From: Bacteroidia bacterium
GTDB lineage: Bacteria; Bacteroidota; Bacteroidia; B-17B0; Aurantibacillaceae
NCBI GenBank assembly: GCA_020846335.1
Contig: JADLED010000216.1
Span: forward strand, 1-38,368
Direction of reading: 5' to 3'
DNA length: 38,368 nucleotides
The first letter of the stretch is position 1. Each line of letters starts with the position of its first letter. Shown piece by piece: positions 1 to 38,368 of this stretch. Below the pieces are notes generated by a model. That model did no database searches and was not told the DNA's origin. It worked only from the letters and a program-made list of their open reading frames with translations. The translations under genes and the position numbers were made by a program.

Positions 1-170
1 CGCATGTCGTTTTCGGTGGCAATGTTTACAATCAGTTCCTTTTTATTTAATTCAATGCTGCTTTTACTGTCTCTGAAATCCCAACGGTTTAAGATATCTT
101 TTTTTGCTACATTTATAGCATTGTCAAGTAACTGTGCGTCTAATTTACTCGCTATGTCAAATGAAGGCAT
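1..170 (-). CDS. yajQ: YajQ family nucleotide-binding protein (5' part only)
   Basis: The reverse strand from the ATG at 170 opens with MPSFDIASKLDAQLLDNAIN and continues for 56 codons to the window edge without a stop. The start MPSFDI followed by a helix and a W/FDFR motif (here RWDFRDSKSS) is the N-terminal signature of the YajQ/UPF0234 family, about 160 residues long when complete. Family members are small soluble cytoplasmic proteins that bind nucleotides, and some bind cyclic di-GMP; the role in this organism is unknown. The gene is divergent from the VanX-like gene, with 67 bases between the starts. The 3' two thirds lie outside the window. Confidence 0.88.
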   Translation of the reverse strand, partial: MPSFDIASKLDAQLLDNAINVAKKDILNRWDFRDSKSSIELNKKELIVNIATENDM

Positions 171-189
171 ATTTATTAAATTTGAATTC

Positions 190-197
190 CAAAATTA
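190..197 (-). promoter_or_regulatory. candidate -7 box upstream of yajQ
   Basis: The reverse strand reads TAATTTTG, a full match to the Bacteroidota -7 consensus TAnnTTTG, ending 19 nt before the yajQ ATG. No TTG -33 element lies at the usual 17-23 nt spacing, so the call rests on the -7 box and its position. Confidence 0.4.
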
Positions 198-232
198 GTT
201 ATTTGCTTTAATAAACAGGATTCGTCCAAAAT

Positions 233-240
233 TATTTTTG
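233..240 (+). promoter_or_regulatory. TAnnTTTG box overlapping the VanX-like start codon
   Basis: TATTTTTG matches the -7 consensus exactly, but its last three bases are the TTG start codon. A transcript from this box would begin inside the reading frame. Either the box is fortuitous (the region is very AT-rich) or the start is misplaced. Recorded because the same arrangement recurs at other genes here. Confidence 0.2.
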
Positions 241-1023
241 AAAAGAAATTACCTATACTTTTTTGCGTTATTCATGCTGCTTTTGGCATGTGAAAATGGC
301 CATCAAAAATACATTCGCGAAATTAACGAACTCAAAGCCGAAATCGATCAGCTAAAGAGTAAGGATTCCATCCGGAAACTGCCAATCAAAACCGAAATTC
401 CTAAGGACACCTCTTACCTCGAATCGGTATTTAAAAATTACGATTTGGTAAACATTCACGAGCTGGATTCGACCATTGAAGTGGACTTACGTTATGCCGA
501 CACCAATAATTTTATGAAACGCAATATGTACGATGGCCTGCGCAACGCCTATTTTAATTGCGAAATGGCAATAAGGATTCACAACGCCCAACAATTTTTA
601 AAAGAGAAAAACAAAAACTATACACTTGTGATACTTGACGCCGCCCGCCCCCTGCATGTACAACAAATAATGTGGGACAGTGTGCGCTTGGATACGGCGA
701 TTCGTCACAGTTATCTGGCCCGACCGGAACAAACATCGTTACACAATTATGGTTGCGCGGTTGACATCACCATAAAGGATTTAAGCACCGGCAAATTTCT
801 GGACATGGGCACCGACTTCGACACCTTTAGCAAGCTGGCCCAGCCTGCTTACGAATGGGTGTTTTTGGGCGATGGAAAATTGAGTAAACCTGCCGGCGAA
901 AACCGCAAACTTTTGAGAGAGACAATGCGAAGGGCCAGAATGAATTCCATCTCCAGCGAATGGTGGCACTTTAGCATGTGTACCAAAGAAGAAGCCGTTC
1001 TTAAATACAAACTGATTAAGTAA
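238..1023 (+). CDS. D-alanyl-D-alanine dipeptidase (VanX-like, M15D) lipoprotein
   Basis: Zinc D,D-dipeptidase of peptidase family M15D, expected to hydrolyse D-Ala-D-Ala or related muropeptide fragments in the periplasm. The zinc site is visible: SLHNYGCAVD supplies H169 and D176, and EWWH supplies catalytic E241 and ligand H244. DAARP gives the conserved Arg (R137). The N-terminus is hydrophobic and ends in a lipobox (LLAC, C18), so the product is probably a lipoprotein; a charged coiled stretch (residues 22-45) links it to the enzyme domain. The start is TTG; no ATG gives a workable signal peptide (the next Met is residue 13). uvrB follows 17 bases downstream. No van resistance genes are nearby, so peptidoglycan turnover is more likely than glycopeptide resistance. 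Confidence 0.88.
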   Translation: MKRNYLYFFALFMLLLACENGHQKYIREINELKAEIDQLKSKDSIRKLPIKTEIPKDTSYLESVFKNYDLVNIHELDSTIEVDLRYADTNNFMKRNMYDGLRNAYFNCEMAIRIHNAQQFLKEKNKNYTLVILDAARPLHVQQIMWDSVRLDTAIRHSYLARPEQTSLHNYGCAVDITIKDLSTGKFLDMGTDFDTFSKLAQPAYEWVFLGDGKLSKPAGENRKLLRETMRRARMNSISSEWWHFSMCTKEEAVLKYKLIK

Positions 1024-1040
1024 CCACACAAATAGAATTC

Positions 1041-3065
1041 ATGTCTTTTAAATTAATATCGGATTTTCAACCCACGGGTGACCAACCACAAGCCATTGAA
1101 CAATTGGTACAGGGCTTAAATGCGGGCACATTGCATCAGGTGTTGCTGGGTGTTACCGGTTCGGGTAAAACATTTACCGCAGCCAATGTGATTGCTCAGG
1201 TTAACCGTCCCACCTTAATTTTATGCCACAACAAAACGCTGGCAGCTCAATTATACAGCGAGTTCAAACAATTTTTTCCTGAAAACGCGGTGGAGTATTT
1301 TGTGAGTTATTACGATTATTACCAACCCGAAGCCTATTTACCAACTACCGGAACTTATATTGAAAAAGATTTGGCCATTAACGAAGAAATTGAGAAATGC
1401 CGCCTGAGCACAACGTCCTCCCTGCTTTCAGGAAGACGAGACGTAATTGTGGTGAGTTCGGTAAGTTGCATTTACGGTATGGGCAATCCCTCAGATTTTA
1501 AACAAAACATTATTTCCATTCACGCGGGTCAGGCCATTTCACGTAATAAATTACTACATCAGTTTGTGGGTTCACTTTATTCACGAACCACCGGCGATTT
1601 CGACCGCTCCACCTTTAGAGTAAAAGGCGATACTGTGGATGTGAATTTGCCTTACGCAGATTACTGTGTGCGAATTTCTTTTTTTGGCGATGAGATTGAA
1701 AGCATTGAAACCTTTGACAATGCTAACAATTACGTATTAGCCAAACACGATTCGTTTACGATTTATCCTGCCAACATTTTTGTGACTGCGCCGGATACCA
1801 TGCAAAAAGCCATGGTGTACATTCAGGAAGACATGGAAAAACAAGCGGCATTTTTTAAGTCGCAGGACAAAATGCTTGAAGCCAAACGCTTGTCGGAACG
1901 GGTGAATTACGATTTGGAAATGATGCGTGAGTTGGGCTATTGCAGTGGCATTGAAAATTATTCGCGTTATTTTGACGGGCGTCAACCAGGCACACGGCCC
2001 TTTTGCCTCATCGATTATTTTCCGAACGATTTTGTGATGATGATTGACGAAAGTCACGTAAGCATTCCACAAGTAAGAGCCATGTATGGTGGCGATTTAA
2101 GCCGCAAACAAAATCTGGTGGAATATGGTTTTCGCCTGCCAGCCGCGTTGGATAACCGCCCGCTTAAATTTGAAGAATTTGCAGGTCTGTTAAATCAAAC
2201 CATCTACATAAGTGCTACCCCGGCAGATTTTGAATTGGAGAAAAGTGAGGGCGTGGTGGTGGAGCAATTGATACGCCCAACGGGAGTTTTAGACCCATTA
2301 ATTGAAGTACGGCCTTGCTCTAATCAGGTAGATGATTTGTTGGATGAAATTCATAAAGTGGTGGCCTTGGATGAACGCGTACTGGTTACCACCCTCACCA
2401 AACGCATGGCGGAAGAATTAAGTAAGTACCTAACCAAATTAAATGTTCGTTGCAGATACATCCATAGCGAAGTGGACACACTCGACCGTGTAGAAATTCT
2501 GCGGCAGTTGCGTGTGGGCATGTTTGATGTGTTGATTGGAATTAACCTTTTACGCGAAGGATTGGATTTGCCGGAAGTATCGTTGGTGGCCATATTGGAT
2601 GCCGATAAGGAAGGGTTTTTACGCAACGAAAGAAGTCTGGTGCAAACGGTGGGGCGCGCGGCAAGGAATGTGAACGGGCGCGTGATTATGTATGCAGACA
2701 GGATTACAGACAGCATGCAAATTACAATGGATGAAACCTTGCGAAGAAGAAAAAAACAAATCGAATACAATTTTAAACACAACATAACACCTGTGCAGGC
2801 CGGTAAAAAACGTGCGCAAACCAATTTCAGTGGGGTTGAAATTACGATGGATGGAAAATTAGTGAAAGCCTATGTGGAACCGGATGAATTTAGCATTGCT
2901 GCTGACCCTGTAGTGCAATACATGAGCGGCGATGAATTGAAAAAACAAATTGCGAAAATAAAATCGGCCATGGTACGTGCAGCCAAAGAAATGAATTTTA
3001 CCGAAGCTGCTAAACTGCGTGATGAAATGTATGCTTTAGAAAAGATGTTGGAAGGGAAGGAGTAG
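1041..3065 (+). CDS. uvrB: excinuclease ABC subunit B (UvrB)
   Basis: DNA-damage recognition helicase of nucleotide excision repair. It is loaded by UvrA, verifies the lesion and recruits UvrC. At 674 aa it is the usual family length. Walker A GVTGSGKT is at residues 37-44. The beta-hairpin that clamps DNA starts near residue 90 (SYYDYYQPEAY, then YIEKD). The Walker B box is IDESH, and helicase motifs V/VI follow (GINLLREGLDLPEV and QTVGRAARN). The C-terminal UVR domain that binds UvrC is present (AAKLRDEMYALEKML). It starts with ATG 17 bases after the VanX-like gene, so co-transcription is possible. The 9-bp repeat array begins within five bases of the stop codon. Confidence 0.98.
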   Translation: MSFKLISDFQPTGDQPQAIEQLVQGLNAGTLHQVLLGVTGSGKTFTAANVIAQVNRPTLILCHNKTLAAQLYSEFKQFFPENAVEYFVSYYDYYQPEAYLPTTGTYIEKDLAINEEIEKCRLSTTSSLLSGRRDVIVVSSVSCIYGMGNPSDFKQNIISIHAGQAISRNKLLHQFVGSLYSRTTGDFDRSTFRVKGDTVDVNLPYADYCVRISFFGDEIESIETFDNANNYVLAKHDSFTIYPANIFVTAPDTMQKAMVYIQEDMEKQAAFFKSQDKMLEAKRLSERVNYDLEMMRELGYCSGIENYSRYFDGRQPGTRPFCLIDYFPNDFVMMIDESHVSIPQVRAMYGGDLSRKQNLVEYGFRLPAALDNRPLKFEEFAGLLNQTIYISATPADFELEKSEGVVVEQLIRPTGVLDPLIEVRPCSNQVDDLLDEIHKVVALDERVLVTTLTKRMAEELSKYLTKLNVRCRYIHSEVDTLDRVEILRQLRVGMFDVLIGINLLREGLDLPEVSLVAILDADKEGFLRNERSLVQTVGRAARNVNGRVIMYADRITDSMQITMDETLRRRKKQIEYNFKHNITPVQAGKKRAQTNFSGVEITMDGKLVKAYVEPDEFSIAADPVVQYMSGDELKKQIAKIKSAMVRAAKEMNFTEAAKLRDEMYALEKMLEGKE

Positions 3066-3069
3066 GGGA

Positions 3070-3155
3070 GGGACTGAAGGGACTGAAGGGATTGAAGGGA
3101 CTGGAGGGACTGAAGAGATCGAAGGGACAGAAGAGACTCAAGGGATTGAAGGGAT
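3070..3155 (+). repeat. 9-bp tandem repeat array 1 (GGGACTGAA type)
   Basis: Nine consecutive 9-bp units run from 3070 to 3150, followed by a decayed one. In order they are GGGACTGAA twice, GGGATTGAA, GGGACTGGA, GGGACTGAA, GAGATCGAA, GGGACAGAA, GAGACTCAA and GGGATTGAA. The array begins four bases after the uvrB stop and lies between convergent genes (uvrB and the GNAT gene). Because the unit is 9 bp, all six frames can look like repeat proteins, but none has gene context. A closely related array lies at 22308-22406. Confidence 0.95.
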
Positions 3156-3164
3156 GTGAGGCAA

Positions 3165-3192
3165 GAAACAAGATTCAAGAAAAAAGATTCAA
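3165..3192 (+). repeat. two degenerate 14-bp units (GAAACAAGATTCAA type)
   Basis: GAAACAAGATTCAA (3165-3178) is followed directly by GAAAAAAGATTCAA (3179-3192). These are variants of the GAGACAAGA(A/T/C)TCAA unit found at 3277-3304 and 22405-22432. The stretch to about 3231 that follows is an A-rich tail built from CTCAAAACTAA and CTAAAAACTT pieces. Confidence 0.8.
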
Positions 3193-3231
3193 GAGATACT
3201 CAAAACTAATAACTCAAAACTAAAAACTTAT

Positions 3232-3304
3232 TACTCTTCGTGTACCTGAGTGACCTTAGTGCCTTAGTGGTAAAGAGAGACAAGAATCAAGAGACAAGAA
3301 TCAA
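3232..3304 (+). repeat. TTAGTG-type short repeats and two perfect 14-bp units
   Basis: From about 3236 to 3272 the sequence is a run of near-repeats (CTTCGTG, CTGAGTG, CCTTAGTG, CCTTAGTGG). Two perfect copies of GAGACAAGAATCAA then follow at 3277-3290 and 3291-3304. I see no credible gene in the 264 bases between uvrB and the GNAT gene; the space is occupied by these repeats. Confidence 0.75.
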
Positions 3305-3329
3305 GAAATCGGCGTTAAAAAAGGGATTG

Positions 3330-3824
3330 CTAATTTTTCATCCAAACCATCACAAAATCATTCATCACATAATCATTGCCAATATCAAAATCGGCTACCC
3401 GCTCAATTTTAAAACCCTGCTTAAAATAAAAATTAACGGATTTAAAATTTTGCCGGTTAACGGTTAGCGTAATTTTTGTTGGAGAAAGAATATGTTTTAA
3501 TGCTTCAAAAGCCTTGCTGCCTAAGCCTTTGGCGGCCACACTTTGATCGATGTAAAATTTGTTTAAGAACCATTCGCCATCCCGTTCATTATTTACCGAA
3601 ATAAATCCCACTGTTGTTTTATCATAACCAATCAGGTAAAAAACATGCCCCTTTTCCTGCATCTGTTGCTTCAAACTTTCGGCATCATACATCAGGTTAA
3701 GCATGTAATCAATTTGTGCCTGAGTAATTATGGCCGGGTAATGTTGGTTCCAGGTAATTCTGGCAAGACGACCAATTTCAGGAATATCGGTAATCGTGGC
3801 TTTTGTTAATGTTAAGTCAGGCAT
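3330..3824 (-). CDS. GNAT family N-acetyltransferase
   Basis: Single-domain GNAT acetyltransferase of 164 aa, expected to transfer acetyl from acetyl-CoA to an amine; the substrate cannot be read from the sequence. The acetyl-CoA loop is QSVAAKGLGSKAF (residues 94-106, matching Q/RxxGxG/A). The C-terminal NxxSVNFYFKQGF (126-138) is the typical motif B. The N-terminus (TDIPEIGRLARITW) is also typical of the family. It ends toward uvrB across the repeat locus and is divergent from smpB with only 20 bases between them, so the two promoters must overlap or lie inside neighbouring genes. Confidence 0.9.
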   Translation of the reverse strand: MPDLTLTKATITDIPEIGRLARITWNQHYPAIITQAQIDYMLNLMYDAESLKQQMQEKGHVFYLIGYDKTTVGFISVNNERDGEWFLNKFYIDQSVAAKGLGSKAFEALKHILSPTKITLTVNRQNFKSVNFYFKQGFKIERVADFDIGNDYVMNDFVMVWMKN

Positions 3825-3832
3825 TAATTTCG

Positions 3833-3840
3833 TAAATTTG
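3833..3840 (+). promoter_or_regulatory. -7 box 4 nt before the smpB start
   Basis: TAAATTTG matches TAnnTTTG and is followed by four bases and the GTG start of smpB. Initiation about 5-7 nt after the box would give an essentially leaderless mRNA. A TTTTG lies upstream at 3801-3805 but at 27 nt spacing, longer than usual for a -33 element. Confidence 0.4.
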
Positions 3841-3844
3841 TAAT

Positions 3845-4297
3845 GTGTCTAAGATAAGCAATACAGTTAATATTGAGAACCGCAGGGCCAAATTCGATTT
3901 TCAGTTTTTGGATACGCTTACTGCCGGATTGGTATTACGGGGAACCGAAATAAAATCCATTCGCGAAGGCAAAGCGGGACTAACCGACAGTTATTGTTAT
4001 TTTAAGAACGACGAATTGTTTATCCGCAACTTTCACATTACCGAATACGAAAACGCTTCCTTCTACAACCACGAACCCATGCGCGAACGTAAGTTGTTGT
4101 TGAGCCGTCAGGAATTAAACAAACTGCAACGCCGCGTTAAAGATTCGGGATTAACCATTGTTCCCATTAAACTGTTCATCAACGAAAAAGGTTTTGCCAA
4201 ACTCAACATTGCACTTGCGCGTGGTAAAAAAGAATTTGATAAACGCGAAGACATTAAAAAGCGTGATGTTGAACGAGAGATGAACCGTCGCTTTTAA
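3845..4297 (+). CDS. smpB: SsrA-binding protein SmpB
   Basis: Partner of tmRNA in trans-translation; it binds the tRNA-like domain and delivers tmRNA to stalled ribosomes. It is 150 aa, the normal length. Recognisable blocks are NRRAKFDF near the N-terminus, GTEIKSIREG (33-42), the central FIRNFHITEY, and the basic C-terminal tail KKEFDKREDIKKRDVERE that enters the mRNA channel. The start is GTG at 3845; the ATG at 3843 is out of frame and hits a stop after three codons. A small lipoprotein gene follows after 4 bases. The tmRNA gene itself (ssrA) is not in the window. Confidence 0.97.
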   Translation: MSKISNTVNIENRRAKFDFQFLDTLTAGLVLRGTEIKSIREGKAGLTDSYCYFKNDELFIRNFHITEYENASFYNHEPMRERKLLLSRQELNKLQRRVKDSGLTIVPIKLFINEKGFAKLNIALARGKKEFDKREDIKKRDVEREMNRRF

Positions 4298-4301
4298 GCC
4301 T

Positions 4302-4625
4302 ATGAAAAAATACATGAAATACCTGATTGTTCTGAGTGTGTTATTTTTTGCCTCCTGCGATAAAGGGTACAAACTGCGCTTTGCCAATTATTACACAGAA
4401 GCCATGGATTCGGTAGTGGTGGGCAATAATAAAATTGTGTTTCAAAATGTGCAGCCGCTCGAAACCACCGGGTTTTACAATATCAACAAGGGAACCTATG
4501 GTGTTACTTTTATCACCAAATCAAAAAAGAAATTTTATTCTTCCATCGCGGTACCAAAAACCGGAACAGGAAACAAAACGCTTGAAATTGACGCCACTGT
4601 GCAGATTCAGGTTTTAGAAGAATAA
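4302..4625 (+). CDS. small lipoprotein of unknown function
   Basis: A 107-aa product with a short basic N-terminus, a hydrophobic core and a lipobox (FASC, C19), followed directly by Asp: MKKYMKYLIVLSVLFFASCD. The mature part (about 88 residues) is rich in alternating hydrophobic and polar residues (VVVGNNKIVFQNV, TYGVTFIT, FYSSIAV, LEIDATVQIQV), suggesting a small beta-sandwich. I do not recognise the family. It starts 4 bases after smpB and probably shares its transcript. Lipoprotein sorting between inner and outer membrane cannot be decided from the sequence. Confidence 0.75.
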   Translation: MKKYMKYLIVLSVLFFASCDKGYKLRFANYYTEAMDSVVVGNNKIVFQNVQPLETTGFYNINKGTYGVTFITKSKKKFYSSIAVPKTGTGNKTLEIDATVQIQVLEE

Positions 4626-4686
4626 AGACCAACCTCAAAACCCCTGAGCTTTAGGCGATAGCACAAAAAGGGAGTTATGACATAGC

Positions 4687-6588
4687 CTAGTAAGCCCGTT
4701 TGTGATTGCCTTCCATAAAATTAACGTAGGCCTGATTACTTACCTTATTACCACCCGGAGTAGGGTAATTGCCGCTAAAGTACCAGTCGCCCGGGTTTTC
4801 GGGGCAGGCACTGTGTAAACCTTCCAGTGTCTGATAAATCAATTCAAACTCGGCGTTAATATCGTTAGGCTTTATAAGCTCTGCAATTTTTTTCGAAATT
4901 TCTTCGGCGGTAAATGGCTCATAAATTTCTTTTACCAAATTTATCTGTTCTTCTTTTGGTTTTAAAAGTTCGGCTTTGGCGCGCACATAAAGTTCCTGAA
5001 GAAATGCGGAATCCCCTCTTTCTTTAATAAGCGCCACAGCAGCTTCAAACGCCACAAAGCGACTCAGAACGGCCATGTCAATGCCATAACAGTCAGGATA
5101 ACGGATTTGCGGCGCCGAGCTCACCACAATTATTTTTTTTGGATGTAACCTGTCAAGAATTTTTAAAATACTTTGTTTAAGGGTGGTTCCTCTAACAATA
5201 CTATCGTCCAACACCACCAGATTATCTTTTCCGGCTTTAACGGTTCCGTAGGTAATGTCGTAAACCAAATTTACCAGACTGTCGCGGCTTTCGTCGTTGG
5301 TAATAAAAGTGCGTTGCTTGGCATCTTTTAAAACCACTTTGTCAATTCTAGGTCCTGCTGATAAAATTCTGGTAAGTTCAGGTTCCGAAATTTTTCCATT
5401 AAACCCTGCAATCTGTTGTGCTTTTAATTTGTTGGAATAATCGTGCAAACCTTCAACCAACCCGCCAAATGCGAGTTCGGCTGTGTTGGGTATGTAGCTG
5501 AATACCGAATTTTCCAAATCGTGGTTCACCGATTTAAGTACTCCCTCAGTCAGGTTTCTACCCAGCATGGTACGTTCGCGGTAAATGTTGGCATCGTTGC
5601 CACGGCTAAAATAAATGCGTTCGAACGAGCAGGATAATTTTTTTTGTGGTTCAATAATTTCTTCCTCACTAAAGGTGCCATCTTTTTTAATTATGAGGGC
5701 GTGGCCGGGTTTCACTTCCTTCACACTTTCATAAGGCACATTTAAAACAGTTTGAATTACCGGCCTTTCGCTGGCCACCAAAATAATTTCTTCGTCGTGA
5801 TAATAATAAGCAGGGCGGATTCCATTCGGGTCACGCAGCACAAACGCATCGCCATGCCCAATCATACCAGCCATTACATAGCCACCGTCCCATTTTTTAC
5901 TACTTTCTTTCAGTATCGAAACCACATCCAGATGTTTTTGAATGAGTTTGCTTATCTCGTAGTTTTTATCGTTTTGTTCTTTAAATTTCTTAAAAAGTTT
6001 GTCGTTTTCCTTATCCAAAAAGTGACCAATTTTTTCCATTACGGTCACGGTGTCGGCCATTTCCACGGGGTGCTGACCCAATTCCACCAGGTGTTGAAAA
6101 AGTTCGTCCACATTGGTGAGGTTAAAATTTCCGGCAAGCACCAGGTTTCGGCTCATCCAGTTATTCTGACGTTTAAAGGGATGGCAACCGGCAATCCCGT
6201 TTTTGCCAAAGGTGCCGTAGCGCAAATGTCCCAGCATGAGTTCGCCTAAAAAATCAATGTTTTCTTTTTGCCAGTTGGCGCTTTTGTACTCTTCAGGATG
6301 TTCGGCCTGAGCCTTTAAAAACAAATCGTTTATTTGCGTAAAAATGTGCTGAGTGGCTTTGGATTCTACCGAACGCAGCCGGTCTATATAGGTAGTTCCG
6401 GGTTTGGCATCAAATTTTATGGTGGCCACCCCGGCGCCATCCTGCCCGCGGTTAAACATTTTCTCCATCACCTGATAAAGCTTGTGGAGGCCGTAACGCG
6501 CCGAACCGTATTTGTTTTTGTAATAATCAATAGGTTTTAGCAACCGTATTAATGTAACGCCACACTCGTGATTAATTTTATCGCTCAT
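4687..6588 (-). CDS. purF: amidophosphoribosyltransferase, long Bacteroidota form (PurF type)
   Basis: Class II glutamine amidotransferase fused to a PRPP-binding phosphoribosyltransferase domain. The family makes 5-phosphoribosylamine, the first step of de novo purine synthesis. C9 in HECGV is the probable N-terminal nucleophile after removal of eight residues. NRGQDGAG (46-53) and LRDPNGIRP (251-259) belong to the glutaminase domain, and VVLDDSIVRGTT (458-469) is the PRPP loop. At 633 aa it is longer than the classical enzyme (about 470-500 aa), with insertions around residues 90-115 and 195-235. From memory, Bacteroidota often carry this form besides a classical purF, so its exact role is less certain than its fold. 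No other pur genes are adjacent. Confidence 0.87.
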   Translation of the reverse strand: MSDKINHECGVTLIRLLKPIDYYKNKYGSARYGLHKLYQVMEKMFNRGQDGAGVATIKFDAKPGTTYIDRLRSVESKATQHIFTQINDLFLKAQAEHPEEYKSANWQKENIDFLGELMLGHLRYGTFGKNGIAGCHPFKRQNNWMSRNLVLAGNFNLTNVDELFQHLVELGQHPVEMADTVTVMEKIGHFLDKENDKLFKKFKEQNDKNYEISKLIQKHLDVVSILKESSKKWDGGYVMAGMIGHGDAFVLRDPNGIRPAYYYHDEEIILVASERPVIQTVLNVPYESVKEVKPGHALIIKKDGTFSEEEIIEPQKKLSCSFERIYFSRGNDANIYRERTMLGRNLTEGVLKSVNHDLENSVFSYIPNTAELAFGGLVEGLHDYSNKLKAQQIAGFNGKISEPELTRILSAGPRIDKVVLKDAKQRTFITNDESRDSLVNLVYDITYGTVKAGKDNLVVLDDSIVRGTTLKQSILKILDRLHPKKIIVVSSAPQIRYPDCYGIDMAVLSRFVAFEAAVALIKERGDSAFLQELYVRAKAELLKPKEEQINLVKEIYEPFTAEEISKKIAELIKPNDINAEFELIYQTLEGLHSACPENPGDWYFSGNYPTPGGNKVSNQAYVNFMEGNHKRAY

Positions 6589-7150
6589 ATAACCAAAATG
6601 CGAAGTTAGGGTTTTGCTTTGTGAATTAACAACAAGAATTTGAACTGTTATTTATTAAACCCGCCATTTTATTTAACTACAATAACCCGTTTGCAATTTA
6701 AAAAAAGTCTCTAGCCTCAAAATAAGCAACTTGCACCATTAATTGCCATTCAAAGCCATAATGAAAGGTAATTAGTAATATTTGTTAATTAAATATTCTT
6801 AACTTATATTTACGGGTTATTAAAGGCTTGTTTCTAATGAGTGGGTGGTATGGAAAATTAATGGAATAAGGGTAACTTAAAGCAAAATAATTTCACTCAT
6901 GAATAGGCTAAATTTAATCGAACTGAACAAAAAGGAAAACTACCTGCTTGTGCATTTTAAGGCTGAGAAATCAACACATACAATAACAACGGTTAGCCAA
7001 AAATCGGCTATCGGTTCAATAGCTTCGGGTAATATGGCCCTTAACGCACATTGCAGTAAAGTGAAAATGCGCGAATTAAATGGCAACTTTAAATCGGAAA
7101 CATTGGCAATTAAAGACAAAATAGCATCAAAATATACAGTGTTAAATTAT
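6589..7150. other. long divergent intergenic region with open 5' extension
   Basis: These 562 bases separate the minus-strand PurF-type gene from the ATG that opens the CotH signal peptide (7151). I see no RNA gene and no clean promoter. Two features are visible: a 10-bp inverted pair AATAACCCGT (6681-6690) / ACGGGTTATT (6812-6821), and a stretch from 6899 to 7150 that is open in frame with the CotH gene for 84 codons. Confidence 0.6.
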
Positions 7151-9958
7151 ATGATTAATAGTAAACTGTTCCTTCTTATTGGATTTCTGATCACATTTGG
7201 ATTCAATCAAAAAATAAACGGCCAATCGCAGGTGGCTATAGTGCTCAATGAGTATTCGGCTTCCAACACTACCGGACCCGCCGACAATTTTGGTGTTTTA
7301 AGTGATTGGGTTGAATTGTATAACCCACAACCTTCGCAGGTAAGTTTGTCAGGTTATTACCTGAGCAACGATCGTTTTAATCTGTTTAAATGGAAATTTC
7401 CGAGCGGTTTTACCTTAGCCAGTGGAGAAATAAAAGTTATTTGGTTGTCGGGTCGCAATGTTAATGTATCCGGCGGTTTGCATACCAATTTTACGCTTGA
7501 CCAGTGCAAAAATCAGTGGTTAATTCTTTCCACTTCTGCAGGTGTGGTGCGCGATTCGGTGTTTGTTCAAAAAACCAAAGCAGGGCATACCCGCGCTCGT
7601 GTTGATGTGGCAAATACCGGAGTAGGCGCCTGGAAATTATACACCACCAACTCGCATCTGGCTGCCAATCCAACCATCAACAACTACTTTGATTATGTTC
7701 CAAAACCTACACTTTTTCCGGTGAGTTACAATGCCACCGTAACACCCTTAGACACTGCTGCAAAAACCAATTCTGGAATGTTTCACGAAGACGGTCAACA
7801 AATTTACAAGGTAAAAATCAACGGCTATGATTACGATACCCTGCAATTTCCGTGTTACAATGTTTATTACACTACCGATGGAAATTACCCCGTTCCCGGA
7901 ACACCCTATACAACTCGCTACATCGGAGGTCCTCAACCAACCGGGCAATACATTACAATAGGCACCACTTCCATGATACGTGCCATTACAGTGCCCGCAC
8001 CCGGCAACTCGGTAATTGCATGCCCAACAGGTTACCTCGATAGCTTTTGCGAAACCAACACTTATTTTATTGACACCGACCATCAAACGTTTGATAAAAA
8101 TTTTGGTGTGGTTTCCATTGCCATGGACAGGGCTGATACCGCCTGGTTCAACTCGCAGGGAAGCCCGGCCAACACGTTGGTGCATGTGGAATATTACGAC
8201 ACCAAAAAGCAATTTTCTGAAGGATATGCCACCATAGCCCGACCAAGCAACGAAACCTGGTTTACCAAACAAAGGGGATTTTACATTTCAATTGACGACC
8301 GCTACGGTTTTGGCTGTAACTTCGAAGGCAACATTTTTAACGTTGAGGATTTGGGAACATCTGCCCGTAAATCCTTTCCAACATTGCATTTAAAATCCGG
8401 CGATTACGAGTCTTGTTCAGGTTACACGGGCTATCCTTCCGATGCTACGGATGGTACAGGATTGAGGGAAGTTTTTTATCAAACACTTGCAGCCAAAAAC
8501 AAACTAAACGTTAGCCCAATGCACGTAAAACCTGTAGTGACATTTGTTAACGGAAAATACTGGGGTGTTTACAACCTTACCGAGGTGGTGGATAAATACT
8601 ACGAAGGTTTTTATAACGGACAACCAGAAGAAGCACTGGATGTGGCTACATTTCACGGTGGCGATGCCTCGGTATCTTATGCTGATGGATCTGTTTCAAC
8701 CTATAGCAACAATTTTAAAACAACCGTTTATGATAATGCCGTTAAGTTTCCACTCAATGCCAGCGGACCCGGTACCAATTACGACAAAGTAATGGCCGCC
8801 CTCGACAAAAAGAGTTTTATGGATTATGTTATTTTAACCAGTTACGCCATGAATCCTGACATCTGGAATTACAACATTGCCATGGCTAAGGGCAGTTCAT
8901 CTTCTAAAGCAGGTAATAAATGGCATTACTATTTATGGAACATGCCGGCTATTTTTAATTTCACCAATTACGCATCCGTTTATACCAACACCTTAAACTA
9001 TACCAGTTGCGCCACTTCTCCATGCGCTATTGCAAGCGTTCCGGGCTATGTGGTAAGCCCTAAGGCACACAACGGGCACGGAGCCATTTTTGCACGATTA
9101 ATGGATGGTACCATCGGAAACAATCCGTTTAAACTGGAATACAAAAACCGCTATCAGGATTTGTTGAATGGCCCGTTGAAATGCGAAAATATTATTAAGC
9201 ACTGGAAATTAATAGATACCATTTATGGTAAAGAAATGCGTTGCCACGAAGACCCGGGTTGCACGGCTGGTCCAGGAAAATTTGCCTCTAAAATGGGCAA
9301 TTGGGATACTGCCATGAATGTGTTTAAACGCAAATTACAGTGCCGTTGTTTTGAAATGGAAAGCTCATTCAAAAAATCGGGTTGCTATGGTTTAACAGGG
9401 CCGTTTCAGGTGGTGGTAAATGTAACACCCGAAGGTGCGGGAACCGTTAAACTCAATAGTATTAATCTGGATTCCTATCCATGGGTGGGTCATTATTTCC
9501 AAACACAAATGAGTTTTAAAGCCGCACCAACCAATACCAATTATGTTTTTCACCACTGGGAATTTAAAAAGCATACACCTACCCGACCAGTAAGCCTGGA
9601 TAGTGTGGCGGTGCAATCCTGGTCGTTTGATGATGAAGTATTGGCAGTGTTTACAGATGTTACCAGCCCGCTTACCAGTGGTTCAAATATTCCAAATGCT
9701 TTTTCTCCAAACGGTGATGGCAATAACGACTGGTTTAAACCATTGGGTAGTGCGGCCTATGTAACCGATTATCAACTAACCATTTGGAACCGCTGGGGTC
9801 AGGAAGTATTCAGAAGCACCGACCCAACAGGGGCCGGATGGGATGGAAATTACAACGGGCAGCAGGCACTAACCGGAGTTTATGCCTATGTAATTACCTA
9901 CAAAAATATTTATGGTGAGTCTAAAATTGTAAAAGATAATTTAACGCTTACCAGATAA
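7151..9958 (+). CDS. secreted LTD-CotH protein with T9SS type-B C-terminal sorting domain
   Basis: Large cell-surface or secreted protein of unknown role, 935 aa from the chosen start. Order of parts: signal peptide (MINSKLFLLIGFLITFGF, ending near residue 25); lamin-tail domain (about 28-105, LNEYSASN ... DWVELYNP ... GYYLSND); a chitobiase/FN3-associated segment (about 236-285, YYTTDGNYPVPG); a CotH-like domain (about 340-720, with VTFVNGKYWGVYNLTEVVDKYY at 464-485); and a gliding-motility/type-B sorting domain in the last ~95 residues (NIPNAFSPNGDGNND, IWNRWGQEVF, WDGNYNG). The frame is open back to an ATG at 6899, which adds 84 hydrophilic residues; I prefer 7151 because Sec export needs the signal at the N-terminus. 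A PorP/SprF gene follows 82 bases downstream, a common pairing for type-B cargo. Confidence 0.85.
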   Translation: MINSKLFLLIGFLITFGFNQKINGQSQVAIVLNEYSASNTTGPADNFGVLSDWVELYNPQPSQVSLSGYYLSNDRFNLFKWKFPSGFTLASGEIKVIWLSGRNVNVSGGLHTNFTLDQCKNQWLILSTSAGVVRDSVFVQKTKAGHTRARVDVANTGVGAWKLYTTNSHLAANPTINNYFDYVPKPTLFPVSYNATVTPLDTAAKTNSGMFHEDGQQIYKVKINGYDYDTLQFPCYNVYYTTDGNYPVPGTPYTTRYIGGPQPTGQYITIGTTSMIRAITVPAPGNSVIACPTGYLDSFCETNTYFIDTDHQTFDKNFGVVSIAMDRADTAWFNSQGSPANTLVHVEYYDTKKQFSEGYATIARPSNETWFTKQRGFYISIDDRYGFGCNFEGNIFNVEDLGTSARKSFPTLHLKSGDYESCSGYTGYPSDATDGTGLREVFYQTLAAKNKLNVSPMHVKPVVTFVNGKYWGVYNLTEVVDKYYEGFYNGQPEEALDVATFHGGDASVSYADGSVSTYSNNFKTTVYDNAVKFPLNASGPGTNYDKVMAALDKKSFMDYVILTSYAMNPDIWNYNIAMAKGSSSSKAGNKWHYYLWNMPAIFNFTNYASVYTNTLNYTSCATSPCAIASVPGYVVSPKAHNGHGAIFARLMDGTIGNNPFKLEYKNRYQDLLNGPLKCENIIKHWKLIDTIYGKEMRCHEDPGCTAGPGKFASKMGNWDTAMNVFKRKLQCRCFEMESSFKKSGCYGLTGPFQVVVNVTPEGAGTVKLNSINLDSYPWVGHYFQTQMSFKAAPTNTNYVFHHWEFKKHTPTRPVSLDSVAVQSWSFDDEVLAVFTDVTSPLTSGSNIPNAFSPNGDGNNDWFKPLGSAAYVTDYQLTIWNRWGQEVFRSTDPTGAGWDGNYNGQQALTGVYAYVITYKNIYGESKIVKDNLTLTR

Positions 9959-9993
9959 AGCAGTAAAACAGTAAAAAACAGAAAACATCAAAG

Positions 9994-10017
9994 TACGTTA
10001 CTACCAAAGGTAACGTA
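9994..10017. repeat. inverted repeat upstream of the PorP/SprF gene
   Basis: TACGTTAC (9994-10001) and GTAACGTA (10010-10017) form perfect 8-bp arms around an 8-nt loop, 23 bases before the PorP/SprF ATG. There is no T-tract after it, so it is not a typical terminator. It could be an operator or an mRNA hairpin in the leader. Confidence 0.5.
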
Positions 10018-10040
10018 ACGCTCAAAAGCAGACTTTGCAT

Positions 10041-11111
10041 ATGAAGAAAATAAACTACAGATCATTACTAATAATCCTGACATTATCGTCTTTTTTCCTC
10101 AAGGCACAGGATATTCATTTTTCGCAGGTATGTGAAACCCCTGTGTTTTTGAGTCCGGCCAACACCGGTTTCTTTAATGGATACACACGGGCAATTGCAA
10201 ATTACCGCAACCAGTGGATGGCCATGAACAATGCCTATCAAACCATGGCCATTTCTGTTGATGGAGGACTGTTTAAAAGCAAAAAACATCAGGCATTTAT
10301 GGGTGTTGGGTTAACCATATTCAGAGATCAGGCGGGGGCCGCTAAACTTAGTCAAACCAATGCCTTGGTTAACATAAGTGGGTTGGTTAAAATGGGCAGG
10401 TATAGCGCATTTAGTGTGGGTTTGGCAGGAGGAACAATGGCCACCAATGGTAATTACAACAAACTTACCTATGCCTCTCAGTTCAATGGAAATAGCCTCG
10501 ATCCGGGGTTGGCCAGTGGCGAAATTCCATACCGCCAGTTTACCACCGTGGATGTGGGTGCTGGTTTGGCTTACGAATTCGCAAAATCTAAAAAGGATCC
10601 GGACCATGACGACATGATTTCGTTTAGAATTTCCATGGGTGCTTTTCACCTCAATAAACCGGTACAGGAATTCGGCGCAGGTTCTTTTTACAAAATGCCT
10701 ATTAAATACGTGTATGCATTTACTTCGGTGTACGATATTGTGGATACAAAGTTTACCATCACACCAACATTGGTTTATCAAACACAAGGCAATAACAATC
10801 CATTGGGCTCAAGTAAATCCTATCAGGAAATTTTTGTTGGCTCTTACCTCAAATACCGTTTAAAAACGGGTACTAAAGTTACCGGCGAAAAAACATCGGA
10901 TGCCATTGGTTTTGGCTTGTTTTACCGTCGCAGGGATGCCATAGTTCCAAAATTTATTGTGGACTTGGGTGATTACTCAATAGGGTTGGCGTATGATGTT
11001 AACATTTCGGCCTACACCGCTGCTTCCAGAAGTTTTGGTGGTTTTGAAGTTTCGTTGCGCTATAATAATCTGGCCAGTTCGTTGTTTGCTGCCCGCAAGG
11101 AATTCAGATAA
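10041..11111 (+). CDS. PorP/SprF family type IX secretion system membrane protein
   Basis: Predicted 356-aa outer-membrane beta-barrel of the PorP/SprF family. Members accompany the type IX secretion machinery and help secrete or anchor particular type-B C-terminal-domain cargos. The signal peptide ends KAQ (cleavage near residue 22). The mature protein starts DIHFSQ, followed by SPANTGFFNGYTRAIANYRNQW, the family's hallmark N-terminus. Alternating aromatic and polar strands continue to the C-terminus. I place the start at ATG 10041; a TTG two codons earlier is in frame but weaker. The cargo-like CotH protein is encoded immediately upstream. The core T9SS genes (gldKLMN, sov/sprA) are not in the window. 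Confidence 0.92.
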   Translation: MKKINYRSLLIILTLSSFFLKAQDIHFSQVCETPVFLSPANTGFFNGYTRAIANYRNQWMAMNNAYQTMAISVDGGLFKSKKHQAFMGVGLTIFRDQAGAAKLSQTNALVNISGLVKMGRYSAFSVGLAGGTMATNGNYNKLTYASQFNGNSLDPGLASGEIPYRQFTTVDVGAGLAYEFAKSKKDPDHDDMISFRISMGAFHLNKPVQEFGAGSFYKMPIKYVYAFTSVYDIVDTKFTITPTLVYQTQGNNNPLGSSKSYQEIFVGSYLKYRLKTGTKVTGEKTSDAIGFGLFYRRRDAIVPKFIVDLGDYSIGLAYDVNISAYTAASRSFGGFEVSLRYNNLASSLFAARKEFR

Positions 11112-11223
11112 TTTTTACCCGAAATTGTACTTGTGTTTAGCCACGTTTGCCTAATACGAATGATGGCGTTTTAAAACAGGTTAGGAATAATTAAGGGCAA
11201 TTAAAAAACACACTATTGCACAC

Positions 11224-12267
11224 ATGAAAAAAAAATCCTCGCTGGTTATCATTGTTATTCTGCTGGCGCTTTCAATAGTTTCTTTATTTCTATACAAAAC
11301 CAAATCAAAATCAAGCACGGTTGATAAGGAAGGACGCAATTTTAGTTTTAAAGATACTGCGTCTATAACCAAAATTTTTATTGCCGACAAAGAGGGCGAC
11401 CAATCGGAAGTGGTTAGAACCAAAAAAGGTTGGGTGGTAAACAACAAGTATCCGTGCAGGGGCGAGGCCATTCTTAATTTGTTGGAAGTAATAAAAAACG
11501 TGGAAGTTAAAATGCCTGTGCCCAAAGAAGCCCGCGAAAACATTATCAAATCCATGAGTACCCGTGCCATGAAAGTTGAAATATACTGCGGCGATGATTT
11601 GGTAAATCAGTATTATGTTGGTCACGAAACCGATGATGCCGAAGGAAGTTACATGTTGCTGACTGATGTGGAGAGCGGCGAAAATTACAAAGACCCTTAC
11701 GCCTGTTTTATACCGGGATTTGTGGGGTTTTTACAACCTCGCTTTATTGCCAAAGAAAACGAATGGCGCGATCGTGTGGTGGTAAATTATATTCCACCAC
11801 AAATTAAAAGCATTTCGGTAATGCAATACGATATGCCGAAAGACTCGTCGTTTAGCATCGATTTGGTAAACGCCAATAACTTTAAATTAATAGGCGCTGA
11901 CGGAAAAGAATTGCCTTTTGATGTGGTAAAGCTTAAACAATATCTGGTATATTTTCAAAACCTGTCATACGAAGCCTTGATTACCAACCGAAATAAAAAA
12001 CTTCAGGATTCGCTGGTTTCAAAACATCCCTTTTGCGAAATAACAATTAAAACAAGCAACCTGAGTACAGATGTTTACCGGTTTTACCGCAAGCAATTTA
12101 TGGGCAATGTAAATCCTGAATTAAACGTAAAATACGACTACGACCCTGATAGACTTTACCTGCAGTTTGATGGCGACCGGGAGTGGGCCCAGTTGCAATA
12201 CTTTGCTTTTGGCAAGCTCTTTATTACCCGCCATTACTTCGATATGAAGGAATCTGTTAAAAAGTAG
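11224..12267 (+). CDS. DUF4340 domain-containing membrane-anchored protein
   Basis: A 347-aa protein with a basic N-terminus and one transmembrane segment (residues 5-24, SLVIIVILLALSIVSLFLY), followed by an extracytoplasmic region. That region fits DUF4340: FSFKDTASITKIFIADKEGD, then VVRTKKGWVVNNKYPC and repeated beta-rich blocks. DUF4340 proteins are best known next to gliding or ABC-type export genes (the GldG neighbourhood); this single-copy version lies directly before dnaN. The biochemical function is unknown. A hairpin with a T-rich tail lies between this gene and dnaN, so the two may be transcribed separately. Confidence 0.8.
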   Translation: MKKKSSLVIIVILLALSIVSLFLYKTKSKSSTVDKEGRNFSFKDTASITKIFIADKEGDQSEVVRTKKGWVVNNKYPCRGEAILNLLEVIKNVEVKMPVPKEARENIIKSMSTRAMKVEIYCGDDLVNQYYVGHETDDAEGSYMLLTDVESGENYKDPYACFIPGFVGFLQPRFIAKENEWRDRVVVNYIPPQIKSISVMQYDMPKDSSFSIDLVNANNFKLIGADGKELPFDVVKLKQYLVYFQNLSYEALITNRNKKLQDSLVSKHPFCEITIKTSNLSTDVYRFYRKQFMGNVNPELNVKYDYDPDRLYLQFDGDREWAQLQYFAFGKLFITRHYFDMKESVKK

Positions 12268-12322
12268 TTTAAAACTCCACCTTACTTTTCCTTTAATTTC
12301 TTATGCTTAATGTAATTTAGCC

Positions 12323-12376
12323 ACAACTAATAATGGCAACTAAACCATTAGTTTAAAAGTTGTCTTTTATTTTTTG
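12323..12376 (+). terminator. nested inverted repeat with T-rich tail before dnaN
   Basis: Outer arms ACAACT (12323-12328) and AGTTGT (12358-12363) enclose inner arms ACTAAT (12326-12331) / ATTAGT (12347-12352) and AATGG (12332-12336) / CCATT (12345-12349). The closing arm is followed by a T-rich run to 12375. It could terminate the DUF4340 transcript or form a structured dnaN leader. The stem is AT-rich and the arms partly exclude each other, so confidence is moderate. Confidence 0.4.
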
Positions 12377-12402
12377 TAACCAATTAAACTAAAAATCTGA
12401 AT

Positions 12403-13524
12403 ATGAATTTTGTTGTATCCGCATCGAGCTTACTAAAACATTTAAAATCAATCGGAGGAGTTTTAAACGCAAACAATACCATTCCCATTTTGGACTGCTT
12501 TTTGTTTGAAATCACCAAAAGCGAATTATTGCTTTCGGCCAGCGACATGGAAACCACCATTACCACTTCGATGAAAATTGAATCGAACGATGTTGGAAGC
12601 ATTGCCGTGCCTGCCAAAACCTTAATGGATTCGTTAGCAAATTTACCCGAGCAACCCATTTCGTTTATTGTGGATAAACTTAAACACAGCATTAAACTAA
12701 AAACCGAAACCGGCGATTACAATATATCAGGTCAGAATGGCGACGAGTATCCAAAAATGCCAAAACTGGATTCACAAAATTCAATTGTAATTAAGAGTGA
12801 TGTATTGGCCAACGCCATTAACAAAACCATATTTGCCACCGGCAACGACGATTTGCGCCCGGTAATGAGTGGTGTGTTTTGCGAATTTGGAGAAGACCGT
12901 TCGCGTTTTGTAGCCACCGATGCCCACAAATTGGTGCGTTACACCCGCAACGATGCCAAGGCCGGAAACAACTCTTCGTTTATCATGCCTAAAAAACCGC
13001 TTAACGTTTTAAAAGGGTTGTTGGCAGGTATTGATGACGCTGTAAAAATTGACTTTAATAAAACCAACGCCCTTTACAGCTTTGGAAACGTGCATTTAAT
13101 TTGCCGTTTAATTGATGGAAAATATCCGAATTACGAAGCAGTTATACCAAAACAAAACCCTAATAAGCTCACAGTTGACCGCAGCGCATTTTTAGGTGCT
13201 TTAAAACGTGTGAGTGTGTTTTCAAACAAAGCCACACACCAAATTCGTTTAAAAGTTACCGGAAGCCAGTTGCGCATGAGTGCCGAAGATTTGGATTTTG
13301 CCAACGAAGGCCATGAGTTGCTTACCTGTACCTATGTGGGCGAAGACATGGAAATTGGATTCAACTCACGTTTTCTTTTAGAAATGGTGGCCAATTTGGA
13401 TTGCGAAGAAATTATTATTGAAATGAGTGCCCCTAACCGTGCGGGCATTATATTACCAAACAACACTTCCAACCCGGCCGAAGACGTTCTGATGCTGGTG
13501 ATGCCGGTAATGTTGAATAATTAA
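12403..13524 (+). CDS. dnaN: DNA polymerase III subunit beta (sliding clamp)
   Basis: Ring-forming processivity factor that tethers DNA polymerase to the template; two copies form the clamp. It is 373 aa, the standard length, with three repeated clamp folds. Recognisable blocks are VVSASSLLKHLKSIGGVLNANNTIPILDCF at the N-terminus (domain 1), FATGNDDLRPVMSGV at the start of domain 2, and FATDAHKLV later in domain 2. The C-terminus ends NTSNPAEDVLMLVMPVMLNN, with the MPV(M/R) signature of the protein-binding pocket. dnaA and the replication origin are not adjacent here. The next gene, an HsdR_N protein, is convergent, with 31 bases between. Confidence 0.97.
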   Translation: MNFVVSASSLLKHLKSIGGVLNANNTIPILDCFLFEITKSELLLSASDMETTITTSMKIESNDVGSIAVPAKTLMDSLANLPEQPISFIVDKLKHSIKLKTETGDYNISGQNGDEYPKMPKLDSQNSIVIKSDVLANAINKTIFATGNDDLRPVMSGVFCEFGEDRSRFVATDAHKLVRYTRNDAKAGNNSSFIMPKKPLNVLKGLLAGIDDAVKIDFNKTNALYSFGNVHLICRLIDGKYPNYEAVIPKQNPNKLTVDRSAFLGALKRVSVFSNKATHQIRLKVTGSQLRMSAEDLDFANEGHELLTCTYVGEDMEIGFNSRFLLEMVANLDCEEIIIEMSAPNRAGIILPNNTSNPAEDVLMLVMPVMLNN

Positions 13525-13555
13525 AGCGTATTTAAAGAATAAAAAATTCCTAAAA

Positions 13556-14002
13556 TTACTCAGCAGTTAAGTAATCGCTTAATTCTGTTATTTCGTTTTT
13601 GCTGTTAAAAACCAAATCGCTCACGCCGATTGTAATCATTAAATAAGGGGCTTTAACAATTAAGTTATAGCGCAGGGCCTGCTCCACCACGGCTTTATTG
13701 AGTTCGATGTAGGGTGCTTTACATTCAACAATTAAATAGGGTTTAAGTTGTTTATTATACACCACCACATCGTAGCGCTTTCTTAAATCGTTTAATTGCA
13801 ATTCCTTTTCAATAGAAATGGAAGAGGCCGGATAATGTTTTACCTGAATGAGATAATTTAATAAATGTTGTCGTACCCACTCCTCAGGACTTAGTATCAG
13901 CCACTTTTTTCTAACAAGATCAAGAATATAGGTTTTGCCTTTTTCGTTTTTTATGCGTGGCCCAAAGTCAGGATATTTTAATGGAAGGTTCAAACGAATC
14001 AA
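13556..14002 (-). CDS. stand-alone HsdR N-terminal (PD-(D/E)xK) domain protein
   Basis: A 148-aa protein that aligns with the N-terminal nuclease fold of type I restriction HsdR subunits (HSDR_N_2), without helicase or other partners. Features are PRIKNEKGKTYILDLVRKKW, SPEEWVRQHLLNYL and the putative catalytic core: RYDVVVY (D78) followed by IVECKAP (E93, K95). Such short proteins are widespread in Bacteroidota without hsdM/hsdS, so this is probably not a restriction system; the function is unknown. The start is TTG at 14002, placed there because the homologous N-terminus (xxxLNLP) begins at this point and no ATG exists upstream. Confidence 0.8.
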   Translation of the reverse strand: MIRLNLPLKYPDFGPRIKNEKGKTYILDLVRKKWLILSPEEWVRQHLLNYLIQVKHYPASSISIEKELQLNDLRKRYDVVVYNKQLKPYLIVECKAPYIELNKAVVEQALRYNLIVKAPYLMITIGVSDLVFNSKNEITELSDYLTAE

Positions 14003-14061
14003 ATATTTTTTAAATATATTTACATTAATTGATTTGAAGCGAGGGTGTTGGAATTTGATAA

Positions 14062-14069
14062 TAATTTTG
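14062..14069 (+). promoter_or_regulatory. candidate -7 box for AMP nucleosidase-meaB
   Basis: TAATTTTG matches TAnnTTTG 40 nt before the ATG at 14110. A TTTG at 14033-14036 could serve as the -33 element, but the spacing (25 nt) is slightly long. Confidence 0.4.
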
Positions 14070-14109
14070 TCTGCGAATTATGGCAGAATGTAACCTCTAA
14101 AACAATAAC

Positions 14110-14880
14110 ATGAAAACCAAAGAAGAAATTGTGAACGATTGGCTGCCCCGTTACACCGGCGTGCCCTTAGATGCTTTTGGAAATTACATATTGCTGGTAA
14201 ATTTTTCCAACTACGTGCACATGTTTGCCCAACAGTTTGGGGTGGAGGTGCAGGGCAAAGACCGCCCCATGTTAAGTGCCACAGCCAACAACATCACCAT
14301 CATTAATTTTGGAATGGGCAGCGCATCGGCCGCCACTGTAATGGATTTGCTTACGGCCATTTCGCCTAAGGCCGTTTTATTTTTGGGCAAGTGCGGTGGT
14401 TTAAAAAAGAAAAATCAACTGGGCGATTTAATACTACCCATAGCTGCCATAAGGGGCGATGGTACCAGCAACGACTATCTGCCGCCCGAAGTGCCCGCGT
14501 TACCCGCATTTAGTTTGCAGAAAGCCATTTCGTACACCATTCGGCTAAGTTCGCGCGACTACTGGACAGGCACGGTTTACACCACCAACCGCCGTGTGTG
14601 GGAACACGATGAAAATTTTAAAGAATATTTAAGGTCAGTGCGCACAATGGCCATTGACATGGAAACAGCCACCATTTTTACAGTTGGTTTTCATAACGAA
14701 ATTCCAACCGGTGCCTTGTTATTGGTAACCGATCAACCCATGGTGGCCGAAGGAATAAAAACCGAACAGAGTGATAAAAAGGTAACTGAAAATTTTTCGG
14801 AAAACCATTTGAAAATTGGTATTGAATCGTTGAACGAATTGCAGAACAGCGGCGTTTCGGTAAAACATTTACGCTTTTAA
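14110..14880 (+). CDS. amn: AMP nucleosidase (short form)
   Basis: Purine salvage enzyme that hydrolyses AMP to adenine and ribose 5-phosphate. It has the nucleoside-phosphorylase fold: GMGSAS (68-73) is the phosphate loop, GKCGGL (93-98) the central motif, and AIDMETATIF (181-190) the ribose/base-binding Met-Glu signature. At 256 aa it is the short version found in Bacteroidota, lacking the N-terminal regulatory half of the ~480-residue E. coli enzyme. The stop overlaps the meaB ATG by one base (TAATG), so the two are translationally coupled. The pairing with meaB is probably transcriptional convenience; I know of no direct pathway link. Confidence 0.92.
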   Translation: MKTKEEIVNDWLPRYTGVPLDAFGNYILLVNFSNYVHMFAQQFGVEVQGKDRPMLSATANNITIINFGMGSASAATVMDLLTAISPKAVLFLGKCGGLKKKNQLGDLILPIAAIRGDGTSNDYLPPEVPALPAFSLQKAISYTIRLSSRDYWTGTVYTTNRRVWEHDENFKEYLRSVRTMAIDMETATIFTVGFHNEIPTGALLLVTDQPMVAEGIKTEQSDKKVTENFSENHLKIGIESLNELQNSGVSVKHLRF

Positions 14881-15875
14881 TGGCAACAAATAATATTAAT
14901 ACCAAAAGTGCTGATTTTTTTGTAGAAGGCATACTAAGTGGAAACATAGTGGCGCTAAGCAGGGCCATTACCCTTGTTGAATCTGAAAATGAAAAACACC
15001 GCGAAATGGCTTCGCAAATTATGGACGCCATTATTACTAAAACCGGTGCTTCGTTCCGGCTTGGTATTACCGGCGTTCCGGGCGTTGGTAAAAGTACTTT
15101 TATTGAAAGTTTTGGCAAAGAAGTTATTGAGCGCGGACACAAAATGGCAGTGCTTGCCATCGACCCATCAAGTGCAAAAAGCAAAGGCAGTATTTTGGGC
15201 GATAAAACCCGAATGGAAACTTTGTCGGCCATGGATGGCGTTTTTATACGTCCCTCGCCCAGCAGTGGCGAATTGGGTGGTGTTACGCGTGCCACTTACG
15301 AAACCATTTTATTGTGTGAGGCCGCAGGTTTTGATTTTGTTATAGTAGAAACAGTAGGTGTGGGGCAAAGCGAAATTGCCGTGAGCCGCATTTGTGATTT
15401 TTTTCTTCTGTTGATGTTGGCAGGTGCCGGCGACGAGTTGCAGGGCATTAAACGGGGAATTATGGAAATGGCCGATGCCCTTGTTATTACCAAAGCCGAT
15501 GGCAACAATGTAGATAAAGCAAAAACGGCGCGCGCGGAGTATGCACACGCCATGCACCTGCTACAGGCACCTGAAAGTGGTTGGACACCGCGCACACAAA
15601 TTTGTTCGGGATTGAGTGGGCACGGAATAAAGGAACTTTACGACATGATGCAGGATTACATGGTATTTACCAAGGCCAATAATTATTTTTTAGAAAAAAG
15701 GAAGAATCAGCAATACGAATTGTTTTTAGACAGCATGGAAGAGCAATTGAAAAAGAAATTTTATTCAAATGCAGATGTTGCCGCAAGTATTCTAAAGATA
15801 AAAGGTCTGGATAATTTTCAACCATTTACCGAAGCAAAAAAAATCCTGGGCCGTTTTCTTGGTAATACGGATTAA
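14880..15875 (+). CDS. meaB: methylmalonyl-CoA mutase-associated GTPase MeaB
   Basis: G3E-family GTPase that protects and gates cofactor loading of adenosylcobalamin-dependent methylmalonyl-CoA mutase. P-loop GVPGVGKS is at 65-72. AIDPSS (93-98) and the KGSILGDKTRM stretch form the switch region characteristic of the ArgK/MeaB family. ETVGVGQSE (157-165) is the DxxG-region signature, and TKADG (204-208) the base-recognition motif. The C-terminal helical arm provides dimerisation. At 331 aa it has the normal length. The mutase subunits are not in the window, so the partner must be elsewhere. It is co-transcribed with the AMP nucleosidase. Confidence 0.95.
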   Translation: MATNNINTKSADFFVEGILSGNIVALSRAITLVESENEKHREMASQIMDAIITKTGASFRLGITGVPGVGKSTFIESFGKEVIERGHKMAVLAIDPSSAKSKGSILGDKTRMETLSAMDGVFIRPSPSSGELGGVTRATYETILLCEAAGFDFVIVETVGVGQSEIAVSRICDFFLLLMLAGAGDELQGIKRGIMEMADALVITKADGNNVDKAKTARAEYAHAMHLLQAPESGWTPRTQICSGLSGHGIKELYDMMQDYMVFTKANNYFLEKRKNQQYELFLDSMEEQLKKKFYSNADVAASILKIKGLDNFQPFTEAKKILGRFLGNTD

Positions 15876-16058
15876 AAGCCTAACGGGTGTTTGGGGTGGA
15901 ATTAGACGTTTAAAAAGGGGCTTTTCTGTCAAAAGTAAATTGCGGAGTGTTAATTATTCCTCATTTACACATTAAATAGCTGATAATCATTAATATACAA
16001 CTTTTAGGAATTGCGGTGAATATCGTAAATATTTCTTTTTTCTTATCGAAAATTTTTT

Positions 16059-16066
16059 TTCATTTG
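16059..16066 (+). promoter_or_regulatory. weak -7 box upstream of the DUF2795 gene
   Basis: TTCATTTG differs from TAnnTTTG at one position and lies 37 nt before the ATG at 16104, after a long T-run. The 228-base gap from meaB and the terminator after the gene suggest an independent small transcript. Confidence 0.3.
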
Positions 16067-16103
16067 CATGAATTAAAACAGGCATAAAATTTAATATAAA
16101 ACT

Positions 16104-16325
16104 ATGTATTGGACATTGGAATTGGCAAGTTGGTTAGAGGACGCACCGTGGCCTGCAACCAAAGATGAATTGATTGATTATGCCATGCGCAGTGGTGCAC
16201 CTATGGAAGTAATTGAAAACCTTCAGGAAATGGAAGACGAAGGCGAAAGCTACGAGAGTATTGAAGAGATTTGGCCGGATTACCCAACCAAAGATGATTT
16301 CTTTTTTAACGAAGATGAATTTTAA
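16104..16325 (+). CDS. DUF2795 domain-containing small acidic protein
   Basis: A 73-aa acidic protein (about one residue in four is Asp or Glu). It begins MYWTLELASWLEDAPWPATK and continues DELIDYAMRSGAPMEVIENLQEMEDEGESYESIEEIWPDYPTKDD. The middle (DELIDYAMRSGAPMEVIENLQ) fits DUF2795, a small helical domain. I recognise it as a strongly conserved Bacteroidota gene of unknown function. It is soluble, with no signal or membrane segment. A strong intrinsic terminator 30 bases after the stop marks it as a single-gene transcript, consistent with high expression. Confidence 0.85.
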   Translation: MYWTLELASWLEDAPWPATKDELIDYAMRSGAPMEVIENLQEMEDEGESYESIEEIWPDYPTKDDFFFNEDEF

Positions 16326-16355
16326 AGAAAGCAAAAACTATATTTTAAAATCAGG

Positions 16356-16382
16356 AGCCGTTCAGCAATGAACGGCTTTTTT
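16356..16382 (+). terminator. intrinsic terminator after the DUF2795 gene
   Basis: AGCCGTTCA (16356-16364), a GCAA tetraloop (GNRA type), TGAACGGCT (16369-16377) and then a T-tract to 16382. The arms are a perfect 9-bp match, the best terminator in the window. It separates the DUF2795 gene from the methyltransferase 22 bases downstream. Confidence 0.93.
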
Positions 16383-16403
16383 ATTGTTGAGAAATAACAT
16401 ATT

Positions 16404-17069
16404 ATGAAAACTGACAACACAGATTTAACAAGGTATTATAAACTGCGTGCGAATGAATACGACCAAATTTATTTAAAACCAGAGCGACAGGATGCCTTGG
16501 CAGCGGCTAAATTAATTTTGAAAGAGACGTTTAAAAACAAACATTTACTCGAGGTGGCCTGTGGCACCGGTTACTGGACAGAGGCCATGTCGCAAACGGC
16601 GGCCTCGGTTGTTGGCATAGATATTAATCAGGAAGTGTTGGAAATTGCGGCAAGAAAAAATTATGCTGGAGTGTTGCCAAATTTTATTGCGGCTGACATT
16701 TACCACTATGCGCCCACGCAATTACATAATGCACTTTTTGGAGGATTTATATGGAGCCATATAAAGCTGGAAGAAACAGAAAGGTTTATAACCACGCTGT
16801 TAAAGATGGTGGAAAAAAATTCGGTGATTGTTTTAATGGACAATGTTTATGTGGAAGGCAGTAATCTCCCCATCACACAAAGCGATGAGAATGGAAATAC
16901 CTACCAGACCAGAAAATTGAGTGATGGCACAACACATCAGGTGCTTAAAAACTTCCCATCCGAATCTTTTTTAAGGAATGTTTTTAAAGAAAAACTGGAA
17001 TCAATTAACTACATCCAACTTGACTATTATTGGCTGCTCACAGGCACGGTGAAGGGAACAGAGGATTAA
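16404..17069 (+). CDS. class I SAM-dependent methyltransferase
   Basis: A 221-aa methyltransferase with the Rossmann fold. Motif I is LLEVACGTGYWT (48-59), and the acidic residue binding the SAM ribose is in VVGIDINQE (69-77). Later blocks include FIAADIYHY and FGGFIWSHI (motif II/post-II region). The substrate is unknown; the N-terminus RYYKLRANEYDQIY resembles small-molecule methyltransferases of the ubiE/SmtA type more than RNA or protein enzymes. It follows the DUF2795 terminator and ends one base from the convergent patatin gene, so it needs its own promoter, which I could not identify. Confidence 0.88.
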   Translation: MKTDNTDLTRYYKLRANEYDQIYLKPERQDALAAAKLILKETFKNKHLLEVACGTGYWTEAMSQTAASVVGIDINQEVLEIAARKNYAGVLPNFIAADIYHYAPTQLHNALFGGFIWSHIKLEETERFITTLLKMVEKNSVIVLMDNVYVEGSNLPITQSDENGNTYQTRKLSDGTTHQVLKNFPSESFLRNVFKEKLESINYIQLDYYWLLTGTVKGTED

Positions 17070-17070
17070 G

Positions 17071-19374
17071 TTAATCGATGGACTTCCGGTTAAAGATGAT
17101 ATAACCAACATGTAGAAAGAACGATACCGGATTTTCGTTTCTGTCGTAGTAATTTAAACTGGCACTTACCGGGCCAATGGGACTATTGTAAACAACCGTG
17201 GCCACTCCTGAAAAATACCGGTGCAGAAAGGGTTGTGCCGAGTAATAGGACTTACCGTTAATATCACGATTAATGGTTAACACCGGCTGAAAAAGATAAG
17301 CTTCGAGGCGAATGTCGAAATTTTTAAGTGGGCTGGTAATGGCTTTAAGGCCCCCTGCTAAGTAATTGTGCGCGCGGTAGGCATCAATAAAAAAAGTCTG
17401 ACTTTCGGGTGTTGGATTAAACGCCGGTGCTGACAAAATGGTGGATTGGTAATTGGTAAAGAAGCTTTGTGTGGAATAAACACTTTCTAAAAACAAGCCA
17501 ATTTTAAAGCGTCTCAATGTTTTTATGTAACTGTCGAAGGTAAATTTAAGTTGCAACCAGGGTGTTTGTTTTTTGTTTTTGAAACTACCGGTATCAATAC
17601 TCGTATTGCCCGGCACAAACGATTCGTTACCGGCAAGGTACCTTGCTCTGGCGTTAAGAAAAGTTCCCTCCGTGGCATACATTTTACGATTGAGCGTATT
17701 TATTTTGTAGTTGGCCTGAACGAACCAGTAATCAAAATAGGTAATATCAGCCGTATCTGCTTTGCTAAAGGCATCGGTTTGGTAATATTGATTTTTCCAT
17801 TGCGTTAATCCACCCGAAACATTAAACTGAGAAATGTTGCCAACCGGCACGCCAATTTTTATTTCACCAAAACGGTCTTCCTGCACCAGATAGGCCGGCT
17901 TAATAAAATCATAAAACAAGGCACTGCTGCTGTAATAATCCCAACGCGATGCTGTAAATGAGGGTTCAATAAACAAAGGAATCCGTCCCGGAAAATCAAA
18001 ACGCAAATGTGAGTAACTGCCGGTGTAAAGTTTCCCCACATACCCATTGGCGTATGCGCTTATACCAATACGCCCCAAATGATTGTATTGCAAACCAAGA
18101 AAAGCCTCACTAATTGGTCGGTTAGAAAGGATGGAGCCGGGTTCGAGGTAAAATGGTTTTTCGTTTTTACCCTGCAGTTTAAGTGTGTAATGACCATTTT
18201 CGGGATTATAGGCAATCACAGGAAAAATATTTTTAATCTTGTCGTCGCTTGCCAGTCTGAAATACCTTTTGCGCAGTTGTTCAAGCGTAAAGGGTTTTTT
18301 ATTATAAAACAAACTACGGGTAATAAAGCGGCTTTGTCCGGCATTAAAACCTTTTACTTCAATTTTATCTATCAGTATTTCAGAATTGTTTTGATAACCT
18401 TTATAACGTAATCTTTTATCCTGCAATTCATTGTTATTTTGCCTTGCCTGGACTTTCATTTTTATTTCGGGCATAAGGCGCATGGTGGCGGCGTAGCCGC
18501 TGTCAATCAGGCGTTGGGCATTGTTAAAATTAAACACGCTCACATCGCTCCATGGTTCAACAATTACGCCATTATCGCACACGGGTTTAAAATTGGTTTG
18601 GCTCATGAGCAGCGTGCGTAGTTGCAGGTATAAATTTTCATCGTCGGGCACCGAATTTTTTTCGGCAACGTTAGAACCAATGATGTAATCGGGATTAAAA
18701 TCCTTCATCATCACATCGGTGGGAAAATTATTATACAATCCTCCATCAAACAATAATTTTCCATCAATGGTAATGGGGCGCAGATAAAAGGGGTAACTCA
18801 TGCTGGCCCTTATGGCACTTGGCAAATCACCGTTTTTAAAAACCACTGATTTTTTATTTTCAATATCGGCGGCCACACATCTGAATGGGATTAACAAACT
18901 GTCGAAATTATTCTGAAAGTGATTGGCCACTCCGGTAAAGGTTTCCATCAAATAGTAATCAATAGGAATAGAGTTGATAACATTGGTGGGTAAATTTTTC
19001 AGATAGTTATCCCTGAAATTGTATTTAAGTGTGAGCCAGGCAGCATAATCGTTCCGCTTTTTAACCATGTACTCGTATTTTACCGGCACATCCCCCCGCG
19101 TAATATTCTGAAAAAAGTAGGATTTTACAAGTTCCTCCATTTCTTGTGGGGTGTGGCCGCTGGCATAATAGGCGCCAATCAAACCACCAATGGAAGTGCC
19201 ACTCACATAATCCACAGGTATGTTGTTTTCTTCAAGCGCCTTTAAAACACCAATGTGGCAAAGGCCGCTGGCACCACCTCCACTTAATACCAAGCCAATT
19301 TTTTGAGCTTTAATAAAAATAAATGATAGAGAAAGCAACAGGGTTAAAGTGCGATATGGAACCGGTTTGAACAA
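17071..19374 (-). CDS. patatin-like phospholipase with POTRA and outer-membrane barrel
   Basis: Surface-associated lipase of 767 aa built like PlpD-type (type Vd) proteins. The signal peptide ends IKAQ (residues 20-23). The patatin domain (about 25-310) has oxyanion GGGASG (32-37), nucleophile S61 in GTSIG, and catalytic D210 in DGGLYNNFP. A POTRA-like module (about 345-415, ILIDKIEVKGFN ... YFRLASDDKIKNIFP) follows, then a C-terminal barrel (about 416-767) with many aromatic strands. The family hydrolyses phospholipids, here probably anchored at or exported through the outer membrane. The start is TTG at 19374; no ATG precedes the signal peptide. Its 3' end meets the methyltransferase. Confidence 0.9.
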   Translation of the reverse strand: MFKPVPYRTLTLLLSLSFIFIKAQKIGLVLSGGGASGLCHIGVLKALEENNIPVDYVSGTSIGGLIGAYYASGHTPQEMEELVKSYFFQNITRGDVPVKYEYMVKKRNDYAAWLTLKYNFRDNYLKNLPTNVINSIPIDYYLMETFTGVANHFQNNFDSLLIPFRCVAADIENKKSVVFKNGDLPSAIRASMSYPFYLRPITIDGKLLFDGGLYNNFPTDVMMKDFNPDYIIGSNVAEKNSVPDDENLYLQLRTLLMSQTNFKPVCDNGVIVEPWSDVSVFNFNNAQRLIDSGYAATMRLMPEIKMKVQARQNNNELQDKRLRYKGYQNNSEILIDKIEVKGFNAGQSRFITRSLFYNKKPFTLEQLRKRYFRLASDDKIKNIFPVIAYNPENGHYTLKLQGKNEKPFYLEPGSILSNRPISEAFLGLQYNHLGRIGISAYANGYVGKLYTGSYSHLRFDFPGRIPLFIEPSFTASRWDYYSSSALFYDFIKPAYLVQEDRFGEIKIGVPVGNISQFNVSGGLTQWKNQYYQTDAFSKADTADITYFDYWFVQANYKINTLNRKMYATEGTFLNARARYLAGNESFVPGNTSIDTGSFKNKKQTPWLQLKFTFDSYIKTLRRFKIGLFLESVYSTQSFFTNYQSTILSAPAFNPTPESQTFFIDAYRAHNYLAGGLKAITSPLKNFDIRLEAYLFQPVLTINRDINGKSYYSAQPFLHRYFSGVATVVYNSPIGPVSASLNYYDRNENPVSFFLHVGYIIFNRKSID

Positions 19375-19593
19375 ATTAAAATTTTTAAAATTAATTTATA
19401 AAAAGTAAACCAAACAAATCAGGCAGGTTTAATAAACTCTTTAAAACACGAATTTACCTATTTTTTTGGCTGCCACACATTGCTATGATTAATAGAACAT
19501 GCAAAAGTTTAAACGGTAAAAAAATAATTTGAGTTTAACAATGCACCGCTTATAACTGCTTCAAATAAGTGCCCTGCCTCAAAATGCTGTTTC

Positions 19594-19609
19594 AGATAAA
19601 TATTTATCT
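19594..19609. promoter_or_regulatory. 16-bp perfect palindrome before the OppB-type gene
   Basis: AGATAAATATTTATCT is a perfect 16-bp palindrome lying two bases before the GTG at 19612, in the divergent region between the patatin and permease genes. Its right half, with the following bases, also makes TATCTTAG (19605-19612), one mismatch from a TAnnTTTG box. The position suits an operator, but AT-rich palindromes also arise by chance. Confidence 0.4.
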
Positions 19610-19611
19610 TA

Positions 19612-20712
19612 GTGCCTGAGGCTAAACCAAAGGTGATTAAGTACATCATAAATAAATTTTTTTACGGCTTGCTCGTTCTGTTTGGCGTTATCACCACCAT
19701 TTTCTTTTTATTTAAACTTCAACCCGGCGACCCGGCCACCATTATATTGGGACAGCGTGCCACCGAAGAGGCCCGTGCAGCCATTCACCGCGATTTGGGA
19801 CTTGACCGCCCTCTCCTGGAGCAATACCTGAATTACCTCAACGATCTTTCGCCGGTTTCGGTACACAGCACAGTTAACTCAAAAAGTATTTGGTACCTCA
19901 ATCCTCAAAAATACTCATGGTTGCCCCTGATAAAGTTGGGACAAACAAAATGTCTGGTTTTAAAAACCCCGTATTTGCGCCGCAGCTACATTACCAAAAG
20001 ACCTGTGTCTGATATTATTGGCGAAACCCTGCCCGAAACCGCTGTACTGGCATTTTCGGCTATGCTGATAGCCACGGTGCTCGGCATTTTTTTAGGCGTA
20101 CTCACGGCCGTTAAAAAAAATTCATTCTTCGATCGGTCGGTGTTTGTGCTGGCAACCGTGTTTGGCATGAGCGCCCCATCTTTTTTGGTGGGATTAATTG
20201 TTGCCTGGTTGTTTGGTTACATTTTATCTTCCTACACAGGCTTGCACCCCTCGGGCAGTTTATTTGAACTTGATGTTTGGGAAGGCGAAAAAATGAAATT
20301 GAGTAATTTAATATTACCAGCCATTACCCTGGGTGTGAGACCACTCAGTATTGTGATTCAGCTCACACGCAGTTCGTTGCTCGATGTGCTTTCGCAGGAT
20401 TACATACGCACGGCCAAAGCCAAAGGATTATCGTTTGCAAAAGTGGTAAGCAAACACGCGCTTCGCAATGCACTCAATCCGGTGGTAACGGCCATTTCGG
20501 GATGGTTTGCAGGATTAATGGCCGGAGCGGTATTTGTTGAAAAAATATTTAGCTGGAAAGGTATTGGCAACGAAGTAGTGGAAGCGCTTAACAACAACGA
20601 TTTGCCGGTGGTGATGGGTGCCACAACCATTTTTGCCGTTATATTTGTAATAATTAATAGTGTCGTGGATATTATTTACGGAGTACTCGATCCACGTGTA
20701 AGAATAAAATAG
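19612..20712 (+). CDS. ABC transporter permease, OppB/DppB type
   Basis: Inner-membrane permease of the peptide/nickel uptake family, 366 aa. It has a TM segment at the N-terminus (YGLLVLFGVITTIFFLF), then the conserved QPGDPATIILGQRATEEA block and an extended periplasmic loop. Several more TM segments follow, with the permease-ATPase coupling loop SQDYIRTAKAKGLSFAKVVSKHALRNALNPV. No second permease, ATPase or binding-protein gene is adjacent, so partners must be encoded elsewhere. The start is uncertain: GTG 19612 gives MPEAKPKVIKYII, while GTG 19633 gives the more typical MIKYIINKFFYG. tpiA follows after 8 bases. Confidence 0.9.
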   Translation: MPEAKPKVIKYIINKFFYGLLVLFGVITTIFFLFKLQPGDPATIILGQRATEEARAAIHRDLGLDRPLLEQYLNYLNDLSPVSVHSTVNSKSIWYLNPQKYSWLPLIKLGQTKCLVLKTPYLRRSYITKRPVSDIIGETLPETAVLAFSAMLIATVLGIFLGVLTAVKKNSFFDRSVFVLATVFGMSAPSFLVGLIVAWLFGYILSSYTGLHPSGSLFELDVWEGEKMKLSNLILPAITLGVRPLSIVIQLTRSSLLDVLSQDYIRTAKAKGLSFAKVVSKHALRNALNPVVTAISGWFAGLMAGAVFVEKIFSWKGIGNEVVEALNNNDLPVVMGATTIFAVIFVIINSVVDIIYGVLDPRVRIK

Positions 20713-20720
20713 AACACAGT

Positions 20721-21479
20721 ATGCAAAGAAAAAAAATAGTAGCCGGAAACTGGAAAATGAATACCGATTTGAACGAAGCCATAGTGTTGGTAAATTCAAT
20801 TAAACAACAGGCAACAAAATACAAGGACGTTGAAAAAGTTATTTTTCCACCCTATTTGTTTTTAACCGAACTCAGCGAAATTTTAGACGGCGAAGCAAAT
20901 TTTGCCACAGGTGCACAAAACTGCAGCGAACACAGCAAAGGAGCATTTACTGGCGAAGTGTCGGCGAATATGATTGCTTCAGTGGGCTGTGCTTATGTTT
21001 TGGTAGGTCATAGCGAACGCCGCACTTATTTTAATGAAAGCAACAACCAATTAATTGCAAAAATTAATCAGGCACTCGAAAACAATTTAAAAGTGGTGTT
21101 TTGTTTTGGCGAACAACTTGCCGAGCGGAAAAGCAATTTGCATTTTGAAACGGTGAAGCAACAACTGGAAGAAGTACTGCAACATTTTCCAAAAGAAAAG
21201 TTAAACGATTTAGTGCTTGCTTACGAACCGGTTTGGGCCATTGGCACCGGCGAAACCGCTACGCCACAGCAGGCTCAGGAAATGCACGCCTACGTGCGAA
21301 AAGTGCTAAGCGGAATTTTTGGTGCTGAAGTGGCTAATCAGTTGTCGGTGTTATACGGAGGAAGTTGCAATGCTCAAAATGCAAAAGAATTATTTGCCTG
21401 TCCCGATGTGGATGGTGGACTGATTGGCGGTGCCAGTTTAAAGGCCGATGATTTTTGTAAAATAATAGATTCTTTCTGA
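20721..21479 (+). CDS. tpiA: triosephosphate isomerase
   Basis: Glycolytic enzyme interconverting dihydroxyacetone phosphate and glyceraldehyde 3-phosphate; a homodimeric TIM barrel of 252 aa. All catalytic residues are present: N10 and K12 in AGNWKMN, H97 in VGHSERR, and E169 in YEPVWAIGTG. The flexible loop 6 follows E169, and YGGSCN and GGLIGGASL near the C-terminus form the phosphate-binding end. It lies 8 bases after the OppB-type permease, and its stop overlaps the prmA start (TGATG), a tight three-gene operon with no functional link that I know of. Confidence 0.98.
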   Translation: MQRKKIVAGNWKMNTDLNEAIVLVNSIKQQATKYKDVEKVIFPPYLFLTELSEILDGEANFATGAQNCSEHSKGAFTGEVSANMIASVGCAYVLVGHSERRTYFNESNNQLIAKINQALENNLKVVFCFGEQLAERKSNLHFETVKQQLEEVLQHFPKEKLNDLVLAYEPVWAIGTGETATPQQAQEMHAYVRKVLSGIFGAEVANQLSVLYGGSCNAQNAKELFACPDVDGGLIGGASLKADDFCKIIDSF

Positions 21480-22306
21480 TGGCTTATCTGGCGTATCAAT
21501 TTACCGTAACACCGTCGCAGCCCGGCTCCGAAATTTTAATGGCCATGATTTCGGATTGGCCCTTTGATAGTTTTGATACCTCTGAAAACGGATTTACAGC
21601 ATACATCAAAGAGGAAGATGCATCTGAAGTAAATCTTGATGATTTTCAATTCGATGATTTTAAGTTTAGCTGCAAAATAGAAAAAATTGCCACCACCAAC
21701 TGGAATGCCGAATGGGAAAAGAATTTTGAACCTGTGCTGGTGGACGATTTGCTGTGTATCCGGGCACCGTTTCATGCTAAAAATGAAACCGTAAAACACG
21801 AAATTGTGATAATGCCTAAAATGAGTTTTGGTACAGGTCACCACCAAACCACAAGGCAAATGTGCAAGGAAATGTTTTCGCATCCATTTAAAAACAAACG
21901 GGTACTCGACATGGGCTGTGGCACAGGTATTTTGGCCATACTGGCGCATTTACTTGGTGCACGCAACATAACAGGCATAGACATTGATGAGTGGAGTGTG
22001 GAAAATGCCATTGAAAATTGTCAGTCGAACAATTGCGGCGACATTGTAATATTAAAAGGCGATGCACCCATACTCGAAACGCTTGGAACATTTGACGTGA
22101 TTTTGGCCAATATCAACAAAAACATTCTTAAAAAACAAATACCTGTTTATTCTAAAATAGCTAAAGCCGGCACACACCTTTATTTGAGCGGTTTTTTTAC
22201 AACAGATGTCGAAGAACTAAAACAAGTAGCCACAGAACACGGATTTAATTTTGTGTTAGCGCACAACGAAAACGAATGGGCCATGATGCTTTTGGAGAAG
22301 GGGTGA
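21479..22306 (+). CDS. prmA: ribosomal protein L11 methyltransferase
   Basis: SAM-dependent enzyme that trimethylates ribosomal protein L11. It is 275 aa: an N-terminal substrate-binding domain (about 1-100, with NWNAEWEKNFEPV) and a C-terminal methyltransferase domain. PKMSFGTGHHQTTRQM is the family's SAM-entry motif, RVLDMGCGTGILAI is motif I, and DVILANINKNIL the NxxxN-type catalytic block. It overlaps tpiA by one base. The last codons and the TGA stop merge into the 9-bp repeat array: GGG TGA AGG GAC reads like a decayed GGGACTGAA unit, so the repeat may have set the present C-terminus. Confidence 0.95.
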   Translation: MAYLAYQFTVTPSQPGSEILMAMISDWPFDSFDTSENGFTAYIKEEDASEVNLDDFQFDDFKFSCKIEKIATTNWNAEWEKNFEPVLVDDLLCIRAPFHAKNETVKHEIVIMPKMSFGTGHHQTTRQMCKEMFSHPFKNKRVLDMGCGTGILAILAHLLGARNITGIDIDEWSVENAIENCQSNNCGDIVILKGDAPILETLGTFDVILANINKNILKKQIPVYSKIAKAGTHLYLSGFFTTDVEELKQVATEHGFNFVLAHNENEWAMMLLEKG

Positions 22307-22307
22307 A

Positions 22308-22406
22308 GGGACAGAAGGGACGGAAGGGATTGAAGAGACTTAAGGGACAGAAGGGACTTAAGGGACAGAAGGGATTGAAGGGATTGAAGAGACTTAAGGG
22401 ACGAGA
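22308..22406 (+). repeat. 9-bp tandem repeat array 2 (GGGACTGAA type)
   Basis: Ten clean 9-bp units run from 22308 to 22397, plus a decayed eleventh to 22406. In order they are GGGACAGAA, GGGACGGAA, GGGATTGAA, GAGACTTAA, GGGACAGAA, GGGACTTAA, GGGACAGAA, GGGATTGAA twice, and GAGACTTAA. The array starts one base after the prmA stop and lies between the convergent genes prmA and suhB, as array 1 lies between uvrB and the GNAT gene. Both run in the same orientation relative to the upstream gene. Confidence 0.95.
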
Positions 22407-22432
22407 GACAAGATTCAAGAGACAAGACTCAA
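22405..22432 (+). repeat. two 14-bp units (GAGACAAGATTCAA type)
   Basis: GAGACAAGATTCAA (22405-22418) is followed directly by GAGACAAGACTCAA (22419-22432). They differ at one base from each other and match the perfect pair at 3277-3304 except at one position. They follow the 9-bp array, in the same order as the module at 3165-3192. Confidence 0.9.
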
Positions 22433-22524
22433 GAGGTTTATTAAACACTAAAAACTAACAACTAAAAACTTCAAAACTCAAGAGGTTTATTAAACACTAA
22501 AAACTAACAACTAAAACCTTCAAA
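22427..22524 (+). repeat. 49-bp direct tandem duplication
   Basis: The 49 bases at 22427-22475, beginning ACTCAAGAGGTTTATTAAAC, are repeated at 22476-22524 with one mismatch (AAAACT versus AAACCT near the end). The duplication covers the A-rich tail of the repeat locus and stops two bases before the suhB stop codon. The near identity indicates a recent event, either slippage or an unequal exchange. Confidence 0.95.
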
Positions 22525-22526
22525 AG

Positions 22527-23327
22527 CTAGTTCTTAAATTCTTGTTGAATCACCGAATTAAATTCGTTAAGCAGAGCGCCGTTTGTACACGAAATTTCTT
22601 TTCCAAACAGCCAGTTATCTCCACCACTAAAATCATTCACAGTTCCACCGGCTTCCTGAACAATCAAACCTCCGGCGGCCACATCCCATGCGTTGAGGTT
22701 GTATTCAAAAAAGGCATCCACTCTTCCGCAAGCCAAATAACAAAGGTCGGCAGCCGCGGCACCAATTCTACGCAAGCCATGAGTATGTTTCATAAAATAG
22801 GTGAGCGCCGAGAGGTAGTTTTCCAACCTCGAAAAATTATAAATCGGAAACCCAGTGGCAATAAGGCTTTCAGATAGTGATGCTCTTGCCGACACCCGAA
22901 TTGCTTTTCCGTTAAGCCAGGCGCCACATCCATTTTCAGCATAAAAACATTCGTCGCGGCTCACTTCGTAAACCACACCGGCCACCACTTTGGTATGATG
23001 CACCAGTGCAATGCTCACGGCGTAGCAGGCGATACCATGCACAAAATTGGTGGTGCCATCCAAAGGGTCCACAATCCAATTGTATTCTTTTTTTTCGTTA
23101 AGGGTGTTTTCCTCAACTATAAATCCGGCTTCAGGGAACAGTGCGGCTAAATCAGTCACAATCAGTTGTTCAGAGGTTTTATCCACATAACTTACCAAAT
23201 CGTTAAGCCCTTTTACTTCAACTTTTTCGTATTGAAAATTTTCGCGTTCCTGCCTAATGAAAGCACCGGCTTTTTTGGCCGTATCTATCATTCCTTTGAG
23301 AAGTGGGCTCAGTGCTTGTTTTTCCAT
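22527..23327 (-). CDS. suhB: inositol monophosphatase family protein (SuhB type)
   Basis: Mg-dependent phosphatase that removes phosphate from myo-inositol 1-phosphate or related sugar phosphates, 266 aa. The metal-binding signatures are VEEN (71-74), WIVDPLDGTTNF (84-95, with D87, D90, G91, T92) and the C-terminal WDVAAGGLIVQEAGG. I start it at ATG 23327, which leaves one base after the pyrC stop; an upstream TTG at 23339 would add MVPS inside pyrC. SuhB also acts in rRNA transcription in some proteobacteria, but nothing here shows that role. It is co-transcribed with pyrC and ends beside the 49-bp duplication. Confidence 0.93.
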   Translation of the reverse strand: MEKQALSPLLKGMIDTAKKAGAFIRQERENFQYEKVEVKGLNDLVSYVDKTSEQLIVTDLAALFPEAGFIVEENTLNEKKEYNWIVDPLDGTTNFVHGIACYAVSIALVHHTKVVAGVVYEVSRDECFYAENGCGAWLNGKAIRVSARASLSESLIATGFPIYNFSRLENYLSALTYFMKHTHGLRRIGAAAADLCYLACGRVDAFFEYNLNAWDVAAGGLIVQEAGGTVNDFSGGDNWLFGKEISCTNGALLNEFNSVIQQEFKN

Positions 23328-23328
23328 A

Positions 23329-24663
23329 CTAGGCACCAAATGTTAAACGGCTTCCAAATTCCGATTCATCAAAAACGCCATTGTTGTAAACCAGATGTCC
23401 GTTTACAAATGTTTTTTCGATACTGCTTTTAAAAGTGTGTCCTTCAAAGGGACTCCAGCCGCATTTGTATAATATGTTTTGTTTAGTAACAGTAGTTGGC
23501 TTGTGTAAATTTACCAATACCAAATCGGCAAAATAGCCTTCGCGAATGTAGCCCCTGTTTTGAATACGGAACAAATCGGCCACATTGTGACTCATTTTTT
23601 GCACCACTTTTTCGATGCTGATTTTTTTTGCATGATAAAAATCGAGCATGGCTAAAATGCTGTGTTGCACCAATGGTCCGCCACTTGGCGCCTGAAGGTA
23701 AGGAAGATTTTTTTCGTCGAGTGTGTGTGGTGCGTGGTCGGTGGCAATCACATCGATGGTGTCGTTTAAAACGGCTTCAAATATTTTTTCGCGGTCGAAG
23801 GCCGTTTTAACTGATGGATTCCATTTAATAAAATTGCCTTTGGTTTTATAATCTTCATCGCTAAACCATAAATGATGAATACAGGCTTCGGCGGTAATGC
23901 GTTTTTCTTTTAAGGGAATTTTGTTGCTAAACAAGGCCAGTTCTTTGGCAGTTGAAATGTGCAGTATATGCAAACGGGTGTTGTATTTTTTTGCCAAATC
24001 CACCGCCATGGATGAGGATTTATAACAGGCTTCTTCGCTACGAATAATTGGATGAAAATAAGCGGGTAGGTCTTCGCCGTATTGCTCCACAATGCGTTTT
24101 TGCGTTTCTTTTACCAATGGATCAAACTCACAGTGGGTGGCAATGAGGGCATTTACCTTTGAGAAAAAGCCTTCCAACACTTCCTGATGATCCACCAGCA
24201 TATCGCCGGTTGAAGAGCCCATAAAAATTTTGAGGCCACACACTTTCGAATAATCCACTTTAAGTGTTTCCTCAAGATTGTGATTGGTGCCGCCCATAAA
24301 AAACGAATAATTGGCCAGCGAACAAACCGCAGCGCGTTGGTATTTTTTTTCAAGTTCTACAACCGTTGTGCTTTGCGGATTGGTGTTGGGCATTTCCATG
24401 TAAGAGGTAACCCCCCCGGCCACAGCGGCTTTGGCTTCGGTGTAAATTTCGCCTTTGTGTGTGAGGCCCGGCTCACGAAAATGCACCTGATCGTCGATGG
24501 CACCAGGTAATAGAACCAGTCCTTCGGCGTTAATTTCTGTGGCACCCGCAACCGAATCAATGTGGCGGTCTATTTTAGAAATTATTTTATTTTCTATCAA
24601 AACGTCGTAAATGCCGGATTCACCTTCATTTACAACTGTGGCGTTTTTTATTAAGTATTTCAT
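23329..24663 (-). CDS. pyrC: dihydroorotase
   Basis: Cyclises carbamoyl aspartate to dihydroorotate in pyrimidine synthesis; a class-I-like amidohydrolase of 444 aa. Motifs are IDDQVHFREPGLTHKGE (57-72), EMPNTNPQST (90-99), LHILHIST, ATDHAPH (the metal-binding Asp) and the C-terminal ADLVLVNL. The usual HxH metal pair reads QVH, with Gln59 in place of the first His and H61 kept. I recall this as common in Bacteroidota dihydroorotases, but cannot check it here. The ATG is at 24663 with a TATTTTTG box one base upstream. suhB follows after one base. Confidence 0.92.
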   Translation of the reverse strand: MKYLIKNATVVNEGESGIYDVLIENKIISKIDRHIDSVAGATEINAEGLVLLPGAIDDQVHFREPGLTHKGEIYTEAKAAVAGGVTSYMEMPNTNPQSTTVVELEKKYQRAAVCSLANYSFFMGGTNHNLEETLKVDYSKVCGLKIFMGSSTGDMLVDHQEVLEGFFSKVNALIATHCEFDPLVKETQKRIVEQYGEDLPAYFHPIIRSEEACYKSSSMAVDLAKKYNTRLHILHISTAKELALFSNKIPLKEKRITAEACIHHLWFSDEDYKTKGNFIKWNPSVKTAFDREKIFEAVLNDTIDVIATDHAPHTLDEKNLPYLQAPSGGPLVQHSILAMLDFYHAKKISIEKVVQKMSHNVADLFRIQNRGYIREGYFADLVLVNLHKPTTVTKQNILYKCGWSPFEGHTFKSSIEKTFVNGHLVYNNGVFDESEFGSRLTFGA

Positions 24664-24664
24664 G

Positions 24665-24672
24665 CAAAAATA
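24665..24672 (-). promoter_or_regulatory. -7 box one base before the pyrC start
   Basis: On the reverse strand TATTTTTG is followed by C and the pyrC ATG. It matches TAnnTTTG exactly but would place the transcription start at or inside the start codon, giving a leaderless message if it is used. Confidence 0.35.
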
Positions 24673-24723
24673 TTCTAAGGTAAAGTTAGTCGAAATTTTA
24701 GAAATGTTGGTGAATAGAAGTTC

Positions 24724-24742
24724 ACAAATTGCTTGAATTTGT
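24724..24742. repeat. short inverted repeat between pyrC and the PhyH gene
   Basis: ACAAATT (24724-24730), a 5-nt loop GCTTG and AATTTGT (24736-24742) form perfect 7-bp arms. They lie in the 284-base divergent region, which otherwise holds no gene I can support. This may be an operator or chance in AT-rich DNA. Confidence 0.35.
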
Positions 24743-24843
24743 ACAGGAATTTAGTGACGAGTGATTACGAATTATTTTGTTCAGAAGATAATTATCAAAT
24801 CTCCGGTTGGAATAAACTTTCTTCTATAAGCATTTCTGAAATG

Positions 24844-24851
24844 TATTTTTG
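24844..24851 (+). promoter_or_regulatory. candidate -7 box for the PhyH gene
   Basis: TATTTTTG matches TAnnTTTG 96 nt before the ATG at 24948. No TTG at the usual -33 spacing is seen. Confidence 0.3.
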
Positions 24852-24947
24852 TGTTACATTTAATGTGTCAATGGGTATTTCCTTTTTATTGGAAAAGAGA
24901 ACACCTCAACCTTTAAGTAAAAATTTTATAGCCTTATCGTATCTCTA

Positions 24948-25664
24948 ATGGATTTGAATTCTTTAAAAGCCGAAATCTCCAAAAATGGATTTGCCTGTCT
25001 GCCGCCAATTTACTCTTCAGAGAAGGTGGATGAGATGCTCGACTGTATCGGCGCCGCGGTAAGTGCAGGTCAGGCCTTTCGAAAGACAGAAGATGTTTTT
25101 GCCATTCGTTGTTTTTTGCGTGAGGTTCCTGGTATCAGTGATTTAATTTTTACGGCAGAAATGAAAACGATGATTCGCCAGAATTTTGGAGAAAATTATT
25201 TTGTTATTAAATCCATTTATTTCGATAAGCCACCCACTTCCAATTGGTTTGTTTCTTACCATCAGGATTTATCAATATCCATAAAAGAAAAAGCAGAAAC
25301 CCCGGGTTATAGCCGCTGGACAGTTAAACCCGGTTATTTTAATGTTCAACCACCGGTTTCTGTTCTTGAATCGGTTTACACCCTTCGCATACATTTAGAC
25401 GAAACTGACGGGCAAAATGGCGCACTAAAAGTAATTAAGGGTTCACATAAAAATGGAATTTTAAGACCCGAAAAAAATACTCATTGGAATGGGGAAGAAG
25501 TGACTTGTAACGTTCAACGCGGCGGCATCATGGTAATGAAGCCATTATTATTTCATAGTTCGGGTCGCACCACCAATGGGCTTCGCCGAAGGGTTATTCA
25601 CCTTGAACTTTCGAACACCAATTTGCCGGCACCGCTACAATGGCAGGAATGGCAGAGCATATAG
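24948..25664 (+). CDS. phytanoyl-CoA dioxygenase (PhyH) family protein
   Basis: Fe(II)/2-oxoglutarate-dependent oxygenase, 238 aa, of the PhyH superfamily. The iron triad is visible: H105 and D107 in YHQDLSI, and H203 in LLFHSSGRTTN. R213 or R214 is suited to bind 2-oxoglutarate. The core LRIHLDETDGQNGALKVIKGSHKNG (146-170) is the typical double-stranded beta-helix segment. The substrate is unknown; members hydroxylate lipids, ectoine, halogenated metabolites and other small molecules. It stands between divergent pyrC and the PqqB-like gene, with 49 bases to the latter. Confidence 0.9.
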   Translation: MDLNSLKAEISKNGFACLPPIYSSEKVDEMLDCIGAAVSAGQAFRKTEDVFAIRCFLREVPGISDLIFTAEMKTMIRQNFGENYFVIKSIYFDKPPTSNWFVSYHQDLSISIKEKAETPGYSRWTVKPGYFNVQPPVSVLESVYTLRIHLDETDGQNGALKVIKGSHKNGILRPEKNTHWNGEEVTCNVQRGGIMVMKPLLFHSSGRTTNGLRRRVIHLELSNTNLPAPLQWQEWQSI

Positions 25665-25713
25665 TATCAGACATTTTACGTACCTTAAGTTCTGAATTCA
25701 AAGTTTGTAAGAC

Positions 25714-26688
25714 ATGAAATGCATCTTCCGGTTTTCTTTGCTGTTTGCTTTCTGCTTTTTAATGAGCACCTGTAAAGAGCCTCATACCGAAAGTGAGTCG
25801 GTTCCTCCAAAGCAACATGTGAGCACAGCCACAATCATTGTTTTGGGCACAATTCAAGACGGAGGCTCGCCCCACGCCGGTTGCAAAAAAGCATGTTGTC
25901 AATCTCTTTTCAATCACCCTGACACCAATCGCAAAGTGGTTTGTTTGGGTTTGTTAGATTACAAGTACAAACAAACCTGGATGTTGGAGGCAACTCCCGA
26001 CATATCCACTCAAATGAAGGAACTTAAAACCTTTGCCGGATTTTCGGACAAGGAAACACCTGATGGTATTTTTTTAACACATGCTCACATAGGTCATTAC
26101 ACAGGACTCATGCAGCTTGGCCGCGAAGTGATGAATGCAAAGGGAGTTCAAGTGTTTACAATGCCCCGAATGAAAACATTTTTAGAAACCAACGGCCCAT
26201 GGAGTCAGCTTGTAACACTTCATAATATTGAATTAAACGAATTAAAGGAAAACGAAGGCAAATCACTGTCGCCGAACTTCACTGTTAGTGCTTTTACGGT
26301 GCCGCACCGCGACGAGTTTTCTGAAACAGTGGGCTACATTATTAAGGGACCACATAAAAGTGCCCTGTTTATTCCTGATATTGATAAATGGGAAAAATGG
26401 AACAAAAGTATTATTGATGAAATAAAAAAAGTTGATTTTGCCTTTTTAGATGCAACCTTTTATAGCGGTGAGGAGATTAATAACCGTAACATCAAAGAAA
26501 TTCCGCACCCCTTTGTATTAGAAAGCATGGAACTTTTTAAATCGCTCTCAGCTAAAGAAAAAGCGAAGATCTATTTTATTCATTTTAATCACACCAATCC
26601 CTTGTTAATTCAGGAAAGTGAGGCGACCACAAAATTGAAGGCTGCCGGATTTAATGTAGCAGAAAAAGGAATGAAGTTTGATTTATAA
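25714..26688 (+). CDS. PqqB-like MBL-fold metallo-hydrolase, probable lipoprotein
   Basis: Metallo-beta-lactamase-fold protein of 324 aa resembling PqqB. A signal sequence ends at a cysteine (MSTC, C20), suggesting a lipoprotein, though the lipobox is imperfect. The mature part begins with the PqqB-type block IIVLGTIQDGGSPHAGCKKACC (41-62), a Gly/Cys motif with C57, C61 and C62. LTHAHIGHYTG (121-131) is the metal motif, with G127 where classical MBL enzymes have Asp. Later metal positions are in VPHRDEFSE, FIPDIDKW and IHFNHTNP. No other pqq genes are nearby, so it is unlikely to serve PQQ synthesis. It is convergent with the ABC exporter, 4 bases apart. Confidence 0.85.
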   Translation: MKCIFRFSLLFAFCFLMSTCKEPHTESESVPPKQHVSTATIIVLGTIQDGGSPHAGCKKACCQSLFNHPDTNRKVVCLGLLDYKYKQTWMLEATPDISTQMKELKTFAGFSDKETPDGIFLTHAHIGHYTGLMQLGREVMNAKGVQVFTMPRMKTFLETNGPWSQLVTLHNIELNELKENEGKSLSPNFTVSAFTVPHRDEFSETVGYIIKGPHKSALFIPDIDKWEKWNKSIIDEIKKVDFAFLDATFYSGEEINNRNIKEIPHPFVLESMELFKSLSAKEKAKIYFIHFNHTNPLLIQESEATTKLKAAGFNVAEKGMKFDL

Positions 26689-26692
26689 GCAC

Positions 26693-28429
26693 TTAATGTC
26701 CCTGCATTTTATCCAGTTCGGCATAATTTTTTCCCAGGCGCAGTAATTCGTCGTGAGTACCCATTTCGGCAATTTCGCCCTCTTTTAAATACAAAATTAA
26801 ATCGGCATTTTTTATACTCGAAATTCGGTGACTGATAATGATGCTGGTACGGTTTTGCATTTCATTTTTTAAATTGCTTAAAATAAGTTCTTCGGTTTCG
26901 CTGTCAACCGCGCTCAAACAATCGTCGAAAATTAAAATTTGCGGTTTATTAATAATGGCTCGAGCAATACTAATGCGTTGTTTTTGGCCACCACTCAGGG
27001 TAATTCCACGTTCGCCCACCATGGTTTCAAACTTTTCGGCAAAGCCCATAATGTTATCGTACACACCCGCCTGTTTAGCCGCCCGCTCAATTTCGGGTCG
27101 GTCGGTTTTATTGCTACTTCCAAAGGCAATGTTATTGGCCACGGTATCGCTGAACAAAAAAACTTCCTGCGGCACCACGCCTAAATTTTTTCGCAACAAA
27201 TGCAGGTTGTGAGCTTTAATGTTTTTTCCATCCACTAAAATTTCACCTTCATTACAATCATACATTCTGCTTAAAAGTGTTACGAGGCTCGATTTGCCAC
27301 TGGCCACCTGTCCGGTAATTCCAAGCGATTGTCCCTGTTTTAAATTAAAGGAAATGTTTTTCAGCGCATTAATGTTGTTTTCGGGATAGGTAAAACTCAC
27401 GTTCTTAAATTCAATATCGCCCAAAACAGGATACACCTCCGAATTGGCACTCACAATAACCGGTTGTTGTTTTAAAAATTCGTTAATGCGTTCCTGCGAG
27501 GCCGTGGCGCGTTGAATGAGCGAAGTTACCCAGCCCAGTGAGGCAAAGGGCCAGGTGAGGCGGAATACGTACAAAATAAATTCGGTAATGTTTCCGGGTT
27601 CTATTTTTCCTTCAATGGCCAAGGTGCCGCCATACCAAACGGTCATCAGCACACTTAGTCCAACCATTAAAGCCATCACAGGGGTAAAAAAAGCTTCGGT
27701 AGTAGCCAGTTTCAGAGCTGTTTTTTTATACACCTCATTTTTTTCTTTCATTTGATTCACAAAAAATGTTTCGCGCGCATAGGCTTTAATAACGCGTATG
27801 GCACTAAATGTTTCCTGCGTTTGCGTGGTCAGGGCGCCCAGTTCGGCCTGCACGCGGCCACTTTGTTTGTTTATTAAATCCGATACCTTGTAAATAATAA
27901 TGGATAAAATGGGCAATGGTAAAAATACCAAGAGCGTTAAACGGGCATTTACATTCAACATAAAAATAAGAATGGTTACTGTGGTTACCAGCGTGTTGGC
28001 CAAATACATAATGGCCGGTCCGGTGTACATGCGCACCTTGCCCACGTCTTCGCTGATGCGGTTCATAAGGTCGCCGGTGGTATGATTTTTGTAAAACCCT
28101 GCATCCAATGCCTGATAATGCTGATAGATTTCGTTTTTTTGATCGTACTCAATGTGTCGGCTCATTACAATAATGGTTTGCCGCATCAAAAACATAAACA
28201 AACCGCTCGAAAGCGCCAGTCCTGTTAATGTTAAGCCGTATTTAATAAATACCAGGCTGTCTTCCGACTTACCGTTTTTAAAAATTTCGAGGATTTTATT
28301 GGTGCCGTTTCTCACAATCACCCCCTGATAGGTGCCCAAAATTGTGGATAAAGACACAAACAAAAGGCCGCCCAAAAAGTGCCATTTGTATTTTTTAAAA
28401 TAGGGATTTAATACCTTGAGATGTAACAC
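26693..28429 (-). CDS. ABC exporter, fused permease and ATPase (MdlB-like)
   Basis: Half-transporter of 578 aa from the chosen start: a six-helix membrane domain (about 1-315) followed by an ATPase domain. Walker A is GQVASGKSS, the signature is LSGGQKQRISIARA, the Q-loop region is VVPQEVFLFSD, and the H-loop is IISHRISS. Walker B is ILIFDD followed by CLSAVD, with Asp where most exporters have the catalytic Glu. That substitution is seen in MdlA/MdlB-like half-transporters and suggests it pairs with a second subunit. I chose GTG 28429 (MLHLKVLNPYFKKYKW) over TTG 28498 because a TACTTTTG box sits 4 nt before the GTG and the first 23 residues look uncharacteristic. The substrate is unknown. 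Confidence 0.87.
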   Translation of the reverse strand: MLHLKVLNPYFKKYKWHFLGGLLFVSLSTILGTYQGVIVRNGTNKILEIFKNGKSEDSLVFIKYGLTLTGLALSSGLFMFLMRQTIIVMSRHIEYDQKNEIYQHYQALDAGFYKNHTTGDLMNRISEDVGKVRMYTGPAIMYLANTLVTTVTILIFMLNVNARLTLLVFLPLPILSIIIYKVSDLINKQSGRVQAELGALTTQTQETFSAIRVIKAYARETFFVNQMKEKNEVYKKTALKLATTEAFFTPVMALMVGLSVLMTVWYGGTLAIEGKIEPGNITEFILYVFRLTWPFASLGWVTSLIQRATASQERINEFLKQQPVIVSANSEVYPVLGDIEFKNVSFTYPENNINALKNISFNLKQGQSLGITGQVASGKSSLVTLLSRMYDCNEGEILVDGKNIKAHNLHLLRKNLGVVPQEVFLFSDTVANNIAFGSSNKTDRPEIERAAKQAGVYDNIMGFAEKFETMVGERGITLSGGQKQRISIARAIINKPQILIFDDCLSAVDSETEELILSNLKNEMQNRTSIIISHRISSIKNADLILYLKEGEIAEMGTHDELLRLGKNYAELDKMQGH

Positions 28430-28433
28430 CCCG

Positions 28434-28441
28434 CAAAAGTA
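28434..28441 (-). promoter_or_regulatory. -7 box 4 nt before the ABC exporter GTG
   Basis: On the reverse strand TACTTTTG, then CGGG, then GTG (28429). This is the same spacing and start codon as at smpB. It supports the shorter reading frame and a leaderless transcript. Confidence 0.4.
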
Positions 28442-28482
28442 ATCTTTTAGCCTGTAAAGCGCATGGAATGTGTATAATTCTT

Positions 28483-28512
28483 TTGTATATTGTTGCAATA
28501 AACATACCTTTG
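28483..28512 (+). promoter_or_regulatory. promoter of the leucine dehydrogenase gene
   Basis: A TTG at 28483-28485 (within TTTTG) and TACCTTTG at 28505-28512 are separated by 19 nt. This matches the Bacteroidota consensus TTG-N(17-23)-TAnnTTTG in both boxes and spacing. Transcription would start near 28518, leaving about 16 nt of leader before the ATG at 28534. It is the best promoter match in the window. Confidence 0.75.
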
Positions 28513-28533
28513 ACGACTTGAATTAAGAATTTT

Positions 28534-29637
28534 ATGGAAGTAAAAATTTTAAATAACAACAACATATCCGAAAATCCGGTTATAGGCCAAATGGGGCTTT
28601 ACAACCACGAGCAATTATTATTTTGCAACGACAATGCCACGGGCCTCAAAGCCATTATTGCCGTTCACAACACGGTGCTTGGCCCTTCGCTGGGTGGCAC
28701 ACGCATGTGGAATTACAATAACGAAATGGAAGCGCTCAACGACGTTCTGCGTTTATCACGTGGCATGACCTATAAGTCTTCTGTTGCAGGATTAAACCTT
28801 GGTGGTGGCAAAGCCGTTATTATTGGTGATGCTAAAAAAATTAAGAGCGAAGCCCTGTTGCGCCGTTTCGGAAAATTTGTAAACAGTTTGGGTGGAAAAT
28901 ACATTACCGCCGAAGATGTGGCCATGACCAGCCGCGACATGGAAATAATTAAAATGGAAACAGACCACGTGAGCGGTTTGCCCGAAAACATGGGTGGTAG
29001 CGGCGATCCAAGCCCGGTTACTGCTTATGGTGTGTATGTGAGCATGAAAGCAAGTGCCCGCGAAACATGGGGAAGCGACAGTCTCAGTGGTAAAAAAGTA
29101 TTAGTGCAGGGCATTGGTCACGTAGGCGAAGTATTGGTGAGCCATTTAACCAAAGAAGGTGCAAAAGTTTACATTAACGATATTAGCGAAGAACGCCTGA
29201 AAGCTGCTGCCGACAAGTACAAGGCAGAAGTGGTGACTGCCGATAAAATGTTTGATCTGGACATTGACATTTATGCTCCCTGCGCTTTGGGTGCAACCGT
29301 AAACGATGATACCCTTAGCCGCCTCAAATGCCGTATTATTTGCGGTGCCGCCAACAATCAATTGGCCGATGAAAAAATTCATGGTGAAAGAGTGGGAAGT
29401 CAGGGGATTTTATATGCTCCGGACTATGTGGTGAATGCCGGTGGAATTATTAATGTGTACTACGAACTGGAAGGCTATAACCGCGAGCGCGCCATGTCTC
29501 ATGCCGAAAAAATTTACGATACAACGTTCAATTTGTTTCAGTTGGCTAAAAAGGAAGGCATTCCAACCTACATGGCTGCCAACCGTTTGGGCGAACAACG
29601 CATTGAAGCCATTGCAAGAATTAATGCCGTACTATAA
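28534..29637 (+). CDS. ldh: leucine (branched-chain amino acid) dehydrogenase
   Basis: NAD-dependent oxidative deamination of leucine, valine and isoleucine to 2-oxo acids; Glu/Leu/Phe/Val dehydrogenase family, 367 aa. The substrate-binding and catalytic lysines are in RGMTYKSSVAGLNLGGGKAVIIGD (K81 and K93, as in Bacillus-type enzymes). GGTRMWNY is the typical start of the substrate domain, and LVQGIGHVGE carries the GxGxxG of the NAD domain. The length and motifs fit leucine rather than glutamate dehydrogenase. It has its own clear promoter and is divergent from the ABC exporter. nusB follows 77 bases downstream, across a short repeat. Confidence 0.94.
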   Translation: MEVKILNNNNISENPVIGQMGLYNHEQLLFCNDNATGLKAIIAVHNTVLGPSLGGTRMWNYNNEMEALNDVLRLSRGMTYKSSVAGLNLGGGKAVIIGDAKKIKSEALLRRFGKFVNSLGGKYITAEDVAMTSRDMEIIKMETDHVSGLPENMGGSGDPSPVTAYGVYVSMKASARETWGSDSLSGKKVLVQGIGHVGEVLVSHLTKEGAKVYINDISEERLKAAADKYKAEVVTADKMFDLDIDIYAPCALGATVNDDTLSRLKCRIICGAANNQLADEKIHGERVGSQGILYAPDYVVNAGGIINVYYELEGYNRERAMSHAEKIYDTTFNLFQLAKKEGIPTYMAANRLGEQRIEAIARINAVL

Positions 29638-29642
29638 GATTA

Positions 29643-29678
29643 AGATTTAAGAACAGAGATTTAAGAAGTGTAAATCTC
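29643..29678. repeat. 14-bp-period repeat with hairpin before nusB
   Basis: AGATTTAAGAA occurs at 29643-29653 and again at 29657-29667, a period of 14. The second copy also forms an inverted repeat, GAGATTTA (29656-29663) / TAAATCTC (29671-29678), with a 7-nt loop. The period and composition resemble the GAGACAAGATTCAA units elsewhere, with about 9 of 14 positions shared, so it may be a decayed relative. No T-tract follows. Confidence 0.6.
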
Positions 29679-29714
29679 ACCCTTAAATACAAAATCTAAT
29701 TTCTAAAACGAAAT

Positions 29715-30653
29715 ATGTTAAACAGGAGATTTTTAAGAATAAAGGTAATGCAGGCTTTGTACGCCTATTTTCAACACGAAAAGGCCAATGTCGCTCAGTT
29801 TGAAAAGGAACTCAACAAAAGTCTGGACAAGATTTACGAACTATACCTTTCAATACTGGCGTTGCTGGGCGATTTGCACCACATCTCCCTGTTGGTAATC
29901 GACGAAAAGCGTAATAAGCGTTTGCCCATTGCCGAAGACCTTAATCCGAATTTAAAATTTGCCCGCAACAAACTACTCATTGGCATTGTTGAAAACAAAG
30001 AACTTCAGTCGCAAATAGAAAAAAGAAAAATTTCGTGGCAGGGCGATTTTGACTTGGTACGTAAAATGTTTAACGATTTGCGTAACACCGAACTCTATAC
30101 CAATTACCTCGCCTCTAACACACTTAGTTTGGAAGACGATCGCAATTTTGTGGTGCAGTTAATTACTACCTATCTGAGCGAAAACGAAGTGCTCATTAGT
30201 TTGTTTGAAGAAAAAAACATTCACTGGGCCGACGATACTTTTGTGGCCTTCAATTCTGTTATCCGTAACCTCGAGGATTTTAACGGCGAGTTTCAATTGC
30301 AACCTTTGTTGAAAGACGAAAAGGATGATTTACATTTTATGAGCAGCCTCTTCAACAAAACCATTCTCTATAAACAAGAGTTTGAGGAGTTGATCGGTCG
30401 CCACACCCAAAACTGGGAAGTGGAGCGCATTGCCAACATGGACATGCTGTTGATGGAAATGGCCCTGGCTGAAATTCTTTACATTCCAAGTGTGCCGGTT
30501 AAGGCATCACTTAATGAATATATTGATATTAGTAAGGAATACAGCACGCCCAATAGCAAAATATTTGTAAACGGTGTGTTGGATAAAATTATTGCGGAAT
30601 TAAAACGCGATAATAAAATCAATAAAGCCGGCAGGGGATTAAAAGAAAGCTAA
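29715..30653 (+). CDS. nusB: transcription antitermination factor NusB (long form)
   Basis: RNA-binding antitermination factor that works with NusE/S10 on rRNA operons. The protein is 312 aa, about twice the length of the E. coli NusB, as is usual in Bacteroidota. It begins MLNRRFLRIKVMQALYAYFQH, a NusB-like first helix. The recognisable NusB core is in the C-terminal third: WEVERIANMDMLLMEMALAEILYIPSVPVKASLNEYIDISKEYSTPNSKIFVNGVLDKI. The middle (about 30-200) is an extension rich in charged helices. It follows leucine dehydrogenase in the same direction and overlaps the convergent lpxH gene by 4 bases at the 3' end. Confidence 0.94.
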   Translation: MLNRRFLRIKVMQALYAYFQHEKANVAQFEKELNKSLDKIYELYLSILALLGDLHHISLLVIDEKRNKRLPIAEDLNPNLKFARNKLLIGIVENKELQSQIEKRKISWQGDFDLVRKMFNDLRNTELYTNYLASNTLSLEDDRNFVVQLITTYLSENEVLISLFEEKNIHWADDTFVAFNSVIRNLEDFNGEFQLQPLLKDEKDDLHFMSSLFNKTILYKQEFEELIGRHTQNWEVERIANMDMLLMEMALAEILYIPSVPVKASLNEYIDISKEYSTPNSKIFVNGVLDKIIAELKRDNKINKAGRGLKES

Positions 30654-31399
30654 GCTTCAAACTTTTTCAGTTCCAGATTTTCACCATCAAACACGGCGTA
30701 GGTGTTGTAGTTTATCCATTCACCCAGATTGATGTAACGGGCTTTTCCATCCACATCCAAATCCAAAGGCAGGTGACGGTGTCCAAAAATAAAATAATCC
30801 ACTTGCGTGGTTTTAAGCACTTCGCGGCTATATAAAAACAACCATTCGTTTTCGTTTCCTAAAAATTTTTCGTCGCTGTCGCCCGTAATTACCTTGCGGC
30901 GTTTGCTGCTTCTTTTGGCAATGTAAAAGGCCAGGTTAGGGTGCAGGCGACTAAATAGCCACTGGCAGGTTTTGCTGGCAAAAATTGTGCGCAGGAGTTT
31001 GTACCAGTTATCACCGGGGCCCAGGCCATCGCCGTGACTGATGTAAAATTTTTTACCACCAAATGTTGTTTGCAGGGTTTGGTGATGCACGGTCACATTC
31101 AGTTCATCGGTAAAATAATCCTTCATCCACAAATCGTGATTACCAATAAAAAAATGCACAGGAATGCCCGCATCTGTGAGTTCGGCAATTTTACCAAGCA
31201 GGCGCACCGTGCCTTTTGGTACCGTGTATTTGTATTCGTACCAAAAATCAAAAATATCGCCCACCAGGTAAATGGCCGCTGCATCGTGCTTAATGCTATC
31301 CAGCCAACGACACACCGTTTTTTCACGTTTCAAACTGCTTTCCTTACTTGGCACACCAAGATGAAAATCGGAGGCAAAATATATTTTTTTTGAGCTCAA
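30650..31399 (-). CDS. lpxH: UDP-2,3-diacylglucosamine diphosphatase
   Basis: Calcineurin-like phosphoesterase that converts UDP-diacylglucosamine to lipid X plus UMP in lipid A synthesis, acting at the cytoplasmic side of the inner membrane; 249 aa. Metal-site motifs in order are SDFHLG (D11, H13), GDIFDFW (D48), GNHD (86-89), SHGDG, and GHRHLP near the C-terminus. The start is TTG at 31399, overlapping the M1-peptidase TGA stop by two bases; no ATG precedes the first motif, so the TTG is required. It is the last gene of the minus-strand run and overlaps the end of nusB by 4 bases. Confidence 0.94.
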   Translation of the reverse strand: MSSKKIYFASDFHLGVPSKESSLKREKTVCRWLDSIKHDAAAIYLVGDIFDFWYEYKYTVPKGTVRLLGKIAELTDAGIPVHFFIGNHDLWMKDYFTDELNVTVHHQTLQTTFGGKKFYISHGDGLGPGDNWYKLLRTIFASKTCQWLFSRLHPNLAFYIAKRSSKRRKVITGDSDEKFLGNENEWLFLYSREVLKTTQVDYFIFGHRHLPLDLDVDGKARYINLGEWINYNTYAVFDGENLELKKFEA

Positions 31400-34300
31400 T
31401 CCTTTAGTGCGTTATGAATAAATTTTTTCGGGACTAATTTATGAATATTAAATGTAAATCGAAGCCTTTGATAAAAGTCAATTTTATTCAAAGTCAGAAT
31501 ATCTTTCACATAAGCGCTGTAGGCTATGGGAATGTAAACTTCCATAAGGTCTTTCCATAGGGTGATATTCAGTCCGGCGTCCCACAGTATTTTTTCATCC
31601 TTCATTGCCCTTGCGTCGCAGGTCATTACATCGGCAAACACCCGCAATGGCAGGATGCCTATTTTTGGCGATTTTAAATTAAGTGCCAGCATCCAGTCTG
31701 TGTTTCCACTTAAAAAGGTCAGGGTTTTTAAATTGGCATCTTTTTCGAGGTATTGGTTAAATGGCAGGCCATCGCCAATATTACGACCCAAAAAATTGCC
31801 TTCAAACAAATAATCCTGATAACCGTTGTAGCCCGAAGCACGGAAGGCATAATAGCCGCGTTCATTGACCGAACCGCTCATAAAAGCGCCGGCAAAAAGC
31901 CGAACTTGCAGGTAATTTTTTTTGGAGATACTGATTTGATAATCGAACATGGCAGAAATTTTTGACATGGAATTGGAGTGTTGCACATTAACCAAAAGCG
32001 AAAAAGGATCGATGGCACGTTTATTATCCAAAAAATAATCGAGCTCATTGATGAATGTGGTAACTGTTTTTTTAACCGGACCTTTGCTTGAAAGACTCGC
32101 AATTACCGGCCCCGAAAGATTCAGACTATCGGTAAATAAAATAGTGGAACGCAGGGTAATGTTTTGATGAATGGGACTTGTGGCTTTTTTCTTTTTGAAA
32201 TCGAAAGAAATATAAGGCATAATTTTTACGTAATTAAAAATCAACTTTTTGAAATTAGTGCCATTTGTTTCGTTCAGGTATTTGGTTTCAAAATCGTTGT
32301 AACTAAACGTTTTTAATTTACCCCCAATTGTTATTTGCTGAAAGTTACGTTTTGGAAACAGGTTCAAATCCACCTGAGCAAAGCCTACCGGGCTTTTGGT
32401 CCGAAAAGCATACATTGGTACAAAAAGGTATTCCAGTCGTCGGGTTAACAAACCGTAGTTATGCAAGGCCAGGCCAAGCATAAAACCATTGTAGGAATTG
32501 GTGCCCAACACAGGCAGATAATTCACACAGTTTTTTAAAGGATCGGCAACATGGGTAAGGAATTTGAATTGCAGGGGTTTGTTTATTTTAAACAAGCCCG
32601 AAGTTTTACTAAAGTTGTTGCGTCGATTAATATCAGGCATCAAATCCTTGCCGTCAATTTTAAAAAAGTCGGCACTGTCTGCATCAAAGGGTAACTTTTT
32701 TTTGTTTTCAAAACCCTGGTACCAAAGGGTTTTAATGGCACGTCCCTTTTTATAGGCCGTAATATTAAAAGGTAACAAGGCCTTGCTTTTGTTTTTTACC
32801 TCAATATCAAAACCACCCGCTTTACTTTTTTTAACTGATTTTATTTTATAGTCGATGTGCTGCGTGGAATTGAACAGTACCTTTTCGAACTGACTTAAAT
32901 CCAATCCACTCGAAGTGCTAAGGGCATTAAAAAAATCAGAAGGCGAAGGGTGTTTAAATTTGTAAGTTTCGTAATAGTACTGCATGGCTTTGTCAAATGT
33001 TTCGCGGCCCATGTAATCCATCATGTAATCCAGCACCACGGGCGTTTTGGCATAAACTATGGTGCCATAGTTGGTTGAACTGTAATCGGCTGCCGGAAGA
33101 TTAAGTGCCTGATCGGTGCGGGATTTAAGTGAGTACATAAATGCCAGTTCCTTGTCTCTCCAAATGGCCATTTTGTTTACCCCAAAAAGTTGAAAACTCG
33201 AATCGCGGTAAAGGTATTCGGTAAGTTTTTTGTAAGGATATTTTTCGCGGTTGTAACGCATTTCGTAAAATGAATTAATGCCTTCATCCAAAAATGGGAA
33301 ATCACGTTCGTTGCTGCCCAATATGCCGTAAAACCAGTTGTGGCCTACTTCGTGGGCTATGGTGGTTTCCAAATCGTGTTTGGAGGAAGCATCGCCAATT
33401 ACAGTGATACCCGGGTATTCCATGCCGCCACCGGCCATAATGGTGCCGTCAACCGCGCTGATGTGCTCGAAAGGATAATTACCCACAAGGCGCGAATAAA
33501 ATAAAGTGGATTGGTTGACGTAATTAATGGCATCGTGCCAAAGTGTAAAATTTTTACCGGTAAAGTACACATGGGTATTCACGTGACTACTGCTGTCGGG
33601 TAGCAACACCTCATCTTCCACCACATAAAAACGTTTGTCGGCAAACCAGGCAAAATCGTGTACTTTTTTTTGCTGGAAGCGAATGGTTTTTGTTTGTTTA
33701 GACGAAGGCGGAAAATCCATATCGTTTTGGCGGCGTTTGTTTTGTGTGAGGCAGGACAATGTTTTGGCGCATTCCTGTTCCATAAACTTCGCTTCTTCCG
33801 GAGTTTTGACAGGATTGCCGGTGGCGGCTAAAATATAATTTTGGGGCAGGGTAATGCTCACATCAAAACTACCGAACTCAGAATAAAATTCTCCCTGATC
33901 GAGGTAGGGCATGGGGTGCCAGCCATCCTTATCGTAAACAGCCGGTTTTGGGTACCACTGTGTAATAAAATACGCCTGCCCGGTATGACCAAGCCTTGAA
34001 AATTCGGCATCGGGAATTTTTACAAAAAATGGTGTACTGATGGTTATTGTGCCTTCACTTAAAAGGGGTTCATTTAAAAACAATTTGCAAATGTCGGGAT
34101 GCACTTTGTCTATCTCCCATTTTATTTTTTCTCCGTTTACCTTAAAGTCCAGGCTATCCATGTATCCGCGTTCATCCGGTTTTGAATAATAGAGCGCGGT
34201 TTTTTTTTGTTGCAGCAATTGTTGCCCCAGAGCCGTGTTACTGTTTTTATAGGCGTTGGGCCATAGGTGAAAATAAATGAAGGAAAGGTTTTGTGGTGAG

Positions 34301-34485
34301 TGGTTTATGTACTTTATTTCGGAAGTGGCATGCAGACTGTGTTTTTCGTCATTTAAGCGCACCTGCATAGTAAAATGCACTTCCTGCTGAAAGTAACTAT
34401 TTTGAGCGTTGGCACAATTAAAAATAAAAAAAAGCGCAATGCTGTATGCAAAGCGCTTAATTTTAAAAGTCCGGTGCGGTGTCAT
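31396..34485 (-). CDS. M1 family metallopeptidase with C-terminal outer-membrane barrel-like domain
   Basis: Secreted zinc aminopeptidase-like protein of 1029 aa. The signal peptide ends NCANAQ (residues 23-28). The peptidase part (about 30-620) has GGGMEYPG (352-359, the GxMEN-like exopeptidase motif), HEVGH (378-382) and the third zinc ligand E401 in DEGINSFYE. Residues from about 630 to the end show no M1 helical domain. They form alternating amphipathic and aromatic strands with glycine turns (for example FRASGYNGYQDYLFEGNF), resembling an outer-membrane barrel; this part is my inference. The ATG overlaps the stop of the TlpA-like gene (TAATG) and its own stop overlaps lpxH, so the run is translationally coupled. 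Confidence 0.87.
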   Translation of the reverse strand: MTPHRTFKIKRFAYSIALFFIFNCANAQNSYFQQEVHFTMQVRLNDEKHSLHATSEIKYINHSPQNLSFIYFHLWPNAYKNSNTALGQQLLQQKKTALYYSKPDERGYMDSLDFKVNGEKIKWEIDKVHPDICKLFLNEPLLSEGTITISTPFFVKIPDAEFSRLGHTGQAYFITQWYPKPAVYDKDGWHPMPYLDQGEFYSEFGSFDVSITLPQNYILAATGNPVKTPEEAKFMEQECAKTLSCLTQNKRRQNDMDFPPSSKQTKTIRFQQKKVHDFAWFADKRFYVVEDEVLLPDSSSHVNTHVYFTGKNFTLWHDAINYVNQSTLFYSRLVGNYPFEHISAVDGTIMAGGGMEYPGITVIGDASSKHDLETTIAHEVGHNWFYGILGSNERDFPFLDEGINSFYEMRYNREKYPYKKLTEYLYRDSSFQLFGVNKMAIWRDKELAFMYSLKSRTDQALNLPAADYSSTNYGTIVYAKTPVVLDYMMDYMGRETFDKAMQYYYETYKFKHPSPSDFFNALSTSSGLDLSQFEKVLFNSTQHIDYKIKSVKKSKAGGFDIEVKNKSKALLPFNITAYKKGRAIKTLWYQGFENKKKLPFDADSADFFKIDGKDLMPDINRRNNFSKTSGLFKINKPLQFKFLTHVADPLKNCVNYLPVLGTNSYNGFMLGLALHNYGLLTRRLEYLFVPMYAFRTKSPVGFAQVDLNLFPKRNFQQITIGGKLKTFSYNDFETKYLNETNGTNFKKLIFNYVKIMPYISFDFKKKKATSPIHQNITLRSTILFTDSLNLSGPVIASLSSKGPVKKTVTTFINELDYFLDNKRAIDPFSLLVNVQHSNSMSKISAMFDYQISISKKNYLQVRLFAGAFMSGSVNERGYYAFRASGYNGYQDYLFEGNFLGRNIGDGLPFNQYLEKDANLKTLTFLSGNTDWMLALNLKSPKIGILPLRVFADVMTCDARAMKDEKILWDAGLNITLWKDLMEVYIPIAYSAYVKDILTLNKIDFYQRLRFTFNIHKLVPKKFIHNALKD

Positions 34486-35609
34486 TATTTCAATACTTCC
34501 GCAAGTTTAGCCTCCAGTTCTTCACCGCGCAGATTTTTTGCCAGAATTTTTCCGTCTTTGTCAATTAAAACGGTAAACGGAATGCCCTGAATGCTATAAA
34601 GTTTCACCACTTCGCTGCCCCATTGTTTGAGGTCGCTTACCTGTGGCCATGTAATACCATCCTTAGCAATTGCCTCCACCCAGCGGTCTTTTTCCTGATC
34701 GAGTGACACGCCATAAATTTCGAAGCCTTTGTTTTTAAATTTGGCATAAGCCTTTACCACGTTTGGCATTTCTTTGCGGCAGGGTCCACACCAGCTTGCC
34801 CAAAAATCAATCAGCACCACTTTCCCTCTCAGTGAGCTAAGCGCCAAATCTTTACCATCGGGTGTAGGCAACATTATTTCGGGTGCTACCATGCCCACAC
34901 TGGTAGACAACTGGCGTTTTACCATGTCGTCAAACATTTTCACATTTTTATCGTTCGGGAATTTTTTTGTCAGGCCTTTATCCAACTCGATGTAAACTTC
35001 CGGAAATTTATCGGGTTCAATAGATTGAATGGCCATGATGGAAGAATACATGCTGGTGTTTTGCATAATTTTATTTACCATGGCTTTTTGTTCGGGCTCT
35101 ACAATGTTGTTGTATGGCGCTTCAAACGTTTTGCTCAGCGAATCCACTTTAACACTGTCCATTTTAATTGGCTCAACCAAAGCCATAAAAACTTTGTTCA
35201 GTGAGTCGAGTCTCATTTCGCGGCGACGGGCCATGTTGTTATAATCAATAAACAGGGCGGTTTCGGCCGAACCTTCGGCTTTGTAAGTATTTCCAAGGTC
35301 TTTAATAGTGCCGGTAACCGTAATTTTGTCGGCACTGTCGAGTACCAGCATGGCATAGTTTTGTTGGTTTACTTTAATGCGGTAAAATCCAATTTTTGGA
35401 CTGTAGTTATTAAATTCAAATTCACCTTTTTCGCCAAGGGTCACACTGTCCACCGTTACCGGGCCATTGTTTCCAAGTTTTTCGAGGTAAATTAATTCGC
35501 CGTTACTGTTGCTAAAGGTGCCTTTTAATTCAAAGCCCGTATTGTTTTTCTTTCCACCACAGGAAGCCAGAAGTGTAACAATTGAAAGGCCGATGAGAGA
35601 TTTTTGCAT
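34485..35609 (-). CDS. DUF4369-TlpA-like disulfide reductase lipoprotein
   Basis: Thioredoxin-family lipoprotein of 374 aa. The signal ends LLASC with the lipidated C17, then GGKKNN. Residues about 25-110 fit DUF4369 (GFELKGTFSNSNGELIYLEKL), a beta-rich domain common before TlpA domains in Bacteroidota. A helical linker (about 115-235) follows, then a thioredoxin fold with the WCGPC active site (273-277) and cis-Pro in GIPFT. It is expected to act in the periplasm as a thiol-disulfide reductase; the partner is unknown. It is 40 bases downstream of gatB and overlaps the M1 peptidase gene. Confidence 0.92.
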   Translation of the reverse strand: MQKSLIGLSIVTLLASCGGKKNNTGFELKGTFSNSNGELIYLEKLGNNGPVTVDSVTLGEKGEFEFNNYSPKIGFYRIKVNQQNYAMLVLDSADKITVTGTIKDLGNTYKAEGSAETALFIDYNNMARRREMRLDSLNKVFMALVEPIKMDSVKVDSLSKTFEAPYNNIVEPEQKAMVNKIMQNTSMYSSIMAIQSIEPDKFPEVYIELDKGLTKKFPNDKNVKMFDDMVKRQLSTSVGMVAPEIMLPTPDGKDLALSSLRGKVVLIDFWASWCGPCRKEMPNVVKAYAKFKNKGFEIYGVSLDQEKDRWVEAIAKDGITWPQVSDLKQWGSEVVKLYSIQGIPFTVLIDKDGKILAKNLRGEELEAKLAEVLK

Positions 35610-35649
35610 GATTTGTTTATTTACTTTTTATGAATGTAATATCAGAGTT

Positions 35650-37101
35650 TTATTTTTCGAGTGTTTCCTTCACCAATTGATTCAAGAGTTTTGGATCGGC
35701 TTTGCCTTTGCTGAGTTTCATTACTTCGCCTACAAACATGCCCAGCAATCCGGTTTTTCCGGCTTTGTATTCGGCCACTTTGGCTGCGTGTTTGCTCAAT
35801 GCCTCATTTACCAGTTCCTGCAATTCGTTACTGTTGCTGTTTTGTATTAAATCCAGTTCGGTGGCAATTTGTTCGGCACTTTTTTCGGGTGCATCCACCA
35901 AAGCAGGAAACAAGCGCTGACTCGCCGCGGCATTGCTTATTTTTCCGGCATCAATCAACGAAATAATTTCTGCAATTTTTTGAGGTGCCAGTTTAAAATC
36001 CGAAAAATTTAAAGCCCGTTCGTTAATAAAGGCTTTTATTGGCCCCATTAACCAGTTGGCGGCACTTTTGTGATTGCCTGTGTGTTTAACTAAAGTATTA
36101 AAATAAAAAGCCACTTCTTTTAATTCTATAATCTGGTTGGCATCGTACTCGCTCAACTTATACGTTTGGGTATAGGTATTAAACAGTTCGTTGGGCAGGG
36201 TTGGCAATTCGGCTTTCACCTTGTTGATGTAATCCTGAGTAATGAATACGGGTTGCAAATCCGGTTCCGGAAAATAGCGGTAATCGTTGGCGCTTTCTTT
36301 ACTGCGCAGCGAAAATGTGCGGTCGCCTACTGCATCAAAGCTACGGGTTTCCACCGCAATGGGCTCTCCGGCTTCAACCATGGCAATTTGCCGTTCAATT
36401 TCAAGTTCAATAGCACGTTGCACATTGCGAAAGGAGTTCATGTTTTTTACTTCCACCTTTTTACCAAATTCGGGAGCACCTTTTAGTCGCACCGATATGT
36501 TGGCATCGCAACGCAGCGAACCTTCTTCCATGTTACCATCGCAAATATCGAGGTAGCGCACCAGTTTACGCACTTCGGTAAGGTAGGCGTAGGCTTCTTC
36601 GGCGCTGCGAATATCGGGTTCGGTAACAATTTCTAAAAGCGGTGTGCCGGCGCGGTTCAAATCCACCAGGGTATCGTTGGCATCAATGTCGTGCAAACTT
36701 TTTCCGGCATCTTCTTCCATGTGAATGCGGGTAAGGTTTACGCGTTTTTCGCTACCATCTTTTAATTTGGCAATAATGTATCCGTTGTTGCAAATAGGCG
36801 TTTTGTCCTGCGTTATCTGATAACCTTTTGGAAGGTCGGCATAAAAATAATTTTTACGGGCAAATTGGTTTTCTTCGCGAATGTCGGCTTTAACAGCCAA
36901 TCCCAGCCTTACGGCAAATTCAACGGCACGCTCGTTCACCACCGGCAGTGTGCCCGGATGGCCAAGAGTTACCACGCTCACGTAGGAGTTTGGCAGGCCG
37001 CCGTATTCAGCCACATCGCTGCTATACATTTTGGTTTTGGTGAGTAACTGAATGTGACACTCCAACCCAATAACAGCTTCGTACTTATTGTTAACAGTCA
37101 T
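35650..37101 (-). CDS. gatB: aspartyl/glutamyl-tRNA amidotransferase subunit B
   Basis: Subunit B of the GatCAB complex, which converts misacylated Glu-tRNA(Gln) and Asp-tRNA(Asn) to the amide forms. It is 483 aa, full length. Blocks include YEAVIGLECHIQLLTKTKMYS at the N-terminus, FYADLPKGYQITQ, RIHMEEDAGKS, LVDLNRAGTPLLEIVTEPD, GSLRCDANISVR and EVKNMNSFRNVQRAIE-type sequences. The C-terminal YqeY-like helical domain ends with KADPKLLNQLVKETLEK. gatA and gatC are not in the window. It heads the minus-strand run gatB - TlpA lipoprotein - M1 peptidase - lpxH and is divergent from the right-edge unknown gene. Confidence 0.97.
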   Translation of the reverse strand: MTVNNKYEAVIGLECHIQLLTKTKMYSSDVAEYGGLPNSYVSVVTLGHPGTLPVVNERAVEFAVRLGLAVKADIREENQFARKNYFYADLPKGYQITQDKTPICNNGYIIAKLKDGSEKRVNLTRIHMEEDAGKSLHDIDANDTLVDLNRAGTPLLEIVTEPDIRSAEEAYAYLTEVRKLVRYLDICDGNMEEGSLRCDANISVRLKGAPEFGKKVEVKNMNSFRNVQRAIELEIERQIAMVEAGEPIAVETRSFDAVGDRTFSLRSKESANDYRYFPEPDLQPVFITQDYINKVKAELPTLPNELFNTYTQTYKLSEYDANQIIELKEVAFYFNTLVKHTGNHKSAANWLMGPIKAFINERALNFSDFKLAPQKIAEIISLIDAGKISNAAASQRLFPALVDAPEKSAEQIATELDLIQNSNSNELQELVNEALSKHAAKVAEYKAGKTGLLGMFVGEVMKLSKGKADPKLLNQLVKETLEK

Positions 37102-37310
37102 AATTTTTTAGAAGCTTTAAAGATACGATTTTTTGCAGGCAAACAAGCGCCAAATAAAGAGAAATATGGGGTAGGAAAATTGGCACGGCCCTTAAAAATT
37201 TAACAGTAAAAATTAGCTTGCGAGTGCATAGGTTAAGAAATTAATTTTTAAATTAGTGTAAGAAATTTTAGTGCTACCCTAATAGAAATTAACCCTTTAA
37301 ACCCCTTACC

Positions 37311-38368
37311 ATGTTTGATCATCAGCAATGGCTTCAATCCCGCAACGAAATGATTCGCCGTTTTGAAACGGAGGAAGAAGAAGAAAATTATTGGTTTGCC
37401 GAAAGCGAAGAAACTAAAAAGGCCCGGGCCGAAAAAGAAAAAACAACGGCGCCTACCCCTAAAGGCAGTGAGGCTTTGAAGGAATTAACACCGGCTGACA
37501 AGACGGCAATTAAGGCTCCCGAAAAATCAGTGGCTCCGGCAAAAAAGAAAAAGCCCGCATCAAAAAAAACCAAACCTGCTCAAAAGGCAGATGCACAAGA
37601 TCAAAAAAGTAAAAAAACCGCCGAGGCAAAAAAGCCGGAAGCTAAAGCACCTGCAAAAGATAAAGTTGCCGGAGAAAAACAATTACTCAACAGCCGACAG
37701 CAGCTTTTGGAATTGTATTATGCGTATAAGAAAACCGAAGGGCATTGGCAAAACATACCGGCCACGGATGAATTTGGTGTGAGCGATCCGGAACGTAACC
37801 GGGCAAAAAAGGAGGAGGAAGCCCGCCTGCAAACCCTTAACCGCGCGCTGAAAGCACAAAATTTTTCGGGCATTGGCGAGTTGGAAGCCTACATTGGCAA
37901 TTACGAAAAAAAATTCGAGCAACAAACACTGGCTTTGGCCGAAGAGGCTTTTAATAGAAGCAACAAGCAGTTGCTGGAAGAAGAGCAACATTTAACTAAC
38001 GACACATACGTGGCCCTGCTCTTTCGGCAGCTTGCAGAATCGGGGGCCAAAGAGCACTATGCGGTGGCCGCCGGAAAAAGCGCTGAGGCAAGCGGCATAC
38101 GGCGCGATTTGGGTGGTTATGCCCATGGCGATTTAGAACGAAAAGGCCAATTACAGGAAAAAGCAAGTAGAGAAAAACAAGAGGGCACTGCGGCCGTAAA
38201 AACATTGATAAGTCCGCTGGTGCAGGATAAACAATTTGATCACGAAGCCCTGGCGGGTGCTAAAAATAAGGAAGACTTAAAGCGGATTTTAATTAAGCAC
38301 ATACAATCAAAACGAAAATGTATTGATTATTACCGCGAGGATTTAAGAGAAAATCCGGAACACATTTA
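37311..38368 (+). CDS. Lys/Ala/Glu-rich protein of unknown function (3' end outside window)
   Basis: An open frame begins at ATG 37311 (MFDHQQWLQSRNEMIRRFET) and runs 352 codons to the window edge without a stop. Residues 20-26 are an acidic run. Residues about 62-118 are a low-complexity Lys/Ala/Pro/Glu tract (APAKKKKPASKKTKPAQKAD, then KKPEAKAPAKDK) that looks like the tail of histone H1. Residues about 123-352 are charged and helical, with heptad-like stretches (EEEARLQTLNRALKAQ, KQLLEEEQHLTND) and the segment YVALLFRQLAESGAKEHYAVAAGKSAEASG. No signal peptide or membrane segment is seen. I do not recognise the family. Long cytoplasmic proteins with such linkers include polymorphic-toxin and contractile-injection cargo proteins, but nothing here proves that. 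Confidence 0.75.
   Translation, partial: MFDHQQWLQSRNEMIRRFETEEEEENYWFAESEETKKARAEKEKTTAPTPKGSEALKELTPADKTAIKAPEKSVAPAKKKKPASKKTKPAQKADAQDQKSKKTAEAKKPEAKAPAKDKVAGEKQLLNSRQQLLELYYAYKKTEGHWQNIPATDEFGVSDPERNRAKKEEEARLQTLNRALKAQNFSGIGELEAYIGNYEKKFEQQTLALAEEAFNRSNKQLLEEEQHLTNDTYVALLFRQLAESGAKEHYAVAAGKSAEASGIRRDLGGYAHGDLERKGQLQEKASREKQEGTAAVKTLISPLVQDKQFDHEALAGAKNKEDLKRILIKHIQSKRKCIDYYREDLRENPEHI

What the first reader, a model, noticed from the sequence alone, without database searches (positions are those of the whole stretch)
22304..22524. Second copy of the composite repeat locus at prmA/suhB with the same module order
The prmA stop codon merges into a GGGACTGAA-type array of ten units, followed by two 14-bp units and an A-rich tail, just as in the uvrB locus about 19 kb away. 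Both loci lie between convergent genes and run in the same direction as the gene they follow. This suggests a dispersed, possibly mobile or self-expanding intergenic element that targets or survives at convergent 3' ends, similar in niche to REP/BIME elements but unrelated in sequence.
Basis: partly seen in the sequence, partly recalled or inferred. Interest (0 to 1): 0.62.

Follow-up and report, generated by a model that had tools for sequence, protein, structure and literature searches.

The report
Repeat arrays tied to S23 elements
The repeat-filled gap after prmA is one of many short tandem-repeat arrays that start at gene stop codons in this bacterium, and the same kinds of repeat turn out to bracket genes of the S23 "intervening-sequence protein" family, which has no known function, suggesting that two long-standing bacterial puzzles are parts of one element.

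Summary
The prmA stop codon is the start of a 9-bp array (AGRGAYNNA, 11 units), followed by 7-bp units (CAAGANN) and a 49-bp-duplicated ACTAAAA tail. uvrB begins with the same order. The genome has about 14 such loci.

Arrays are not specific to convergent genes. In 89 intergenic arrays from the family, most run in the sense direction and begin at the stop codon of the upstream gene.

The array alone belongs to a known kind: intergenic G-rich or heptamer direct repeats (STRR, GGGNATC, TAACTGA).

What is new is the link to S23/23S_rRNA_IVP genes (PF05635). Chosen by protein similarity alone, these genes lie between host genes and are bracketed by inverted arrays of such repeats (own flanks beat cross flanks in 77 of 90, p=2e-14; against control genes p=4e-10). 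The unit differs by S23 locus and subfamily. prmA module A best matches the arms of one S23 subgroup in five genomes; modules B and C resemble arms of S23 genes in this genome. The layout recurs on cyanobacterial plasmids and, by a published paper, in the Coxiella 23S rRNA intervening sequence.

Best reading: prmA and uvrB carry S23-less arms of IVS-like elements. That S23 protein binds or spreads the repeats is inferred.

The parts
21479..22306 (+). prmA; its TGA stop codon is the start of the first repeat unit
   Evidence: Pfam PF06325 E=2.4e-47; sequence
22304..22402 (+). Module A: 11 units of 9 bp, consensus AGRGAYNNA; same type as the arms of one S23 subgroup in relatives
   Evidence: TRF; own-genome pattern search; best matches among S23 flanks are L323, L322, L324, L321, L325
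22404..22436 (+). Module B: heptamers CAAGANN; same type as the arms of the S23 gene at miaB in this genome (contig C302)
   Evidence: TRF
22437..22526 (+). Module C: ACTAAAA-type heptamers plus AGAGGTTTATTAAACA linker, in two copies of a 49-bp unit; resembles the arms of the S23 gene on contig C240
   Evidence: TRF 22423-22525; L421 ranks 2 of 90
22527..23339 (-). suhB/inositol monophosphatase, convergent
   Evidence: PF00459 E=3.1e-64
3069..3154 (+). uvrB locus, module A
3158..3197 (+). uvrB locus, module B
3196..3243 (+). uvrB locus, module C
3240..3275 (+). uvrB locus, module D: CTGAGTGAC/CTTAGTGC/CTTAGTGG type repeat
3276..3308 (+). uvrB locus, second module B
   Evidence: TRF

Best explanation
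The prmA array is a solo (S23-less) repeat block made of repeat types that elsewhere form the two arms of an IVS-like element. In the full element a short tandem-repeat array begins at the stop codon of a host gene, an S23/23S_rRNA_IVP gene follows, and the reverse complement of the array closes it just before the next host gene. Shown: the bracketing by inverted arrays, locus- and subfamily-specific units, one long predicted stem enclosing the S23 ORF, and decayed elements with one arm left. Shown by similarity: module A at prmA is the arm type of one S23 subgroup in five relatives, and modules B and C resemble arms of S23 genes in the same genome. Inferred: that S23 (a four-helix bundle whose solved relative is a pentamer, reported homologous to the Avd protein of diversity-generating retroelements) recognises its repeat unit, which would explain a fixed core with free positions, and that solo arrays arise when the S23 gene is lost or when arms spread without it. 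Also inferred: an RNA-level role, from the sense orientation and stop-codon anchoring.
For: S23 genes found by protein search only are flanked by matching inverted arrays: UP vs reverse-complement DOWN median score 15 vs 10 for control genes, p=4e-10; own better than cross-locus in 77 of 90, p=2e-14. At miaB, genomes with S23 carry repeats in the gap while most without it have a short repeat-free gap. prmA and uvrB module A: the five top-scoring S23 flanks are all of the G058-type S23, same orientation; G058-type S23 genomes have A arrays in 5 of 6 vs 19 of 81 others, p=0.006. Module C: the G000 S23 on C240 ranks 2 of 90. Repeat type follows S23 to other sites: L328, and L422/L439. Decay: L308 keeps the last S23 codons and the 3' arm only, L305 an S23 start remnant. 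The S23 element folds as one stem, z=-4.0 and -3.3. Same layout on plasmids of Nostoc, Anabaena, Calothrix, Stanieria, Riemerella. The Coxiella 23S IVS has tandem heptamers (GACAGAT) before S23p and terminal inverted repeats (PMC4990558). Empty orthologous prmA-suhB gaps in relatives.
Against: The genome (94% complete) has 4 PF05635 genes but none with A-type arms; several A-rich genomes (G053, G056, G054) lack a close G058-type S23. The Mantel test of S23 relatedness against flank similarity at different sites is weak (rho 0.08, p=0.04). The test of solo downstream modules against own-genome S23 flanks is significant overall (Fisher p=2e-6) but only 7 of 60 individually, partly from A-type flanks. 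Only about half of S23 loci (43 of 89) reach the 95th percentile of controls. No binding, transposition or excision was observed, and no target duplication was sought.
Confidence: 0.62

Rival explanations
1. The arrays are ordinary expandable short tandem repeats (STRR-like) that arise by slippage and duplication in non-coding gaps; S23 genes merely insert into, or survive beside, such gaps.
For: Such repeats are known in cyanobacteria, Xanthomonas, Beggiatoaceae and Bacteroidetes (PMC4692102, PMC4679880). Most arrays have no S23 nearby. Array lengths vary between orthologous sites.
Against: Insertion into a pre-existing direct array would give same-orientation flanks, yet S23 flanks are inverted and locus-specific. 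miaB gaps without S23 mostly lack repeats. Unit variation is strongly position-dependent.
Confidence: 0.25
2. The arrays are 3'-UTR regulatory elements: G-quadruplexes, or RNA sites read by a host RNA-binding protein acting at gene ends.
For: Sense arrays start at stop codons (52 of 68 within -30..+20) and are sense in 48 of 64 co-oriented gaps, p=8e-5. The prmA array fits G3N1-7x4. Core positions look constrained.
Against: Only 15 of 89 arrays meet the G4 pattern and position 3 is often A. CsrA (PF02599) was not found in the genome. The array RNA is unstructured (z=+0.5). Presence is patchy between species of one genus.
Confidence: 0.1
3. The 9-bp/14-bp/tail block is one composite mobile element of its own.
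For: A then B in nearly all own-genome A loci, then C and D in several, one strand; the other modules were rare in A-free sample sequence; absent in orthologous gaps.
Against: Modules occur singly as arms of different S23 genes; the second module differs between genomes; no ends or target duplication identified.
Confidence: 0.1

Closest known systems
Short tandemly repeated repetitive (STRR) sequences and G-rich GGGNATC / GGGGA(C/T)T heptamers of Xanthomonas and Nostoc (Rehm et al. 2015, PMC4692102)
   Same: Intergenic, degenerate short units, G-rich strand, many near or overlapping stop codons on the sense strand, occasional inverted pairs, sites scattered in the genome
   Different: 9-bp unit AGRGAYNNA followed by different heptamer modules; mostly not G4-capable; a link to S23 genes is not in the parts of that paper I read
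TAACTGA heptamer direct repeats (MacGregor 2015, PMC4679880)
   Same: Intergenic direct repeats including in Bacteroidetes, patchy phylogeny, sites absent in close relatives
   Different: Mostly upstream of start codons and one fixed unit; four-helix/S23 proteins not mentioned in the paper
23S rRNA intervening sequences (IVS) encoding S23p, e.g. Coxiella burnetii (PMC4990558)
   Same: S23p ORF inside inverted terminal repeats that form a long stem; tandem heptamers (GACAGAT) just upstream of S23p
   Different: IVS sit inside rRNA genes and are excised by RNase III; elements here sit between protein genes, and prmA/uvrB carry arms only
REP/BIME sequences with RAYT (TnpA-REP) genes (PMC2817692, PMC8266576)
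   Same: A single gene bracketed by inverted cognate repeats, gene-less repeats dispersed between genes
   Different: Repeats are tandem, not palindromic; S23 is a four-helix bundle, not a HuH transposase
Avd, accessory protein of diversity-generating retroelements
   Same: Reported homologous to PF05635 proteins (PMC10053308)
   Different: No reverse transcriptase was looked for or noted at these loci

Membership tests
STRR / short intergenic tandem repeats | Degenerate 6-9 bp units in tandem, intergenic, many loci per genome | tested here: met
STRR / short intergenic tandem repeats | Sense-strand placement close to or overlapping stop codons (as in Rehm et al.) | tested here: met
G-quadruplex repeats | Four G-tracts with short loops as the general rule | tested here: not met
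   15 of 89 arrays
23S rRNA IVS element | S23/IVP gene present | tested here: not met
   none in the window; met at miaB and other loci
23S rRNA IVS element | Complementary termini forming a stem | tested here: not met
   prmA block z=+0.5; met for S23-bearing loci
23S rRNA IVS element | Location in an rRNA gene | tested here: not met
   between prmA and suhB
23S rRNA IVS element | Excision by RNase III | not testable with these tools
   needs RNA work
REP/RAYT | Palindromic repeat | tested here: not met
   no stable fold
REP/RAYT | HuH tyrosine transposase flanked by the repeats | tested here: not met
   the flanked gene is PF05635, not a transposase
MITE / insertion sequence | Target-site duplication | not tested
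   empty sites are too diverged for exact junctions

The most novel reading that the evidence does not exclude
S23/IVP proteins and short tandem repeats form a widespread REP-RAYT-like partnership: each S23 lineage recognises its own 7-9 nt unit, inverted arrays of that unit are the ends of an IVS-like element that settles between stop and start codons (and in 23S rRNA), and the STRR arrays of Bacteroidota, cyanobacteria and others are its gene-less derivatives, spread by S23.
Probability: 0.35. Interest if true: 0.88.

Novelty: new variant of a known kind. Interest (0 to 1): 0.74.

Why it matters
STRR heptamers and the S23/IVP family have both lacked an explanation, the former by my own knowledge since about 1990, the latter stated as without known function in PMC4990558. 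If S23 is the cognate factor of the repeats that bracket its gene, both become testable with one small protein and one oligonucleotide, and 23S rRNA intervening sequences become one case of a general intergenic element. My literature searches found no paper making this link, but most subscription papers are not in the library.

Tried and rejected
Convergent-gene specificity: rejected. CsrA as reader of AGGGA: PF02599 not found. G4 as general function: only 15 of 89 arrays. Folded RNA at prmA: no. Strict rule 'A arrays only in genomes with the G058-type S23': rejected, many A genomes lack it. S23 beside most solo arrays: rejected. A first pattern for module D was written with the wrong period and found nothing, so D was not surveyed. 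A pattern for the 27-nt module C found only the two window copies. Named genomes outside the family with AAGGGAYTN arrays include Marinilabiliales, Verrucomicrobia, Lentisphaerae and others; S23 was not found near these except in L252, which carries the same miaB stretch as G035.

Full report
Observation. The array is real and at the stated place. TRF gives a 9-bp array at 22304-22402 (11 units), a 14-bp unit at 22404-22435 and a 49-bp direct duplication at 22423-22525. The TGA stop of prmA is the first three bases of the first unit. Pfam confirms PrmA, a convergent inositol monophosphatase, UvrB and a convergent GNAT gene. The uvrB locus starts with the same order (A, B, C) and then has a CTTAGTG-type block and a second B.

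How many and where. The own genome has A arrays on 13 contigs, two of them in the window: 108 pattern matches against 0 for the reversed pattern. B units follow A on the same strand in nearly all, then C in several and D in four loci. In a sample of other contigs of the genome, B, D and E modules were almost confined to A loci. In the family, A arrays occur in 24 of 87 genomes and 3 of 10 genera, patchy within the genus, control 0; across the phylum in 11 of 395 sampled genomes, several with a sister unit ARGGACNNA.

Anatomy of arrays. From 93 loci I parsed 109 arrays, 89 of them intergenic. Of 68 with a same-strand gene upstream, 52 start within -30..+20 nt of its stop codon. In co-oriented gaps 48 are sense and 16 antisense (p=8e-5); 14 are convergent and 2 divergent. 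In convergent gaps the distance to the gene they follow is mostly small and that to the facing gene larger, so polarity is intrinsic. Some loci have an array followed by its reverse complement. Motif-free TRF arrays show fixed positions 1, 2, 4, 5, 9 and free positions 3, 6-8, unlike neutral decay of identical copies. Sites with arrays of different length and different free positions are shared between genomes and even genera. prmA-suhB gaps of relatives, including one genome with arrays elsewhere, have none.

The S23 link. One shared site lies between miaB and a four-helix-bundle gene, PF05635/TIGR02436, a sequence relative of PDB 2GSC. At miaB, genomes with this gene carry short repeats in the gap, and most without it have a short clean gap. 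The repeats continue behind the gene as their reverse complement, and the unit differs with the S23 subgroup. At many other sites (before sdhB, in nuo operons, behind suf/isc-type genes and others; gene names here by my reading of the translations), found by protein similarity alone, S23 genes are likewise bracketed by inverted arrays of their own unit. Statistics: control comparison p=4e-10; own versus cross flanks 77 of 90, p=2e-14. The transcript of such an element folds as one long stem (z=-4.0 and -3.3).

Back to prmA. Among 90 S23 flank sets the five best matches of module A at prmA and at uvrB are all the G058-type S23 elements of G035, G076, G080, G058 and G071, in the same orientation; module C ranks the S23 gene on G000 contig C240 second; module B matches CAAGANN arms, G000's own miaB S23 ranking 10th at prmA and 5th at uvrB. 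G000 has 4 PF05635 genes but none with A arms, so the A part at prmA is an orphan here. Element decay is visible: G068 keeps the last S23 codons and the 3' arm, G078 a truncated S23 start.

Generality. Fourteen S23 genes on plasmids, chosen by protein hit only, show the same in most cases: Nostoc GGGAGTA/TCCCTAC, Calothrix GGGTGTA, Stanieria GGCAGAA, Riemerella AAGGTTCAAGG, Geminocystis GGGAAAA. Eight have individually significant inverted flanks; one (Pseudanabaena) has long same-orientation arrays. Published work reports tandem GACAGAT heptamers immediately before S23p in the Coxiella 23S rRNA IVS, with terminal inverted repeats and RNase III excision (PMC4990558).

Interpretation. Membership in the STRR kind is met. 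Membership in the IVS or REP/RAYT kinds is not met for the prmA block itself, though the S23-bearing loci are like an IVS in layout and like RAYT/REP in logic. That S23 recognises the unit, spreads it or acts on RNA is inference. The weak points are the orphan A arrays, the weak cross-site Mantel test, and the absence of any junction or binding data.

Noticed in passing
L442, L447, L449: S23 genes with short-repeat flanks sit inside CRISPR-cas operons of cyanobacterial plasmids: between cas6 and cas4 (Anabaena sp. 90, Pseudanabaena galeata) and between cas10 and cmr3 (Picosynechococcus PCC 7003).
   Followed up: partly
L164, L167 and L170, L198: A-type arrays lie inside or overlap open reading frames at orthologous sites in pairs of genomes of one genus.
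   Followed up: no
G000 contigs C168, C308, C45, C50: Several contigs of the window's assembly end in or next to these arrays, so the true number and length of arrays is probably underestimated.
   Followed up: no
G319, G243, G153 and others: A distant Bacteroidota family carries 9-mer arrays with a sister unit ARGGACNNA, again with free positions after the C.
   Followed up: no
window 3240-3275: A CTTAGTG-type block ending in GGTAAA (module D); related sequences seen in other loci of the genome and family, no S23 partner identified.
   Followed up: no
L243, L240, L256, L258: In Lentisphaeria and Marinilabiliales MAGs, AAGGGAYTN arrays adjoin other 7-mer arrays (ATTCGGA; TCCGGTC, CCATGCC), the same mixed-module habit.
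   Followed up: no
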